Shown: positions 1-64,000 of the stretch, one piece after another
Layout of the letters: each line of letters opens with the position of its first letter
Numbering within the stretch: position 1 is the first letter of the stretch
Source of the DNA: Chromatiales bacterium (ex Bugula neritina AB1)
GTDB taxonomy: Bacteria; Pseudomonadota; Gammaproteobacteria; Granulosicoccales; Granulosicoccaceae
Direction of reading: 5' to 3'
DNA: 64,000 nucleotides
Assembly: GCA_001730015.1 (NCBI GenBank)
Contig: MDLA01000175.1
Span: 248,001-312,000 of the forward strand
Translations under genes and position numbers: made by a program
Notes under the pieces: generated by a model
What the model was told of the DNA's origin: nothing
Databases searched by the model: none
What the model saw: the letters and a program-made list of their open reading frames with translations, nothing else

Positions 1-1423
1 TGGAAACCAGCGTCATAACCTGGTGTCCGGTCTTTAGCTGCGAGAAGCGATCGATGAGATCTATGGTTGATGGATCCATCCAGTGCGCGTCTTCAAATAT
101 AATGAGTAACGGATTCTTTTTTGCGCGTGAGCCCCATTGCTCAATGTGTAAATCCTGGATGGCTTCCAGCCGGCGCTGAGGGAAATCGGCGATTCCTTCT
201 GGCAATTCGCCGGGGATTTCAACGCCCAGCAACGATGCCAGCAACTGTGTGGCGGTGTCAGCTGGCTGGGCAGCTGGAAGAAGGCATAACTGTAGTTTTT
301 CTACGATGGTGTCGGCTGAGTCGTCTTCGTGGATGCCGGTATCAAACAGCCAGTGATCGACCAGCGGGTGAAAGGCGGTATTACTGTGGAAAGGCGAGCA
401 GCGGTACTCAATGACGTGCGGATTGTCAGTTGCTATGCGCCGCTGAAACTCAGCTAGAATTCGTGATTTTCCAACACCGGGTTCTCCTACAACAATAGTT
501 GACGTATTAATTGACCGACGCGTATCAGACCAGGCGTTCAGCAGCACCTGCATTTCTGCCTGGCGCCCGACAAAGCCCGCCTGATCACTAGAGTTTTGCA
601 GTCGCTTTTTCAAGCGCTTTTCAGAAAGCACCTGGTACAGTCGCATTGGCTGTGCGAACCCTTTCATCATTTGGGGTTCCAGCTCTTTGCACTCAAAGCG
701 ATCGCCCAGCAGACGGTGTGTACTTTCACCAACGACCACGGTATCGAGGGGAGCGGCAGATTCTATACGGGCAGCAATGTTAGGCGTTTCCCCGACGACA
801 GCACGTTCGGCACTGGAGGCTTCCCCGATCATGTCGCCAACGACCACCGGACCCGTCGCAATGCCCACTCGCACCCGCAGCGCAGTGCTGCCCCGCTGCA
901 CCAGTTTTTCGTTTAACGCTGTAGCGCTGGACAGCAGTTCCAGTCCGGCCAGAGCGCTGCGTTGCGGATCGTTTTCATGTGCCTGCGGGTAGCCGAAATA
1001 GGCGAGTACGCCATCGCCCATGTATCGGGCAACATAGCCGCCGAATTTCTCGATCGCAGATTTGCTGGCATCCTGAAAAGCCATCATGACTTCGCGAAGA
1101 TCTTCCGGATCGAGGCGTGTAGACATCTCCGATGAACCCGCCAGATCGGCAAACATGACGGTGAGTTGTCTACGCTCGGCTACATCCGGGGCGGTGTTAT
1201 CTTGCGCCGGTGCCTGCGCAGGAGTTTTCGGCGTGGCAGTACCGGCAAGTTGGCCTGCCGCTTTGAGTATCTTCTTGCGCGGGCCCAGCGGAAGCCCGAG
1301 TTCCTGTAACTCTGTGTCGGTGAGATCAGGCAGAACCGAGAGATCAATTTCCTGCTCGGTGAAAGTCGATGTGTACTTTTCGAGCCCGAGTGCACCTAGC
1401 CATTGACCGATATCGTCAGCCAT
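1..1423 (-). CDS. SAM domain / class III cyclase / AAA-type ATPase signalling protein (C-terminus beyond window)
   Basis: The first ~474 residues of a large protein are visible, starting at the ATG at 1423 and open to the window edge with no stop. Residues ~1-60 resemble a SAM domain. Residues ~83-270 form a class III adenylate/guanylate cyclase domain, with metal-binding aspartates in VMFADLAGSS and YMGDGVLAYFG. From ~295 an ATPase module begins, with Walker A GEPGVGKS near 312-319 and a Walker B-like LLIIFEDAHWMD near 437. In the known family this architecture usually continues into TPR repeats, which would lie outside the window. The expected activity is cAMP or cGMP synthesis in the cytosol, gated by nucleotide-driven oligomerisation. 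That activity is inferred from domain identity only. The ligand and partners are unknown, and the neighbouring genes give no clear hint. Confidence 0.9.
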   Translation of the reverse strand, partial: MADDIGQWLGALGLEKYTSTFTEQEIDLSVLPDLTDTELQELGLPLGPRKKILKAAGQLAGTATPKTPAQAPAQDNTAPDVAERRQLTVMFADLAGSSEMSTRLDPEDLREVMMAFQDASKSAIEKFGGYVARYMGDGVLAYFGYPQAHENDPQRSALAGLELLSSATALNEKLVQRGSTALRVRVGIATGPVVVGDMIGEASSAERAVVGETPNIAARIESAAPLDTVVVGESTHRLLGDRFECKELEPQMMKGFAQPMRLYQVLSEKRLKKRLQNSSDQAGFVGRQAEMQVLLNAWSDTRRSINTSTIVVGEPGVGKSRILAEFQRRIATDNPHVIEYRCSPFHSNTAFHPLVDHWLFDTGIHEDDSADTIVEKLQLCLLPAAQPADTATQLLASLLGVEIPGELPEGIADFPQRRLEAIQDLHIEQWGSRAKKNPLLIIFEDAHWMDPSTIDLIDRFSQLKTGHQVMTLVS

Positions 1424-1489
1424 TAGTACGTTCGAAGCAGGATTTTGTGCCTTGCTTTTGTGTGGCGTTGAATGGGTTGTACGCTAATG

Positions 1490-2884
1490 CTATTCATCAA
1501 CGAAACTTTGCCATTGCTGGGCGGGGCGATCAATCAGGTAGCCCTCAAGCCAGTCGTATTGAGGGTGTTGAGTCAGGTAGTCCTCTGCGATGAAAGCCTC
1601 GCCGCAGGCTCTGCCCCAGCGCGCATCAAAACCCATAGCTCTCGCAGACTGCGTGGTGGCTACTTTTGCATCGACCGAGCCCCATGGATAAAACGGTGGA
1701 TGGCCATGACCGCCAGAGGCTCTGCCGTTGTCGTTATCCATGTGACCGCACAGTGTTCGGGACGATGGCTGGTTGATCTGCAGGAATTCGTCGTGGTGGT
1801 CGCCAATCATGCGTCGGGTGTTTTCAACGTTTATTTTTCCGTAGTGTTCGTTCAGTAGTTTCTTCCAGCGCACTCGTCTGGCGCCTGACTGCGATATATC
1901 GGACCAGGCATCGGGGTCGTCTGTTTCAAGGTTCCTGATGTTCATGTCGGTGGCTATGTTCTGTCCGTATAGTACTCCGTTAGTGAGTTTTTCAACGGGT
2001 CGGGGTGTCTGGTAGATCAGGCCTGTCTCGTACCGTGCAATTTCTCCCGAGTTGATGTCGCCCAGTAACCAGCTATTAGCATAGCCGCCATTGTTACCGG
2101 CAGCCATGCGTTCGGTCCAGTCGTCGATATCACTGGCGTACTGGCAGGCCAGGCGGGATTCAGAAAATTCCGGTGGCTTTGCAGGATCGAAGCCAATATA
2201 GCCATCGATAGTGGTTTCGGTAACCAGGAGTCCTGCAGAGGTGACAGTAAAATCCATCATGCTGGCTATCCAGCCCGGTGCCGTCTGCATTACCATGCGA
2301 TGGCCCGTATCCGGGGTGATATCCATAATTACATTGAAGTGCTGTGCCTGCAGGAAGGCATCCCAGGTGGTGTGAGTCATCACAATGCCGCCGTCATGCG
2401 TGGCATCGCCAACAGCAACAAAAGCGCTGCATCGGTGACCGGTGTAGCGGTGCGCGCGTACATCCCGTGCGTTTTTGCTCAGTTCCTGTTTGAACGTTCC
2501 CCAGCCACTGTAGATGAGGTCGACGAAGCAGTTCCAGGTCAGGATGTCTCTGAAGCTTATCTCCGTGTTTGTTTTTTTACTGGCGCCGGAGGCAATTCCC
2601 TGCATTTCCTGAAGTAGTTCGTCGGGTATGAGTTGCTTGTCGACGTAAAGCTGCATTGCTTTGTCGGCAAAAAAGCTGAATTGCCGGGCGGTCATCCAGT
2701 AAGCCCAGAACTTGTTTGATCTCAGGCAGGCTGCGATTTCTTCACCGAGTAAAAAGCCGTGCTGAAATCCTCGTTCGAGTGCTGCACCGCTTATTCTTGT
2801 ATGCATCCAGCCACCGACGTCGGTCTGCAGGCTTGCTTTGCTGAGCCAGATTTTCTCTTCCGCTGAAAGTTCACTGGTGTTCAC
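1490..2884 (-). CDS. Phospholipase B-like / C45-type Ntn hydrolase
   Basis: A 464-residue protein with no obvious signal peptide. The candidate autocatalytic nucleophile is Cys152 in GHRCSAFVAVGD. It is followed by a GGIVMTHTTWD stretch, which resembles the segment after the N-terminal Cys in phospholipase B-like proteins and related C45 acyltransferases/amidases. An NSWLLGD...GEIARYE segment further on also fits that fold. In such enzymes the chain is cleaved before the Cys, which then acts as an N-terminal nucleophile on an amide or ester bond. The substrate cannot be read from the sequence. The gene lies 66 bp beyond the cyclase gene start on the same strand, so the two could be co-transcribed in the order hydrolase then cyclase. 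Ntn-hydrolase membership is fairly safe; the exact family is less so. Confidence 0.7.
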   Translation of the reverse strand: MNTSELSAEEKIWLSKASLQTDVGGWMHTRISGAALERGFQHGFLLGEEIAACLRSNKFWAYWMTARQFSFFADKAMQLYVDKQLIPDELLQEMQGIASGASKKTNTEISFRDILTWNCFVDLIYSGWGTFKQELSKNARDVRAHRYTGHRCSAFVAVGDATHDGGIVMTHTTWDAFLQAQHFNVIMDITPDTGHRMVMQTAPGWIASMMDFTVTSAGLLVTETTIDGYIGFDPAKPPEFSESRLACQYASDIDDWTERMAAGNNGGYANSWLLGDINSGEIARYETGLIYQTPRPVEKLTNGVLYGQNIATDMNIRNLETDDPDAWSDISQSGARRVRWKKLLNEHYGKINVENTRRMIGDHHDEFLQINQPSSRTLCGHMDNDNGRASGGHGHPPFYPWGSVDAKVATTQSARAMGFDARWGRACGEAFIAEDYLTQHPQYDWLEGYLIDRPAQQWQSFVDE

Positions 2885-3277
2885 GATCCATCCTTTTGGT
2901 TTTTGATTGTCAATTACTGGTTATTACATCAGTGGTTTTGTTAGTGGGCGGTGTCTTCCAGCTGGTGACTTCTATGACACTAAAGCCCCTGTAGTGTTTA
3001 TAATTGCGGTGACGGAAACTTTGCCGCCTTGACCTCCACTACGTCTGCAGATCAAGTATAACTGCTGCAAACTTATTGAATGTTTTATCTGTTTATCAGG
3101 TGCGCCGCTCTTCAGATAATTGGTGTGCTCAGGTTATAGTTTCGCATCGAAATTCGTTTGCAGATAAATTCGACCGGATCTTTACATCAGAGTCTGTCCG
3201 GGACGATAATCTGATCAGCTGTGTGTTTTGAGACAGTTAGAATGGCACCGATACAAGTTATAACGAAGGAAAATTAA
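2885..3277. other. Intergenic region, 393 bp, divergent promoters
   Basis: No convincing gene. The region separates the leftward hydrolase gene from the rightward small protein. A TATAAT hexamer lies at 2999-3004, with an ATGACA-like -35 (2974-2979) at a long 19-bp spacing, and could serve the rightward gene. An AAGGA Shine-Dalgarno lies just before the ATG at 3278. Nothing else stands out. Confidence 0.35.
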
Positions 3278-3628
3278 ATGACTGACGGCACTTATTTGTA
3301 TGTAGAAATGTGGAACGCAAAGCCTGCCTGGCTCGCCTTGAACGCAGAACAGCGTGCCGATTTTATGGAAAATAAGGTCGAGCCGTTTATGCAGTCTATT
3401 GTAAGTGCCGATTGCGCTCCGCACGGTTGTTGTGTAAACGACGGCGATTCCATGCCACGTGCTGGATACGCCTTTCTGGTGGTGTGGAAGGTCTCGTCGA
3501 AGGAAGAAGCGAAAAAACTGGCGAATGGTACGGCTGGAATAGGGTTTTATGAATACTTTGATTCAGTGAATATCGGTGGCCCTCAAATTGATACCGATGA
3601 GCTGAAAGTCAGGCTAAGGGATTTATAG
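3278..3628 (+). CDS. Small conserved protein of unknown function (DUF6616-like)
   Basis: A 116-residue soluble protein with no signal peptide or membrane segment. It starts at an ATG preceded by AAGGA at good spacing. The opening residues TYLYVEMWNAKPAWLAL, an AADFMENK-like helix and a central YAFLVVWKV strand suggest a small alpha/beta (ferredoxin-like, YciI/ABM-type) fold. I recall similar proteins annotated as DUF6616, but that assignment is from memory. A CCVND motif (three Cys within ~8 residues of APHGCC) might bind metal, which is speculation. It stands alone between the divergent hydrolase gene and the convergent GST gene, so context gives no function. Confidence 0.6.
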   Translation: MTDGTYLYVEMWNAKPAWLALNAEQRADFMENKVEPFMQSIVSADCAPHGCCVNDGDSMPRAGYAFLVVWKVSSKEEAKKLANGTAGIGFYEYFDSVNIGGPQIDTDELKVRLRDL

Positions 3629-3670
3629 TCGGACGCAGAGGGTGTTCTGGTGTGAGTTGAAAGCGAGCGT

Positions 3671-3703
3671 ACAAAACCGATACAGATTTCAACCGGTTTG
3701 TAT
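3671..3703. terminator. Bidirectional hairpin between convergent genes
   Basis: ACAAAACCG and CGGTTTGT arms, with one bulge, flank a loop of roughly 13 bases. The hairpin sits between the stop of the small protein gene and the stop of the convergent GST gene. It has A-rich and T-rich flanks on the two strands, which suits a shared terminator. Stability was judged by eye. Confidence 0.4.
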
Positions 3704-3709
3704 TCGTGC

Positions 3710-4354
3710 TTAATCGCTGGCACGTAATTCGTCGTAACTGACCATCACGTGTTCCCGGTACGCAGGTCGGTTTGTCAGCGTTGCGTAGTAGCGTGAAATA
3801 TTATTGAAGTGCGGGCGCTCAATTTCGATATCGTAGTAGCGATACAGCAAGTGGCCGAACATTAAATCGGCTATCGAAAACTCATTGCCCGCTATAAATG
3901 GATTGTTGCCAAGTTGCGTATCGGCAATACTCATTTGCCTGTGCAGCTTTTTCAGAGCAATTGCCAGAGCCTCTGGATTCTGTTTGTTTCGCGGTGTTCG
4001 CACTACCTGCCAGAACACCGGGACCGAGAAATTCAGGCCGAAATTCAATTTTGCCCACTCTGCCCATTGATCAACGATCGCCTGTTGCAGTGGACTGTCA
4101 GGCCAAAGTGTTTCATGAGGATAAGTCCGGCTTAAATACCGGTTAATGGCAGCGCTTTCCCACATCGGCGGGTAATCACCATCAATTATGGTGGGTACGG
4201 TTGCATTGGGGTTTATAGCAAGGTAACTGGCGGTGTTGACAACACCATAGTGAATACCTGCATCGAGGCGTTGGTAGTCCAGTCCCAGCTCTGCAATGCA
4301 CCACATAACGACTTGCACGTTTGATGAGGATTTCCTGCCGTAGATTTTTATCAT
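3710..4354 (-). CDS. Glutathione S-transferase family protein
   Basis: The GST fold begins at MIKIYGRKSSSNVQVV, so I take the ATG at 4354 (214 residues). An upstream ATG at 4483 would add 43 unrelated basic residues with no clear ribosome site. The thioredoxin-like N-domain has a SSSN catalytic segment, the cis-Pro turn (NATVPTII) and the glutathione gamma-glutamyl-binding ESAAI. The all-helical C-domain carries the FSIADLMFGHLLY N-capping/hydrophobic motif. The family conjugates or reduces electrophiles with glutathione in the cytosol. The substrate is unknown. It is transcribed towards the small protein gene and away from mttB, apparently as a single gene. Confidence 0.88.
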   Translation of the reverse strand: MIKIYGRKSSSNVQVVMWCIAELGLDYQRLDAGIHYGVVNTASYLAINPNATVPTIIDGDYPPMWESAAINRYLSRTYPHETLWPDSPLQQAIVDQWAEWAKLNFGLNFSVPVFWQVVRTPRNKQNPEALAIALKKLHRQMSIADTQLGNNPFIAGNEFSIADLMFGHLLYRYYDIEIERPHFNNISRYYATLTNRPAYREHVMVSYDELRASD

Positions 4355-4638
4355 GCCAGTGAGTTTTCTGTTGATCCGGTAAGATCGTACGGTATCTTTC
4401 AGTACAAAGCGAAAGTTCTTGCGGTTAGTCAGGTAGTCGCGGGTCAGTTGAAATTTCAAGCCGGGTTTATATGCATTAAACATCGACTTGATTCGGTGTC
4501 AAAGTCGTGAACAGGGAAATTCAGTCCGGGCCCCGGATACCCGATTGCAATTAGATGCCCGCTCTTGGTTGCGTCAGACTCCATAGTGCGTGATGCTGTT
4601 GATACTGTTTCATTGATTCGTTTAAAAGGAATCCACTT

Positions 4639-6189
4639 ATGAGTCGTCCTGGTCGTCGTAGAAAACGCGCATCGACTAAAGCCGCCACGGTAGCGTTGCC
4701 GCAACTGCAGCGGCAGGTGCTTCGCAACCGGTTTGCACCAGTGGAGCCGCTCGACGAGGAACAGATTAATCTGATCCATGAAGCGTCGATGACTCTGCTT
4801 GAAGAGCAGGGTATAGAGGTACTCGGTGATATGGCTCTTGAGGTGCTGCGTAAAGCCGGAGCCGATGTTGGCGATGATGGATTGGTGCGCATGGATCGGC
4901 ATCTGCTGATGGAGAGCATTTCCAAAGCACCCGGGAAATTCAGTGTAATGCCGCGCAACCCGGATAACATTCTGGAGGTAGGTGGCGACGTTATAAATTT
5001 TGGTCTGGTTTCGGGGCCGCCGAATGTGCACGACTGTATTAATGGCAGGCGCATGGGTAACATTGCCGATTTCGAAAACCTGGTGCGGTTCGGGCAGTTT
5101 TTTAATGTCATAACGTTCTTTGGAAATCAGGCTACCGCCCCCACAGATCTGCCAGCGAACACGCGCCATCTCGATACACTGATGGCCAGTATTACTTTGT
5201 CAGACAAGCCGTTTTTCTCCATTGGCATTGGCGCCGGCCGTTCGCTCGATGCTGCCAGAATGTGTGCTATTGCTCGTGGTCTTAAGCTGCAGGATCTTGT
5301 CGCCAGTCCGTCGGCAATGACAAACATCAATATTAATTCGCCGCGTAAACTCGACGACAGTATGGCCTACGGGGCAATGCAGCTGGCAGCGCTGGGTCAG
5401 CCGGTTACGGTAACGCCGTTTACCCTGATGGGAGCCATGACGCCGGCAACACTGGGCGGGGCGCTGGTGCAGCAGAACGCGGAGGCGCTGTTTGGAATTG
5501 CGTTACTGCAGTTAACCCGTCCGGGTGCGCCAACGATCTATGGCGGCTTTACCTCCAACGTTGATATGCGTTCCGGTGCGCCGGCCTTCGGTACACCGGA
5601 AAACTCGCTGGCCAATCTGGCCGGCGGGCAGCTGGCTCGATTCTATAAACTGCCACACCGTACCAGCGCCTGCAATGCCGCGAATTCTGTAGACGCTCAG
5701 GCGACCTATGAAACGCAAATGGCGCTGTGGGGATCCGTCATGGGGCACGGCAACCTGATCTACCACACGGCGGGCTGGCTCGAAGGCGGATTGGTCGCCT
5801 CGTTTGAGAAAGTGATCATTGACTGCGAAATGCTACAACACATGACGCAGTTTCTGCAGCCAATCAAAATTGATCTTGAAGAAATCGGTCTTGAAGCAAT
5901 GGAGCAGGTAGGCCCTGGTGGGCACTTCTTTGGCTGCGACCATACAATGTCGCGCTATAAAAATGCGTTTTATCAGCCTTTTATCAGTGACTGGCAGAAT
6001 CATGAAAGCTGGGTTGAGGCTGGTTCTAAAGATGCCACGCAGCGTGCAACCGAGATCTGGCCACGCATTCTGGAAGAGTTTGAACCGCCACCTCTGGACC
6101 CGGCGATTTACGAAGAGCTGCAGGAATATGTTGCCAAACGAAAGGAGGAGCTTGGCAAGGACGAACCGGCACTGGAGCCTGAATTGTAG
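4639..6189 (+). CDS. MttB-family (trimethylamine methyltransferase-like) corrinoid methyltransferase, no pyrrolysine
   Basis: A 516-residue protein with an AAGGAA ribosome site and ATG at 4639. The chain matches the MttB/COG5598 TIM-barrel family over its length (EPLDEEQINLIHEASMTLLE, VEVLGD-type start, central GGFTSNVDMRSGAPAFGTPE, LIYHTAGWLEGGL). No in-frame TAG occurs, so this is a non-pyrrolysine member like the glycine betaine methyltransferase MtgB and its quaternary-amine relatives. Known relatives transfer a methyl group from a quaternary amine to a corrinoid protein. No corrinoid protein or methyl-accepting enzyme gene is adjacent here, so substrate and pathway stay open. It is convergent with an amino-acid symporter gene and separated from it by a strong hairpin. 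Confidence 0.85.
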   Translation: MSRPGRRRKRASTKAATVALPQLQRQVLRNRFAPVEPLDEEQINLIHEASMTLLEEQGIEVLGDMALEVLRKAGADVGDDGLVRMDRHLLMESISKAPGKFSVMPRNPDNILEVGGDVINFGLVSGPPNVHDCINGRRMGNIADFENLVRFGQFFNVITFFGNQATAPTDLPANTRHLDTLMASITLSDKPFFSIGIGAGRSLDAARMCAIARGLKLQDLVASPSAMTNININSPRKLDDSMAYGAMQLAALGQPVTVTPFTLMGAMTPATLGGALVQQNAEALFGIALLQLTRPGAPTIYGGFTSNVDMRSGAPAFGTPENSLANLAGGQLARFYKLPHRTSACNAANSVDAQATYETQMALWGSVMGHGNLIYHTAGWLEGGLVASFEKVIIDCEMLQHMTQFLQPIKIDLEEIGLEAMEQVGPGGHFFGCDHTMSRYKNAFYQPFISDWQNHESWVEAGSKDATQRATEIWPRILEEFEPPPLDPAIYEELQEYVAKRKEELGKDEPALEPEL

Positions 6190-6235
6190 CTGCCGGACTT
6201 TCAGGTTTGGGGCAGGCGGATAACTGATATTCAGC

Positions 6236-6274
6236 GCGGCGGACAACGCGGTCAAGCTCCCGCCTGTCCGCCGC
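6236..6274. terminator. Bidirectional terminator between mttB-like gene and AGCS symporter gene
   Basis: Perfect 10-bp arms GCGGCGGACA (6236-6245) and TGTCCGCCGC (6265-6274) enclose a 19-base loop. They lie in the 99-bp gap between two converging stop codons. An upstream GGCAGGCGG can pair with CCGCCTG inside the loop as a competing stem. There is no long U-run, so termination efficiency is uncertain. Confidence 0.55.
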
Positions 6275-6288
6275 ATTTCCTGTACCTG

Positions 6289-7788
6289 CTACTTGAATTT
6301 CTTGATTTCCCCACTGTCAATTCGCGCGAAGTAGGAATCCATTTCGCGTTTCACAATCGGCGCAAGGAAGTAAAGCCCGAGAATATTAGGCACGCAGATT
6401 AAAAAGACCAGGGCGTCTGATATATCGAGAATAGGGCCAAGTTGAACCATGCAGCCGAGAGCGACAAACGCACAGAAAATCAGTTTATATAGAGTTTGTC
6501 CGAATTCGCCTTCACCGAAGAGGTAGGTCCACCCTTTGAGCCCGTAGTACGACCAGGAGATCATGGTCGAGAAGGCAAAAAGCAAAGCGGCAATCGCCAG
6601 TGGTAACGGAAACCATGAGAATTCACGCTCGAAGGCTGCAGATGTCATCGCGACGCCCTGCGCATCACCGGCAAAAGCCGGATCAGCTACCTGTGCCGTG
6701 CCGATAACCAGTGCAGTAATGGTGCAAATTATTATTGTATCGATGAACGGCTCCAGTAGTGAAACTATTCCCTCCGTAACCGGTTCATCTGTTTTGACCG
6801 CAGCGTGTGCGATGGAAGCCGAGCCAATTCCCGCTTCATTGGAAAAGACAGCTCGCTGAAAGCCGATGATCATCGCGCCCAGAGCACCACCCGCTACGCC
6901 TTCTCCGGTAAAAGCACCGGTAAATATGTTGGAGATAGCCTGTGGAAGTGTGTGGGCATTCATCAGGATGACAATGATGGCAAACAGACAGTAGAAGATT
7001 GCCATAAAAGGCACCACTTTTTCGGTTACCCTCGCTATAGATTTTATGCCGCCAACGATAACCATAAACACCACGGCGGCGAGTATCAGGCCAACCAGCC
7101 ATCCCAGGCCATCGAGCGCACCACCGGACACTGTGTTGAGCTGAACGTATGCTTGGTTCGACTGGAACATATTGCCTATGCCAAGAGCACCGATAAAAAT
7201 ACCAATGGCATAGAAGGTTCCTACAAACTTGCCGAAACCGGCCATTCCTTTATCGCTGAACCCTTTGCGTAAATAATACATCGGGCCGCCGGAGACGTGG
7301 CCATCATCGAATTCCTGCCGGTATTTAACACCCAGGGTGCATTCGACGAATTTGGTCGACATTCCAAGAAATCCAGCCACGATCAGCCAGAAGGTAGCGC
7401 CAGCACCACCTACGGTTACAGCGACTGCAACGCCACCAATGTTGCCAATACCAACTGTTCCGGATACCGCCGTTGCGAGTGCCTGGAAGTGAGAAACCTC
7501 TCCACGGCTGTTCGGGTCAGCGTAGTCACCTCTGACCAATTCAATGGCGTGTTTAAAGCCACGTATATTAATAAACTTCATATAGAAAGTGAAAAATACC
7601 GCTCCAACAACCAGCCATAAGACAACTAACGGCAGTTGTGCTCCGAAAACAGGTATTTTAAAAAAAACAATTTTTCCAACTAGCGACGCTATAGGTGCGG
7701 TCACCGTGTTTATGGTTTCGTCAATCCCGGCCAGTGCGTTGGAGAATGGCGCTGCTGCCAATAGTAGTAAGCTGGTTATCCTGAACAC
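6289..7788 (-). CDS. Alanine/glycine:cation symporter (AGCS) family protein
   Basis: A 499-residue inner-membrane protein with about ten predicted helices. The N-terminus (MFRITSLLLLAAAPFSNALAG) is signal-like, followed by a periplasmic stretch as in other long AGCS members. Family signatures include FQALATAVSGTVGIGNIGGVAVAV (shown here only in part), MSTKFVECTLGVKYR, SGGPMYYLRKG and FSNEAGIGSASIAHAA. The family carries alanine or glycine inward with Na+ or H+. Whether it serves a glycine-betaine or methylamine route together with the convergent mttB-like gene is only a guess. It is a single gene on the minus strand. Confidence 0.92.
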   Translation of the reverse strand: MFRITSLLLLAAAPFSNALAGIDETINTVTAPIASLVGKIVFFKIPVFGAQLPLVVLWLVVGAVFFTFYMKFINIRGFKHAIELVRGDYADPNSRGEVSHFQALATAVSGTVGIGNIGGVAVAVTVGGAGATFWLIVAGFLGMSTKFVECTLGVKYRQEFDDGHVSGGPMYYLRKGFSDKGMAGFGKFVGTFYAIGIFIGALGIGNMFQSNQAYVQLNTVSGGALDGLGWLVGLILAAVVFMVIVGGIKSIARVTEKVVPFMAIFYCLFAIIVILMNAHTLPQAISNIFTGAFTGEGVAGGALGAMIIGFQRAVFSNEAGIGSASIAHAAVKTDEPVTEGIVSLLEPFIDTIIICTITALVIGTAQVADPAFAGDAQGVAMTSAAFEREFSWFPLPLAIAALLFAFSTMISWSYYGLKGWTYLFGEGEFGQTLYKLIFCAFVALGCMVQLGPILDISDALVFLICVPNILGLYFLAPIVKREMDSYFARIDSGEIKKFK

Positions 7789-7919
7789 TCGTATTCCCTC
7801 ATTGTTGCGGCTGTTTGTATACCGTTTATAAAGATACCGATTATAAAGACTGTTTGCTGCGTGGATGTGTAGGGGAAAATTCCAGAACGCAGTTAATTTT
7901 GAAAAGTGATAAACAAGAG

Positions 7920-8354
7920 CTATGGCACGACTGTTACCGGAACCGTTGATGACTGTACCAGTGCGGCGGTGACGCTTCCGAATATCATAGAGCGCAATTT
8001 TGATTCACCAATACGCCCCACATAGACCTGCGTGATGTTGTACTCCTTTACAAGTTCATCCAGGGTTTCTGCAATTTTGCCATGCCTGACAACGGTGGAC
8101 AGAGTTAAGCCGGAGTCTTGCAGTGCGTCAACATGGGGCGATAACATTGAGTCGTTTGCCCGTTGTATTTCCGATTCACGGCGTCTATGCCGGTCTTCCA
8201 GTTCTTCGGGTGTATGAAAACTATAGGGTGACCAGTCAATTACGTAGGTAAGAATTAACTCTGCGTTGGCTAATGTTGCGTGTGCTGCAGCAATTTTGAC
8301 AGTGCGCTGCGCTCCATCACTTCCATCAACCGCGACCATTATTTTGTTCGGCAT
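7920..8354 (-). CDS. Universal stress protein, UspA family
   Basis: A 144-residue single-domain Usp protein: KIMVAVDGSDGAQRTV at the start, then the ATP-binding signature G-2x-G-9x-G-S seen exactly as GRIGESKLRSMIFGS near the end. The C-terminus STVPVTVV is typical. It is predicted to bind ATP and form dimers in the cytosol. The physiological role is not readable. It stands alone, ~130 bp past the AGCS gene start on the same strand. Confidence 0.93.
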   Translation of the reverse strand: MPNKIMVAVDGSDGAQRTVKIAAAHATLANAELILTYVIDWSPYSFHTPEELEDRHRRRESEIQRANDSMLSPHVDALQDSGLTLSTVVRHGKIAETLDELVKEYNITQVYVGRIGESKLRSMIFGSVTAALVQSSTVPVTVVP

Positions 8355-8960
8355 GATGTGGCTCTCCTAAGGGAAGGAATTCTATATGGGATTACGCAGC
8401 TAAACTTATACTACAGAACCGGTGTGCAATGCGAGCACAGATTGATTGCAATTAAACGCGACTACCGTCATTTATAATGCATGAAGTGCCTTGTAGATCT
8501 AGGAAACCATTGTTTGGTTGGAAATTCAGTGTTTGCATTTACCGGAACACTTGCGCTCCGGTAGTGCTGATGTCTGATCTGAGCGACCGGGTTCGGTCAC
8601 TTAATAGGCGAGAGATCGTAAGGGTCGGATGTACTAGCTCAATTTCGTGGTATCTATGGGTGAATGCTAATGGGATATTCCAGCCCGCTGGATCGCCGGC
8701 TCAGTGCGGTGTAAATTTTTTGCGGTGGTGTGGAGCATTTGCTAGTGCCCATCCATAAACCGGGGCGTAGCGAGGATCATTAAGGTGTATAAATCAGACG
8801 CGGCCGTGAGCGTGCGCATTGCGCTTGATAAACAGATTGTAAAGTGGCATGGTTGTTTGGCGGCAAACGAGCTTGTGCGGTGGGAAAGTGTCTTCGTGCA
8901 GCGTTAACGAGCAACGCTGAATGCAAACCAGTTTGCGCTTAAGCCGGTGTGATTATCCGG
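8355..8960. other. Gene-poor region before the secreted-peptide gene
   Basis: About 600 bp with only a weak 93-codon rightward reading frame (8477-8758), whose composition (many Cys, Arg, Ser, Trp) and lack of a ribosome site argue against a real gene. A short GACCGggttCGGTC hairpin lies at 8584-8597. No family-like protein is visible on either strand. It may be old, decayed sequence. Confidence 0.3.
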
Positions 8961-8966
8961 TATAAT
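8961..8966 (+). promoter_or_regulatory. Candidate -10 box of the secreted-peptide gene
   Basis: A consensus TATAAT hexamer lies 67 bp upstream of the ATG at 9034. The best -35 candidates (TTGCGC at 8933-8938) are too far away, so the promoter may rely on an activator. Two CCGG blocks immediately upstream could form a small hairpin. Seen by eye only. Confidence 0.35.
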
Positions 8967-9033
8967 TGAAGAATATGTTAAAATTCAATTGGTTGAGGTT
9001 CAGTGGCAGTTTAGTATAGGCAAAAAAGGACAA

Positions 9034-9195
9034 ATGATGGCGTGGAAAAAACTTCTGTCTTTTGTATTTGTTATGGCGGTATTCGGCTTAACTGTTGACA
9101 GCGCATTCGCGGGCAGTGAGGTTCAACCCGACGACGACAGTGTCTCAATTCAGCAATTAGCCGGATCTGCAACACCCTACATGCCCGGCGGCTGA
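9034..9195 (+). CDS. Small secreted peptide, 53 residues, unknown function
   Basis: The start is the first of two adjacent ATGs at 9034, preceded by AAAAGGA at about 5 bases. A reading frame from 8989 would add 15 residues before the signal peptide and lacks a ribosome site. The first ~26 residues are a textbook signal peptide: basic WKK, the hydrophobic core LSFVFVMAVFGL, then SAFA as the cleavage site. The mature peptide would have only ~27 residues, with an acidic DDD patch, a Ser/Gln-rich middle and the tail ATPYMPGG. It has no Cys, so no disulfides. It precedes an AMP-forming ligase/SDR/TPR block, 600 bp away. The function is not recognised; a substrate or structural partner of that block is possible but unproven. 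Confidence 0.6.
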   Translation: MMAWKKLLSFVFVMAVFGLTVDSAFAGSEVQPDDDSVSIQQLAGSATPYMPGG

Positions 9196-9526
9196 TTTCA
9201 GGTAAACCGTGTGCTAACACACCCCAGCGTCGACCGCCCTTATTGGTAACGACTATTCGTTAACCGTAAAACGTGGCAAAGCATCCTGAGCTGCTGCGTT
9301 AAAAAATTCATTCGTTGAATGATTCGCCGCTGTCTTGCCGATAGCAAGCTACCGGAAATATCCACCGACACACAGTACACAATCAGTCGTGAATGCCTGA
9401 TTGACCAATTTATCTGTATCGATAAAAACTCAACCTGCCTCACGGAATAAACTTAACTGTTCTGTCCCTGATCGGGGCTGCCATTGTCTTAAGGTTTATT
9501 TAAGGCACGGGTCCGATACTGGATCC
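9196..9526. other. Intergenic region after the peptide gene
   Basis: About 330 bp without a supportable gene, A+T-richer than the flanking genes. No clear factor-independent terminator was found after the peptide stop, so read-through into the ligase block is possible. Confidence 0.3.
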
Positions 9527-9799
9527 ATGAACAGATCAGATCAAAATATATTCCCCGAATACGAAATGCACGGCATAGCTGAAAATTATGCATGCCCGAA
9601 TCGGTATTCGACTCCTTATCCACAGTCGAATACTGGTTGTAATCCAAATAATCGGCAACTACGCAACATAGAGATCGCTATCGTACCGCGTTATACCCGG
9701 TATCTGAACACGCGATCACACTCTATAGCGAGCTCAGGCGAAAGGCCTTGCAGTGAGCATAGAATAAGTACATCGCCTATGGGAAATATAGTGTCATGA
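9527..9799 (+). CDS. Doubtful 90-residue ORF overlapping the ligase start
   Basis: An ATG at 9527 opens a frame of 90 codons whose TGA overlaps the ligase start codon in an ATGA junction, the arrangement used for translational coupling. Against it: only a weak AAGG upstream, an odd composition rich in Asn, Arg, Ser, Pro and Cys, and no recognisable fold. A second frame just upstream of the ligase (open ~9680-9750) also looks partly protein-like, so the stretch may be a decayed gene. I list it because of the junction, not because I recognise it. Confidence 0.2.
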   Translation: MNRSDQNIFPEYEMHGIAENYACPNRYSTPYPQSNTGCNPNNRQLRNIEIAIVPRYTRYLNTRSHSIASSGERPCSEHRISTSPMGNIVS

Positions 9800-11178
9800 G
9801 TGAGCTATGGAAGGCACTGATTTCTCACGCAAGGCACTGCCCGAACCGGCCAGCATTGCAGGATCCGTCTGGCAATGTCAGTTACGCCGGGTTGTTATCG
9901 GAAATTAATACCCGTACTTCAATCTTGCGGCGGCACTCGGTTCGAGTACTTGGTCTGGCGCTGCCTAATGGCAATGAGTGGGTATTGTGGGATCTGGCGG
10001 CTCGCAGAGCAGGGGTTGTCTGTGTGCCTATTCCCTATTTTTTTACTGAGCAGCAAGTGGCGCATGTTTTTACAGACGCTGGCATTGATGGATTGATTGA
10101 TCAGCGGGGGTTTAGCCGGATCAGGGCTGAACCGGTTAAATTCAACCCCGATATCTGCAAGGTTACCTATACCTCCGGTAGTACCGCCGCGCCGAAAGGC
10201 GTTTGTCTGACAGCCAGGGGTCTGGAGCAGGTATCTCTGTCTTTACTAGAGGTATTGGGAACAACATTTACAAATCAACATTTATCAGTACTGCCATTGT
10301 CGGTGTTACTGGAAAACGTGGCGGGTGTTTATCCGGCTTTGATTTCCGGTTGCACAATTCATCTGCCTGACTGTAAAACAATCGCCATGAATCCGTTGCG
10401 CTTGCATGAAGCAATTCGAGTTTCTAAAGCCAGTAGCGCGATTGTGGTTCCGGAGATTTTGCGTGGTCAGTTGTCATTGGCGCGTTCGACAGCAAGTGCT
10501 TTGCCTTCTCTGCAGTTTCTGGCGGTAGGTGGGGCGAAAGTCAGTAAAGAACTTGTTCAGCAGTCGCGTGCAGCGGGATTGCCGGTTTATGAAGGGTATG
10601 GCTTGTCTGAGTGTGCTTCAGTGGTTGCTCTCAATACACCACAGCAGGATAAGCCAGGTACCGTTGGGAAAATTCTACCGCATCTTAACGTATCTATAGA
10701 GCACGGTGAAATTGTAATAGATAACCCGTCTGCGAGTGGCTACCTCGGTCAGGCGGGAATGCAGCAGCTTAAAACAGGTGATTGTGGCCACTTTGATTCA
10801 GACGGGTTTCTAAAGGTAACCGGCCGTAAGAAGAACGTGCTTATTACTTCGTGGGGAAGAAATATCAGCCCCGAGTGGGTTGAATCAAAGTTGCTGGATC
10901 AGGAAGGTATCAGGCAGGCCATTGTTCTAGGCGATGGCGAGGCATCGCTGGATGCGTTGATAGTAGCGGCTAATGACACCAGCACCCATACGGTAACTGA
11001 GACAATAGCCAGTATCAATGAGACCCTGCCTGAATACGCGAGAGTTTCGCGTTGGCGACGGGTCGATCCGTTCACGCTCGAAAATGGCCTGCTGACTGGC
11101 AACGGGCGTCCTGTACGCGGGCAGATAGCTCGTAACTTATCTATTGGAGATCAACATGAATACATCCGGATTTTTTAG
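9796..11178 (+). CDS. AMP-forming acyl/aryl ligase (ANL superfamily) lacking the usual A10 lysine
   Basis: A 460-residue adenylate-forming enzyme, shorter than the usual 500-550 residues. The phosphate-binding A3 motif is YTSGSTAAPKG (~125-135). A5 is YEGYGLSECAS, A7 TGDCGHFDSDG, and A8 GRKKNVLITSWGRNISPEW, with the hinge region intact. The C-terminal A10 motif reads GLLTGNGRPVR, where the lysine that normally drives adenylation (GK) is arginine. Canonical enzymes activate a carboxylate with ATP and pass it to CoA or a carrier. The substitution suggests a weakened first half-reaction or a different role. The gene starts a compact block with a 40-residue ORF, an SDR and a TPR protein, overlapping the micro-ORF by 23 bases. 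The substrate is unknown. Confidence 0.82.
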   Translation: MSELWKALISHARHCPNRPALQDPSGNVSYAGLLSEINTRTSILRRHSVRVLGLALPNGNEWVLWDLAARRAGVVCVPIPYFFTEQQVAHVFTDAGIDGLIDQRGFSRIRAEPVKFNPDICKVTYTSGSTAAPKGVCLTARGLEQVSLSLLEVLGTTFTNQHLSVLPLSVLLENVAGVYPALISGCTIHLPDCKTIAMNPLRLHEAIRVSKASSAIVVPEILRGQLSLARSTASALPSLQFLAVGGAKVSKELVQQSRAAGLPVYEGYGLSECASVVALNTPQQDKPGTVGKILPHLNVSIEHGEIVIDNPSASGYLGQAGMQQLKTGDCGHFDSDGFLKVTGRKKNVLITSWGRNISPEWVESKLLDQEGIRQAIVLGDGEASLDALIVAANDTSTHTVTETIASINETLPEYARVSRWRRVDPFTLENGLLTGNGRPVRGQIARNLSIGDQHEYIRIF

Positions 11179-11278
11179 TCGGTTTGTGGTTATAGCAATT
11201 CGTGAGCATAGTGCGAGATGGCTTGCTGTCGGATTAAATTTTATTTCACCCTGGGAGAAGCACTCAAATGATAGCTGA
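11156..11278 (+). CDS. 40-residue micro-ORF bridging ligase and SDR genes
   Basis: An ATG at 11156 follows TTGGAGA at 5 bases, a good ribosome site lying inside the end of the ligase gene. The frame runs 40 codons and ends with a TGA at 11276-11278, overlapping the SDR start (11268) by 11 bases. It therefore overlaps both neighbours, a layout expected of coupled translation. The peptide begins MNTSGFFSRFVVIAIREHSA, is amphipathic and aromatic/basic (FF, R, W, W) and has no Cys. No family is recognised. It could be a small partner protein of the ligase or SDR, a peptide substrate, or just a coupling device for SDR translation. Confidence 0.5.
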   Translation: MNTSGFFSRFVVIAIREHSARWLAVGLNFISPWEKHSNDS

Positions 11279-12047
11279 TGGAAAAACGGTATTACTGACT
11301 GGTGGTCTGGGGGGTATAGGTCGACCGTTACTGCAGTTGTTGCTGGCAGTCGATGCCGAAGTCACGGTAGTGGGAAGATCGTGCGGTGATGGTAATAATG
11401 CTTATCGCTATATACAGGCCGACCTCGGTTGTGCACGTGAGGTCGCCACACTGTGTGATGCCGTGCGGCAAGATACTCCCGATATAGTGATCAACCTTGC
11501 GGGCCTGAATTCGATGAGTGAATATAGAAACCAGCCTGCGTCCGATATAAATACAATACTGCACGTTAACCTGCTAGCCCCTATGTTGCTGGCGCAGGCA
11601 GCGTTAGGGGTTATGACTGATCGTCGTTCAGGGCAGATAGTTAACGTGGGTTCCGTGCTGGGTTCGATACCGTCACCGCTGATGGCAGCTTACAGCGCAT
11701 CAAAGGCAGGGTTGCAGGGGTTTAGTCAGGCGCTTGGGCGCGAGGTGGCTGGTACCGGTGTCAAGGTAACGCATATCAACCCCCGGGCCGTTCGCACGGC
11801 AATGAATGGGGGCAGGCTCGGGGAATTTAATCGTCTGACCCGGGTGCAGGAAGATTCGCCGGAAACGGTAGCGCTGCGTATCTTTGATGCGATGGTGCTG
11901 GACAAAAAACTGGTGAATATTGGACTCCCGGAGAAGTTCTATTCTCTGGTTAACTCAGTAGCACCGATATTTGTCGATGATGTACTGATTGCCAATCGGC
12001 ATATTGGTGAAAACCTGTTACACAATACCACTGGAGAGATAGCATGA
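11268..12047 (+). CDS. Short-chain dehydrogenase/reductase (SDR)
   Basis: A 259-residue classical SDR. The nucleotide-binding TGGLGGIG motif is at 11-18, NLAG at ~77-80, catalytic Ser129 in NVGSV, and YSASK with Tyr142 and Lys146. The post-catalytic INPRAVRTAM loop replaces the usual NPG. An NAD(P)H-dependent carbonyl/alcohol reaction in the cytosol is expected. A ligase plus SDR in one block would fit modification of an activated acyl or aryl compound, which is inference. The ribosome site is GGGAGAAG upstream of 11268. Its stop overlaps the next start in ATGA (12044-12047), so the two genes are probably coupled. Confidence 0.88.
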   Translation: MIADGKTVLLTGGLGGIGRPLLQLLLAVDAEVTVVGRSCGDGNNAYRYIQADLGCAREVATLCDAVRQDTPDIVINLAGLNSMSEYRNQPASDINTILHVNLLAPMLLAQAALGVMTDRRSGQIVNVGSVLGSIPSPLMAAYSASKAGLQGFSQALGREVAGTGVKVTHINPRAVRTAMNGGRLGEFNRLTRVQEDSPETVALRIFDAMVLDKKLVNIGLPEKFYSLVNSVAPIFVDDVLIANRHIGENLLHNTTGEIA

Positions 12048-12727
12048 ATTTAGACCTATTTAGAATTTCAGCTTCGCTGATCGTTGCGCTGGCCTTTTTC
12101 ACTGCCAGTACCGTAGCGTTCAGCTCGATAAAGCCGGATCTGGAAACGGAAATACTCGATTTGCAGCAGCGATGGGATGTCGCCAATTTTCAGCAGCTTG
12201 ATAAAAAGGTAAGACATACGCAGTTAACGGCTCTTGAAGTTACCGCCGCTTCAGTTGTTGCGGCTTTTCCGGATAGAGCGGAACCACTGATTTGGCACGG
12301 GATTATTAAGTCGACGTTAGCGGGCTTGAATGGCGGGTTAACAGCGCTCAGGCAGGTGAAGCAGGCGCGCAGTCTATTTGAACGTGCAATAAACATAAAT
12401 AGCAGCGCCCTCAGGGGAGCGGCTTATACCTCTTTGGGGGCTTTATATACACAGGTTCCACCCTGGCCGATCGCTTTTGGTTCCAATAAAAAGGCCCGAA
12501 TCAACCTAGAGCGAGGCTTGGCCATTAACCCGGACGGGTTGGATGCGAATTACTTTTATGCGGGCTTTCTGGAGAAGACGGGTAATATCGCGGAGGCAGT
12601 GAAGGTTTTACAGGCTGCGCTTAGAACTAATGATCGCCCGGGTAGAGCGGTTGCTGATACTGGCCGTAAATTGCAAATTGAAAGAGATCTGGCGCGCCTC
12701 CGACGGCAGGCATCTATAGCGCAATAG
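12044..12727 (+). CDS. Secreted/periplasmic TPR-repeat protein
   Basis: A 227-residue protein with an N-terminal signal peptide (hydrophobic ISASLIVALAFFTAS, cleavage near residue 26). Tetratricopeptide-like repeats follow, visible as ARSLFERAININSSALRGAA and INLERGLAINPDGLDANYFY, then an AEAVKVLQAAL helix. TPR repeats bind proteins or peptides, here probably in the periplasm. The AWPIAFG/SNKKAR insert between repeats is characteristic of a conserved but unnamed family I have seen in gammaproteobacteria. It is the last gene of the ligase/SDR block by ATGA coupling. Confidence 0.8.
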   Translation: MNLDLFRISASLIVALAFFTASTVAFSSIKPDLETEILDLQQRWDVANFQQLDKKVRHTQLTALEVTAASVVAAFPDRAEPLIWHGIIKSTLAGLNGGLTALRQVKQARSLFERAININSSALRGAAYTSLGALYTQVPPWPIAFGSNKKARINLERGLAINPDGLDANYFYAGFLEKTGNIAEAVKVLQAALRTNDRPGRAVADTGRKLQIERDLARLRRQASIAQ

Positions 12728-12779
12728 GGCAGGTGACTTTCGGAGGGTGCATTCCTGCCCTCTGAAATCACGGCTCGGT

Positions 12780-12944
12780 TTAGCCCGCGATATTCATGGG
12801 ATTGACGAAGTCTCACGTGATCTTTGATTCCACAGTGAATTTGTTCTCTTGCAAATATCAGAAGGTATTCGACTCAAGAAGAAAATCCACAGTGAAATTA
12901 AATCTCTACGCGATATCCTCACTACCCATGAGTAATCCGGCTTA
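12780..12944 (+). repeat. MITE-like intergenic repeat, copy A (165 bp)
   Basis: The element is bounded by inverted ends: TTAGCCCGCGATATTCATGG at the left, and a right end that reads TAAGCCGGATTACTCATGGG on the other strand. The interior shares blocks with copy B at 20867-21048 in opposite orientation: GATCTTTGATTCCACAG, TTGCAAATATCAG and AGAAGAAAATCCAC. There is no coding capacity. Short size, inverted ends and intergenic location fit a non-autonomous IS-derived element, but no parent transposase is in the window and no target duplication is evident. Confidence 0.65.
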
Positions 12945-13013
12945 GGGTTGCAGTCCCATGTGGAATAATCGCCCCATAGAATACCGTAATTCAGTAATTT
13001 GAAATGCCAGTTG

Positions 13014-13027
13014 TTGATCGAAGTCAA
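13014..13027 (+). promoter_or_regulatory. FNR/Anr-like box upstream of ccoN
   Basis: TTGATCGAAGTCAA matches the FNR/Anr consensus TTGAT-N4-ATCAA at all but one base. It lies ~130 bp before the ccoN start and just after repeat copy A. A class II arrangement would place the transcription start near 13062. Control of cbb3 oxidase genes by FNR/Anr under low oxygen is well established in proteobacteria; its use here is inferred. Confidence 0.6.
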
Positions 13028-13156
13028 TGCGCTCTTTAATTTTAATGTCACAGTAGTCATGAATAGTACTCACTAAACGCTGTTTGCTGAACGGTGTAGT
13101 ATTTGGTGTACGTCTAATGGTGAACATTGCTAAATTTATTGAAGGGTAGCAAAGTC

Positions 13157-14809
13157 ATGGAACTGGAAATGACACGGCCTGAGCGAACCGCCGGTTTTCG
13201 ACTTATAGGAAGTGTGGCTGCGATTGGCGCTCTGATGGTTGTTACCGGGCGTGATAGCGGCTTTACCTCACAGGGCACTGTTGTCGTTGTTTTTTCTCTT
13301 ATCGTGTTGGCCGCATTCTATGCAAGCAACAGTCAATCGGAACCGACGCCCGAGCAATTATCCTACTATTACGATGCGCCGATAAAAGCTGGAGTGCTTC
13401 TGTCGCTTGTGTGGGCCATGATCGGGATGATAGCCGGAGTCTGGGTGGCGATGCTGCTCGCCTGGCCCGAGTTTACGTTTGAGTCGGCCTGGGCCAGTCT
13501 GGGTCGATTGAGACCGGTGCATACCACAGGTGTAATATTCGGCTTTGGTGGCAATGCATTAATCGCAACATCATTTCATGTAGTTCAGCGTACCTGCCGC
13601 ACGCGCTTGCCTGATCAGCTCAGTCCGTGGTTTGTATTGCTAGGCTTTAATCTGTTCTGTGTGGTGGCAGTCTGCGGATACCTGATCGGAATCACCCAGT
13701 CCAAAGAGTATGCCGAGCCTGAATGGTATGCCGATATCTGGCTGGTTGTGGTGTGGGTGAGCTACTTTCTGCTGTATTTGCGTACCTTAGCTCGACGCCG
13801 GGAACCGCATATCTATGTGGCTAACTGGTATTTCATGGCCTTTATACTCGTAGTAGCGGTACTCCATATAGTGAATAACCTGGCGGTTCCGGTGTCGTTT
13901 GCCAGTAGTAAAAGTTATTCGCTGTTCTCCGGTGTTCAGGATGCGATGACACAGTGGTGGTACGGTCACAACGCCGTGGCGTTTTTTCTGACTGCCGGGT
14001 TTCTCGGCATGTTGTATTACTATCTGCCTAAACGGGCTAACCGCCCTATTTACTCCTACCGTATGTCTATTATCAGTTTCTGGGGTATTACCTTCATGTA
14101 CATGTGGGCGGGTTCGCACCATCTGCATTACACAGCGCTGCCACAATGGGTGCAGTCCTTAGGTGTTACCTTTTCTGTAATGTTACTGATTCCTTCCTGG
14201 GGGTCAGCAGCTAATGCGCTGATGACTCTAAACGGCGCCTGGCACAAAGTGCGTGATGACGCGCCATTGCGTTTCATGATGGTCGCCGCGGTGTTCTATG
14301 GGATCTCGACGTTTGAAGGATCCTTTATGGCAATTCGACCGGTTAATTCATTGTCGCACTACACTGACTGGACTATAGGTCACGTGCACGCCGGGGTGCT
14401 TGGCTGGGTTGCATTTATCGTCTTCGGTACCTTCTATAGTCTGGTGCCGTGGATCTGGCGGCGGTCGCGTATGTATTCTTCATATCTGGTGGAAGTACAT
14501 TTCTGGCTTGCCCTTGCGGGCACCGTTGTTTATCTGGTGGCCATGTGGAATGCCGGTATTACTCAAGGGGTGATGTGGCGCACTTATAACGAGAGTGGCA
14601 CCCTGACATACTCGTTTCTTGATTCGTTTGTAGCAATGCACCCGTATTATGTTGCCAGGGCGTTGGGTGGTGCGCTGTTTCTTGCCGGCGCAGCGCTGGC
14701 ATTCTATAACATTGTAATGACAGTGTGGTATGTGCCAATGGAGAAGGAAACCGGGAGCGACACACCTGTTGATACTGTGGTTCGCCCCGCACTGGAGGCG
14801 ACAGTATGA
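13157..14809 (+). CDS. ccoN: cbb3-type cytochrome c oxidase subunit I
   Basis: The catalytic subunit, 550 residues from the ATG at 13157, which has GAAGGG upstream. An in-frame TTG at 13127 gives ten more residues but is a weaker start. About twelve to fourteen helices are predicted. Conserved His ligands appear in RPVHTTGVIFGFGG (low-spin heme), WWYGHNAVAFFLT (CuB), AGSHHLHYTALP (CuB pair) and SLSHYTDWTIGHVHAGVLGW (high- and low-spin hemes). It reduces O2 to water with proton pumping at high O2 affinity in the inner membrane. The stop overlaps ccoO (ATGA at 14806), and an FNR-like box lies upstream. Confidence 0.97.
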   Translation: MELEMTRPERTAGFRLIGSVAAIGALMVVTGRDSGFTSQGTVVVVFSLIVLAAFYASNSQSEPTPEQLSYYYDAPIKAGVLLSLVWAMIGMIAGVWVAMLLAWPEFTFESAWASLGRLRPVHTTGVIFGFGGNALIATSFHVVQRTCRTRLPDQLSPWFVLLGFNLFCVVAVCGYLIGITQSKEYAEPEWYADIWLVVVWVSYFLLYLRTLARRREPHIYVANWYFMAFILVVAVLHIVNNLAVPVSFASSKSYSLFSGVQDAMTQWWYGHNAVAFFLTAGFLGMLYYYLPKRANRPIYSYRMSIISFWGITFMYMWAGSHHLHYTALPQWVQSLGVTFSVMLLIPSWGSAANALMTLNGAWHKVRDDAPLRFMMVAAVFYGISTFEGSFMAIRPVNSLSHYTDWTIGHVHAGVLGWVAFIVFGTFYSLVPWIWRRSRMYSSYLVEVHFWLALAGTVVYLVAMWNAGITQGVMWRTYNESGTLTYSFLDSFVAMHPYYVARALGGALFLAGAALAFYNIVMTVWYVPMEKETGSDTPVDTVVRPALEATV

Positions 14810-15540
14810 TCTTTACCATTCACAACAAGGCTGAACGAAACTCCATCGCCCTGGCTCTTGCGATTATTCTGGTCTCCGCTATCGGTGGTATAGTTGAAAT
14901 AGCACCGCTTTTTACTATAGATGATACAGTAGAAGATGTGCCGGGAATGCGGGTTTATACCCCACTGGAACTGGCCGGTCGGAATATCTATATACGAGAA
15001 GGCTGTTACGCTTGTCACTCGCAAATGATCCGAACCCTTCGCGATGAAGTAGACCGCTACGGGTCTTTTTCCAGAGCAGTTGAATCACAATATGATCACC
15101 CGATGTTGTGGGGCTCAAAGCGTACGGGGCCCGACCTTGCACGTGTTGGCGAAAAATATTCCGATGTCTGGCATACCCGTCATCTGAATAACCCGCGGGA
15201 TGTCGTTCCCGAGTCGATTATGCCGGCATACGGCTGGTTGTTGAAAAATACCCTGGATACAGCATCTCTTGCGGGCCATCTGAAGGCAATGAAGCGGGTG
15301 GGAGTTCCCTATAGTGCACCAATGATAAATCTTGCTGTGCGCGATGCCATAGCGCAGGCGACACCTCTGTCCGGCGATACCGAAGGCCTGATCGCACGTT
15401 ACGGCAAAGCGACTTCAGTGCGCAGTTTTGATGGTGATCCTGATCGGGTTACCGAAATGGATGCACTGGTGGCATATCTGCAAATTTTGGGGCGTTTGAC
15501 CGATGTAGCTCTTGTCACAACAGATAAGGAGCAAAGCTGA
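14806..15540 (+). CDS. ccoO: cbb3-type cytochrome c oxidase subunit II (monoheme c)
   Basis: A 244-residue membrane-anchored cytochrome c. One N-terminal helix (IALALAIILVSAIGGI) is followed by the heme c site CYACHSQMIRTL and the WGSKRTGPDLARVG segment. The distal Met ligand is probably in SIMPAYGWLL. It passes electrons from CcoP to CcoN on the periplasmic side. It overlaps ccoN by 4 bases and its stop shares a base with the ccoQ start, so the genes form one translational unit. Confidence 0.97.
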   Translation: MIFTIHNKAERNSIALALAIILVSAIGGIVEIAPLFTIDDTVEDVPGMRVYTPLELAGRNIYIREGCYACHSQMIRTLRDEVDRYGSFSRAVESQYDHPMLWGSKRTGPDLARVGEKYSDVWHTRHLNNPRDVVPESIMPAYGWLLKNTLDTASLAGHLKAMKRVGVPYSAPMINLAVRDAIAQATPLSGDTEGLIARYGKATSVRSFDGDPDRVTEMDALVAYLQILGRLTDVALVTTDKEQS

Positions 15541-15710
15541 TGGATTCACTGCATAACACCTTAGTGTTTGTTGCCAAAACCGGTGGACTGTTTTATCTGA
15601 TTCTATTATCTGTTGTGATTGTCGCTTATGCTTTGTGGCCGTCGAATCGTCAGTCATTTGATGCTGCGGCAAAAAGTATTCTGGAAAGCGAGGATAAACC
15701 ATGTCCGTAG
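15540..15710 (+). CDS. ccoQ: cbb3-type oxidase small subunit CcoQ
   Basis: A 56-residue single-helix membrane protein. The ATG at 15540 shares its A with the ccoO stop TGA, and its stop lies 10 bases inside ccoP. The helix LFYLILLSVVIVAYALWP is followed by a short cytoplasmic tail NRQSFDAAAKSILE, as in known CcoQ. It stabilises the association of CcoP with the core complex. It was identified from size, position and topology, because CcoQ sequence is poorly conserved. Confidence 0.88.
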   Translation: MDSLHNTLVFVAKTGGLFYLILLSVVIVAYALWPSNRQSFDAAAKSILESEDKPCP

Positions 15711-16597
15711 CTGAGCGAGATAAATATTCCGGCCACATGACTACCGGGCACGAGTGGAACGGCATTAAAGAGCTTAATACGCCGGTGCCAAAGGTGCTGA
15801 TCGGTTTCTTTTCAGCGGCCTTTCTTTTTGCAGTAGGTTACTGGATAGCGATGCCGTCGTGGCCGCTGGGAGACCGCTACAGTAAAGGGACTCTGGAATT
15901 TGATCAGCGTGACTTCCTCGATCGTCAATTACGAGTAGCGGCTAAGCAAAAAGCACAATGGAGTGAGCAAATAGAACAGTCCGGCTTTGAGGAAATTATT
16001 GAATCGCCGGAACTTATGCAGGTTGTTGCTGAGAGCGGCCCGGCACTTTTTGGAGACAACTGCGCGATGTGTCATGGCAGTGAGGGTGAGGGAGGATTGT
16101 ATTTTCCACGCCTGAATGACGAAGCCTGGCTATGGGGTTCTGAAGCTGAATCGGTTTATCAAACGCTGACAGTCGGGATCAATAGTGGTCACGCAGAGTC
16201 ACGCTTTGCTGTGATGCCACCGTTCGGGGATGCTGGTTTGCTTGATGACAAGAGTATTCTTGCAGTGGCACACTATCTTCGATCACTCTCGGCAATCGAT
16301 CCTGCGACCACATCGACTTCAACGCAATCGAAAGAAGGTGAGCAGATTTTCAGTCTGTACTGTGCGGGCTGCCACGGTACTGACGGTGAAGGTCAGCCGC
16401 TTGTAGGCGGCCCCAGGCTCACCGATGGTTTCTGGATTTACGGCGGTGATCTGGAATCATTGCAGGCCACAGTCAGGCATGGGAGAAAAGGCTTTATGCC
16501 ATCCTGGGATGAACGCTTATCGGTCACTGAGCGCAAGGTGTTGTCGCTCTATATATTGTCTTTGAATCAAGGCAGTCATCAGAGCAGTGCACAATGA
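15701..16597 (+). CDS. ccoP: cbb3-type cytochrome c oxidase subunit III (diheme c)
   Basis: A 298-residue protein with a membrane anchor near 30-50 (VLIGFFSAAFLFAVGYWIA) and two periplasmic cytochrome c domains with heme sites CAMCHGSEGEGG and CAGCHGTDGEGQ. The N-terminal HEWNGIKELNTPVPK is typical for CcoP. It accepts electrons from soluble cytochrome c and feeds CcoO. It overlaps ccoQ upstream and the 69-residue protein gene downstream (4 bases). Confidence 0.97.
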   Translation: MSVAERDKYSGHMTTGHEWNGIKELNTPVPKVLIGFFSAAFLFAVGYWIAMPSWPLGDRYSKGTLEFDQRDFLDRQLRVAAKQKAQWSEQIEQSGFEEIIESPELMQVVAESGPALFGDNCAMCHGSEGEGGLYFPRLNDEAWLWGSEAESVYQTLTVGINSGHAESRFAVMPPFGDAGLLDDKSILAVAHYLRSLSAIDPATTSTSTQSKEGEQIFSLYCAGCHGTDGEGQPLVGGPRLTDGFWIYGGDLESLQATVRHGRKGFMPSWDERLSVTERKVLSLYILSLNQGSHQSSAQ

Positions 16598-16803
16598 AAA
16601 CAGCGTCAGATGCACTCGCGGCACGTACGGGCAAAGGTCGGTTAAATAAAACATGGGTGGCAATTGGTGTGGCCATAGTGATATTTCTCTATGCCAATGG
16701 TCGTATGGTATATCTGGCTGTCACATCACAGCCAGAGTGTGTTCCTCATTTGAAAGAGTATAAGGATGGCGCGGGTCCCATGGCTGCGAGGTCGTCTTGT
16801 TAG
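16594..16803 (+). CDS. Small single-helix protein of the cbb3 operon (CcoH-position)
   Basis: A 69-residue protein with a central membrane helix (WVAIGVAIVIFLYANG), a periplasmic YLAVTSQPECVPHLKEYKDG stretch and a final Cys (ARSSC). Two Cys could form a disulfide. It overlaps ccoP by 4 bases. Position and topology recall the N-terminal part of CcoH/FixH, whose helix is followed by a short motif before YYxxG, but it lacks the rest of that protein (~150 residues in total). I recall similar short proteins next to ccoP in other gammaproteobacteria. A role in oxidase assembly is inferred from position only. Confidence 0.75.
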   Translation: MKTASDALAARTGKGRLNKTWVAIGVAIVIFLYANGRMVYLAVTSQPECVPHLKEYKDGAGPMAARSSC

Positions 16804-16862
16804 TGTGCGCCATGTGCTTTGGTCTGCATGTAATCAGTGCATCCAGGCGAGAGGGAAATTAA

Positions 16863-17690
16863 ATGTCTACTATTCCAAAACCGGTTCCTGCGATACCCGG
16901 ACAACAGAATTTAAATCGAGGCTTGTCGGTTTGGGTGGCTCTCGACTGGCTGAAGGCCGGGTGGCGTGATTTTAGTTCGATCCGCATGGAGGCCAGTATC
17001 CTGTATGGATTGCTGGTATTTATATTGTCACTCGGTATTGTTTTCGGTTTGTATCTGCTGCGAATGGATTATGTCATGTTTCCCGCTCTGGCTGGTTTCA
17101 CCGTTATCGGGCCGGTACTGGCAATCGGGCTTTATGAAAAGAGCCGGCGGATTCAGCGCAATGATCCAGTCACTCTTAAAGACATGTATTTTGTCCACGC
17201 GCAGTCGAAAGGTCAGATATGGTTTGTTGGTGTTTTATTAAGCCTGCTGATACTCATGTGGATGCGTGTCGCAGTACTGCTTTATGCATTGTTTTTTGGT
17301 ATGCATCCGTTTCCCGGTCTGGCGCAGATAACAAGCACACTTTTCACCACAGCCGATGGCTGGGCCCTCCTGCTGGTTGGTGGAATTGTTGGTGGTTTGT
17401 TTGCTGCGTTTGCGTTTGCAATAAGTGTATTTTCGTTTCCGATACTGCTTAACGAAAAATCAGATGCTTTTTCGGCAATGGGAGCCAGTATAGTTCTGGT
17501 ATCTCACAATCTGCCCGTTATGGTGGCCTGGGGTTTCATCGTGATGGTGTTGTTTGCGCTAACGGTACTCACAGGGTTTGTCGGGATGATAATAGTCTAT
17601 CCGGTTCTTGGCCACGCTACGTGGCATGCATATCTGGCTATTCGAGGCAAGCCGGGAACACCGGTTATCGGACCGGCAATCCCCGATTAA
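16863..17690 (+). CDS. DUF2189-family integral membrane protein
   Basis: A 275-residue protein with about six predicted helices. It matches DUF2189 by WLKAGWRDFSSIRMEASILYG at the start of the domain, and by the FTVIGPVLAIGLYEKSRRI and VLGHATWHAYLAI segments. The ATG at 16863 follows GAGGGAAATTAA. It sits between the CcoH-position protein and ccoI in the oxidase operon. DUF2189 genes often lie near cytochrome c oxidase genes, which suggests an assembly or biogenesis role, but no activity is known to me. Confidence 0.85.
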   Translation: MSTIPKPVPAIPGQQNLNRGLSVWVALDWLKAGWRDFSSIRMEASILYGLLVFILSLGIVFGLYLLRMDYVMFPALAGFTVIGPVLAIGLYEKSRRIQRNDPVTLKDMYFVHAQSKGQIWFVGVLLSLLILMWMRVAVLLYALFFGMHPFPGLAQITSTLFTTADGWALLLVGGIVGGLFAAFAFAISVFSFPILLNEKSDAFSAMGASIVLVSHNLPVMVAWGFIVMVLFALTVLTGFVGMIIVYPVLGHATWHAYLAIRGKPGTPVIGPAIPD

Positions 17691-17706
17691 CGCGTCGCAT
17701 TCACCG

Positions 17707-20040
17707 ATGGCACGGGAAGCTATAAATAGACAGCCAGGGTTGTCGACTGAATTGGAAGAAATGGTGCTGGCAAGTACTGCCGTTAGTACGCATATACGGC
17801 AGTGCGTATTTTCAGTGCCCGGTATTCGCTGTGGCAGCTGCATGCGATCAATAGAGCAATCATTGCATTCGATGGAAGGGGTTAGCCAGGCGCGAGTGAA
17901 TCTAACCAATCGTCGTGTTACGGTACAATGGAATGATGGCGCTGTGGTTCCGGCAGTCGCTGAGCGGCTGGCATCTCTGGGTTACCCGTCGCAGTTGATA
18001 GAATCTGCTGCTGAGGGTGATGATAAGCAGCTGTCGTATCTTATCCGGGCGCTGGCTGTCGCGGCATTTGCGTCAGGAAATATAATGCTGCTGTCAGTAT
18101 CTGTGTGGTCTGGTGCAGATCTGGCGACAAACCATTTGTTCCACTGGATCTCGGCCATAATCGCATTGCCGGCAGTGGCCTATTCGGGGCAGGTATTTTT
18201 TAGTTCCGCGTGGCGGGCGATTCGCCATGCTGCTACTAACATGGATGTGCCCATTTCGATCGGCATTTTGCTCGCGCTGGGGCTCAGTTGTTACGACACA
18301 CTTTGGAATACAGAAGGCGCTGCCGTATATTTTGAAGCGCCGGTGATGCTGGTGTTTTTTCTTCTGATTGGTCGCACACTTGATTACCTCATGCGCGATA
18401 AAGTACGTAAAGCCGTAGACGGAATCGCACGACTGGAGCCATCGGGTGCCTGGATTGAGCAACAAGGTGGCCGCACTGTATTTAGAGCTTTGGCGGATAT
18501 AGAAGCAGGTGACTGCCTGCTGATTGCCGCTGGAGATATAGTTGCGGTCGATTGCGTTGTTGTAAGTGGTGTATCGGAACTCGATAGCACCATGGTCACC
18601 GGTGAGAGCATTCCTGTGCCGGTGCAATCCGGAGACCAATTGCTAGCCGGTACCCGAAACGTATCAGCTCCGTTACGTGCTAAAGTTGTTGCACGTGCCG
18701 CGGATTCGCATCTGGCGAAAATGATCGCATTAATTCAATCGGCAGAACTCACGCGTTCTACACAGCGTGACTGGCCTGATCGCATCAGTCGCTGGTATGC
18801 GCCAGTTGTGCATAGTGCGGCACTATTCAGTTTTCTAGGCTGGTATTTCGCGACGAGTAACGTGCATCAGTCGATTACCGTTGCTATTGCCGTTCTGATT
18901 ATCACCTGCCCGTGTGCATTGGGTCTGGCAGTCCCTATGGTTCAGGTTGTGGTAGTTCGCCGTTTGTTTGAGTCGGGTATTCTAGTTAAAGATGGATCAT
19001 CGCTACGGCGCCTAGCTAAAGTGGATACGGTAATTTTCGACAAAACCGGTACGTTAACAACCGGGAATGTCAGGCTTGTAAACGCAGACTCTGTAGAAAG
19101 TTCTCATTTTCAACTTGCCGCTTCAATGGCAAGGTTCTCTTTGCACCCGTTTTCTCGGGCTTTGCTGAAGACTTATGAAGCCAGAGAAGACGCTGACTTG
19201 CAGTCAGGAGTAGAGGCAATTGAGTATCCCGGGCTGGGCTTGCTCTGGTCTGATGGTGATTGCCTCTATCGTCTGGGCAGAGCCAGCTGGGCCATTCATG
19301 CAGAGAATACTGTTAGCAGTTCGCTGTGTGGTGTTCCGCACGTTACCAGCACAGGTGACGAATTGTCTCGATCAGTACTCGCCTTGAATGGCAATTTCCT
19401 TGCTGAGTTTCAGTTCGAGGACTCCCTTCGAGCCGATGCTGATTCCACCATAGATGAACTGAAAGCGGCTAGGCTACCCATAGAGTGCCTGTCCGGGGAT
19501 AACGCTGGCGCAGTTGCTTCGTGTATTGACCGATTAGCTATAGACCGCTGTAGCGCGGATGTGTTGCCAGCTGATAAAGTAGCGCGGCTTGATACGCTGG
19601 CTGCTGCCGGAAAGCGGGTGTTAATGGTTGGAGACGGGCTGAACGATGCCCCGGCTCTTTCGGCAGCTTATGTTTCCATGGCGCCGGGTACTGCCAGTGA
19701 TGCCGGTAGAAACTCCGCTGATCTTGTTTTCACCGCAAATAAATTGTCTGCTGTGCCACAGGCCCTGTCAATGGCGCGATCAGCAGAGCGATCTATAAAG
19801 CAGAATCTGGTGTTTGCCTTGTTGTATAATGCGGTTGCGCTGCCCGTTGCCGTAGCAGGTCTGGTTACGCCGCTTATTGCGGCTTTAGCGATGTCAGCGT
19901 CGTCCGTGATTGTTATGTTTAATGCGCTGCTGTTAAATTATAAGCGACTGAATTACGGATCCGGGCGGTGGTTATGCAAATCACTCAACAGGTCTGCACA
20001 GGGTTTTAGCAGAGTTACTGAGGGACAGCAGAGTGCATGA
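17707..20040 (+). CDS. ccoI: Copper-translocating P1B-type ATPase for cbb3 assembly
   Basis: About 777 residues from the ATG at 17707; an earlier in-frame start at 17608 would run deep into the DUF2189 gene. It has an N-terminal heavy-metal domain with GIRCGSCMRSIEQ, about eight helices, the TGES phosphatase loop (MVTGESIPV), the ITCPCALGL metal site, the phosphorylation motif DKTGTLT, the HP-type LHPFSRA and the hinge GDGLNDAPAL. The CcoI/FixI branch exports Cu+ slowly for insertion into the CcoN binuclear centre. Its place immediately before ccoS supports this over a detoxification pump. Confidence 0.95.
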   Translation: MAREAINRQPGLSTELEEMVLASTAVSTHIRQCVFSVPGIRCGSCMRSIEQSLHSMEGVSQARVNLTNRRVTVQWNDGAVVPAVAERLASLGYPSQLIESAAEGDDKQLSYLIRALAVAAFASGNIMLLSVSVWSGADLATNHLFHWISAIIALPAVAYSGQVFFSSAWRAIRHAATNMDVPISIGILLALGLSCYDTLWNTEGAAVYFEAPVMLVFFLLIGRTLDYLMRDKVRKAVDGIARLEPSGAWIEQQGGRTVFRALADIEAGDCLLIAAGDIVAVDCVVVSGVSELDSTMVTGESIPVPVQSGDQLLAGTRNVSAPLRAKVVARAADSHLAKMIALIQSAELTRSTQRDWPDRISRWYAPVVHSAALFSFLGWYFATSNVHQSITVAIAVLIITCPCALGLAVPMVQVVVVRRLFESGILVKDGSSLRRLAKVDTVIFDKTGTLTTGNVRLVNADSVESSHFQLAASMARFSLHPFSRALLKTYEAREDADLQSGVEAIEYPGLGLLWSDGDCLYRLGRASWAIHAENTVSSSLCGVPHVTSTGDELSRSVLALNGNFLAEFQFEDSLRADADSTIDELKAARLPIECLSGDNAGAVASCIDRLAIDRCSADVLPADKVARLDTLAAAGKRVLMVGDGLNDAPALSAAYVSMAPGTASDAGRNSADLVFTANKLSAVPQALSMARSAERSIKQNLVFALLYNAVALPVAVAGLVTPLIAALAMSASSVIVMFNALLLNYKRLNYGSGRWLCKSLNRSAQGFSRVTEGQQSA

Positions 20041-20221
20041 TTTTATATTTCTGATACCAATTTCCCTCGGACTAGGTCTGATTGGTCTTGCCGTTTTTAT
20101 GTGGACACTGAAGGGCAGGCAGTACGATGATCTTGATGGTGCTGCGGCGCGAATTCTAGAGGAAGATGACCGGCCATTGCCAGATGCTAAAGACAACTCT
20201 GTTACTGCTCGGCGAAAGTGA
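20033..20221 (+). CDS. ccoS: cbb3-type oxidase assembly protein CcoS
   Basis: A 62-residue protein with a GTG start overlapping the ccoI stop by 8 bases. One N-terminal helix (FLIPISLGLGLIGLAVFMWTLK) is followed by GRQYDDLDGAAARILEEDD, the standard CcoS tail. It is required for cofactor insertion into cbb3 oxidase in other bacteria. Its last 20 bases overlap the end of the convergent LysE gene, so transcription of the two will collide. Confidence 0.93.
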   Translation: MHDFIFLIPISLGLGLIGLAVFMWTLKGRQYDDLDGAAARILEEDDRPLPDAKDNSVTARRK

Positions 20222-20813
20222 GCCTGAGTCCTAAAAATCCGAATGCGCCAGCGAATACCCGTTTCAGCCAGAGTATTATTGCGGGAGAGTCAATGATGTA
20301 TTTTCGAGCCGTTGATGCAAAAGCACCGTAGAGTACAAATACAATGAAGGTCAGCAGCATAAACAACGATGCAAGATAAGCGAGAAATACAATAGAGCCT
20401 GTGTGTGCCTTTGGAACAAACTGGGGTAGAAACGCAAGAAAAAACAGCGAGAGTTTCGGGTTGAGTACATTGAGCAACGTGCCGTCAATAGCAGTTCGAA
20501 GGTAGGATTTCCCGGTAGTATCTTCCTCTATCTGCTTTATGCCCTTGTCCCTGATAATGCTCCATGCCATATAAAACAGGTAGATCACACCGAGGTATTT
20601 TATAATGAGAAAGGCAATTGTGCTGGTATGAAATACCGCTGCCAGGCCCAGAATACTCGCCACTGCGGCAGGCACAATACCAAAAGTACAACCCAGAGCA
20701 GCCGCCACACTGGGTCGAAATCCACGAGCCAGGCCCACTGCAACCGTATAAATAACGCCGGTTCCCGGTAGTAAAATAACAATAAGTGAAGTTAGAAGGT
20801 ATTCTGGTGTCAT
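20202..20813 (-). CDS. LysE/RhtB-family amino-acid exporter
   Basis: A 203-residue inner-membrane protein with five or six helices. The signature LLPGTGVIYTVAVGLARGFRPSVAAALGCTFG (quoted in part) covers helix 1 and the following loop, with the LNPKLSLFFLAFLPQFV segment mid-chain, both typical of LysE/RhtB translocators. The substrate is probably an amino acid or derivative and cannot be specified. It is a single gene convergent with ccoS. Confidence 0.9.
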   Translation of the reverse strand: MTPEYLLTSLIVILLPGTGVIYTVAVGLARGFRPSVAAALGCTFGIVPAAVASILGLAAVFHTSTIAFLIIKYLGVIYLFYMAWSIIRDKGIKQIEEDTTGKSYLRTAIDGTLLNVLNPKLSLFFLAFLPQFVPKAHTGSIVFLAYLASLFMLLTFIVFVLYGAFASTARKYIIDSPAIILWLKRVFAGAFGFLGLRLTFAEQ

Positions 20814-20866
20814 TTAATCCGGCATCCGTTTGGTTTTACCTGATTATAAATAAGAATGCGTGTAAT

Positions 20867-21048
20867 TTAACCCAAATTATTCATGGGATGGCGAGGATAT
20901 CGTGTAGGCCTTACTTATTCACGGCAAGGGATTTCGCAGTGGATTTTCTTCTCGCGTCGAATTCTAACTGATATTTGCAAAAGAAAAAATTCTCTGTGGA
21001 ATCAAAGATCAGGTGGGATTACGTCAATCCCGTAAATAGTACGGCTTA
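20867..21048 (-). repeat. MITE-like intergenic repeat, copy B (182 bp, inverted relative to copy A)
   Basis: Read on the minus strand it begins TAAGCCGTACTATTTACGGG and ends CCCATGAATAATTTGGGTTA, close to the ends of copy A at 12780-12944. It shares the same interior blocks GATCTTTGATTCCACAG, TTGCAAATATCAG and GAGAAGAAAATCCAC. It carries ~17 extra bases near its ATCCCTTGCCGTGAATAAG part. Together the two copies bracket the cbb3 operon and the LysE gene in opposite orientations. No coding capacity. Confidence 0.65.
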
Positions 21049-21076
21049 ATACCTTTGAGCTGCAGATGAATGGTCC

Positions 21077-23479
21077 TTATGCGGCTGCCTGCTGATGGTC
21101 ATTGAACAGGAGATCCGGTAGTTGGGAAGGTCTGGAAAAAAGATAACCCTGGGCATAGTCAACGCCAAGTTCTTTTAAAACTATAAGCGTCTGCTCGTCC
21201 TCGACGAATTCGGCAACGGTCTTAACATTCAATATTTCGCCCACTTCACACACACTTTTCACCAGTGCTTTGTTGATTTCGCTTTCGGGAAGATTGCGGA
21301 TCAGGCCACCATCAATTTTAATATAATCAATCGGCAGGCTGTGAAGCTGCACCATCGATGAGAACCCGCTGCCGAAATCATCCAGTGCGATAGAGCAACC
21401 GAGAGAGCGTAGTTGCTTAAAAAATTCTATCGTTTTCTGCCGATTCTTCATGGCTGTTGATTCTGTTAACTCAAAACACAAGTGCCTGGCGTCTACTTGT
21501 AATTTACTGATTCGATCAACCAGATATTTCTGGAAGTCGTCATCGGATAGAGAGATTGCTGACAAATTTATGTTCACAAGAAGCTTATCCGTGATGTCGA
21601 CTGTTTGATTGGAGATCCACTGCATCGTCAGTTCGCAGACGTGTTTGTCAATTTTTTCAATAAGATTGTAGCGCTCGGCCGCGGGAAGGAACTCCGCTGG
21701 CGAGTAGATTGAGCCGTCTGTACCCTTCATGCGCAACAGTATTTCGAAGTGATAGTCGTCATTGCCGTCATCGGTCACTGGCACAATGAACTGATGATAG
21801 AGTAAAAACATATCCTCGCGCAGTGCCTGTGTGATACGTGCCATCCAGTGCATCTCACCATAGTGTCGAACCACAGATTCATCTGTAGGGCTATAAGCCT
21901 GCACCTGGTTGCGCCCCATATTTTTCGCTTTGATACAGCAGGCATCAGCCGCTGTCAGGATATCTCTGCCATTATCCGGAGCACTGCTCGAGTCGGCAAT
22001 TCCTATGCTCGCACCGATTTCAAAGATTTTTTCGTTCCACGGAAATCGATATTTTTCTACTGCCAGCCGTATTGCGTTTGCGGCGCGTGTACCTTTTTCT
22101 ATGGAGCAATCGCGCATTAGAACCGTGAATTCATCGCCACCGAATCGAGCGACGGCATCGGTTGCGTGAACCGAAGCGCTGATTAAGTCAGCCAATTGCT
22201 TTAGTAGTGAATCACCGGCTGAATGACCGCAATTGTCATTTACAAGTTTGAACCTGTCGAGGTCTATCATGCAAATGCAAAATATCTTTCCCTCCTGTTG
22301 CCAGGCAGCGAGAGCGTCTGCTAGAAGACGATCAAACTCCCGCCGATTATACAGTCCGGTCAATGCATCGTGATTTGCCTGATAGGTTAGTATTCGTGCC
22401 ATTTCCGTCGCGGCAGTGATATCGACTACAGTGCCGCGAGCACCCGTCAGATGGCTATTTCTATATAGTCCGTTGGCGACAATGCGAATACTCCGTTCGC
22501 GGTTCAGTGACTTAGACAGCTCACCTTCCCAGGTGCCATCTTCACGTAAAGAGCTGATAATTACCGATGGATCAGGCAGGTCTGTAGGTATACTGTTTAG
22601 AATTTCCTCAATGGGTATACCCAATAAGTGTTCAGGCTCTACGCCGAACATCTCTAGCACATCGCCAGCGATATAGGTCAGCCTTTGCTCTCTATCGACT
22701 TCCCAGAAGCAATCAGCACCCAGGTTTGCGAAATGTCGGAACCGTTCGTTTATCTCTACATTTTCGCTCTCGGCCTTTGCAAGTTGCTCGCGAAGATTGT
22801 CAAACGAGCGGAAAACAGTGCCAAGCTCATCGGAACGGGTTAGATCACCGCTCTGGATCTCCTGATTTTCAAGGCTATTGGATTGGCCGGTTAAAAGCAG
22901 TAACTGGTTTAGCCTTTGCAACGGACGCACCAGTAGCGGAGTCAAAAACAACAGGCATACAGCGGTGACAAATAAGCTGATGATCAGGATCATGCCCAGT
23001 AATTTTAACACGTACTGATCCAGTATCTGATTCACTATCGAGACATCCACCCGCAACCACAATTCCACTGACTCCGGGTTATCCGGCGCAATCACACGGG
23101 TATCGTATACCCAGGCTGCTGTATTCAGGTGGTTTTGACTGGGCATCTCGTTGCCACCGAGCCCGACAGTACTGCCGCTCTGGCTTTGTATTCGGGTTCC
23201 ACGCTTGATTACATATCCGATTACAGGAGTACTGGTTCCGCCGGGTTGTGTCAGCAGGGAATCCAGTATTGGCACAATTTGCCGGGTATTGCTTATGGTC
23301 GATATAATAGCGAATGAGTCGTCAATTCGATTCAGTTGCCTGTCTCTTTCCCGGTGCCATGAGAACACAAGTAAAATTGCCTCAATGATGATAATACTGA
23401 GGAAAACGATTCCAGTGATTCGCCAGAATATCGGAGACGACCAGGAGTTGTAGCGACTGGTGGTTCTATAGGTGTGCAT
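21077..23479 (-). CDS. Membrane-bound HAMP-PAS-GGDEF-EAL cyclic-di-GMP protein
   Basis: 800 residues from the ATG at 23479 (an in-frame GTG at 23512 would add eleven). One helix follows the N-terminus (FLSIIIIEAILLVF), then a periplasmic sensor of ~130 residues, a second helix (ILIISLFVTAVCLLFL), a HAMP region and a PAS domain with CFWEVDREQRLTYIAG. The diguanylate cyclase domain has an intact GGDEF. The phosphodiesterase domain has EILLRM in place of EALLR, but retains NLS, ELTES, DDFGSGFSS and the final YAQGYLFSRP. Both activities are therefore possible. It probably links a periplasmic signal to cyclic-di-GMP level. It stands alone. Confidence 0.93.
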   Translation of the reverse strand: MHTYRTTSRYNSWSSPIFWRITGIVFLSIIIIEAILLVFSWHRERDRQLNRIDDSFAIISTISNTRQIVPILDSLLTQPGGTSTPVIGYVIKRGTRIQSQSGSTVGLGGNEMPSQNHLNTAAWVYDTRVIAPDNPESVELWLRVDVSIVNQILDQYVLKLLGMILIISLFVTAVCLLFLTPLLVRPLQRLNQLLLLTGQSNSLENQEIQSGDLTRSDELGTVFRSFDNLREQLAKAESENVEINERFRHFANLGADCFWEVDREQRLTYIAGDVLEMFGVEPEHLLGIPIEEILNSIPTDLPDPSVIISSLREDGTWEGELSKSLNRERSIRIVANGLYRNSHLTGARGTVVDITAATEMARILTYQANHDALTGLYNRREFDRLLADALAAWQQEGKIFCICMIDLDRFKLVNDNCGHSAGDSLLKQLADLISASVHATDAVARFGGDEFTVLMRDCSIEKGTRAANAIRLAVEKYRFPWNEKIFEIGASIGIADSSSAPDNGRDILTAADACCIKAKNMGRNQVQAYSPTDESVVRHYGEMHWMARITQALREDMFLLYHQFIVPVTDDGNDDYHFEILLRMKGTDGSIYSPAEFLPAAERYNLIEKIDKHVCELTMQWISNQTVDITDKLLVNINLSAISLSDDDFQKYLVDRISKLQVDARHLCFELTESTAMKNRQKTIEFFKQLRSLGCSIALDDFGSGFSSMVQLHSLPIDYIKIDGGLIRNLPESEINKALVKSVCEVGEILNVKTVAEFVEDEQTLIVLKELGVDYAQGYLFSRPSQLPDLLFNDHQQAAA

Positions 23480-23707
23480 TCGATCAACGTGGGTGGGGTG
23501 TGGCGAACTCACGAGTGAAAAACACCCGTTATGGAAAGTTAATACCGCATTTTTGTCGGCTGGTCCGCAATTTTGCTTAGCGAAAAGTACTGTCGGGTTA
23601 ATTTAATATCTGTTCATTTTCAACAATCAGTCTGTTAGATAGTGATGTTGATGGTGTTTCTCATGGGGTGAGCAGGCAATTTAATCGTAGGGAAGGTATG
23701 AGTGGAG

Positions 23708-23743
23708 TTGCCTGAATTGCCTGAATTGCCTGAATTACCGGAA
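23708..23743 (+). repeat. 9-bp tandem repeat, TTGCCTGAA x3 plus one variant
   Basis: Three perfect TTGCCTGAA units are followed by TTACCGGAA, ending just before the AAGGAG ribosome site that precedes the transporter gene. Unit length 9 keeps reading frame. It could vary in copy number and alter spacing in the leader. Confidence 0.8.
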
Positions 23744-23774
23744 CAAGGAGATTTAACTTGTGTGGACTGACTGA

Positions 23775-24686
23775 ATGAATCGGGTGGCATCAAGTGGCCG
23801 GGCCGACAATATACCGTTAGCAGTTGGCATGATATTACTTACAGTGCTGGCACTATCCCTCGGAGATGCACTGGTCAAACTGCTGAGTGGGGATTTTGTT
23901 ATCTGGCAGCTTTTTGTGCTTCGCTCGCTGATCGCTATTCCGTGTCTTGTGTTTTACCTTTGGCTAAAGGATCGATCCCTGCTGCATCTGTCTGGTGCGC
24001 TGAGTTGGGCCATCCTACGCAGTATGCTTCTGGTGGGTATGTGGGTCAGCTACTATATTTCCTTACCGAATCTGTCGCTTTCAGTTGCCGCAGCCACATA
24101 CTATACGCTGCCCGTTTTTATTACGTTGTTATCCGCTGTGTTGGTTGGAGACCCCGTTGGTCGCTCGGGATGGCTGGCGGTTTTTATCGGGTTTGTCGGA
24201 ATACTATTTATTCTCAGACCAAATGCCGGAGATTTTAACAGTTATGCGCTTTTTCCGCTTCTGTCAGCAATACTCTATGCTTTTGCCATGATACTAACCC
24301 GGACCAAATGTCGTGAAGAGAACCCGGTTGTACTGTCTCTTATGCTGAATATTGCATTTGTAATTGTAGGAAGTGTCGCGGCCATTATTATCTCGATGGT
24401 TCCGGATGAGTCAAGGCACGGTTTTTTGCTCGCACCGTGGGTAGCAATGGGGCCGTCAGTGTGGCTCTCTATGTGCTTGCTTGCGACGGCAATATTAATC
24501 GGTAGTGTGGGTGCGGCTATCGCCTATCAGAATGGTCCAGCCTCGATGATAGGCACCTTCGATTTTGCCTACGTCGGATTTGCGGTACTTTGGGGTGTTA
24601 TGTTCTTTGCAGATGTGCCCGATGCAATCTCTGTTCTCGGCATGGCACTCATAGTCTGTGCTGGAATAATTTCTCTGCGTCAGTGA
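23775..24686 (+). CDS. DMT-superfamily (EamA) transporter
   Basis: A 303-residue inner-membrane protein with ten predicted helices in two EamA repeats, the first starting LALSLGDALVKLLSG and the second near LSAILYAFAMILTRTK. The ATG at 23775 is 26 bases past an AAGGAG site. A six-codon TTG frame between them ends in TGA overlapping that ATG, so translation may be coupled to a leader. The family exports or imports small metabolites, and the substrate is unknown. It is convergent with gltD across a short terminator. Confidence 0.88.
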   Translation: MNRVASSGRADNIPLAVGMILLTVLALSLGDALVKLLSGDFVIWQLFVLRSLIAIPCLVFYLWLKDRSLLHLSGALSWAILRSMLLVGMWVSYYISLPNLSLSVAAATYYTLPVFITLLSAVLVGDPVGRSGWLAVFIGFVGILFILRPNAGDFNSYALFPLLSAILYAFAMILTRTKCREENPVVLSLMLNIAFVIVGSVAAIIISMVPDESRHGFLLAPWVAMGPSVWLSMCLLATAILIGSVGAAIAYQNGPASMIGTFDFAYVGFAVLWGVMFFADVPDAISVLGMALIVCAGIISLRQ

Positions 24687-24695
24687 CTGATTCCA

Positions 24696-24721
24696 TTGCC
24701 CGCGATATTTATAGCGGGCAA
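24696..24721. terminator. Bidirectional terminator between DMT transporter gene and gltD
   Basis: Perfect 8-bp arms TTGCCCGC and GCGGGCAA with a 10-base A/T loop, in the 45-bp gap between converging stop codons. The trailing T-run is weak on both strands. Confidence 0.6.
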
Positions 24722-24731
24722 CGGGTTCTTT

Positions 24732-26195
24732 CTATGGCAGTTGCGTATTGCCCATTAGTGCACGATCAATTTCCCTGGCTGCCTCGCGCCCTTCATTGAT
24801 AGCCCACACCACCAGAGATTGTCCCCGGCGGCAGTCGCCGGCGGCGTAGATATTGTCTACTGACGTGCGGTAGTCGCCGTATTCGGCTTTGTAGTTTGAG
24901 CGGCCATCATAGGCGAGATTCAGTGGGTCGGAGCATTCGTGCTCAGGCCCCAGAAAACCCATTGATAGCAGCACTATATCTGCAGGCCACTCGTGCTCCG
25001 TGCCAGCGCGGTTTTCAAATTTTCCATTTATGAAGTCCACTTCCACAGTTTTTACACCGGTAAGTTTGCCGTTCTCGCCGATGAATTCCAGTGTCGAGAT
25101 CTGATAGGCGCGCGGATCTTTACCGAAGGTGGCTGCTGATTCTTCGTGCCCGTAGTCGGTTCGGTAGATTTTTGGCCAGGTTGGCCAGGGGTTGTCGTCG
25201 GCGCGTGTTGCAGGTGCCTGTGGAAACAGTTCAAAGTTAACCAGGCTTTTGCATCCGTGACGCAGTGATGTCGCTATGCAGTCAGTGCCGGTATCACCGC
25301 CACCAATCACAATGACGTCTTTGTCTTTTGCGGAAATATATTTTCCGTCAGAGTGATTGGAGTCGAGCAGGCTTCGGGTGTTTCCGGTTAAAAAATCCAT
25401 TGCAAAGTGAACGCCGGACAGTTCGCGACCTGGGGTGTCTTTCAGATCGCGCGGCACGGTAGCGCCGGTGCAAAAGAGGACTGCATCGTGGGTTGCTTCG
25501 AGGGTCTTTACATCAATGCTGCCATTGCTGCCGTCAGCGATGTTTTTGTTTACCTTAAATTCGACGCCTTCGGTGCGAAGCATTTCTACACGGCGGTTTA
25601 CCACGCGATCTTTGTCGAGTTTCATGTTGGGTATGCCGTACATCAGCAAGCCGCCAATTCGGTCAGCACGCTCGTAGACAGTGACCGTGTGACCGGCTTT
25701 ATTCAATTGAGCGGCGGCTGCGAGCCCTGCCGGACCAGAGCCGATAATAGCGATCGTTTTACCAGTACGCGTCGCCGGTTGTGATGGAACTACCCAGCCT
25801 TCCGCAAAGCCGCGATCTATGATTGCCATCTCTATATTTTTTATTGTGACAGCGGGATCCGCAATGCCCAGTACGCAGGCACCCTCACACGGTGCGGGAC
25901 AAACCCGCCCGGTGAACTCGGGAAAGTTATTGGTTTTATGTAGCCGGTCCAGTGCTTCCCGCCATTGATCGCGATACACCAGATCGTTCCATTCCGGAAT
26001 CAGATTGTGTACCGGACAGCCGTCGTCAGACTGGCAAAAGGGAACACCACAGTCCATGCAGCGTGAACCCTGCGACTGCAGCCGGGATTCGTCGTGGTCG
26101 GTATAGATCTCAAGGTAGTCGAGCTTTCGCTCAAGAGGCGCTCTGTAAGGCGCCGCTTCTCGCGTGATTTCTATAAATCCGGTGTGTTTACCCAT
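24732..26195 (-). CDS. gltD: Glutamate synthase (NADPH) small subunit
   Basis: A 487-residue flavoprotein. The N-terminal part has Fe-S cysteines in [18 protein letters not shown] and [12 protein letters not shown]. The FAD-binding motif is [12 protein letters not shown] and the NADPH site [11 protein letters not shown]. The C-terminus has [17 protein letters not shown]. It oxidises NADPH and delivers electrons to GltB for conversion of 2-oxoglutarate and glutamine to two glutamates. It lies 61 bp after gltB on the same strand, a gltBD operon. Confidence 0.97.
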
Positions 26196-26256
26196 TTTGG
26201 TTTTTTCTCAATCTTATTATATTCCAGTCTTGGTATTAACCTGGTGGTGTCTGATT

Positions 26257-29200
26257 TCAGGCGACCACGGCTTCCTTGTCTGCCGCGCTTGCTCCGGATT
26301 TTGAAAGCTCTAACACACGCTTATAATCTTTTGGCATGACCTTAACAAAGCGGCTGATCTGACTCTCCCAGGTTGAAATAATCCTGCTTGCGATATTTGA
26401 TCCCGTGTAGGCAAGATGATTTTCAATCAGCAATTTTACTTCATCAATGTCTTTGTCGTCGACCAGTGGATCGAGATCGACCATATCCTGGTTACAGCGC
26501 TCTGAAAAAGTACCGTCTTCGTCCCACACATAGGCAATACCACCGCTCATGCCGGAGGCGAAATTGCGGCCAGTCCTGCCCAGAATAACGGCGCGACCGC
26601 CGGTCATGTATTCGCAGCCGTGATCCCCGACGCCCTCGACCACTGCGCTGGCACCGCTGTTTCGTACGCAGAAGCGTTCGGCAACAATACCGCGCAGGTA
26701 GCATTCTCCGCTGGTTGCGCCGTAGAGAATAACATTGCCGGCGATAACGTTATCTTCCGCTTTGAACGGGCTTTTCTTGTTCGGGTAGATAACAATCCGA
26801 CCGCCGGATAAGCCCTTGCCGATGAAATCGTTAGCATCGCCTTCGACTTCCAGCAATATGCCCTTGGCCAGCCACGCGCCGAAACTTTGTCCTGCACTGC
26901 CATTGAATTTGAAGTGAATAGTCTCATCGGCGAGCATTTGCGGGCCGACTTCGCGAATGACGCGGTTCGACAGCATGCCGCCAACCACCCGGTTTGTATT
27001 GATCACCGGAAGTTCATGGTAGACCTTTTTACCGGATTTCAGCGCGGGCTCAGCCAGTTCGATTAACTGATTGTCGAGCGCGATGTCCAGTCGGTGATCC
27101 TGGGTGTGAACCTGGTAGCTGCCGAGAAAATCTTTCGGTTCTTCGGCTTTTGTCAGTAGCGGGGATAGATCAAGCCCTTTGGATTTCCAGTGTCGCAAGG
27201 CATCGTCCACGATCAGGGCATCAACACGGCCGACCATCTCGTTGAAGTTTCGAAAGCCTAGCTCCGCCATGATAATCCGCAATTCTTTGGCGACCATGAA
27301 AACATAGTTGACTACATGCTCCGGCTGACCTGTGAATTTTTTTCGTAATTCTTTATCTTGCGTGGCAATGCCAACGGGGCAGGTGTTCAGGTGACACTTG
27401 CGCATCATGATGCAGCCCAGTGCAATCAATGGCGCGGTTGCCAGCCCGATTTCCTCGGCACCGAGCAGAGCAGCGATAGCAACGTCGCGCCCGGTTTTTA
27501 TCTGCCCGTCTGTTTGCAGCACCACTCGAGATCGCAGATTGTTCAGCACCAGAGTCTGGTGAGTTTCAGCGATCCCCAGCTCCCACGGCACGCCGGCGTG
27601 CTTTATAGAAGTAAGCGGGGAGGCGCCGGTACCACCGGAATCACCGGCAATCACCAGGTGATCGGCCAGTGCTTTCGTCACCCCGGCGGCCACGGTGCCG
27701 ACACCAACTTCTGAGCCGAGTTTTACACTGATACGGGCTTGCGGATTGGCGTTTTTCAAATCGTGGATCAGCTGCGCCATATCTTCGATGGAATAGATAT
27801 CGTGATGCGGCGGCGGGCTGATTAAGCCGACACCGGGTGTAGAGTGGCGTAGCTGGGCGATGTAGTCATCAACCTTGGCTCCGGGTAACTCGCCGCCCTC
27901 ACCAGGTTTGGCTCCCTGAATGATCTTGATCTGCAGTTCATCGGCGTTAGACAGGTAGTTGATAGTGACACCGAAGCGCCCGCTCGCAACCTGCTTGATC
28001 GCAGAGCGTTTTGAATCGCCGTTAACCATTGGAATAAAGCGTTTGGCGTCTTCACCGCCTTCGCCGGTATTCGATTTTCCGCCGATACGATTCATCGCGA
28101 CAGCCAGCGTTTCATGGGCTTCTGCGCTGATGCTTCCAAAACTCATAGCGCCGGTGGCAAATCGTTTGACGATTTCTGTAGCCGGTTCTACCTCGTCAAG
28201 AGGGACAGGGCCGCCATTGACTGATTTATTGAATTTAAGCAAGCCGCGCAGCGTGGCATTGCGGGTGCTCATCTGGTTTGTGTGCTCTGCAAATTTCCAG
28301 TAGGCGTCTTCGCTGTTGGTGCGGGCAGCAACCTGCAGGTTGGCGACGGAAGCCGGATCCCACATGTGCGTTTCACCATGCCGGCGCCAGTGAAAATCAC
28401 CGGGGTTGGGCAGCGGGGAAACGGTAGTGAATTTCTGCGCCGGGTAGGCTTTGCGGTGGCGGCGCTGCATTTCTTCAGCAATCACTTCAAGGTCGATTCC
28501 TTTAACCCGGCTAGCGGTACCGACAAATGCCAGATCGACGACTTCCTGAGCCAGCCCGACAATCTCGAAGATCTGCGCTCCCTTGTACGATTGCAGGGTC
28601 GAGATCCCCATTTTCCCCATAACCTTGAGAATGCCCTTACCGCATGCCTTACGGTAGGCGCTGACGATATCTTCATCGGATTTTATATGATCTATATTGT
28701 CGAGACGTTTTTGCGCGCGTGCGTTCCACAATGCCTCATAGGCAAGGTAGGGGTTTATCGCATCTACGCCGAAGCCGATCAGCAGGCAATGGTGGTGAAC
28801 CTCGCGCGCTTCACCGGTTTCTATCACCAGACCTATACGTGTGCGCTGATGCTGGGCGTTAAGATAGTGATGTACTGAACCCACCGCCAGCAACGCACTG
28901 ATCGGCACACGTGTGGCGTTAATACCTCGATCTGAAAGTACAATCAGGCTTTTGCCGTCTTCGATTGCCTGCCGCGCCTGTTCATTAATTCGTTCCAGGG
29001 CTTCTGCTAAACCGGCTTTGCCGGAACCTGCAGGGAAGGTGATATCGATAACCGAAGAACGCCAGCCCCGGTAGTCGAGGTTGCACAGTGCGGCGAGTTC
29101 CTGATTGCTCAGGATAGGGTGCGGAATATTCAGACGGTGAGCGTGCTGCTCTTTTGTTTCCAGTATATTGCCTTCGGGCCCTATATAACACCTCAGAGCC

Positions 29201-30840
29201 ATGATGACTTCTTCGCGAATTGCATCTATAGCCGGATTAGTTACCTGGGCAAAGCGCTGCTTGAAGTAGTCGTACAGCATGCGTGGTTTTTCCGACATCA
29301 CAGCAAGTGCGGCATCGTTGCCCATTGAGCCGACCGGGTCACGGAGCTCGGTTACCATCGGCTGCAACATGAACTGCAGCGTTTCTGTGGTATAGCCGAA
29401 CGCCTGCATGCGTTCTGTCAGGGTTTCAGTATTGAGTTGCTGGTGTTCATGCGAAGGCAGTTCAGAAAGCTCTATACGCTGGTTTTTCAGCCACTCGCCG
29501 TAGGGCAGCCGGCTGGCTACTTCTTCTTTGACTTCCTGGTCCGGTATCATGCGGCCCTTTTCGAAATCAATCAGAAACATTCGGCCGGGCTGCAATCTGC
29601 CTTTTTCTATAATGGTCGAGGGGTCAACATCAACAACACCGACTTCAGAGGCCATAATGCATTTGTCGTCTGAGGTTATATAGTACCGTGAAGGACGCAA
29701 ACCGTTACGATCAAGTACTGCCCCGATAAAGTTTCCGTCGGTAAATGCGATTGAGGCAGGGCCATCCCACGGTTCCATGAGGCAGGAGTTGTACTCATAG
29801 AAGTCGCGCTTAACAGCAGTCATGGTGGCGTGATGCTGCCAGGCTTCAGGGATCATCAGCATCATGGCTTCATGCAGCTTTCGGCCGTTCATTAAGAGAA
29901 ATTCAAGAACGTTATCGAATGTGCCTGAATCTGAGCAATCAGGCGCAACTACCGGGTAGAGTTTTTTTATGTCGTCGCCGAACTGGCGGCTGACAGCTAT
30001 ACCCTCACGCGAATTCATTGAATTTATATTGCCGAGTAGAGTATTTATTTCCCCGTTGTGGCTCATAAAACGATTCGGCTGAGCCCGCTCCCAGGAAGGG
30101 AAAGTGTTGGTGCTGAAGCGCGAGTGAACCATCGCCAGATGCGTTTCGAATTCATCACGCTGTAAATCTATATAAAACGGAAACAGCTGTTCAGGGGTCA
30201 GCATGCCTTTGAACACTATAATTCGTGAAGATAAAGAGCAAACATAGAAAGTGCTGCTTGCAGCTATTGCGTTGTCTCCACGTAATCTATTGGTAGCTCG
30301 CTTTCGGATCAGATACAGTTTTCGTTCAAAGCTGTCCTGATCAAATGAGCTGTTGTTATCGGTGCCGGCAGCAATAATAAGTTGCATAAACGCGGGCATT
30401 GCAGCGCGGGCCGCAACACCGATATCCGCGGCATCGGGTGCAGTTGGTAAATCACGCCAGCCAATCAGCTGCTGACCTTCCGCTGCGATTTCCTCTGCAA
30501 CAATAGACATACAGCGTGCTTGCTCGGCTTCGTCGAGTGGCATAAAAACAACACCGGCACCATAGTGACCGCGTTGTGGCAATTCAGTATCGAAAGATGC
30601 ACGAACAGCAGTTTCAAGTAAGCGATGCGGCAGGGCGGTTAATATGCCTGCACCGTCGCCGGTGTTGGTTTCATAGCCAACGCCACCGCGGTGTTCCATG
30701 CAGCAGTTCATTCGTTGCGCATCACGAAGTATTTTATTGCTGGCTCTGCCTTTTATATCGCAAACAAAGCCTATACCACAGCTGTCTTTTTCGTTTGCGG
30801 GATCGTAAAGTCCCTGAGAGGCGGGGAAATTTTTCGACAT
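26257..30840 (-). CDS. gltB: Glutamate synthase (NADPH) large subunit
   Basis: About 1527 residues from the ATG at 30840. A longer in-frame start at 30939 adds 33 residues that do not resemble the family. A ~20-residue propeptide precedes CGIGF, whose Cys becomes the N-terminal nucleophile of the glutamine amidotransferase domain. The central and FMN-binding synthase domains follow, with the 3Fe-4S cysteines in CIMMRKCHLNTC, then the C-terminal GXGXG beta-helix (GASAVVEGVGDHGCEYMTGG, in part). It forms a complex with GltD and assimilates ammonium via glutamine. No frameshift or missing motif was seen. Confidence 0.97.
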   Translation of the reverse strand: MSKNFPASQGLYDPANEKDSCGIGFVCDIKGRASNKILRDAQRMNCCMEHRGGVGYETNTGDGAGILTALPHRLLETAVRASFDTELPQRGHYGAGVVFMPLDEAEQARCMSIVAEEIAAEGQQLIGWRDLPTAPDAADIGVAARAAMPAFMQLIIAAGTDNNSSFDQDSFERKLYLIRKRATNRLRGDNAIAASSTFYVCSLSSRIIVFKGMLTPEQLFPFYIDLQRDEFETHLAMVHSRFSTNTFPSWERAQPNRFMSHNGEINTLLGNINSMNSREGIAVSRQFGDDIKKLYPVVAPDCSDSGTFDNVLEFLLMNGRKLHEAMMLMIPEAWQHHATMTAVKRDFYEYNSCLMEPWDGPASIAFTDGNFIGAVLDRNGLRPSRYYITSDDKCIMASEVGVVDVDPSTIIEKGRLQPGRMFLIDFEKGRMIPDQEVKEEVASRLPYGEWLKNQRIELSELPSHEHQQLNTETLTERMQAFGYTTETLQFMLQPMVTELRDPVGSMGNDAALAVMSEKPRMLYDYFKQRFAQVTNPAIDAIREEVIMALRCYIGPEGNILETKEQHAHRLNIPHPILSNQELAALCNLDYRGWRSSVIDITFPAGSGKAGLAEALERINEQARQAIEDGKSLIVLSDRGINATRVPISALLAVGSVHHYLNAQHQRTRIGLVIETGEAREVHHHCLLIGFGVDAINPYLAYEALWNARAQKRLDNIDHIKSDEDIVSAYRKACGKGILKVMGKMGISTLQSYKGAQIFEIVGLAQEVVDLAFVGTASRVKGIDLEVIAEEMQRRHRKAYPAQKFTTVSPLPNPGDFHWRRHGETHMWDPASVANLQVAARTNSEDAYWKFAEHTNQMSTRNATLRGLLKFNKSVNGGPVPLDEVEPATEIVKRFATGAMSFGSISAEAHETLAVAMNRIGGKSNTGEGGEDAKRFIPMVNGDSKRSAIKQVASGRFGVTINYLSNADELQIKIIQGAKPGEGGELPGAKVDDYIAQLRHSTPGVGLISPPPHHDIYSIEDMAQLIHDLKNANPQARISVKLGSEVGVGTVAAGVTKALADHLVIAGDSGGTGASPLTSIKHAGVPWELGIAETHQTLVLNNLRSRVVLQTDGQIKTGRDVAIAALLGAEEIGLATAPLIALGCIMMRKCHLNTCPVGIATQDKELRKKFTGQPEHVVNYVFMVAKELRIIMAELGFRNFNEMVGRVDALIVDDALRHWKSKGLDLSPLLTKAEEPKDFLGSYQVHTQDHRLDIALDNQLIELAEPALKSGKKVYHELPVINTNRVVGGMLSNRVIREVGPQMLADETIHFKFNGSAGQSFGAWLAKGILLEVEGDANDFIGKGLSGGRIVIYPNKKSPFKAEDNVIAGNVILYGATSGECYLRGIVAERFCVRNSGASAVVEGVGDHGCEYMTGGRAVILGRTGRNFASGMSGGIAYVWDEDGTFSERCNQDMVDLDPLVDDKDIDEVKLLIENHLAYTGSNIASRIISTWESQISRFVKVMPKDYKRVLELSKSGASAADKEAVVA

Positions 30841-31373
30841 ACTCTTTGCCCTAGTGAAGCGGGCCTGCTTTCCATGCGTTCGACAGGGTGGCGACGGATG
30901 CGGGCCTTTTAGTTGTTTTTCAGACCATGCATAACGCACGGATATAGCTGTGTTTCATTCAGGGTACCACAGTCAGTCCGGGCGACTGGATACTCAAACT
31001 GTGCTATATCTTCGCAGTTGCGATGGTGTTCATATTTCTAATGAATTCACGAGGGTATTGTAAAATTCACTATACTATAGCAACTTTATTAGTAGCCGGA
31101 TTAAGCAGTGCAGGTCTTGTGGACTTGCAACTGAAATCTTCAAGTCTGCAGGGGCACACCGATCTGGTGCATCGCCACGCGGCCGATCATTATACAACGA
31201 AATTAGCTTTCGTTGCAGGGTTGTTGGTAACACACACTTACCACCATCAGTGAATTCATTGTTTGCGGTATTGTTTTTACGTCTGAAGTTTTCATGGTTT
31301 GAGAACTGCTTCTCAGCTGCGACTAGCGTGTTTGGCGAAGCTGCAAGGCGTCGTAGCACGAAGTTGATGTTGT
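30841..31373. other. Divergent promoter region between gltB and ligE, 533 bp
   Basis: No convincing gene. A TATACT (31071-31076) with TTCACG (31046-31051) at a long spacing could start the rightward ligE transcript. A GACTTG...CAAGTC six-base stem lies near 31120-31143. A 76-codon rightward frame at 31023 has no ribosome site and an unlikely composition. Confidence 0.3.
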
Positions 31374-32228
31374 ATGAAGTATCCGGATTCCCTTGTCTGT
31401 CTGCTGTGTTTTTGCCTTGCTTCCCCGGCAATTGTTCAAGAAGCGCTGGCTGAATCAGCGCCACCGCTGTCACTGGCGCAGCAATACACTGAGTCGATAA
31501 ACCACTCCCGTTACTGGATCAGTGAAAAATTCGATGGCGCGCGCGCCTGGTGGGACGGCAGCCGCTTTCTGACCCGCAGCGGTGCGGTATATCAAGCTCC
31601 CGAATGGTTCACCAGAGATCTACCCGAACAAATCCTTGATGGCGAGCTGTGGATCGGCCGCGGGCAGTTTCAGCAGCTGATGCAGACCATCCGCGACACG
31701 ATCCCTGATGATGTCGCCTGGCGTTCCGTACGCTTTCTGGTATTTGATGCCCCGGCTGCTACTGGAAACTTCGAACAGCGCCAGGCTGTGCTGGCAACCG
31801 TGTTGGCGTCAGTGAGTTCAGAATGGGTACAGCAAGTAGTGCAGAAGCGCTACAGTAACCACGAGCAGTTAACGCAATGGATGCACAAAATAGTGGATGC
31901 CGGCGGTGAGGGGTTGATACTTCAGCACGGCAGTGCGATGTACCGTGCCGGACGGCACCCCGGCATGCTCAAGCTGAAACCCTATCAGGATGCAGAAGCT
32001 ACGGTAACGGGTTACGGCGCTGGTAAGGGCAAATACCGGGGAATGACCGGGTCATTGCTGGTTGTTGATAATCAAGGAAACCGTTTTAAGCTTGGCTCCG
32101 GGCTAAGTGATGCTGAAAGACGATCTCCGCCTCCGCTGGGGTCGATAGTGACTTATCGCTACCAGGGTCGAACCTTGTCAGGCAAGCCGCGGTTTGCCCG
32201 TTATCTGCGGCGGCGTGCGCCAGAGTAA
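31374..32228 (+). CDS. Periplasmic LigE-type ATP-dependent DNA ligase
   Basis: A 284-residue minimal ATP-dependent DNA ligase with an N-terminal signal peptide (SLVCLLCFCLASPAI, cleavage near ALA). Motif I is EKFDGAR with nucleophile Lys52, followed by LDGELWIG, GGEGLILQ (motif IV) and LKLKPYQDAEATV (motif V). An OB-fold domain ends the chain. The Lig E class lacks extra DNA-binding domains. In other proteobacteria it is secreted to the periplasm and thought to act on incoming or extracellular DNA. Competence or biofilm roles are inferred. It stands apart from recognised DNA-uptake genes here. Confidence 0.9.
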   Translation: MKYPDSLVCLLCFCLASPAIVQEALAESAPPLSLAQQYTESINHSRYWISEKFDGARAWWDGSRFLTRSGAVYQAPEWFTRDLPEQILDGELWIGRGQFQQLMQTIRDTIPDDVAWRSVRFLVFDAPAATGNFEQRQAVLATVLASVSSEWVQQVVQKRYSNHEQLTQWMHKIVDAGGEGLILQHGSAMYRAGRHPGMLKLKPYQDAEATVTGYGAGKGKYRGMTGSLLVVDNQGNRFKLGSGLSDAERRSPPPLGSIVTYRYQGRTLSGKPRFARYLRRRAPE

Positions 32229-32440
32229 TGCCCTTGCGCTGCAAGGCCGGCATTCCATAGCCTGCGTTTACCAGTTAGTGCCCTGAGAACGTGCCCCCGA
32301 ATAGTACCGGTGCCATGAAAGTTGCCGCCTGGAGCAGGCAAACAGATTGGGATTTGCGAACACATTAACGGCGGTAACGTGTAAATTGTACGTTCCGGGT
32401 TGAGTAATCGATCCACTGGCATCAACACAGGAACCCTGCA

Positions 32441-33274
32441 ATGACCACTACTTCCGGTGACAGTAGCTCCGGCAAAGGTGAAATTTTCCGGAATCTGCAC
32501 AATCAGCAAGAAGGTTTTGTGATTCCCAATCCGTGGGATGTTGGAACCTCGAAGATTCTTGCATCAATGGGCTATAAAGCGCTCGCGACAACCAGCGCCG
32601 GTATGTCATTTTCAATGGGCATACCCGAGGGCACGGCTACCAGGGCGCAAACGCTGGAGCACTGTCGGTTAATAGTCAATGCGACTGACCTGCCGGTATC
32701 CGCCGATCTTGAAAATGGCTTCGATGATACGCCCGACGGCGTGGCTCAATGTGTTCTTGAGGCTGCAGAAACCGGACTTGCCGGGTGCTCTATCGAAGAC
32801 CACACAGGGCGCCGGGACGATCCGATCTACGAATTCAGTCTGGCGCTCGAACGAATAGAGGCGGCGGTTGCTGCTTGTCGGTCGTTGCCGTACGATTTTG
32901 TCTTTACTGCCCGTTGCGAGAACTTCCTGTGGGGCAGAAATGATCTTGACGATACTATCAAACGGCTCAGCGCATTCGAGACGGCGGGTGCCGATGTTCT
33001 GTATGCTCCGGGGTTGCGGGATCTTGAGTCCATACGGATTGTCTGCGAAGCACTGAACAACCCGGTCAACGTAGTCATGGGGATGCCCGGTGCATTGTTC
33101 GGGATGAAGGAGCTGCATGCTGCCGGGGTTCGGCGAATCAGTGTCGGCTCTGCTTTGGCCAGGGCCTCATTTGGTACTTTCGTCAGAGCGGCGGAAGAAA
33201 TGGCCGGGGATGGTACGTTTACCTTTTCCAATGATGCGATCGGCTTCGATCGGATGGATGCTTTTTTCAGCTGA
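32441..33274 (+). CDS. Isocitrate lyase/PEP mutase-family enzyme
   Basis: A 277-residue single-domain TIM barrel of the PEP mutase-like family. Features include NPWDVGTSKILASMGYKALA at the N-terminus, the metal-site region SADLENGF, GCSIEDH, and the C-terminal RRISVGSALARASFG. Relatives cleave or form C-C or C-P bonds on oxaloacetate, methylisocitrate-like or phosphonate substrates. The exact reaction cannot be assigned, and the KKCGH-type catalytic loop of true isocitrate lyases is absent. mtnA follows 78 bp downstream on the same strand, so an operon is possible. Confidence 0.85.
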   Translation: MTTTSGDSSSGKGEIFRNLHNQQEGFVIPNPWDVGTSKILASMGYKALATTSAGMSFSMGIPEGTATRAQTLEHCRLIVNATDLPVSADLENGFDDTPDGVAQCVLEAAETGLAGCSIEDHTGRRDDPIYEFSLALERIEAAVAACRSLPYDFVFTARCENFLWGRNDLDDTIKRLSAFETAGADVLYAPGLRDLESIRIVCEALNNPVNVVMGMPGALFGMKELHAAGVRRISVGSALARASFGTFVRAAEEMAGDGTFTFSNDAIGFDRMDAFFS

Positions 33275-33352
33275 AGAAACTATCTTCCAGTTTTATATTC
33301 AGGCAAATAGTGTATTTAAAAACAGTTTGTAGTAACAGCAATCAGGGGCGCT

Positions 33353-34453
33353 GTGATGAAGGTTGATGGCAGGCATTATAGATCTATCTGGTATGACACC
33401 AGCGATGCATCGGTGAAAATTATTGATCAGCGCTGGCTGCCACATGATTTCAGAATAGCCACATTGAAGTCGCAACTTGATTTCGCCACCGCCATTACCG
33501 ATATGTGGGTACGTGGCGCTCCCCTGATCGGTGCAACTGCCGCCTATGGTGTGGCTATGGCCATGCGCGATGATTCCAGCGATTCATCTTTAGATAGTTG
33601 CTGGAGTGCACTGCACAGCACCCGCCCGACAGCCATCAACCTGCGCTGGGCACTGGACCGTTGTCGTCAGGTGCTGGAGTCAGTGCCGGTTGCCGGGCGC
33701 GCTGCTGCCGCGCTTGAATTAGCGCATGAAATTTCCGACGAAGATATAGAACGCAACCGGCAGATCGGTTTGCATGGTCTGGAACTCATTAGAGCGCTTG
33801 CCGCAAACAAGCCTGCCAAAGAGCCGGTACGAATTCTAACCCACTGCAATGCGGGCTGGCTCGCTACGGTGGATTTCGGCACGGCAACCAGCCCGATGTT
33901 TCATGCAGCAGACGCAGGAATTGAGTTGCATATCTGGGTCGATGAAACCCGCCCGCGTAATCAGGGTGCGCTAACAGCGTGGGAACTCGATGGGCATGGC
34001 ATACCTCACAGCTACATCACAGATAATGCCGGTGGTCATTTGATGCAGCATGGTCAGGTAGATATGGTGCTGCTGGGCAGTGACCGAACCAGTGCCGGCG
34101 GCGATGTCTGCAACAAGATCGGAACCTACCTGAAAGCACTTGCAGCATTCGATAACAACGTGCCGTTTTATGTAGCGCTGCCTTCATCGACTATAGACTG
34201 GACAGTGCAGGACGGGCTTTCAGGTATTCCCATTGAAGAACGACCGGCATCGGAGGTCACCCATGTTCAGGGGTTACAGGACAACGGCTCCATTGGTAAA
34301 GTTCAGGTGTCGCCGGCAGGCTGCACTGTCGGTAACCCGGCATTTGATGTGACGCCCCGGAAACTTGTTAGCGGCTTGATTACCGAGCGGGGTGTAAGCG
34401 AAGCGACTCCCGAAGCGTTGCGCGCCATGTTCCCTGACTTGCAAGTAGAGTGA
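33353..34453 (+). CDS. mtnA: S-methyl-5-thioribose-1-phosphate isomerase
   Basis: A 366-residue eIF2B-related sugar-phosphate isomerase. The N-domain has RGAPLIGATAAYGVAMA. The catalytic Cys lies in THCNAGWLATVD and the catalytic Asp in GSDRTSAGGDVCNKIGTY, with DETRPRNQGALTAWEL between them. It converts methylthioribose-1-phosphate to the ribulose isomer in methionine salvage. No other mtn genes are nearby. Its TGA overlaps the GTG start of the M35 peptidase gene (GTGA), an unusual partner. Confidence 0.93.
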   Translation: MMKVDGRHYRSIWYDTSDASVKIIDQRWLPHDFRIATLKSQLDFATAITDMWVRGAPLIGATAAYGVAMAMRDDSSDSSLDSCWSALHSTRPTAINLRWALDRCRQVLESVPVAGRAAAALELAHEISDEDIERNRQIGLHGLELIRALAANKPAKEPVRILTHCNAGWLATVDFGTATSPMFHAADAGIELHIWVDETRPRNQGALTAWELDGHGIPHSYITDNAGGHLMQHGQVDMVLLGSDRTSAGGDVCNKIGTYLKALAAFDNNVPFYVALPSSTIDWTVQDGLSGIPIEERPASEVTHVQGLQDNGSIGKVQVSPAGCTVGNPAFDVTPRKLVSGLITERGVSEATPEALRAMFPDLQVE

Positions 34454-35385
34454 ATCAATTTATAAGCCGTGTAGTATTTGCAGGGTTCTATATTACGGTA
34501 GTGGCGGTAATAACGTTCGTTACTCCGGTGCATGCCGCACAGGCGCAGTTCAGTGGCTGTACTATAGATCAGCGGCAAACGCTTCAAACTGCAGTCGATG
34601 CAGCGCAAGTCACGGTTGAATTAATCGAAAAACAATTTGCTGCTCTCCCGGCACCGTATCGTGCCCGATCACCTCGCTATTCCCGATGGTTCGGTGATTT
34701 TCGACCGGATCGATTTGACAAGGTAGCGGAAGTCTTTACCAGAATAAATACGGTGTTACGCACAAATACAATACACTTTGATTGTGCCTGTACTGATCGC
34801 TATTATGCGCGAGCACGGGTGGCAGAGCCATATACTATTCGAATCTGTTCGTTGTTCTGGAATTTATCCCTGAGTGGTCGGGACTTTTCTCATATTGGAA
34901 CAATTATCCATGAGCTAACCCATTTTGCTGATATCTCCGGTGCCCATGATCTTGTCTATGGAACAAAGCTCAGTAGGCAACTGGCCATAAATAAACCCGG
35001 TAAAGCCGTGATCAACGCTGATAACTACGAGTATTTTGCAACCAATAGCGATAATCTGGCATTTTCAGGCGACGGCAGAATACTGCCCATTGGCAAATTT
35101 GAACCATTGAAATTCAATGCACCGCGCTCTGCCAGGCTGCCGGAAGGGGGTATGCATCTCTATAGCGTTCAGAATTTTCCAGATCGCTCCGGTACAGTGG
35201 TGGTCACTTCCAGCGCTGGTGATGTCGATCTCTACACCTATCCGTCAGCAGATGCGGCTAGCCTGCTATGTGAATCCAGCACCAGCAATGTCGAAGATCA
35301 GTGTGAGCTGAAACAGAACCACACGTTCGTTGAAGTACGCGCTTATGAGGCGTCAGACTACACCATTGAAGTGCGGCTTTTTTAA
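34450..35385 (+). CDS. Secreted M35-family (aspzincin) metallopeptidase
   Basis: A 311-residue protein with a GTG start inside the mtnA stop and a signal peptide (hydrophobic VVFAGFYITVVAVITFV, cleavage near VHAA). The zinc site is HELTH at 154-158, and the family motif GxxDxxYG appears as GAHDLVYG at 164-171, giving Asp167 as third ligand. Cys residues at 37, 112, 114 and 133 may form disulfides. The C-terminal ~80 residues look like a pre-peptidase (PPC-like) beta domain (VDLYTYPSAD...YTIEVRLF). M35 enzymes are neutral endopeptidases, often cutting at Lys. It is secreted at least to the periplasm. The coupling to mtnA is probably incidental. Confidence 0.85.
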   Translation: MNQFISRVVFAGFYITVVAVITFVTPVHAAQAQFSGCTIDQRQTLQTAVDAAQVTVELIEKQFAALPAPYRARSPRYSRWFGDFRPDRFDKVAEVFTRINTVLRTNTIHFDCACTDRYYARARVAEPYTIRICSLFWNLSLSGRDFSHIGTIIHELTHFADISGAHDLVYGTKLSRQLAINKPGKAVINADNYEYFATNSDNLAFSGDGRILPIGKFEPLKFNAPRSARLPEGGMHLYSVQNFPDRSGTVVVTSSAGDVDLYTYPSADAASLLCESSTSNVEDQCELKQNHTFVEVRAYEASDYTIEVRLF

Positions 35386-35401
35386 TAACCGTTATTTTTT
35401 A

Positions 35402-35426
35402 TCCGGAAGTATCTATGTCTTTCCGG
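35402..35426. terminator. Hairpin between convergent M35 and M81 peptidase genes
   Basis: CCGGAA and TTCCGG arms form a stem of six to seven bp, just after an AATAACCGTTATT palindrome followed by six T residues. The 120-bp gap between converging stop codons suits a terminator. Modest stability by eye. Confidence 0.4.
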
Positions 35427-35505
35427 CCATGCAGTAGATTATTGAACTCACCATCGAATGAAAAGTAGGTTCCGCCACCTGATCCGGGTTGAATCCAGAC
35501 GCGGG

Positions 35506-37005
35506 TTACAGGCTTTCATCGTGCGGGTTGAGCGCTCGGGGCCATATCGGGCGGGTTAGATTTTTATACGGTGTGCTGAGCGGATTATTAGGGTAGGGGC
35601 CGTCGACTTCTGCATATAGAATGGTTGAGGCAATTTCTGAAAACGCGGCGTAGAAATGGTTGGTGGATTTTACTATCAGCAAGTTCTTTTCTGTAGGATC
35701 TATACCCATGTTGTAGAAAACGCTCGGGTCGAAAACCTGTGAACGTACGGAATTGAGAATAACACTGATTCCGTCAACATCGATCCAGACGCTGTCGCCA
35801 ATGGGAACAATGCTACCGCAGAAATTCTGTGTAGCATCCCTGACCGTATTCCTGACGACTACTTCAGCATCTATGGGTTGCCCGCCGTTGGCTGACATTT
35901 TGCCGCCAAACCTCAGAGAAAGCGTTGCCCCTGCACCTGCTGAAATACAGGTGCGCACGGCAATTGGATCCCACAGGGTAGCAAATGCAGCATCGGTGAT
36001 TCCCCGCTGTAACATTTCGTTGAGAATAATGGTGGAATCTCCAGCCACGCCGCCGCCCGGGTTGTCCCAGACATCGGCAATCACTACCGGGCCGGTTTTT
36101 GTATTGGTGTCACGTTTGTCGCTGGTTTGTTGAGCAGAGTCCAGTGCAGCAATTGGTGTTAGCAGTTTGGGTTTAGTTGTGCCGCGAAACGAATATAGTT
36201 CCATGCCCAGCTGCCGGGCCAGTTGTGCACCGTAGTCGGGAGTATTGTTGGTAATTACAATAATGCGACAGCCCAGTTCGGCAACATCACCCGCCATAAA
36301 TCCGTGAATAACCGATATCGACAACACATTTCCCGTGCCTTCAATCGATTTTATTTTGTCAACGAAGCTGCGCATAGGCTCACGGCTCGTTGGCAGTACT
36401 TCGATCATTTTGCAGTCGAAAGTTGATATGCAGGGGGTTATGGATTTAATGCTGGTTGCTTGAATTAGGCGCACCATATCTTCAGCGGTTTCCACGAAAT
36501 CGGTATGGGGGAATTCCTTGAATACGGTGATAACGTCTGCATTGCCAGTGCGTTTTTCAGTCAGGTGACTGTGCGGGTCAAAGGTAACGCCAATCAGGGT
36601 GCCGGGGGCAGTCAGCGCACGGATAGCTTCAAGTAATTCGCCCTCGCAATCATTGCAGTCCTGCGAAACCATAGCGCCATGCAAACCCAGAAGCACAATG
36701 TCGACCGGCATCGCCGCTTGTAATTCCTGCAGGAGCTGCTTTCTAAGAAAGTCCCAGGTGTGTTGATTAACGACGCCGCCGGGCTCAGCCCAGCATGCGG
36801 TGCCTTCTATAAGTGTCCAATGGTTCTGTTGCGCTACTTCTCTTGCTACCGGAAACACCGCGCTGCACAGCGTGGGAGTAGGTGGATGTTCCCCTGGACC
36901 TTTGTAGAAGCTGTCTTTGAAATCCTGTAGATCGGTTCGAAGCGGTGAAAACGTATTGGTTTCGGTGGCTATAGAACCGACGAATACGCGCTTTTGGGTT
37001 GCCAT
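35506..37005 (-). CDS. M81-family metallopeptidase (MlrC-like)
   Basis: About 499 residues from the ATG at 37005. An earlier in-frame start at 37116 would overlap the ABC ATPase gene and adds 37 unrelated residues. It opens with VFVGSIATETNTFSPL. Likely metal ligands are in LLGLHGAMVSQDCNDCEG, TFDPHSHLT and IADVWDNPGGGVAGDST. MlrC of the microcystin pathway is the known member and hydrolyses a linear peptide. It follows the dpp-type ATPase gene by one base on the same strand, which suggests breakdown of a compound the transporter imports. Confidence 0.88.
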   Translation of the reverse strand: MATQKRVFVGSIATETNTFSPLRTDLQDFKDSFYKGPGEHPPTPTLCSAVFPVAREVAQQNHWTLIEGTACWAEPGGVVNQHTWDFLRKQLLQELQAAMPVDIVLLGLHGAMVSQDCNDCEGELLEAIRALTAPGTLIGVTFDPHSHLTEKRTGNADVITVFKEFPHTDFVETAEDMVRLIQATSIKSITPCISTFDCKMIEVLPTSREPMRSFVDKIKSIEGTGNVLSISVIHGFMAGDVAELGCRIIVITNNTPDYGAQLARQLGMELYSFRGTTKPKLLTPIAALDSAQQTSDKRDTNTKTGPVVIADVWDNPGGGVAGDSTIILNEMLQRGITDAAFATLWDPIAVRTCISAGAGATLSLRFGGKMSANGGQPIDAEVVVRNTVRDATQNFCGSIVPIGDSVWIDVDGISVILNSVRSQVFDPSVFYNMGIDPTEKNLLIVKSTNHFYAAFSEIASTILYAEVDGPYPNNPLSTPYKNLTRPIWPRALNPHDESL

Positions 37006-37006
37006 A

Positions 37007-37822
37007 TTACGAGGCCTTTTTAAAAGAGGGTATTCTCGGGATAGCGTCCAGGAGTTTTCTGGTGTAGGGGTGCTGCGGCGCGGAAAAGAGATCGCGCTTG
37101 CCTGCAGTTTCAACAATTTTTCCCTCGTACATTACCGCGACCCGATCAGATATATGTCTGACGACGCCGAGATCATGGCTGATGAATAGCATGGAAATAT
37201 GGAGGTCCTGCTGTAACTCCTTCATCAGGTTTAGAACTTGCGCCTGTATAGAGACATCCAGAGCCGATACCGGTTCATCCGCTATGATGAGTTGTGGTTT
37301 GACGATCATCACCCTGGCGATCCCGATCCGTTGTCTCTGGCCCCCGGAAAATTCGTGCGGGTGGCGTTTCATTACCGAGGAATCCATGCCAACTCGTTCC
37401 AGAATTTCCGCAATTCGAAGATTGGCAGCAGTGCGGTTGTGTGCAAGTTTATGGATAAACAGTGGTTCAGCCAGTGTCTGCTCTATTGTGAGGCGTGGGT
37501 TAAGAGAGGCAAACGGATCCTGGAATATCATCTGAATTTCGCGGCGCAGAGGTCTGAAACGATTCTGGCTCATCGGCAGTATATTTTCTCCACGGTACAG
37601 CGCTTCACCACTGCTGGCGGCTTCAAGCTTTGTGAGAGTGCGACCGACCGTGGTTTTCCCGCAACCCGATTCACCGACCAGGCTTAGTACTTCGCCTTCA
37701 TTTATATGAAAAGAAATATTGTCAACAGCTCTTGTTACTGTACTCGTACTGAATAGTCCCGGTGACTTAGCGCGAAAATAGGTACGAAGGCCGTTTACCT
37801 GCAGTAAGGGTTTATCATGCAT
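37007..37822 (-). CDS. Dipeptide/oligopeptide ABC transporter ATP-binding protein (DppF-like)
   Basis: 271 residues with Walker A GESGCGKTT, signature SGGQRQRIGIARV, Walker B LIIADEPVSALD and the switch His in SHDLGV. The C-terminal oligopeptide-type extension is short, ending IPRIPSFKK. It is the last transporter gene of a dppABCDF-type operon and lies two bases past the DppD-like gene. It energises uptake across the inner membrane. Confidence 0.93.
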   Translation of the reverse strand: MHDKPLLQVNGLRTYFRAKSPGLFSTSTVTRAVDNISFHINEGEVLSLVGESGCGKTTVGRTLTKLEAASSGEALYRGENILPMSQNRFRPLRREIQMIFQDPFASLNPRLTIEQTLAEPLFIHKLAHNRTAANLRIAEILERVGMDSSVMKRHPHEFSGGQRQRIGIARVMIVKPQLIIADEPVSALDVSIQAQVLNLMKELQQDLHISMLFISHDLGVVRHISDRVAVMYEGKIVETAGKRDLFSAPQHPYTRKLLDAIPRIPSFKKAS

Positions 37823-37824
37823 AG

Positions 37825-38793
37825 TTAAAATTCACCGGCAAAGTGGCAACGTACTGCATGGTGTTTTCGAATGTCGATCAATCGGGGGGCTGTTTGAGTG
37901 CACGGTTTTTCGGTGAATGCGCAGCGGGGGTGGAAGGCGCAGCCTGTTATTTTTTCATCGATTAGAGGTACTCTGCCGGGAATCGCTTCCAACCAGTCCC
38001 GGTCTTGGTCCACCGATGGAATCGACGCCAGCAGACCGCGGGTATAGGGGTGAGTCATGTTGGAAAACAATTTATCCGTCGGTGCTTTTTCAATGATCTT
38101 GCCCCGGTACATAACAGCTACTTCATTGCAGTTCCGCGCAATCACCCCCAGATCGTGCGAAATAAGGATGATCGCGGTTCCGGTTCTGCGCTGTAGATCG
38201 AGCATCAGGTCCAGAACTTCTTTTTGCACGGTCACATCCAGTGCGGTGGTTGGTTCATCGGCAATCAATAGTGCCGGGTCACAGGCCATAGCTATGGCGA
38301 TCATAACCCGCTGACGCTGGCCGCCGGACAATTGATGTGGAAAACTATTGATGCGTTTATGTGGTTCGGGAATCTGTACCAGATCCAATAGTTCCAGTGC
38401 CCGGTGTCTGGCGTTCTTCCGGGATAACCTGCGATGCTGTTGCAGTGTTTCTGTTATCTGCTCGCCAATCCGGTAGACCGGGTTCAGGCTTGTCATTGGC
38501 TCCTGAAAAATCATGGCCATTCGGTCGCCCATAATTGCGCGTCTCTGGCGGGTATCGAGCTCCAGCAGATTTACGCCGTCGAAGTGTATCGAGCCGGCGG
38601 TAATCCGAACCTGCGAGCCCTCCAGTAAGCCCATAATAGAAAGTGCAGTGAGGCTTTTACCACAGCCTGATTCGCCGACAATACCCAGAGTGTCGTGCGC
38701 TTCTAAAGCGAAACTGCAATCGTGTACAACTGGTACGAGTGTATTGTTTTGAGCGATAGCTATGCTGAGGTTATCGAGTTCGAGCAGGGCCAC
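37825..38793 (-). CDS. Dipeptide/oligopeptide ABC transporter ATP-binding protein (DppD-like)
   Basis: 322 residues with Walker A GESGCGKSL, LSGGQRQRVMIAIAMA, Walker B LLIADEPTTALDVT and SHDLGV. The C-terminal oligo_HPY region has GCAFHPRCAFTEKPC, with the cysteines often tied to an Fe-S cluster in this class. It forms a heterodimer with the DppF-like protein. It sits one base after the DppC-like gene. Confidence 0.94.
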   Translation of the reverse strand: MALLELDNLSIAIAQNNTLVPVVHDCSFALEAHDTLGIVGESGCGKSLTALSIMGLLEGSQVRITAGSIHFDGVNLLELDTRQRRAIMGDRMAMIFQEPMTSLNPVYRIGEQITETLQQHRRLSRKNARHRALELLDLVQIPEPHKRINSFPHQLSGGQRQRVMIAIAMACDPALLIADEPTTALDVTVQKEVLDLMLDLQRRTGTAIILISHDLGVIARNCNEVAVMYRGKIIEKAPTDKLFSNMTHPYTRGLLASIPSVDQDRDWLEAIPGRVPLIDEKITGCAFHPRCAFTEKPCTQTAPRLIDIRKHHAVRCHFAGEF

Positions 38794-38794
38794 G

Positions 38795-39646
38795 TTATAT
38801 ACCTGCTATGTCGTTTTTGAACCGTGGGTCGATGCTGTCGCGCATGGCGTCTCCGACCAGGTTCATGGAAAAAACAGACAATATGATCAGCGCCCCCGGA
38901 AACATCAGCAGCCACGGCGCACGGGTAATATAGATTTTTTCCTCGGCCAGCATGTTTCCCCAGCTTGCAACTTCCGGTGGCAGGCCCAGACCAAGAAAAT
39001 CAAGAGCGGCAGCCTGAAGCTGTGCAAAGGCGAAGATAAAACTTGCCTGAACTAAAAGCGGCGACCACAAGTTAGGCAGAATGTGCCGGAAAAGAATAGA
39101 GCAGTGGCCAGCGCCGGAGCAGCGCGCGGCGTCAATAAAAACTTCATTTTTAAGTTTGAGCGTCATACCGAAAAAAATTCGCGCAGTTGTTGTGGCGTAG
39201 ACAATACCAATAACCAGTACCGTATTGACTACACTGCGCTCCAGCAATGTCATTAGTACCAAAGCCAGCAACAGCGCCGGGAATGCCATCAGCACATCGA
39301 CGATTCGCATCAGGAAATGCCCGAGCGTTGAAAAGTAAGCCGAAAGCAAACCGATTAATCCGCCGCAGGTCAGTGCAACCAGCACACTTCCTATACCGAT
39401 AATCAGCGCCATACGGGCGCCATAGACAGCACGTGAAAATGTGTCTCTGCCAAAGTGGTCAGTGCCGAACAGATACGGCAATCCCGGTTCGCTTAAACGC
39501 GCCACCGGATCAATCTCTAGTGGGTCAAATGGTGCTATAAATTGCGCCCCAACTGCAGCAAGGGCGACGATACACAGCCAGATAGCACCTGCAGTGGCGA
39601 GCTTTCTGCCACGAAAAACGGCCTTCATCGAGGCAATGGAATTCAC
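38795..39646 (-). CDS. Dipeptide/oligopeptide ABC transporter permease (DppC-like)
   Basis: 283 residues with six predicted helices, an N-terminal extension typical of DppC/OppC (FIAPFDPLEIDP...YLFGTDHFGRDTFSR) and the EAA-type coupling loop (FIDAARCSGAGHCSILFRHILPN). It overlaps the DppB-like gene by 4 bases. It pairs with it as the transmembrane channel. Confidence 0.93.
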   Translation of the reverse strand: MNSIASMKAVFRGRKLATAGAIWLCIVALAAVGAQFIAPFDPLEIDPVARLSEPGLPYLFGTDHFGRDTFSRAVYGARMALIIGIGSVLVALTCGGLIGLLSAYFSTLGHFLMRIVDVLMAFPALLLALVLMTLLERSVVNTVLVIGIVYATTTARIFFGMTLKLKNEVFIDAARCSGAGHCSILFRHILPNLWSPLLVQASFIFAFAQLQAAALDFLGLGLPPEVASWGNMLAEEKIYITRAPWLLMFPGALIILSVFSMNLVGDAMRDSIDPRFKNDIAGI

Positions 39647-40590
39647 TGGAGCGACACCCTGGGGTCAAGGCGCGCGTAAGCCAGATCTACCAGCAGATTG
39701 ATAACAAGGTAGAGCACCACAATAAGTAGAATCACGCCCTGAATAACCGGATAATCGCGTCGTAAGATCGACTGAACAACAAGTCGGCCAATACCCGGTA
39801 GAGAAAAGACGGTTTCGGTTACCACGGCTTCGGAAACGAGTGCTGCGAACGTGAAGCCGAATGCCGCAGCGACAGCAATCAAGGCATTGCGAAACACGTG
39901 CTTGATTGAAACCCGCGCAGGATGCAGCCCCTTGGAGCGTGCCGTGCGCACATGATCTTCGCGCGATACATCGAGCATGGATGCCCTGACCAGTCGAATA
40001 ATAAGAGCCGCATTGGGGGCGGCCAGGGTCAGGCTGGGCAGAATAAGATAGCGCAGATTGCCAAGGCCGCCGTCGTCACTGATCGACGGGAAGCCTGCGC
40101 TCGGAAACCAGCCCAGTCCGACTGAAAATAACAGAATTAAATACAGGCCAAGCCAAAAGGTGGGGATAGAGGCAAATAACATCGCCCCGCCGGATGCTAA
40201 TTGATCGACCCAGCTGCCCTGGAAACTGGCTGATAATATACCAATAGGTATGCCGAACAATATAATCCAGAACATCGTCATAATGGCTAGCAACAGAGAC
40301 GTTTCAGCGCCGTCGGCTATGACATCAAGAACCGGTGTTTTGAAAAATATAGAGTTGCCGAAATCACCGTGCAGCACATTTCCAGCCCACAACAGGTACT
40401 GCTTCCACAGAGGTTCGTCGAATCCCATCTGTGCAGATAAAGCCGCAATTTCCTCTGGCGTGGCACTATCGCCAAGGAGAATGGCGGCGGGGTCTCCCGG
40501 GATGAGATGGATAAATAGAAAAATAAGAACCGATGCAACCAGTAGCGTCGGTATCAGCGTGAAAAGCCGTTTAACGGTGTAGCCGAGCAT
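39643..40590 (-). CDS. Dipeptide/oligopeptide ABC transporter permease (DppB-like)
   Basis: 315 residues with six helices, the DppB start MLGYTVKRLFTLIPTLLVAS, then FIHLIPGDPA, and the EAA-type loop (ARSKGLHPARVSIKHVFRNAL). It follows the binding-protein gene across a strong terminator-like hairpin, so its level is probably lower than that of the binding protein. Confidence 0.93.
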   Translation of the reverse strand: MLGYTVKRLFTLIPTLLVASVLIFLFIHLIPGDPAAILLGDSATPEEIAALSAQMGFDEPLWKQYLLWAGNVLHGDFGNSIFFKTPVLDVIADGAETSLLLAIMTMFWIILFGIPIGILSASFQGSWVDQLASGGAMLFASIPTFWLGLYLILLFSVGLGWFPSAGFPSISDDGGLGNLRYLILPSLTLAAPNAALIIRLVRASMLDVSREDHVRTARSKGLHPARVSIKHVFRNALIAVAAAFGFTFAALVSEAVVTETVFSLPGIGRLVVQSILRRDYPVIQGVILLIVVLYLVINLLVDLAYARLDPRVSLQ

Positions 40591-40605
40591 AGGTTCTAAA
40601 AAACT

Positions 40606-40634
40606 TGAAAAAACCTCTCCCGTTGCGGGAGAGG
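40606..40634 (-). terminator. Strong attenuating terminator between the binding-protein and permease genes
   Basis: On the minus strand a perfect 9-bp stem CCTCTCCCG / CGGGAGAGG with a 3-base loop is followed by six T residues, a textbook intrinsic terminator. It lies within the operon, after the binding protein stop and 16-44 bp before the permease gene. Partial read-through would give more binding protein than membrane subunits. Confidence 0.85.
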
Positions 40635-40663
40635 AATTACTGGAGGAATTATCGGTTTTACTG

Positions 40664-42211
40664 CTATTTGCTTACATTCCAGAAGTGCGGCCAGATAAGT
40701 GTGGCTTCACCCAGACCGTTCAATGCAGGAGACGCTATGTTATATGTGTATACATCGCCGGTTTTCATGGTGGGTACCTGTTCATAGATCAGCCCCTGAA
40801 TGTCTGCCCAGATAGCTTGCCGTTCTGCGGGATCGGAGCTGGAGGTAAACTTTGATTTGAGTGCCGATTTTTCTTCGGTTGTCCACCAGCCCGGATAGTT
40901 GTCGTTCATTACCGAGATCAGAATAGGGTCGGGAACGAACCCGTGATGAGTGAAGAAGAGGTCCCATTGATCAGGTTGTGCGCGTTTTTCTATTAACGTT
41001 GCCCAGTCGTACACCTGCAGATCGACGTTGAAACCCGCTTGTGCGAGTTGCTTGGTGTAGACGATGGCTGTGTCATAGTGAAACGGATAGTTGGTTGAGA
41101 CCATAAATTTTATAGGATCGCCGGTATAACCTGCTTCAGCCGCCATCTTCTTAGCCGCTTCCGCATCACCCTTACTGAAATTATCAGCGCCTGAATCGGT
41201 GTACCAGACGTTGCCTTCAGGTAAAAACGAACCGTTGGCGCGCCACAGTCCTTCCGGTCCGATAGCGACCTGCAATGCCGGTGTTTTATTGATCGCGGTT
41301 TGAATCGCGCGGCGAAGTGCGAAATTGGTTTTCAGCGGGCCTTCTTTGGAATTCATGAACACCAGACCGAAGATCGGGCCGCCATTTAAAATGGTATTTA
41401 CGTTAGAGTCGGCTTTGAGTCCGGCGTACAGGTCACCGGGAATGCTCTCGGCGTAGTCGTAGTCTCCGGCCTGCAGTCCGGCTACCCGTGTTCCCACATC
41501 GGGCACAGGCATGAAACGCAGGGTATCCATCTCTGCCTTGCGCATACCACCATAGCCGTCGGCTGCGCCATCCGGAGAGCTGTACTCGTCAAAGCGCACC
41601 AGTTCGACATGCCGGTTCGGCTGCCACTCGCTGAATTTATAAGGGCCGGTGCCAATATAGTTTTCTGGTGAGATCGGTTCTTTTGTTGCGCCATCCATCA
41701 CCGACGCCGGGTAAATTGCCGGCCCGCCATTGATGAACGCCATCAGGTTTTTCCACGGACCGAATGGCTGGCTGAGCTTGATAACAATTTTGAAATCACC
41801 GCTGGCCTCAACGCTGTCAACGTTGTCGAACAACAGGCCGCCACGTGATCCGAACTCGCCCCAGCGTTGCAGTGAAGCGACCACGTCAGCGGAGGTCATG
41901 GGCTGGCCGTTGTGGAAAGTGACATCTTCACGCAAGCTGATGGTAATTGTTTTGCCGTCGTCAGAAATGCTGTCTCCAGAGGCAAGCAGATTGACCGGTG
42001 CATTCGCGGCGTTAAAAGTGTAAAGGCCCTCAAACATATGATGAGCGATCGTCGATGCGAGATCTGAAGTGACGACGTGCTGATCAAGGCTGGGTGGCTC
42101 GCCCACGGTGGCGTAGCGCAGCATCCCTTGCCCGTGTGCCGTGCCTGTCAGAAAAAACACAGCGCTTGCCGCAAGGGCTGAACGCCAACGGTTGATTCGC
42201 TTCATGTTCAT
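40664..42211 (-). CDS. Dipeptide-type ABC transporter substrate-binding protein (family 5)
   Basis: 515 residues from the ATG at 42211, which has GGAG at ideal spacing; the longer frame from 42274 would run through a regulatory repeat. A signal peptide (hydrophobic ALAASAVFFLTGTAHG) precedes the mature SBP_bac_5 domain, with YATVGEPPSLDQHVVTSDLA, the DDGKTITISLREDVTFHNGQPMTSADV region (in part) and GTGPYKFSEW. It binds a peptide or similar ligand in the periplasm. The M81 peptidase and the divergent RidA/RpiR genes point to an amide- or amino-sugar-like nutrient, which is inference. Confidence 0.94.
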   Translation of the reverse strand: MNMKRINRWRSALAASAVFFLTGTAHGQGMLRYATVGEPPSLDQHVVTSDLASTIAHHMFEGLYTFNAANAPVNLLASGDSISDDGKTITISLREDVTFHNGQPMTSADVVASLQRWGEFGSRGGLLFDNVDSVEASGDFKIVIKLSQPFGPWKNLMAFINGGPAIYPASVMDGATKEPISPENYIGTGPYKFSEWQPNRHVELVRFDEYSSPDGAADGYGGMRKAEMDTLRFMPVPDVGTRVAGLQAGDYDYAESIPGDLYAGLKADSNVNTILNGGPIFGLVFMNSKEGPLKTNFALRRAIQTAINKTPALQVAIGPEGLWRANGSFLPEGNVWYTDSGADNFSKGDAEAAKKMAAEAGYTGDPIKFMVSTNYPFHYDTAIVYTKQLAQAGFNVDLQVYDWATLIEKRAQPDQWDLFFTHHGFVPDPILISVMNDNYPGWWTTEEKSALKSKFTSSSDPAERQAIWADIQGLIYEQVPTMKTGDVYTYNIASPALNGLGEATLIWPHFWNVSK

Positions 42212-42258
42212 GGTTCTCCGTTGCCTGGTTAGTTGTGGTCGCATAGTTGAAGCACTAA

Positions 42259-42273
42259 TGTAAGAAACTAACA
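42259..42273. promoter_or_regulatory. Inverted repeat O1, candidate RpiR-family operator
   Basis: TGTAAGAAACTAACA: arms TGTAAG and CTAACA match at five of six positions. It lies close before the binding-protein gene and shares its pattern with O2 at 42332-42346. The centres are 73 bp apart, about seven helical turns. Confidence 0.55.
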
Positions 42274-42331
42274 CTCTGATAAAAGTACATCAAGGAGAAT
42301 ATTTTGCAGCCGGCAAACTGTAAACCTATAA

Positions 42332-42346
42332 TGTAAGATACTTACA
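42332..42346. promoter_or_regulatory. Inverted repeat O2, candidate RpiR-family operator
   Basis: TGTAAGATACTTACA has perfect six-base arms around a 3-base centre. It ends 20 bp before the ridA start in the region shared by the divergent transport and ridA-rpiR operons. The adjacent MurR/RpiR gene is the obvious candidate regulator, though binding is unproven. Confidence 0.6.
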
Positions 42347-42366
42347 AATGAAGAAAGCGAGTAACA

Positions 42367-42762
42367 ATGACTGAAGATAAGCAGATTACCCGGTTTGATG
42401 ATGCCGATGTTGCAGCCGGCGGAACACCCCGACCTTTTGCCAAAGCGGTTCGCGCTGGCGATTTTGTATTTGTCTCCGGTCAGGTGCCGGCTCGCGATGG
42501 TGAAATTATTGTTGGTGGAATCGTCGAGCAAACAGAGCAGGTGATGAAAAATATTATCGATGTGCTGGCACTGGCCGACTGCACCCTGGCCGATGTGGTA
42601 AAGGTTGGTATCTGGCTCGATGATCCGCGGGATTTCACCAGCTTCAATGCAGTGTTTGAAAAATACTTTGCGGCAGCGCCACCCGCTCGATCAACGGTTC
42701 AGTCTTCGTTAATGGTTGATGCAAAGTTAGAGATGGATGTTACCGCCTACCGACCCTTATAG
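42367..42762 (+). CDS. RidA/YjgF/YER057c/UK114-family protein
   Basis: 131 residues, trimeric RidA fold. It has AGDFVFVSGQVPARDG, then the conserved PPARSTVQSSLMVDAKLEMDV with the substrate-binding Arg and Glu. The classical activity is hydrolysis of reactive imines/enamines made by PLP enzymes. In catabolic clusters relatives act on other imine intermediates. It is divergent from the ABC/M81 operon and is followed after 4 bases by the RpiR regulator gene, so it probably belongs to the same catabolic system. Confidence 0.93.
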   Translation: MTEDKQITRFDDADVAAGGTPRPFAKAVRAGDFVFVSGQVPARDGEIIVGGIVEQTEQVMKNIIDVLALADCTLADVVKVGIWLDDPRDFTSFNAVFEKYFAAAPPARSTVQSSLMVDAKLEMDVTAYRPL

Positions 42763-42766
42763 ATTG

Positions 42767-43645
42767 ATGAATCGCCCCATCGATATTATTTCGGCAATTC
42801 GGCAGCTTGAAGGTGTGTTCAGTAAGCGCGAGCAGTTGGTCGCAGACTACATATTGTCAAATCTGGAAGAGATCTCCTGGCTCTCGCAGATCGATATCGC
42901 AGAGGCCGCCAATGTTTCAGTCGCCACGGTAAACCGCTTCTGTGTAACGCTTGGCTGCGAAGGGTTTCGTGATTTTAAAATTACCCTGGCCCAGAGTGTC
43001 GCCGTCAGCCTGCAGTATCTGGGGGGCGGAAGCCGCGATAAGCCAGAGTCTCATCAACTGGTGACGCAAGTATTCGGGGCTTTGATCGATACCCTGAATC
43101 TAGCCAGATCCCAACTCGACAGCGATGCCATTCAGCGGGCGATTGATGTATTGGCCGACTGCAGGCGAATTGCCTTTATAGGCGTCGGCGGGGGGTCTGC
43201 AAATGTGGCGCGCGAGGGCGCTAACCGTTTTTTTCGCCTGGGGATACCCGCTGAGGCACATGCCGACGGTTACCTGCAGCGAATGGTTGCCTCAACGCTT
43301 TCTGATGGCGACGTGGTATTTGCGATATCTGCAAGTGGTCAGGCAGCAGAGTTGCTTGATAGTGTTCGCATCGCCAGGCAGTACGGGGCAAAAACTATTT
43401 GCCTGACTCGTGCGCAGACCGAGCTTGCAGCCAGTGCCGATATCACCATCGAAATTGATGTGCCGGAAGATCAGGATATCTATAAACCTTCAGCATCGCG
43501 CCTGGTGTTTATTGCCATTCTGGATGTGCTGGCTGCGGGTGCTGCGCGCAAACGCCCGGAGAAAGTCAAAGAGTATTTACGCAGAATAAGAACCTCACTG
43601 GTGTCTCTGTCCAGCGATACCGGGCCGAAACCGATCGGTGATTGA
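42767..43645 (+). CDS. MurR/RpiR-family transcriptional regulator
   Basis: About 292 residues from the ATG at 42767 (an in-frame earlier start overlaps ridA). The N-terminal winged HTH has VFSKREQLVADYILSNLEEI and IAEAANVSVATVNRFCVTLG. The C-terminal SIS domain, which binds a phosphosugar-like effector, has IAFIGVGGGSANVAREGANRF and SGQAAELLDSVRIARQYGAK. It is the likely regulator of the divergent transporter and of ridA-rpiR through O1/O2. Confidence 0.94.
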   Translation: MNRPIDIISAIRQLEGVFSKREQLVADYILSNLEEISWLSQIDIAEAANVSVATVNRFCVTLGCEGFRDFKITLAQSVAVSLQYLGGGSRDKPESHQLVTQVFGALIDTLNLARSQLDSDAIQRAIDVLADCRRIAFIGVGGGSANVAREGANRFFRLGIPAEAHADGYLQRMVASTLSDGDVVFAISASGQAAELLDSVRIARQYGAKTICLTRAQTELAASADITIEIDVPEDQDIYKPSASRLVFIAILDVLAAGAARKRPEKVKEYLRRIRTSLVSLSSDTGPKPIGD

Positions 43646-43698
43646 GTGGGTGTGTGATTCGATGAATGGCTGCGGTGATGTTGCGTTATGTACTGCCG

Positions 43699-44250
43699 CT
43701 ATTGTAGAGCTGGTGTCCAGGCATACATTAGTGAATCCATGGCCTGCGTCGATGAGATATTGGGAACCACTCCATGGTTCTTCAGCCAGCCCTCCAACCG
43801 GAAGCCGCCTTTTTCAAGAACGCTTGCAGATTTGCGGTGTTTCCAGTGGCAGGTTGCCTCTAGCCTCTGCAGGTTGAGCTGCTGCGCTAGATGAACAATA
43901 CAGGCTAGAGCCTCTGTTGCGTAGCCCTTGCCCCAGCTGTTTTTGTTCAGAATATATCATGTGCTGCCGACCAGCGGGTTCTCCAGATCGATACCCGTGC
44001 TGCCGAGAATGCTGCCGGTAGCGGCGTCGGTTATTAAGAGTGCGCCGCCGGTGGGCCCTTGCCATTGCTTTAGCCAGCCACTGACTACCTCTTCGGTAAC
44101 CTTTATTGACGTGTGTCGAGGCCATGACATGTATTTTGTTGCCTCAGCAACAGAAGCGAAGCCAGAGTAAATCTCCGCTGCATCTTCCAGTTGTGGTTTT
44201 CTTAGTATCAATCTATCGGTTTCAATTTGTTCTGGTAGTACGGGAGCCAT
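43699..44250 (-). pseudogene. GNAT acetyltransferase interrupted by an in-frame TGA
   Basis: A RimJ/RimL-like GNAT gene from the ATG at 44250 (ETDRLILRKPQLEDA) reads through motif D/C regions to NPLVGST, then meets TGA (43957-43959). The same frame continues with YILNKNSWGKGYATEALA, which is the acetyl-CoA binding motif A, then ATCHWKHRKSASVLEKGGF and a TAG at 43699. Total length would be 183 residues, normal for the family. A single nonsense change, probably from TGG, thus separates the CoA site from the N-terminus. Not rescued by any local start with a ribosome site. It could also be a sequencing error. Confidence 0.8.
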
Positions 44251-45018
44251 TTTACTTATCCCTCAACATTGATATTGCAGGCGATTGCTGGGATCGCTGA
44301 AGGTGCAGATCAACACCGTGGCTGCGACGTGAATCGCCCATAGAGCGTTGCTCGGGCAGGCGTGTTGGAGCCGGTATCATAATCCTTCCGGGCAGCAATT
44401 GTTTTGAAATTTGTGGTGAAGGTAAAAGCTGGAGGGGAAAGGCAAACAGAGCAGGGAATCAGCGTGGTGATCAGGTTAAGGGGCGGATTCATCGATCACA
44501 ATGTTACTCCAGCATCGCGTCCGTGGTCGATGTTGTAAAGCGTTGGGCCTTGCGATTTCACGCGAAACTGATGTTGCCAGGCGGCATTGTCCGCAGTTAC
44601 GCCGTGTAACAGCGGATTTCTGCTTAAGTGGCCAGGCGAATTATTCATAAGCAATCGCTATGGCTACCCAACAACACTCTATTTTTGATCATTATGATTT
44701 GTTGCTATGTTATATACACGGGGAAGCGCCAATCCTGTTAGGTTCAAATGAGCTGGCGTCACCTTGGTTTTTTAATCGGGTATTCTGAAGAAGTTAACAA
44801 GTAGCAGAGATCAGGTAACAGAGCGCGAAGAGTAGACTTTCACATAAGACTTTTACATAAATAGTGGCTATGTCTCGATAGCGACTTCTTATTTTTACTT
44901 CGCTCATGTGCTGATATATTACAAGCTCCGTAGGCGACCGCATTTTGGTTGTAAATGAACGACCTGTGTCTCGTCAACACTTTTTAAACTCTACACTTTC
45001 GAATGGGAATAATAATAC
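44251..45018. other. Gene-poor region before the P460 pair, 768 bp
   Basis: No supportable gene on either strand. The left part (to ~44640) has ordinary G+C and might be decayed coding DNA. The right part is A+T-rich, with several TATATT/TATAAT-like boxes near 44705-44925 suitable for promoters of the first P460 gene. No FNR, NsrR or riboswitch pattern was found by eye. Confidence 0.35.
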
Positions 45019-45624
45019 ATGAAAGCAAGACACCTCATTTTATTGGCTAGTCTTAGTGCCGCGATTACCGCGGGCTGTACCTACTCTGTCCAGGCGCAGG
45101 ACAGTAACAAAATTGTTGCAGCTTCATTCAATGACGATGGCAGCGTTAATGCACCTACCGATTGGAGAAAATGGGTCTTCGTTGGCTCGCCACTGACTCC
45201 TAATGCGCTAAATGGCGGTACTGCACCGTTCCCTGAATTCCACAACGTCTATGTTGAGCCCAGTGCATTTGCCGCTTACGAGAAAACTGGTAACTGGCCT
45301 GAAGGTACTCAGATTGCAAAGGAGCTGGCACTGGTATACCAGAACAACAACGATGACGTTGGTGCAAGTACTGAAGTATCAGGTCGCGGATATCAGCAAG
45401 GTGAGTTCCAGGGCCTCGAGCTGACTGTTAAAGACACCACACGTTTTGCAGATATGCCTGGTGGCTGGGCGTACTTTTCTTTTGGTCATAAGGCTCAGCC
45501 CTATGAAAAAACTGCGTCAGCATTCCCTGCAGAAGCTTGTAACGCTTGTCACGCTGCCAGTGCCGCTGACGATTTTGTCTTCACGCAATTCTACCCTGTC
45601 CTGCGTGCTGCCAAAGGCGGTTGA
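45019..45624 (+). CDS. Cytochrome P460-family protein, first of a tandem pair
   Basis: A 201-residue exported heme protein. The N-terminus is a signal peptide, with either cleavage after VQA or a weak lipobox-like TAGC. The fold markers are DWRKWVFVGSPLTPN, FHNVYVEPSAFAAYEKTGNWPEGT and GGWAYFSFG, and one heme c site CNACHAASA near the C-terminus. True cytochrome P460 oxidises hydroxylamine using a heme with a lysine cross-link. The related cytochrome c'-beta lacks the link and binds NO. I cannot tell which from sequence alone. It is followed by a hairpin and a paralogue. Confidence 0.9.
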   Translation: MKARHLILLASLSAAITAGCTYSVQAQDSNKIVAASFNDDGSVNAPTDWRKWVFVGSPLTPNALNGGTAPFPEFHNVYVEPSAFAAYEKTGNWPEGTQIAKELALVYQNNNDDVGASTEVSGRGYQQGEFQGLELTVKDTTRFADMPGGWAYFSFGHKAQPYEKTASAFPAEACNACHAASAADDFVFTQFYPVLRAAKGG

Positions 45625-45665
45625 TACATTACCGGTGATATTCCGGGTTAATGCTTGATTGATGG

Positions 45666-45691
45666 TCTGCATGCGAGTTGACGCATGCAGA
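45666..45691 (+). terminator. Hairpin between the two P460 genes
   Basis: Perfect 10-bp arms TCTGCATGCG and CGCATGCAGA with a 6-base loop, midway between the genes. No T-run follows, so it may be an mRNA-stabilising or processing stem rather than a full terminator. Confidence 0.55.
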
Positions 45692-45774
45692 TTCAGCGCT
45701 GGGCCGATAGCAAATGCCACCGGCAATTGTTTATTTCAAAAACAAACTGTCGTCACTCGACATCAGAGATTATT

Positions 45775-46338
45775 ATGAAACTTAATAAAATATTAAATCC
45801 GGTTCGTTCCTGCGCCTTAGTGGCAATGTGCAGTCTTGCGGCGCTTCCAATCAGTGCTGATGAAGCCTTTTCACCCTATGTCAGTGAAAGCGGAGATATC
45901 AGTTTTCCTGAAGATTTTCGTCTTTCTATGACTCACATGGGTTCCTGGTTTGTTCCTGACGGCGGAGCCAGCGGATTTCATGATGTCTATACCGAGCGGG
46001 CAACAGTAGAAGCGTTCCGCGAAACGGGTAAATTCCCCGACGGTGCAACTGTTGTCAAAGAGCTGAGAGCCCATGAGTCGGGTAGTTACACAACCGGTCA
46101 GGGCGTTAGCCATTCGACAGAAGGCCTGAAGCAATGGTTTGTGATGATAAAAGACTCAAAGGGCCGTTTTGCTGATAATGGCGTCTGGGGTGATGGCTGG
46201 GGCTGGGCATTGTTCAAGCCTGATAGCCAGGGTGCAAACGCGGCTGCGGACTATAAAGCAGATTGTCTGAGCTGCCATATACCGGCTAAAGACAACGATT
46301 GGATATATACCGAAGCTTACCCGATTCTTAATAAGTAA
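45775..46338 (+). CDS. Cytochrome P460-family protein, second of a tandem pair
   Basis: 187 residues from the ATG at 45775 (the earlier in-frame start at 45685 has no signal peptide and lies in the hairpin region). A signal peptide is present (RSCALVAMCSLAALPISA). The family pattern repeats: DFRLSMTHMGSWFVPD, FHDVYTERATVEAFRETGKFPDGA, WGWALFKP and heme c site CLSCHIPAKDNDW. It is clearly paralogous to the preceding gene but diverged, so probably not a recent duplicate. Same range of possible functions: hydroxylamine or NO chemistry in the periplasm. Confidence 0.9.
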   Translation: MKLNKILNPVRSCALVAMCSLAALPISADEAFSPYVSESGDISFPEDFRLSMTHMGSWFVPDGGASGFHDVYTERATVEAFRETGKFPDGATVVKELRAHESGSYTTGQGVSHSTEGLKQWFVMIKDSKGRFADNGVWGDGWGWALFKPDSQGANAAADYKADCLSCHIPAKDNDWIYTEAYPILNK

Positions 46339-47156
46339 CAATATTGGTAATGCTGCCGAGGCAACACCAGGGTTTACTATCGGTATAAATTCGTACCACA
46401 GCGCTCCAGGGGCCGTCTTGAATTTACCTGCACGGCGCACTCTAGCGCACTCTGGCGCCGTTTGCAGTTGTTAGATCTGAGGAAAATCCCGCGTAGAACC
46501 GTTTCCTTTACAGGTATGCCCGGTTGCGGCAGCGGGTTTCTAACGATACTAATGTGGTGAAGCGTACAAAATGTGCGAATGAGAGTTCGTCATTTGGTGT
46601 GTAGCAAGGCGAAGCTCGCAGACAATGGCCATAGTTTATTTTACTTGGCCCTTATCAAGAGCTTTAAAGCAGTTGCGCGCCAAATGGCGAGCTCCCGCAG
46701 GGGCGTTTGATCAAAGTGCCCTTCAACTAGTTTGCGCCAATCATTCGACATCTCGATATTTCCGGCCTATATACATAGATACTGTCGCACTTGTTGAGAA
46801 TTCGCCAACAGGGGCATTGAAGCCCGCTGTTAAGCTGGCGCAACGGCAAAGTGCAAAGGTAAAACACCCGGTCATCGAGGGTAGCTGACTGGAAAAAGGC
46901 TACACAAAGCGCTTTCACTAACAAAAATAATAAATGATTGAACGCAGGAAAACCAAACTGAATTAAACGACAGAATCGGTTTCTAAAGTTTTGGTGTCAG
47001 TCAGGGCGTGTCCTGATTCCTCACCTCACTGAGCGGAATTGTCGTGATGGATCCGAATTGGGTCTGAATTCAATTTTCCCTGTCGAGTAGCCGACTTATG
47101 ATTGCACAGCCAGCTGTATTTGAATTGTCGTTAACATTTTTGTCATCGGCTTGCGC
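46339..47156. other. Gene-poor region between P460 and pqi loci, 818 bp
   Basis: No supportable gene. An 87-codon rightward frame at 46625 has no ribosome site or family resemblance. GCGCACTCT occurs twice in tandem near 46435-46453. The pqi promoter should lie in the last ~150 bp, but no clear boxes were identified. Confidence 0.35.
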
Positions 47157-47849
47157 ATGCATTCGGTGAGGCGTGAAATTTCCACTGAAAGTGATGCTGA
47201 GCGTGGTGAGGCCGATACCACCCAAATTGCTTGTCAGCACTGCGATATGCTGGTTCAAACGCCGGAATTGAAGGCTGGTGAGCAAGCGATGTGTCCCGGT
47301 TGCGGAGCTGTCGTTGCAGTGCGTTCGTACGGTGGGTCAGGCTTGTCGCTGGCTTGCGCGCTGGCATCGCTTATCATGCTGGCGTTGTCGTACGCCTACC
47401 CTTTTCTGTCGCTGGGCTCGGGTGGTCTGGAGCACCGGATATCGCTGATAAACTTGCCTGAAACCATGTTTACCAATGGTCGCCCGATCATTGCTGTAGC
47501 GCTGTTATTGTTCACGCTGGTCATTCCAGCGGTAATGATGCTGGTGAATATATCAGTGCTGATTCCTTACCATTTTGATTTGGAAGTTCCCTCCTATACA
47601 GTGCCCGCACTGCGCTGGAGTCATCATCTGACGCACTGGAGTATGGTTGAGGTATTTGTCATCGGTGTACTTGCCAGTCTCACCAAAATTATCAGTCTGG
47701 CTGATGTGGACCTGGGTATCGGCTTCTGGGCCTATATGCTGTTTGCCCTGCTGGTGATAATTTCACTGTGGCATTTTGATCGGCCACCGTTGTGGCACTG
47801 GGTAGATCCGCATCGCCATTATCATGATGAAGCAGGTGTTCATCTATGA
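47157..47849 (+). CDS. pqiA: PqiA-like membrane protein, first half
   Basis: About 230 residues from the ATG at 47157 (an in-frame TTG lies 6 bases earlier). An N-terminal zinc ribbon (CQHCDMLV...MCPGCGAVV) is followed by four predicted helices, matching one of the two repeats of E. coli PqiA. The other repeat is the next gene. The family works with the MCE protein PqiB and lipoprotein PqiC in lipid transport between membranes. The stop overlaps the next start (ATGA, 47846). Confidence 0.88.
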   Translation: MHSVRREISTESDAERGEADTTQIACQHCDMLVQTPELKAGEQAMCPGCGAVVAVRSYGGSGLSLACALASLIMLALSYAYPFLSLGSGGLEHRISLINLPETMFTNGRPIIAVALLLFTLVIPAVMMLVNISVLIPYHFDLEVPSYTVPALRWSHHLTHWSMVEVFVIGVLASLTKIISLADVDLGIGFWAYMLFALLVIISLWHFDRPPLWHWVDPHRHYHDEAGVHL

Positions 47850-48472
47850 CAAGCAGCGCCAAAAAAGCCTGGGATGCAGGGCTTCAGTCATGCCATGTGT
47901 GCCAGCGTCTGGAGCCACTGGGTACAGATCACTGCAGTCGCTGTACCACCGTATTGAAAGTGCGCAAGCCCTATAGTCGGCAACGCACACTAGCGCTCAC
48001 TTCGACGGCGAGCCTGTTGATGCTGCCCGCTCATTTACTCCCGATAATGAGAACAGAAACACTCGGCGATTCCCAGGAAAACACGATTGTCGGTGGTGTG
48101 CTGACGCTCTGGGATCACGGTTCATATCCGATCGCGGTATTAATTTTTTTCGCCAGTGTAACGGTACCAATTGGAAAACTGTCCGCGTTGTTCTGGCTGG
48201 TGTGGAGTGATAAAGCAATAGACCTGGATACTGCACATCGGAATAGTCGGTTGTTCCATCTGGCTCACTGGGTCGGCCCGTGGTCGATGGTCGATGTGTT
48301 TGTCGTCGCGATACTGGTCGGGCTAGTGCAGTTATCAGGTGTACTACAGATCTACCCGGGGCTGGCAATTGTCTCTTTTGCAGCCATGGTGGTGACAACA
48401 ATGCTCGCGGCAAATGCGTTCGACGAGCGGTTAATCTGGGACAGAGTGAAAGCGCAAGATGGCCAATCATAA
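47846..48472 (+). CDS. pqiA: PqiA-like membrane protein, second half
   Basis: A 208-residue protein with a zinc ribbon (CHVCQRLEPLGTDHCSRC) and four helices (including VLIFFASVTVPIGKLSALFWLVW, in part), equivalent to the second repeat of PqiA. It is coupled to the preceding gene by ATGA and overlaps the pqiB start by 14 bases. Split PqiA pairs are common outside enterobacteria, so this is not a broken gene. Confidence 0.88.
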   Translation: MTSSAKKAWDAGLQSCHVCQRLEPLGTDHCSRCTTVLKVRKPYSRQRTLALTSTASLLMLPAHLLPIMRTETLGDSQENTIVGGVLTLWDHGSYPIAVLIFFASVTVPIGKLSALFWLVWSDKAIDLDTAHRNSRLFHLAHWVGPWSMVDVFVVAILVGLVQLSGVLQIYPGLAIVSFAAMVVTTMLAANAFDERLIWDRVKAQDGQS

Positions 48473-49554
48473 TAATAATGCCATAGTGTCACGACGTAAG
48501 CGTATCTCGGCGGTGTGGCTGATACCGTTGTTTGCCGCACTGGTGGGGGCGTGGTTTGTTTATACCGAGTATCAGCAGCTGGGTTCTGAAGTGGTGCTGC
48601 GGTTTCTTAGCGCTGAAGGTATTGTTGCTGGCAAAACTAAAATCCGGCATCTCAGTATAGATGTTGGCGAGGTAACGGAAGTTGAGCTGAATGGATCACT
48701 CGACGGCGTGGTGGTGCGGGCTCGCATGCAACGCGGGGTGCTGCCTCTGTTGCGTGAAGATACCCGATTCTGGGTGGTGAGGCCGCGAATTGGTGCGACC
48801 GGAATTTCCGGACTCGGTACTCTTTTAAGTGGTGCCTATATTAATTTCAACCGCGGCGTTGGCGACATTGGTGGGAGCGCCAGTAGAATTCAGGGGTCTG
48901 CAAATAGGCAATGTGACAAAATTCGGCTTTGATTTTCTAAACGAATCACGACAACAGGACCAATCTCCGGACAAGGCGGCTCCGGTACCTATAGAAATGC
49001 GCATTGAGCCAGCTCGACTCATCGGGGACGATACCCGGGAAAATATAGATCGAGCGTTAAGAGGTATAGCCGAGGCAGTGCGTAACGGAATGCGGGCCAC
49101 ACTGCGACAGGGTAATCTGATTACCGGTGCCCTGTATGTATCCTTTGAGCCGCTGGCGGGTGTGGGCGAGGAGGAGCTGACGCAGCTGGGGAGTCGTTAT
49201 CTCATTCCGTCCCAGGCCAGCGGCTTTGATCTGTTAACCGATAAAGTGGGTCAGACACTGGATCAGCTGAATGAAACACCTATAGATGAATTAGTCGCTC
49301 AGGTGCAGAAAACAATGCGCGTGACTCAACAGACATTGCAGCAGGCAGATGCAACACTGGCAGAATTCTCTGCTGACTCTTCCATGTATGGCTCACTTCA
49401 TGACTCCCTGTTGCAGCTGCGTACCACGTTGAATACGGTTGACGGACTGGCCAACTCGCTCAAAGAAAAACCAAACCAGCTTATATTTTCAAGCCCCAGG
49501 CCCGCAGACAAAATTCCGCGAGGTTCAGTGGTGTATAGCGGGGCTAATCAATGA
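48459..49554 (+). pseudogene. pqiB: pqiB (MCE/MlaD family) with internal deletion and frameshift
   Basis: The first frame (48459-48932) encodes a membrane anchor (AVWLIPLFAALVGAWFVYTEY) and the first MCE domain up to GLGTLLSGAYINF, then runs into nonsense (GSANRQCDKIRL). A second frame, shifted by one (open from 48829), picks up LATLVGAPVEFRGLQIGNV, which is the start of the third MCE domain in PqiB, and continues through the coiled helix to 49554. The middle MCE domain and about 150 residues expected from a ~540-residue PqiB are absent. The deletion joint lies near 48835-48870. The fragments might still be made separately, the second from a GTG at 48829. Confidence 0.75.
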
Positions 49555-50144
49555 ATACCCTTTGTCAGCTGGCGAGCGCACCAGCAAGATTCATCAGAGG
49601 ATTTATATCGATTCTTATGGCGGTTGCGGTCTCAGCTTGCGCTACCGTAGAAGTGCCGCAGGTACAGTTCTATACGCTGCAGTCGCAGGCAAGCGGCGAA
49701 GAGCCTCCGCAAGGCAGCGTAGAAGTTGCCAACGCCGGATTACGCATTGAAAGAGTCAGTATGGCGGCTTACCTGTCGCAGCCCGGTATAGTTATCACGG
49801 ACTCCGATGGGAAAATATACTCTGCAAACTATCACCAGTGGGCAGAATTGCCGAAAATCGCAATAAAACGCCGCCTCGAGCGCTGTGTGCTGACCAATGC
49901 CGGCCAGGGCGATGGCAGGCAGCTTATCAGGCTTAACGTTGATAAATTCCAGGGCGACGAAAAAGGTAATGCTGTTTTCGGCGGCGTCTGGACAATGATC
50001 CCGCAGGGTGCCCGATCAGCCAGTGAAACGTATTTGTTTGAATACAGAGAAAAGCAGATTGGCGATGGTTACGTTCCGCTGGTGGCGGCGTTATCGGTCA
50101 CTGTGCAAAAGCTCTGTGAAGAAATACGCAGCTTTTCAGGTTAG
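49551..50144 (+). CDS. pqiC: PqiC-like outer-membrane lipoprotein
   Basis: 197 residues with signal peptide and lipobox VSACA (lipidated Cys near 29). Then comes the ABC-type transport auxiliary (DUF330) domain: QFYTLQSQ, LRIERVSMAAYLSQPGIV, YHQWAELPKIAIKRRL and a C-terminal helix. It should dock the PqiB tunnel at the outer membrane. It overlaps the end of the damaged pqiB by 4 bases and appears intact itself. Confidence 0.88.
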   Translation: MNTLCQLASAPARFIRGFISILMAVAVSACATVEVPQVQFYTLQSQASGEEPPQGSVEVANAGLRIERVSMAAYLSQPGIVITDSDGKIYSANYHQWAELPKIAIKRRLERCVLTNAGQGDGRQLIRLNVDKFQGDEKGNAVFGGVWTMIPQGARSASETYLFEYREKQIGDGYVPLVAALSVTVQKLCEEIRSFSG

Positions 50145-50150
50145 CGATCG

Positions 50151-51188
50151 CTAGATGCCAATTGAAGGGTAGGCAATTGTCTGCAGTTCGCTGTGCGGTG
50201 TTTGCCTGATCGAGCCAATTACGGCCTTTGCCAGCTCGCGCCCTGCCTGGTGGATGTCTTCATCAATGGTTACAATTTCAGGCCGAAAACGCGACAGAAT
50301 ATTCATGTTCTGTTTGGAGACGATATCGACATCCCGACCAACTACCAGGCCGGCGGCTTCTATGCCGCATGTCAGGGCGATTGTTGAGCCACCACTCATC
50401 GAGATAATGCCATCGGGCCGGTGTTTCTGTTGAAACACATGTTTTATCTGATTTTCTATAAAGTCCAGTTTGTGGTCAATTGTGCATGGCAGAGATGGCC
50501 AGGGCTCAAGGCTATGTGCTCGCAATTCGTTTTTATAGCCGTCAAATGCGTGGTGGTAGAAGGTAACGCTGTCCGGTGGTGCCAGCAAAGCGATGCGTGA
50601 GCGATTTCGTTCGAGCAATTGTCTGGTTGCATCAGCTGCGAATTGCTTGTTGTCGAAGTCGTGAAACGGGTGGTCAATGTCCATGAGTGTTCTGCCATGG
50701 GTTGCAAACGGAATGCGTTGCGAATGCAAATAGCCGACGCGTTCATCGTGGGGCTCCGTTCGAGACATTATTATTCCGTCCGCCGTGCGATGCTCAACAA
50801 TATAGCGAATGGCATCAAGCGGGCTTTGATCCTCGGTGTATGGCGTTATCGTCAGGTGATACGGTGTAGAGCTCAGCGCTTCTGATACGCCCCGGACCAT
50901 ATGCGAGGTCAGCCCCATTATTTCTTCGTCCAGGCTCAGCACCAGGCTGATCACATTGGTTTTTCCGGTGCGCAGGCCAACACCGGCCCGGTTCGGAATA
51001 TAGCCAATCTGCTGTGCAACCTCACGTACCCGTTGCTTGGTTTTTTTGCCTATATCCGGAGCATCTTTCAGTGCTCTGGATACAGTGGTGGTGCCGAGCT
51101 CGGTGATTGAGGCAATGGTTTTCAGGGTGGGGCGGGCAGCTCCGGAATTCCGGGTGTTCGCAGTGCTGGGGTCTCTTTTACTCGCCAT
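50151..51188 (-). CDS. LacI-family transcriptional regulator of the sugar locus
   Basis: About 345 residues from the ATG at 51188 (an earlier in-frame ATG at 51257 gives 23 unlikely residues). The N-terminal HTH has TLKTIASITELGTTTVSRALKDAP, then the hinge region and a periplasmic-binding-protein-like effector domain (GLTSHMVRGVSEAL, ADGIIMSRTEP, FDGYKNELRAHSL). It is divergent from a sugar ABC transport operon with a perfect palindrome between them. It is expected to repress until a sugar ligand binds. Confidence 0.94.
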   Translation of the reverse strand: MASKRDPSTANTRNSGAARPTLKTIASITELGTTTVSRALKDAPDIGKKTKQRVREVAQQIGYIPNRAGVGLRTGKTNVISLVLSLDEEIMGLTSHMVRGVSEALSSTPYHLTITPYTEDQSPLDAIRYIVEHRTADGIIMSRTEPHDERVGYLHSQRIPFATHGRTLMDIDHPFHDFDNKQFAADATRQLLERNRSRIALLAPPDSVTFYHHAFDGYKNELRAHSLEPWPSLPCTIDHKLDFIENQIKHVFQQKHRPDGIISMSGGSTIALTCGIEAAGLVVGRDVDIVSKQNMNILSRFRPEIVTIDEDIHQAGRELAKAVIGSIRQTPHSELQTIAYPSIGI

Positions 51189-51221
51189 GGTTACTTGGTG
51201 TATAGCAGCCGCAGTGTGGCT

Positions 51222-51238
51222 CACAGATAAATTCTGTG
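51222..51238. promoter_or_regulatory. Inverted repeat near lacI-type gene start
   Basis: CACAGATAAATTCTGTG has 6-bp arms around a 5-base centre. It lies 34 bp before the regulator start. It differs from the CTGTAACGTTACAG palindrome, so it would suit a different protein, or chance. Confidence 0.25.
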
Positions 51239-51276
51239 CTTGCGCCGCCTTGATCACAGTGGTTAAATATCATTAC

Positions 51277-51290
51277 CTGTAACGTTACAG
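51277..51290. promoter_or_regulatory. Perfect LacI-family operator, 14-bp palindrome
   Basis: CTGTAACGTTACAG is a perfect palindrome with the central CG typical of LacI-family operators. It lies 23 bp before the binding-protein ATG and 89 bp from the divergent regulator start. A repressor here would block the transport operon promoter or early transcript. Confidence 0.8.
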
Positions 51291-51313
51291 TTTTCCGGAG
51301 GAGACAACAACCG

Positions 51314-52558
51314 ATGAAGATTAAAAATACCCTGACCGCGCTGGCTGCAGCGATTTCTTTTTCTATAGCGGGTTCGGCAACCGCGACCGATATTGAAGTA
51401 ACCCACTGGTGGACCTCGGGTGGTGAAGCCGCTGCGGTAAAGGTGTTTGCAGAGGCATTTAATGCCGGCGGTGATAACTGGGTCGATGGCGCCATTGCAG
51501 GCTCCGGTGGTGTTGCCCGTCCGATCATTATCAGTCGAATTCTGGGTGGCAAGCCCATGGGCGCAACTCAGCTCAATCACGGTCGTCAGGCTGAGGAGTT
51601 AGTTGAAGAAGGCCTCATGCTTGATCTGACCGAGCTTGCCGAAAAAGAAGGCTGGAAAGATCTGGTGCGGCCGTCATCTCTTATAGAAAGCTGCACACTC
51701 GATGGGAAAATCTATTGTGTGCCGGTCAATATTCACAGCTTTCAGTGGATGTGGACAAGCCTCGATGCCTATAAAAAAGCCGGTATAGATGCTCCTGAAA
51801 CATGGCACGACTTCGTCGCCAGTGCGCCCAAATTACGCGAAGCAGGTATTACTCCGCTGGCGGTTGGTAATCAGCCGTGGCAGACCAATGGCATGTTCGG
51901 TGTCATACAGATGGGGCTCGGCGGTATAGATCTCTATCGCCAGACAATGGTCGATCGTAACAGTGATGCCCTGCGTGGCGAGAAGATGGCTGAAATCTGG
52001 CAGGCATTTTCCGATGCACGCGAACTGGATGATCCCGAGAACAGCATTCAAAACTGGAACGATGCCACCAATCAGGTGATCACAGGCAAAGCCGGTGCAC
52101 AGATCATGGGCGACTGGGCGCAAGGTGAGTTCCAGGTAGCCGGTCAGACAGCAGGCACCGAGTATGATTGCTTGCCTGGCCTGGGTATAGCACCCGCGCT
52201 CGACACCGGAGGCGATGCTTTCTATTTCCCCGTCGTTGACGACGAAGAAGTCACCGCTGCGCAGAAACGCATGGCCTCAATGATGATGAGCAAGGCAGTA
52301 CAGGTCGGCTTTAACCTCGCGAAAGGTTCATTGCCGGTTCGTGCAGATGTTGATCTGTCAGCCGCCAACGGCTGCATGAAAAAAGGCCTGGCCATTCTGG
52401 ATAATCCAGACAATATCGTGTCAGCCGGCGTACAGCTGCTGTCAGCAGACACTACCGGTCAGTTGGAAGATCTGCTGGTTGAATTCTGGAATGACCCGAG
52501 TATGGCTGCAGCCGATGCTCACGATGCATGGGCCACCATTATTGAAGAAGCCGACTGA
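51314..52558 (+). CDS. Sugar ABC transporter substrate-binding protein (family 1)
   Basis: 414 residues with GGAGGAG upstream and a signal peptide (LTALAAAISFSIAGSATA). The mature part has IEVTHWWTSGGEAAAVKVFA, aromatic residues for sugar stacking (HSFQWMWTSL, GNQPWQTNGMF) and MGDWAQGEF. It resembles the glucose/mannose-type binding proteins of the CUT1 class. In this locus the ligand is probably a xylo- or manno-oligosaccharide or its monomer, inferred from the downstream GH43 and GH2 enzymes. Confidence 0.93.
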   Translation: MKIKNTLTALAAAISFSIAGSATATDIEVTHWWTSGGEAAAVKVFAEAFNAGGDNWVDGAIAGSGGVARPIIISRILGGKPMGATQLNHGRQAEELVEEGLMLDLTELAEKEGWKDLVRPSSLIESCTLDGKIYCVPVNIHSFQWMWTSLDAYKKAGIDAPETWHDFVASAPKLREAGITPLAVGNQPWQTNGMFGVIQMGLGGIDLYRQTMVDRNSDALRGEKMAEIWQAFSDARELDDPENSIQNWNDATNQVITGKAGAQIMGDWAQGEFQVAGQTAGTEYDCLPGLGIAPALDTGGDAFYFPVVDDEEVTAAQKRMASMMMSKAVQVGFNLAKGSLPVRADVDLSAANGCMKKGLAILDNPDNIVSAGVQLLSADTTGQLEDLLVEFWNDPSMAAADAHDAWATIIEEAD

Positions 52559-52586
52559 AGCGACGTTCCGTTAGCGTAACACTCAA

Positions 52587-52623
52587 GGGCGGCACTATTC
52601 TATAGAACAGGGTAGTGCCACCC
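52587..52623 (+). terminator. Stem-loop between binding-protein and permease genes
   Basis: Arms GGGCGGCACTA and TAGTGCCACCC pair with one mismatch around a ~15-base loop. No T-run. It probably protects the binding-protein mRNA or attenuates the permease genes. Confidence 0.6.
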
Positions 52624-52662
52624 GGCCTTGCAGAGGCTGTTTATAGAACTGTAAGGCGCTGC

Positions 52663-53619
52663 GTGTTTGCAAACCACACGGATCAAGTTGCCTGCTATCT
52701 CTTGAATACCCCAAAAACCTCCTCCCGCGGGCGTCGTCATCCGCTGCTTCGCAACCTGACCGCAAAGCTTGCTGCAACGCCGATGATTGCAACGGCATTG
52801 TTTATTTTTGTCGGTTGCTCTGCGTGGTCAGTGGTGTACTCGTTCACATCATCTAAGTCTCTGCCGCGTGAACGTTTTGTTGGCTTAAAGCAATATGACC
52901 GACTGTTTGATTCCTCCCGTTGGATGGAATCGATGGAAAATATCGCCGTTTATGGAATCTGTGCGCTTGTCTTTTCCCTCGGCGTCGGGTTTCTTCTGGC
53001 GGTGGCAATGGATCAGAAAATACGCTTCGAAAACACGTTTCGAACAATCTTCCTTTATCCGTTTGCTCTCAGTTTCATTGTTACAGGGCTGGTCTGGCAG
53101 TGGGTTCTAAACCCCGATTTCGGTATTCAGCAGGTAATCAGAGATTTAGGCTTCACCACGTTTGAATTCAATCTGCTGGCCAGTCGCGAATACTCTGTCT
53201 ATGCGCTGGTTATTGCCGGTTTATGGCAGGGCACAGGCTTTGTAATGGCGCTTATGCTGGCAGGGTTACGAAGTATCGATCAGGATATCTGGAAAGCCGC
53301 GCGCGTCGATGGCATACCCGCCTGGCGCACTTATTTATTTATCGTTATCCCGATGATGAGGCCGGTCTTTATAACCACGCTGGTCATTATCGCATCGGGT
53401 ATTGTCAAGGTATATGATCTTGTGGTGGCGCTGACCGGCGGCGGGCCGGGAATTTCATCAGAAATGCCAGCTAAATATGTGTACGACTACATGTTCGGCC
53501 GTGCCAATTTAGGGCAGGCGTTAGCTGCCTCCACCGTTATGCTGGCGACCGTACTGATCATCCTGATTCCGTGGGCGTATCTGGAGTTCAGTCAGAAAAA
53601 GGAAAGCTCCCATGCTTGA
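52663..53619 (+). CDS. Sugar ABC transporter permease 1 (CUT1)
   Basis: I choose the GTG at 52663 (318 residues) because TAAGG precedes it by 6 bases. The longer in-frame GTG at 52615 lies inside the right arm of the stem-loop. Six helices are predicted, with TSSKSLPRERFVGLKQYDRLF in the first periplasmic part and the EAA-type loop ARVDGIPAWRTYLFIVIPMM. It forms the channel with permease 2, and overlaps it by 8 bases. The start remains uncertain; a TTG at 52702 is a third option. Confidence 0.88.
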   Translation: MFANHTDQVACYLLNTPKTSSRGRRHPLLRNLTAKLAATPMIATALFIFVGCSAWSVVYSFTSSKSLPRERFVGLKQYDRLFDSSRWMESMENIAVYGICALVFSLGVGFLLAVAMDQKIRFENTFRTIFLYPFALSFIVTGLVWQWVLNPDFGIQQVIRDLGFTTFEFNLLASREYSVYALVIAGLWQGTGFVMALMLAGLRSIDQDIWKAARVDGIPAWRTYLFIVIPMMRPVFITTLVIIASGIVKVYDLVVALTGGGPGISSEMPAKYVYDYMFGRANLGQALAASTVMLATVLIILIPWAYLEFSQKKESSHA

Positions 53620-54499
53620 GCCCGGCCCGCACGGCGCCAGACCCAGGCGTATGCTCACGCCAAACAACATCATGCTGTATGGCTTTTTAATAGTTGCGGC
53701 CCTGTACTGGTTACTGCCGCTCTATGTCATGGTGGTTACCTCGCTTAAAGGTATGCCCGAAATACGTCTCGGTAATATTTTTGCTCCACCAGTCGAGGTA
53801 ACGTTTGCGCCGTGGATAAAAGCCTGGGATAGCGCATGCACCGGGCTTTACTGCGAAGGGCTGAAAGTCGGGTTTAGTAACAGTGTGCTGATCCTCGTGC
53901 CGAGCGTTGTGATATCGATCATCATCGCATCGATTAATGGCTATGCCTTGTCTTTCTGGAAGTTCAAAGGCTCAGAAGTATTTTTTACTATTCTTATCTT
54001 CGGGGCTTTTATTCCGTATCAGGTATTAATCTATCCACTGGTTATAATTCTGCGAGAGCTCGGTCTGTTTTCGACACTGGGTGGCGTAATACTGGTGCAT
54101 ACTATATTCGGCATGCCAATCCTGACGCTGCTTTTTAGAAATTATTTTGCCAGTGTGCCGGCTGAGCTCTTCAAGGCGGCTCGGGTTGATGGCGCCGGTT
54201 TCTGGCGCATCTTTGTGCAAATTATGTTGCCGATGTCATTACCCATATTTGTTGTGGCAATCATTCTTCAGGTCACCGGTATCTGGAACGATTTTCTGTT
54301 TGGTGTAATTTACGCGGGTACCCGCAACTTCCCCATGACGGTTCAGTTGAACAATATTGTTAATTCCAGTCAGGGTGTTAAGGAATACAATGTCAATATG
54401 GCAGCAACATTGCTCACCGGAGCTCTGCCTTTAATCGTTTATTTTATATCTGGCAAGCTGTTTGTGCGCGGCATAGCCGCAGGAGCGGTAAAAGGATGA
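53612..54499 (+). CDS. Sugar ABC transporter permease 2 (CUT1)
   Basis: 295 residues, six helices, first helix IMLYGFLIVAALYWLLPLYV then MVVTSLKGMPEI as in MalG/AraQ-type proteins, and the EAA-type loop ARVDGAGFWRIFVQIMLPMS. It overlaps permease 1 by 8 bases and the ATPase gene by 4 (ATGA), so the three are co-translated. Confidence 0.93.
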   Translation: MLEPGPHGARPRRMLTPNNIMLYGFLIVAALYWLLPLYVMVVTSLKGMPEIRLGNIFAPPVEVTFAPWIKAWDSACTGLYCEGLKVGFSNSVLILVPSVVISIIIASINGYALSFWKFKGSEVFFTILIFGAFIPYQVLIYPLVIILRELGLFSTLGGVILVHTIFGMPILTLLFRNYFASVPAELFKAARVDGAGFWRIFVQIMLPMSLPIFVVAIILQVTGIWNDFLFGVIYAGTRNFPMTVQLNNIVNSSQGVKEYNVNMAATLLTGALPLIVYFISGKLFVRGIAAGAVKG

Positions 54500-55584
54500 G
54501 TAGCGTTGTCGTTAACGATTTATCGCTGAATTTCGGCAGTATCGAGGTGCTGAAGTCGCTCAATCTTGAAGTAGCCGAAGGTGAATTTCTGGTGCTTCTT
54601 GGACCCTCCGGGTGTGGTAAATCCACTCTGCTGAACTGTATAGCCGGGCTGCTCGATGTATCTGCCGGTCAGGTAATAATCAATAACCGGAATGTGACCT
54701 GGGAAGAGCCGAAAGACCGTGGTATTGGCATGGTCTTTCAATCCTATGCGCTCTATCCACAGATGACGGTAGAAAAAAATCTGTCGTTTGGCCTGCGCGT
54801 AGCCGGACTGCCGAAAGCCGAAATACGCCAGCGCGTCGATCGTGCTGCGGAAATTCTACAGATTGGCGCATTGCTGAAACGCAAACCCGGTGCCTTATCC
54901 GGAGGGCAGCGCCAGCGGGTTGCCATCGGGCGGGCACTGGTGCGTGATGTCGATGTATTTCTGTTTGACGAACCGCTGTCTAACCTTGACGCCAAACTGC
55001 GCACAGACCTTCGAGTGGAACTGAAGCGATTACACCAGCGCCTTGGAAACACCATGATCTACGTAACCCACGATCAAATCGAAGCGCTGACACTCGCTGA
55101 TCGAATCGCTATTATGAAAGACGGATTAATTCAGCAGCTGGATACGCCGCTTGGCATCTATAACAAGCCCGATAATCGTTTTGTAGCCGGCTTTATCGGT
55201 TCACCCAGTATGAATTTCATGCAGGGGAAACTGGTTCAAAGCGGTGATCAATGGCTGTTCAGCAGCGGCGATCTAACCTTCACCCTGCAGGGCTATGAAT
55301 TTTCGCAACGGCCGCAACAAGGAACGCCGGTAGAGTTTGGTATTCGTCCGGAGCATATAGTCATTGGCGACGGCGTGGCGTCACAGTCCATACAAACCAC
55401 ACTCGATATAGAACTCGTAGAGCCGATGGGTGCCGATACCGTTGTCTGGAGTAATCTTGCTGGCGGCAGCTTTACTCTGCGTGTTGACTCTGAAGCCGTT
55501 ATAGAGCAGAAGCAACAATTACCTGTCGGGTTCAGCGCATCGCGCGCGTCTTTGTTTTCTATTGCCGACGGAACGCGAATTTAG
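54496..55584 (+). CDS. Sugar ABC transporter ATP-binding protein (MsmX/UgpC type)
   Basis: 362 residues with Walker A GPSGCGKST, the Q-loop in MVFQSYALYPQMTV, signature LSGGQRQRVAIGRALVRD, Walker B VFLFDEPLSNLDAKL and switch THDQIEA. The C-terminal OB-type TOBE domain (EFGIRPEHIVIG) is typical of the MalK-like group. It powers the permease pair encoded just upstream. Confidence 0.95.
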   Translation: MSSVVVNDLSLNFGSIEVLKSLNLEVAEGEFLVLLGPSGCGKSTLLNCIAGLLDVSAGQVIINNRNVTWEEPKDRGIGMVFQSYALYPQMTVEKNLSFGLRVAGLPKAEIRQRVDRAAEILQIGALLKRKPGALSGGQRQRVAIGRALVRDVDVFLFDEPLSNLDAKLRTDLRVELKRLHQRLGNTMIYVTHDQIEALTLADRIAIMKDGLIQQLDTPLGIYNKPDNRFVAGFIGSPSMNFMQGKLVQSGDQWLFSSGDLTFTLQGYEFSQRPQQGTPVEFGIRPEHIVIGDGVASQSIQTTLDIELVEPMGADTVVWSNLAGGSFTLRVDSEAVIEQKQQLPVGFSASRASLFSIADGTRI

Positions 55585-55706
55585 TCGTTTCTGCTTGTTC
55601 GAGCTGGTTCGTAACGCAGATATAATCAGAATTTTAATGTGGTGAATGTTTCATTGCATGATAAATACAGACTAACCAAACACTTAAACTGAAGACCACG
55701 ATACCC

Positions 55707-56453
55707 ATGGAAAACCTTTCGTTTCAATTATTCAGTGCGCGAAATACTCCACTGTCCGAGGCGCTCGAAATTATATCGGCAAGTGGCTATCGGTATGTTG
55801 AAGCTTATCGCGATAACGTCACCGATCTAAATACCTTTGAGGCCGGGTTGAAGACTAACAACCTTCAATGCACATCGATACATATCGGCATTGATGAGCT
55901 TAAGAATAATTTGTCTCACTCCCTTGAGCTGGCTGAGCGACTGGGCATAAAGCAAATTGTCTGTCCCTATCTGATGCCAGAGCAAAGACCGGCGGATACC
56001 GCAGGCTGGAAAGCACTGGCCGAGGAGCTGGCCGGATACGCGAAACTGATCAACGCGGCAGGTTTGCCATTCGCCTGGCATAACCACGACTTTGAATTTA
56101 CGGCAACAGAAGATGGCGCCTTGCCTATCCGAATCCTGCTCGACACTGCCACTCAGATGCAATGGGAAATTGATCTGGGCTGGATACAGCGGGCGTCAGA
56201 GAGCCCGGCTTCCTGGCTGCGAACCTATAGTGATCGTATCAGTGCTGTGCATTTGAAAGATCTGGCAGAGGAGGGCGACTGCCTGGATGAAGATGGATGG
56301 GCAGATGTCGGGCATGGCGTGCTTGACTGGCAACAGATACTCCCAGAATTAAAGTCGATTGATGTAGAACACTATGTTGTCGAGCACGATAACCCCTCCG
56401 ACTTAACACGTTTTGCACAGCGTTCTATAGCTACCGTGCAAGGTTGGGCATAA
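55707..56453 (+). CDS. Sugar phosphate isomerase/epimerase (AP endonuclease family 2-like TIM barrel)
   Basis: 248 residues. It has FQLFSARNTPLSEALEIISASGYRYVE at the start (in part) and the metal-site residues in FAWHNHDFEF, EIDLGWIQRA, VHLKDLAEEG and HYVVEHDNPSD. Relatives isomerise keto/aldo sugars or act with inositol or sugar dehydrogenases. A Gfo/Idh/MocA dehydrogenase gene follows 2 bases later, and such pairs commonly act in series on an oxidised sugar. Confidence 0.9.
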   Translation: MENLSFQLFSARNTPLSEALEIISASGYRYVEAYRDNVTDLNTFEAGLKTNNLQCTSIHIGIDELKNNLSHSLELAERLGIKQIVCPYLMPEQRPADTAGWKALAEELAGYAKLINAAGLPFAWHNHDFEFTATEDGALPIRILLDTATQMQWEIDLGWIQRASESPASWLRTYSDRISAVHLKDLAEEGDCLDEDGWADVGHGVLDWQQILPELKSIDVEHYVVEHDNPSDLTRFAQRSIATVQGWA

Positions 56454-56455
56454 CA

Positions 56456-57583
56456 ATGGCCACTATGAATGTAGGTATTATCGGTTGTGGCAATATTTCT
56501 ACCGCTTACCTGCAGCTAGCGCCCGTTTTTGCGAGCTTTAAAATAACAGCCTGCGCCGATCTCAACCCGCAGGCCGCGGCCAAACAAGCCGCAGAGTTTG
56601 GCTGCCAGGCAATGAGCATCGATGAATTACTGGCCGATCCGTCGATTGGCCTGGTGCTTAACCTCACCGTGCCGAACGCTCACTTTGAAGTCTCATCAAG
56701 CGCCTTGCGTGCTGGCAAGCATGTCTATTCCGAGAAACCCTTCGTGCTGTCGGTGTCCGATGGTCAGGCGTTATTGCAGATAGCAGCTGAAAAAGGCTTG
56801 CGCGTCGGGTCAGCGCCAGACACTTTTCTGGGTGGCTCCCATCAGGCCGCGAGGCAGTGTATAGATTCAGGCGTCGTTGGCGATATCATCGGCGGCAGTT
56901 GCTATTTTCAGTCGCACGGTATGGAAAACTGGCACCCTGATCCAACCTTCTTCTTCCAGCCGGGCGGCGGCCCGGTGCTGGACATGGGTGCCTATTACAT
57001 CAGCAATCTTGTGCAGTTTTTGGGGCCGGTTAAGAGTGTTGTGGCAATGGCAGGTAAACCGTTTGCCAGCCGTACCGTTACCAGTGAACCAAACCCGGGT
57101 TCGGTGATCGACGTAAACGTTGATACCTCAGTACGTTCTATACTGCAGTTTGATCAGGGGGCGCAGGTATCGTTTACGGTAAGCTGGGATGTCTGGGCGC
57201 ACGAGCACAACAACATGGAACTCTACGGTACCAAAAGCACACTGTTCGTACCCGACCCCAATCGCTTTGGTCATTCAGTTCGCATCAATGATGGAGAAAC
57301 GGAATCAATCATAGAGCCATTGCAAGTGTTGGGCAGTGCAAACTTTGAAGACATGAACGGGGAAATGATCGCCAATTATCGCGGCATTGGATTGGCAGAC
57401 ATGGTCGCTGCTATTGACGAAGGCCGTCCGCATCGCTGTAGCGGTGAGCTGTCGCTGCATGTGATAGAGGTAATGACATCGATACTGGAATCGGCAGAGA
57501 GCCGCCAGTTTATCGAGCTGTCTACCAGCTGTAGCAAGCCGGAGGCACTGGACGATACAGCAGCGAAAACTCTAATGGCGTAA
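56456..57583 (+). CDS. Gfo/Idh/MocA-family oxidoreductase
   Basis: 375 residues from the ATG at 56456 (an in-frame TTG 12 bases earlier overlaps the isomerase stop). The NAD(P)-binding fold has MNVGIIGCGNISTAYLQ. The EKPF motif (HVYSEKPFVLSV) carries the catalytic Lys, and the C-terminal domain contains GGPVLDMGAYYI with the GG.LxD.G.H/Y pattern. It probably oxidises a sugar or sugar lactone. It is part of the LacI-regulated locus. Confidence 0.93.
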   Translation: MATMNVGIIGCGNISTAYLQLAPVFASFKITACADLNPQAAAKQAAEFGCQAMSIDELLADPSIGLVLNLTVPNAHFEVSSSALRAGKHVYSEKPFVLSVSDGQALLQIAAEKGLRVGSAPDTFLGGSHQAARQCIDSGVVGDIIGGSCYFQSHGMENWHPDPTFFFQPGGGPVLDMGAYYISNLVQFLGPVKSVVAMAGKPFASRTVTSEPNPGSVIDVNVDTSVRSILQFDQGAQVSFTVSWDVWAHEHNNMELYGTKSTLFVPDPNRFGHSVRINDGETESIIEPLQVLGSANFEDMNGEMIANYRGIGLADMVAAIDEGRPHRCSGELSLHVIEVMTSILESAESRQFIELSTSCSKPEALDDTAAKTLMA

Positions 57584-57635
57584 ATGCCTTCGTATTGAAT
57601 TACCACTGCACGCGGTGGCGGATGGAAAACGGTCT

Positions 57636-59285
57636 ATGATAAATAACCCGATCCTCACTGGCTTTAACCCTGACCCGTCTATCTGTCGGGCAGGGAAAGA
57701 CTATTATATCGCCACCTCCACCTTCGAGTGGTATCCCGGTGTGCAGATTTATCATTCAAGGAATCTGGCAGACTGGACACTGATTGCCCGACCGCTGAAT
57801 CGTGCCTCGCAGCTCGACATGCGCGGCAATCCTGATTCCTGCGGAGTGTGGGCGCCCTGCCTAAGTTATGCCGATAATAAATTCTGGCTAATCTATACCG
57901 ACGTCAAACGTTTCGATGGCAATTTCAAGGATGCCCATAATTATCTGGTGACCGCAGACAGCGTCACCGGTCAATGGTCCGATCCCGTCTATATAAATTC
58001 CAGTGGTTTTGATCCCTCCCTGTTTCATGACGACGATGGCCGCAAGTGGTTTTACAATCTGGTCTGGAATCACCGTGCTGCTTCGCTCGGGCAATCCCCG
58101 TTGCACAGCCCCTTTGGCGGCATAGTGTGTCAGGAGTACTCGCATAGCCGGCAGCAGTTGATCGGTGAACCGGAACTGGTCTTTAGCGGTACAGAAAAAG
58201 GGCTGGCAGAAGCGCCGCATGTGTTTAAGCGGGCGGGCTATTATTACCTTATTGTAGCCGAAGGCGGAACCGGCTATGAGCATGCTGTCACGCATGCCCG
58301 CGGCCGTACGGTTACGGGGCCATTTGAGTTACATCCGGATAAATACCTGCTTACTGCAACTCCGAACAACCGCGGACAGTTGCAGCGCACTGGTCACGGC
58401 ATGTATGTCGAAACAGAGCAGGGTGAGGCCTACCATACCTTTTTGTGTTCGCGGCCTCTGCCGGGCCTGCAGCGATCACCGCTTGGGCGCGAAACCGGCA
58501 TCGAGCGTTGTATATGGGGCGATGATGGATGGCTGCGCACATCGCACGGTTCGCAGCAAGCGCACCTGGTTGTAGAATCACCAGCAGAGCTACCCGCATC
58601 TGGTACACCGATGTCGGAAGACACCGCACCTCGGCATACAGAATTCAATATAGCCGAACTGCCTATAGACTTTCAATGGCTGCGCACCCCGTATCCGGAG
58701 CGGCTGTTTTCACTCACCGAGCGCCAGGGTTTTTTGCGTCTATACGGGCGTGAATCGATCGGCAGCTGGTTCGAGCAGTCACTGCTCGCCCGCCGACAGC
58801 AGCACCATTGTTATAGTGCAACTACCACGGTTGAATTCCAGCCAGTGTCTTTTCAGCAAAGCGCCGGCCTCACGGCGTATTACAACCGCCACAAGTTCCA
58901 CTACCTGCAGATCACTCACGATGAAGCGCTGGGCCGGGTTGTCTCCGTAATGAGCTGTAATGGAGATTACCCAGACACCGCTCTGAGTTTTCCTTCCGGG
59001 CAAATTCCCGTTCCGGGCAGCGGTGCCGTATCCCTTCAATGCACCGTAACCGGGTCGGTACTGGAGTTTGCCTGGAAAACAGACGGCGACTGGCGGCCTA
59101 TTGGACCAGCGCTGGATGCATCGGTGTTGTCAGATGAAGGAGGTCGCGGAGAGCACGCATCGTTCACCGGGGCCTTTATTGGAATGATCGCGTTTGACAC
59201 CTCCGGTCGTGCGCAGCCTGCTGATTTTTCGCACTTCACTTATGAGCCGCAAGCTATTTCACCCCCTAGCGTAACCGCAGGTTGA
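57636..59285 (+). CDS. GH43 beta-xylosidase / alpha-arabinofuranosidase-like hydrolase
   Basis: About 549 residues from the ATG at 57636 (MINNPILTGFNPDPSI, the usual start; a GTG at 57615 adds seven). The five-bladed propeller has catalytic Asp in FNPDPSI, the pKa-modulating Asp in SGFDPSLFHDDDG and the acid Glu in GLAEAPHVFKR. A C-terminal concanavalin-like domain (~residues 330-540) matches GH43_11/XynB-type beta-xylosidases. No signal peptide, so it cuts imported oligosaccharides in the cytosol. Confidence 0.93.
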   Translation: MINNPILTGFNPDPSICRAGKDYYIATSTFEWYPGVQIYHSRNLADWTLIARPLNRASQLDMRGNPDSCGVWAPCLSYADNKFWLIYTDVKRFDGNFKDAHNYLVTADSVTGQWSDPVYINSSGFDPSLFHDDDGRKWFYNLVWNHRAASLGQSPLHSPFGGIVCQEYSHSRQQLIGEPELVFSGTEKGLAEAPHVFKRAGYYYLIVAEGGTGYEHAVTHARGRTVTGPFELHPDKYLLTATPNNRGQLQRTGHGMYVETEQGEAYHTFLCSRPLPGLQRSPLGRETGIERCIWGDDGWLRTSHGSQQAHLVVESPAELPASGTPMSEDTAPRHTEFNIAELPIDFQWLRTPYPERLFSLTERQGFLRLYGRESIGSWFEQSLLARRQQHHCYSATTTVEFQPVSFQQSAGLTAYYNRHKFHYLQITHDEALGRVVSVMSCNGDYPDTALSFPSGQIPVPGSGAVSLQCTVTGSVLEFAWKTDGDWRPIGPALDASVLSDEGGRGEHASFTGAFIGMIAFDTSGRAQPADFSHFTYEPQAISPPSVTAG

Positions 59286-59289
59286 TTCC

Positions 59290-61728
59290 ATGATTCAAAA
59301 TCTAGACACAAACTGGCGCCTGCGGCAACCAGGCAGCGAACAATCGATAGCCTTCGCCATTCCCGGAGATATTCACTCGGCACTGCTGGCAGCCGGCAGC
59401 ATCGAAGAGCCCTACTATCGCGATAACGAATTTTCGGTGGATTGGGTAAACCAGAGCGCGTGGGAGATCGAACGCGAGTTCGAAGTAACTTCAGCCGCGC
59501 TTGCAATGAACAGTATATTGATACTCGATCAGGTCGATTGCATTGTTGATGTATTCATCAACAATAATCGGGTCGGCTCGCTGCAGAGCCAGTTTGTGCG
59601 CTACGCGTTTGATGTCGGTTCGCATCTGCAAACTGGCCGCAATACCATTCGAATCTATTTTCATTCCGCCGTGAAAGTGGCCGCCGAAAAAGCCGCAGAA
59701 TTTCCGTTCGAGCTGCCGCACAGTTCAAACTGCCGCCTGCCACATTCAAACCTGCTGCGCAAAACCCCTTGCCATGCCGGCTGGGACTGGAATATCTGCC
59801 TGATGCCAAGCGGCGTCTATGGTGAAATTAGTTTGCAGCACTTTCAAAGCCATCGTATAGACGAGGTTAAGCTGGAGCAGCATTTTGAAGGGCGTGATGT
59901 CGCCGTTATCGCGACTGTCTATATTTGTGTTGCCAGCGCTACAGAGGTCAATTGCACTATAACATTGTGTGGAGCAGAAGCGTCGTGCTCCCAGGCTCTG
60001 GTAGCAGGCATTGCTACTGTGCAATTGCGTGTTACGGTTGCGGATGCCGAACTGTGGTGGCCCGCTGGCAGTGGCGCTCAGACTCGCCACCTGCTGTCGC
60101 TAGAAATAGGCGATCAATCCTTTGAGCAGCTCATCGGCCTGCGCAAGGCAGCGATTGTGCAGACCCCGGATAATGCAGGAGCCGGATTCCGAATCGATAT
60201 CAACAACTGCCCGGTTTTCATGCGCGGTGCAAACTGGATTCCGGCCGATGCCTTGCCACAGCGCGGCACACCAGAGGCAACCCGTGAACTACTGCATTCT
60301 GCCGTAGATGCCAATATGAATATGCTTAGAGTATGGGGAGGCGGCCAGTATGAAGCCAGCTGGTTTTACGAGCTGTGCGATGAACTGGGTATAATGATCT
60401 GGCAGGACTTCATGTTCTCCTGCAATCATTATCCGGCAGCTGATCCCCAGTGGCTGGCGCTTGTGCGTACTGAAGCGAAGCAGCAGGTGCGACGCTTGTC
60501 GGTTTACGCCAGTGTGGTATTGTGGTGTGGCGATAACGAAATTGTTGGTGCCCTGAAGTGGTGGGAGATCACCCGTAATAATCGCGATCGCTATCTGGCC
60601 AATTATGTCCGGATGAATCACGCCCTTGAAGAAACCGTAGAAACCGAACTACCCGATACCGCCTTCTGGCCAAGCTCACCATCCGTCGGCAAGCTCGATT
60701 ACGGTGACGGATGGAAAAACGATGCCGCCGGCGATATGCACTTCTGGGACGTATGGCATGAAGCCAGCCCCTTCTCCGCGTATCAGGAAATTCACCCGCG
60801 TTTCTGCTCAGAGTTCGGCTTCCAGTCTTTTCCGTCTTTACCGCTAGTCAAAACCTTCACCGATGAAGCAGACCGTAATGTATCTTCACCGGTGATGGAA
60901 GTGCACCAGCGCAATGACGGCGGCAATGCGCGAATCGTTGAAACTCTGGTGCGCTATTTTGAATTTCCCGACAGCTTCGACCGCATGCTGTTTTTATCGC
61001 AGTGCCAGCAGGCAATGGCCATTCGTACCGCAGTAGAGTACTGGCGCCTGTTGCAGCCACACTGCATGGGTACCTTGTACTGGCAGTTAAACGATACCTG
61101 GCCTGTGGCATCGTGGGCATCGCTTGAGTACGGCGGCGGCTGGAAACTCTTGCACTACGCAGCAAAACGATTTTATAAACCGTTGCTGGTCGCTATGGTG
61201 CCGGGGCATTCGCGCTTCGGTACCGAAGGCAAGCTGCTGCTCAAAGCGGTAAACGATCAAGCAACCGCGCAGCCGCTAACAGTTGAAATGCGAGCGCTCA
61301 GTGTTGACGGTGAAGAAAAGGGCTGTTGGGATTTTTCCGTCAACGCGATGGAAAATGCCGTAACCGAAATCGCAACAATAACCCCCGAAGACATACCCGA
61401 AGGCTGCTTTTTGCTCTGGGAGTGGTGTGACGCGCAGGGTCAGGTGTTAGGTGAAAATGAATTCTGGCCAGCGCCATACAAGAGTTATCAGTTGCCTGAG
61501 CCAACGGTGAGCATAAAAACCATTAGCGGTGAAGGGCAGCAGCGTAGCTTCGAGCTGACCACAGACAAACCCGCCTTTTTTGTCACGCTGAATCTGGGCG
61601 GTCGGGAAATCTATTCCAGCAACGGCTTTACGTTGTTGCCGGGTGAGCCGAAGCGCATCCTTGTCGATCGAACCATAGATAACGCTCATGCCCCAGTGCT
61701 GGATGGTTTGGAAATCCAGCATTTGTAA
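59290..61728 (+). CDS. GH2 beta-mannosidase-like glycoside hydrolase
   Basis: 812 residues. The N-terminal galactose-binding-like domain has WRLRQPGSEQSIAFAIPGDIHSALL (in part). The barrel has FMRGANWIPADALPQR and the WGGGQYEASWFYELCDELGI region. The acid/base Glu is in LWCGDNEI (~415) and the nucleophile in FCSEFGFQSFPS (~507). These are the marks of the beta-mannosidase branch rather than beta-galactosidase. No signal peptide, so it is cytosolic. It lies 4 bases after the GH43 gene. The pair suggests use of oligosaccharides with mannose and xylose or arabinose. Confidence 0.93.
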   Translation: MIQNLDTNWRLRQPGSEQSIAFAIPGDIHSALLAAGSIEEPYYRDNEFSVDWVNQSAWEIEREFEVTSAALAMNSILILDQVDCIVDVFINNNRVGSLQSQFVRYAFDVGSHLQTGRNTIRIYFHSAVKVAAEKAAEFPFELPHSSNCRLPHSNLLRKTPCHAGWDWNICLMPSGVYGEISLQHFQSHRIDEVKLEQHFEGRDVAVIATVYICVASATEVNCTITLCGAEASCSQALVAGIATVQLRVTVADAELWWPAGSGAQTRHLLSLEIGDQSFEQLIGLRKAAIVQTPDNAGAGFRIDINNCPVFMRGANWIPADALPQRGTPEATRELLHSAVDANMNMLRVWGGGQYEASWFYELCDELGIMIWQDFMFSCNHYPAADPQWLALVRTEAKQQVRRLSVYASVVLWCGDNEIVGALKWWEITRNNRDRYLANYVRMNHALEETVETELPDTAFWPSSPSVGKLDYGDGWKNDAAGDMHFWDVWHEASPFSAYQEIHPRFCSEFGFQSFPSLPLVKTFTDEADRNVSSPVMEVHQRNDGGNARIVETLVRYFEFPDSFDRMLFLSQCQQAMAIRTAVEYWRLLQPHCMGTLYWQLNDTWPVASWASLEYGGGWKLLHYAAKRFYKPLLVAMVPGHSRFGTEGKLLLKAVNDQATAQPLTVEMRALSVDGEEKGCWDFSVNAMENAVTEIATITPEDIPEGCFLLWEWCDAQGQVLGENEFWPAPYKSYQLPEPTVSIKTISGEGQQRSFELTTDKPAFFVTLNLGGREIYSSNGFTLLPGEPKRILVDRTIDNAHAPVLDGLEIQHL

Positions 61729-61803
61729 ATAAATATTTCGCCTTGAGCTATTGTATGATGAGCCGGACCACAAGCCCGTAACCCGACAGATCAGGAGCCA
61801 ACC

Positions 61804-62985
61804 GTGTTCACCGGAATTATACAAGGTGTAGCCACAATTGATCAGCTATCCGACAAAAACGGAATCCGCACCTTGGAAATTGAATTTCCGCAAGGGTTTT
61901 GTCAGGATCTTGAAATCGGCGCCAGCGTAGCCATCGACGGCGTATGCCTGACAGTCACAGAAAATTTATCCGACACCCGCGCCAGTTTCGATGTCATTCT
62001 GCAGAGCCTGTCAGTGACAACGCTGGATAGCTATGAGCAAGGCGCAAACGTCAATGCAGAGCGGGCAGCGAAAGACGGCGCAGAGATTGGCGGGCATCCG
62101 TTATCCGGCCATATCGACTTCACAGCAACCATCAGCGAAATAGAGCATCTGCAAGACAACTTCCGAATGCGCATAGCGGTCGATAAAACCTGGATGCGAT
62201 ATATATTCCCAAAAGGCTATATAGCCGTTAATGGCGCAAGCCTGACTCTCGCAACAGTCGATAAAAAGCAAGGCTGGTTTGAAGTCTGGTTAATACCGGA
62301 AACCCTGAGAATGACCAGCATCGGCAACAAAGCCGTCGGCGATAAACTGAACATAGAAATTGAACGTGGTACCCAGGTAACTGTAGATACAATCAGAGAT
62401 ACCATTGAAGGCAACCTTGGCCGATTGACCCCGGTCTTTGAGCGGCTGTTGCAAGAGCAAGGCATTGATCTAAGCGCAATAGGGGTTAATGGCGGTATTA
62501 GCGTTGATCCCTACGAAGATGATGACGAAGACGAATACAATGATGAATACGAAGATGACGAAAGTTTCAGAATCGAAGTAACCGATACGCCATCGCCTTC
62601 AATTGACGACTACATTATCAATGAAACAAGGCTGTACAATAGCGAGCATATGGAAAGTGACGATCTCCAGAAAATTTCCTGCTATTTCCGTGATCGCGAT
62701 GACTGCATCGTCGGTGGTTTAACGGCAAAGATATACTGGGGCTGGCTGCATATAGAATATCTATGGGTAGAGCAAAGAGAGCGCAGGCAAGACCTCGGCA
62801 AAGTATTGGTTCAATCAGCAGAGCAAGAAGCTGAAAACAGAGGGTGTGTCGGGTCGCAAGTAGATACCTTCAGCTTCCAGGCGCCTGAGTTTTACAAAAA
62901 ACTGGGGTATTCCGTTATGGGTAGCCTTAAGGGTTACAAGGAAGGCGCAGAGCGATTCTATTTGTACAAGCACTTTGGTGAGTGA
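61804..62985 (+). CDS. ribE: Riboflavin synthase fused to a GNAT acetyltransferase
   Basis: A 393-residue protein with a GTG start after CAGGAG. Residues 1-205 are a complete riboflavin synthase alpha chain with two lumazine-synthase-like barrels: MFTGIIQGVA, VAIDGVCLTV and IGGHPLSGHID in the first, KGYIAVNGASLTL and VWLIPETLRMTSIG in the second. It converts two 6,7-dimethyl-8-ribityllumazine to riboflavin. Residues 237-253 are a run of Asp/Glu/Tyr. Residues ~263-393 are a GNAT domain (GWLHIEYLWVEQRERRQDLG, then FSFQAPEFYKKLGYSVMG and RFYLYKHF). Frame is continuous across the join. No FMN riboswitch is seen upstream. The target of the acetyltransferase part is unknown. Confidence 0.9.
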   Translation: MFTGIIQGVATIDQLSDKNGIRTLEIEFPQGFCQDLEIGASVAIDGVCLTVTENLSDTRASFDVILQSLSVTTLDSYEQGANVNAERAAKDGAEIGGHPLSGHIDFTATISEIEHLQDNFRMRIAVDKTWMRYIFPKGYIAVNGASLTLATVDKKQGWFEVWLIPETLRMTSIGNKAVGDKLNIEIERGTQVTVDTIRDTIEGNLGRLTPVFERLLQEQGIDLSAIGVNGGISVDPYEDDDEDEYNDEYEDDESFRIEVTDTPSPSIDDYIINETRLYNSEHMESDDLQKISCYFRDRDDCIVGGLTAKIYWGWLHIEYLWVEQRERRQDLGKVLVQSAEQEAENRGCVGSQVDTFSFQAPEFYKKLGYSVMGSLKGYKEGAERFYLYKHFGE

Positions 62986-63018
62986 CTGGATTGTTGTAGA
63001 TGGTAGTTTGCTTGGCTT

Positions 63019-63795
63019 ATGACGAAGGAAATTCCGCTATCCGGTGGTAATACCACTCAGGGAATAGTCCGGCTTGGAAGCACCGTTCTACGGCCACAGA
63101 AACCTCATAGTCACTCGGTACACTGTTTACTGCAACACCTTGAAGCCCAAAGCTTCGGTAGTTCACCTCGCTTTCTCGGCACCGATGAGAGCAACCGCGA
63201 AGTGCTGTCTTTTATAGAAGGGAGTTCTCGCCAACCGGATAATTTCTATTCTAACACCGGTCTGCTACTGAAAATAGCCCGCTTGCTTCGTGACTATCAC
63301 AATGCTGCGGCCAACTTTGATTTCAGTGGGCTGGAGTGGGCCTATTCCTACCCCGATAACACCCGACATGAAATCATATGCCACAATGATTTTGCACCTT
63401 ATAACATGGTTTTCCAACCCAACGATGCAATCTCAATAATTGACTTCGATCTCGCAGGCCCCGGCCCCAAGCTTCGAGATATTGCCTACGCCGCCTACTG
63501 GACAGTGCCACTGGCTTTTCGAGCGCAAGACCTGGTGAGCAAAGCCCAGGCTGATCTGGCAGACGGCAGTCGCCGATTGAAATTATTCTGCAATGAGTAC
63601 GGGGTTGAAGCCGACTGCGCATTGCTGGATATGGTGTCAGAGGTGCTGCACCACATGGCAGATAAAGAGGCTGTGGCTGAATTGTTAGATCCGGTTGTGG
63701 CCGAAAGTTTAGAAGAGGGCGGTCACTTTGCACATTGGAACGCGGAAGCTGGTGCGTTTGATGGTGTTCGGGAGAGGCTCGGGGAGAATTTGTGA
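63019..63795 (+). CDS. Aminoglycoside phosphotransferase (APH)-family kinase-like protein
   Basis: 258 residues with the Brenner/catalytic motif ICHNDFAPYNMVF (catalytic Asp) and the metal-binding IIDFDLAGPGPKLRD, characteristic of APH/choline kinase-like enzymes. The N-terminal lobe is reduced, with VLRPQKPHSHSVH in place of a standard P-loop/Lys segment. Family members phosphorylate small alcohols, sugars or antibiotics. The substrate here is unknown, and a resistance role should not be assumed. It follows the ribE-GNAT gene by 33 bp. Confidence 0.85.
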   Translation: MTKEIPLSGGNTTQGIVRLGSTVLRPQKPHSHSVHCLLQHLEAQSFGSSPRFLGTDESNREVLSFIEGSSRQPDNFYSNTGLLLKIARLLRDYHNAAANFDFSGLEWAYSYPDNTRHEIICHNDFAPYNMVFQPNDAISIIDFDLAGPGPKLRDIAYAAYWTVPLAFRAQDLVSKAQADLADGSRRLKLFCNEYGVEADCALLDMVSEVLHHMADKEAVAELLDPVVAESLEEGGHFAHWNAEAGAFDGVRERLGENL

Positions 63796-63973
63796 CCCAT
63801 AAAGTAGAGCGAAACGATATTAAGTGTGTAATGTACCAACAGTTTTGCAGAAGTTGGGGCTGTTTATCTAATTTGGTACTCCAGGTTCGAATAGATTAGC
63901 CTGGAGCCCGGTAAATAACAAAGCGCTGGTTGTTCCGAGCTAAAATCAAAATTATGGAGGGAGCATTTTTAAC

Positions 63974-64000
63974 ATGAAGCTAGTTTTTGTTAAGCTGGGT
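63974..64000 (+). CDS. Start of a possible further gene, cut by window end
   Basis: GGAGGGAG lies ~10 bases before an ATG at 63974, and the frame stays open for the 9 codons available (MKLVFVKLG). Too short to identify. The 178 bp between it and the kinase stop shows no other feature. Confidence 0.3.

Follow-up and report, generated by a model that had tools for sequence, protein, structure and literature searches.

Within the 64,000-nucleotide stretch of DNA analysed here (the window; contig MDLA01000175.1, positions 248,001-312,000 of the forward strand, from the genome we call G000), one open reading frame appears to encode both a riboflavin synthase (RibE) and a GNAT acetyltransferase. 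This raises the question of whether the two are truly fused, and if so, whether the acetyltransferase has anything to do with riboflavin synthesis. The frame lies on the plus strand, starts with GTG at 61804 behind a Shine-Dalgarno-like AGGAG (61793-61797, same strand), and ends with a stop codon at 62983-62985, encoding a protein of 393 amino acids and 44.3 kDa. A first-pass annotation had proposed a single frame joining RibE and GNAT at 61804-62985, and we found that these coordinates are correct and that the frame is unbroken. From N to C terminus and all on the plus strand, it comprises a riboflavin synthase part with both lumazine-binding barrels and a C-terminal helical tail (residues 1-230, 61804-62493; assigned from NF009566, PF00677 and 1i8d), a 24-residue acidic linker (residues 231-254, 62494-62565; delimited by composition, the RibE ends of relatives and model pLDDT), and a GNAT acetyltransferase part (residues 255-393, 62566-62982; assigned from PF00583, the predicted fold and a match to 1y9w). 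The next gene, at 63019-63795 on the plus strand, encodes an APH-family kinase (PF01636, 48.9 bits).

In profile searches, NF009566 (PRK13020) matched residues 1-205 with 276.9 bits against a cut-off of 180, and the lumazine-binding family PF00677 matched two stretches of the RibE half, bearing out the earlier proposal that the first 205 residues keep both riboflavin synthase barrels. The closest solved chain by sequence is the riboflavin synthase 1i8d (E = 2.6e-42). We compared this half with 45 other alignment rows and found that it matches all 20 columns invariant across them, along with all 10 columns conserved in 90% or more of the rows. Judged by its sequence, the RibE half is complete and of the E. 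coli type. It shares with E. coli-type riboflavin synthases (NF009566/PRK13020; PDB 1i8d) the two lumazine-binding barrels and the conserved columns, and differs from them in the acidic linker and GNAT domain added at its C terminus and in the position of its gene, which sits after a glycoside-hydrolase cluster. The fusion is the sole PF00677 gene detected in G000, and our PF00677 search of that genome found no second riboflavin synthase.

The GNAT half was matched by PF00583 at residues 288-369 (49.2 bits, cut-off 20.7), and neither this match nor that of the RibE half is due to chance. Structure prediction of residues 254-393 alone, a check that the annotation had suggested, yielded a complete GNAT fold with a mean pLDDT of 93.9, in agreement with the full-looking GNAT fold it had described; the first strand carries no strand assignment in this model. 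The top fold match is 1y9w from Bacillus cereus (TM 0.82), which together with 2g3a from Agrobacterium tumefaciens is also closest among solved chains by sequence. The likeness to these two stand-alone GNATs extends over the whole length in both sequence and fold. They are deposited simply as acetyltransferases, with no substrate named in their entries. Unlike the fused domain, which forms the C-terminal half of a RibE protein and has an aspartate (D330) in its acetyl-CoA loop, both are separate proteins. The GNAT half matches 14 of 14 columns invariant across 41 other rows and 7 of the 10 kept in at least 90% of those rows, the three that differ being V353, K379 and F391.

The two halves are joined by a run in which 13 of 16 residues (238-253) are aspartate or glutamate, confirming the acidic linker noted earlier at 237-253. 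A full-length model built on a 16-row alignment (mean pLDDT 78.1, pTM 0.51) fell below a pLDDT of 50 at residues 1-3, 92-98 and 227-286; because that alignment misplaces the N-terminal part of the GNAT rows, the low values are informative on the linker only at about 227-254, a stretch that the model suggests is probably disordered or flexible. A joint 90-row alignment of RibE and GNAT was misaligned and was left unused. The annotation had asked whether the linker is conserved; we found it missing in five same-genus relatives that have this RibE type. Reading along the fused frame, we found a TTG at residue 216 and then no further ATG, GTG or TTG codon until M283, some 28 residues into the GNAT domain. 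A full GNAT thus needs the fusion or, less likely, an internal start in the RibE half, where in-frame TTG codons are found at residues 208 and 216.

To place the fusion in context, we compared its gene neighborhood with those of other genomes of the genus. In the nearest relative, G013, the order of genes matches the window: a mannosidase-like gene, a RibE gene (238 aa) that ends in a stop, 37 bases, a GNAT gene (137 aa) with its own ATG, and an APH-family kinase gene. Identity between the window and G013 is 78% for RibE and 58-59% for GNAT. G004 has a mannosidase-like gene, RibE and an APH-family kinase gene in succession, and G001 has a mannosidase-like gene, RibE and an aldo/keto reductase; a GNAT relative is absent from the 20-kb stretches of these two genomes (L120, L121), and likewise from within 1.5 kb of RibE in G010 and G009 (L086, L088). 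Since the genes are separate but in the same order in G013, and other species of the genus have no adjacent GNAT, the pairing began as a gene neighborhood and fusion followed. As far as these sequences indicate, the GNAT gene would either have joined the RibE neighborhood in the G000-G013 lineage or have been lost elsewhere, with the fusion arising later in G000. The annotation had held that related genomes with two separate genes and a stop between them would speak against a fusion. Such a stop is present in G013, but it makes the fusion unconserved, not false in G000. Synonymous differences between G000 and G013 are saturated, at proportions of 0.752 for RibE and 0.889 for GNAT, against 0.144 and 0.280 for non-synonymous differences, a pattern that fits purifying selection over most of a divergence in which the pre- and post-fusion periods are not separable. 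Together, these data are best explained by a genuine fusion, seen in one species so far, of two once-adjacent genes, in which a working RibE tethers a GNAT with near-neutral effect; we assign this reading a probability of about 0.64. The fusion is probably a recent joining of neighbors rather than a new kind of enzyme.

Other features of the neighborhood recur among these genomes. The window region preceding the fusion (51254-61728) holds a cluster with a sugar ABC transporter, GH43 and GH2 mannosidase-like genes, and a mannosidase-like gene lies directly upstream of this RibE type in all six genus genomes that have it. An APH-family kinase gene follows the fusion in the window, the GNAT gene in G013 and the RibE gene in G004 (L084 2678-3499; L087 2262-3071).

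We next asked how widespread the fusion is. A whole-protein search of 57 genomes (G000 and 56 others) gave some match in 48, and a match spanning both halves in G000 alone, which led us to reject a conserved fusion and gives a narrow answer to the annotation's question about its spread. When we ran the RibE model against a class-wide sample of 369 genomes, 333 of them gave a match. Nine other frames of at least 290 aa among the matches listed (G336, G302, G192, G306, G162, G334, G197, G276 and G187) were considered as candidates and none contains a GNAT, nor does either of two long frames from the 57-genome search (G050, G054); the extra length of these eleven comes mainly from open frame upstream of RibE. 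One class relative (G164:C71:100884-101495; L144) has a RibE-model match with a single in-frame TAA. Searching from the other side, we confirmed at least 396 loci of the GNAT family and fetched 80 of them from named genomes with up to 4 kb of flanking sequence to either side, mostly from Pseudomonas, with Chloroflexota, Paenibacillus, Clostridium and others. The GNAT itself was present in all 80 fetched loci and RibE in none, and a link between this GNAT family and riboflavin was accordingly not seen in them.

Among possible viral relatives, 78 stretches matched the search pattern and none was confirmed. On plasmids, 124 records matched a 193-aa query made up of the RibE tail and the GNAT, none of them covering 80% of the query; the eight inspected among them are GNATs or unannotated records. 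PADLOC gave no match to a defense system, and Rfam gave no match, to a riboswitch or otherwise, at gathering score anywhere in the window. A RibE-GNAT fusion is not named in the titles and abstract openings found by literature search.

The reading of a genuine fusion has to be weighed against a false or unfixed frame, in which a sequencing or assembly error creates the single frame and the cell really has two genes, an acidic-tailed RibE whose end overlaps the beginning of a separate GNAT. The closest relative does have two genes, and the fusion and its frame are known from the assembled sequence of one draft genome in 207 contigs. Across 62440-62700, stops are frequent in one of the two alternative frames; the other stays open along the linker, contains ATGs as far as the junction and ends at a stop just beyond it, so that a single base in the linker makes the difference between a fusion and a pair of overlapping genes. 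On the other hand, the acidic residues are read in the RibE frame and are followed directly by the first conserved residues of the GNAT. In the block shared with G013 (window 50154-61725 and 63007-63792), we could align ten other genes with their G013 counterparts, each without a change of frame across 90% or more of its open frame, in a count that leaves out five antisense shadow frames from the same comparison; the local sequence is thus not rich in frame errors, and we consider a false frame unlikely. A real fusion might instead carry a catalytically dead GNAT as a passenger or scaffold only. In the R-x-x-G-x-G acetyl-CoA loop the first glycine is replaced by D330, at a position where 81 homologues have Gly (71), Asn (5), Ser (2), Arg (2) or Asp (1), and the separate GNAT of G013 has no glycine there either, but Ser. 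Yet the fusion retains R327 (79 of 81 homologues), as well as G332, E340, the QAPEFY motif and K389, each found in 81 of 81; its predicted fold is complete; and the non-synonymous differences from G013 are far below the synonymous ones. The annotation had raised the prospect of a GNAT lacking its acetyl-CoA pocket, and we instead found a complete fold with most of the loop in place, D330 apart. The sequence suggests that the GNAT half may be weakened, by D330 and by the change of three of ten highly kept columns, and that it is dead seems to us quite improbable.

Two further readings give the GNAT a role in flavin synthesis. The nearest functional precedent would be, by analogy, RibT of B. subtilis, which keeps a functional RibE-GNAT link possible: the portion of PMC9048828 available to us reports an interaction of RibT with both RibE and RibH, and acetylation of RibH by RibT in vitro, for which K29 is suspected to be the site. 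In RibT as in the fusion, a GNAT is physically tied to riboflavin synthase, by binding in the one and by fusion in the other. RibT differs in that it is a separate protein, encoded in a ribDG-E-AB-H-T operon, and is proposed to open the 60-mer RibH capsid (PMC9048828). By this precedent, the tethered GNAT would acetylate RibE or RibH and tune the last two steps of riboflavin synthesis, and a GNAT gene does adjoin ribE in two species. We nonetheless regard a RibT-like role as distinctly unlikely: none of the 80 fetched GNAT relatives is near RibE; no chain named RibT appears among 60 of the 80 solved sequences matched by the GNAT family profile; and the RibH of G000 fits another model (PRK12419), whereas RibT is proposed to act on the 60-mer capsid. 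Nor does the gene lie in a rib operon; it follows the sugar-transport and glycoside-hydrolase cluster, and ribD and ribH are on other contigs. Still further from what we observe is a flavin-modifying cassette, in which RibE, GNAT and the APH-family kinase together yield an acetylated or phosphorylated flavin. Contiguity of the three genes in two species, and the kinase that follows RibE in G004 as well, would suit such a cassette, but G001 has an aldo/keto reductase and not a kinase after RibE, the fetched GNAT relatives again show no RibE nearby, and G000 has no other detected source of plain riboflavin, leaving this reading very remote. Flavin acetylation had been among the roles suggested in the first-pass annotation, and none of our results speaks in its favor; the fallback offered there, a physical tether only, is the better supported reading. 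Because no riboflavin gene is near the GNAT in the 80 fetched relatives, its substrate is probably unrelated to flavins. What stands of the annotation as a whole is one frame with two complete-looking halves; a functional RibE-GNAT pairing is without support. A broader proposal would make the tethered GNAT a regulator or modifier that works in cis on flavin synthesis, whether in the manner of RibT or on the flavin itself, and that was fixed because it is joined to the cell's only riboflavin synthase, in a genus seemingly with unknown RibA and RibB replacements; this strikes us as improbable too.

If the fusion is genuine and near neutral, as we prefer, the RibE half would most likely act as an ordinary trimeric riboflavin synthase, as knowledge of the family suggests. 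In the E. coli enzyme, the C-terminal helix is a trimer contact. In the fusion, this helix would lead into the acidic linker as a flexible tether, and the trimer would then carry three GNATs. Synteny shows that, in the lineage common to G000 and G013, ribE and the APH-family kinase gene flanked a stand-alone GNAT gene. On the branch leading to G000, changes to the ribE stop and to the short spacer gave one frame, leaving the acidic linker; the sequence itself records this change, and we infer the order of events. The fusion would mainly couple the expression and stoichiometry of RibE and GNAT, and the GNAT would most likely still act on the substrate of its stand-alone relatives, whichever that is, and be unconnected to flavins. 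We conclude that this is a real-looking, lineage-private fusion of two known parts, an unusual architecture and not evidence of new flavin chemistry. It offers a clean snapshot of the origin of a multidomain protein, with neighbors in one species, a single polypeptide in the next, and a spacer that is now an acidic linker. Should the GNAT prove to act on riboflavin enzymes, the protein would put the RibT link into a single chain; at present, it is a rare architecture in which the function of the pairing is putative.

Surveying riboflavin genes across the 14 genomes of the genus (G000-G013), we found two kinds of ribE. The canonical row is nrdR, ribD, a proteasome-like gene, ribE and ndk (complete in G003, and from ribD onward in G006; L122 and L123), and by place and identity six genomes have the canonical ribE (G003, G005, G006, G007, G008 and G012). 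The corresponding row in G000 (L187, G000:C80:64000-74000) lacks ribE. Another six genomes have the mannosidase-linked, E. coli-type ribE (G000, G001, G004, G009, G010 and G013), and none of the 14 has both copies; in G011 a ribE fragment lies next to rlmN where the contig ends, and G002 has none. PF00677 is found in 13 of 14 genomes, and RibD_C in 12 of 14. The only RibH of G000 is a PRK12419-type lumazine synthase (G000:C22:15947-16363; L113 1471-2214; L186), a type not known to form 60-mer capsids. This separate ribH lies behind an FMN riboswitch (L113 2033-2203; Rfam, 95 bits).

The early steps of the pathway present a gap. PF00926 (RibB, DHBP synthase) and PF00925 (RibA, GTP cyclohydrolase II) were each detected in none of the 14 genus genomes, eight of which have a completeness of 90% or more and contamination of 5% or less, and a same-family RibBA query (from G016) returned only two weak matches, the best with E = 0.018. 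Across the family, PF00926 is found in 27 of 48 genomes: none of the 14 in the window genus (g1), none of three in a second genus (g2; G014, G019 and G022), and 27 of the remaining 31. Either the genus requires riboflavin and keeps leftover late enzymes, or it has unknown replacements for RibA and RibB. In Sinorhizobium, a RibBA-independent branch has been reported that uses the formamidase BrbF, with two enzymes undiscovered and "BrbG" and "RibB2" proposed, in the part of the article available (PMC9478397). According to the same text, BrbF had been annotated as a creatinine amidohydrolase, and from this annotation it likely belongs to PF02633. We rejected BrbF as the answer to the missing RibA, since PF02633 is found in one of the 14 genus genomes. 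The ribBAHE genes reported in most genomes of another clade (PMC8269220, as far as its available text goes) do not help with the gap. The missing RibA and RibB touch on the open question of BrbG and RibB2 as posed in the available text of PMC9478397, and may matter more than the fusion. In G000, the ribH gene adjoins a gene resembling EutA/arylmalonate decarboxylase.
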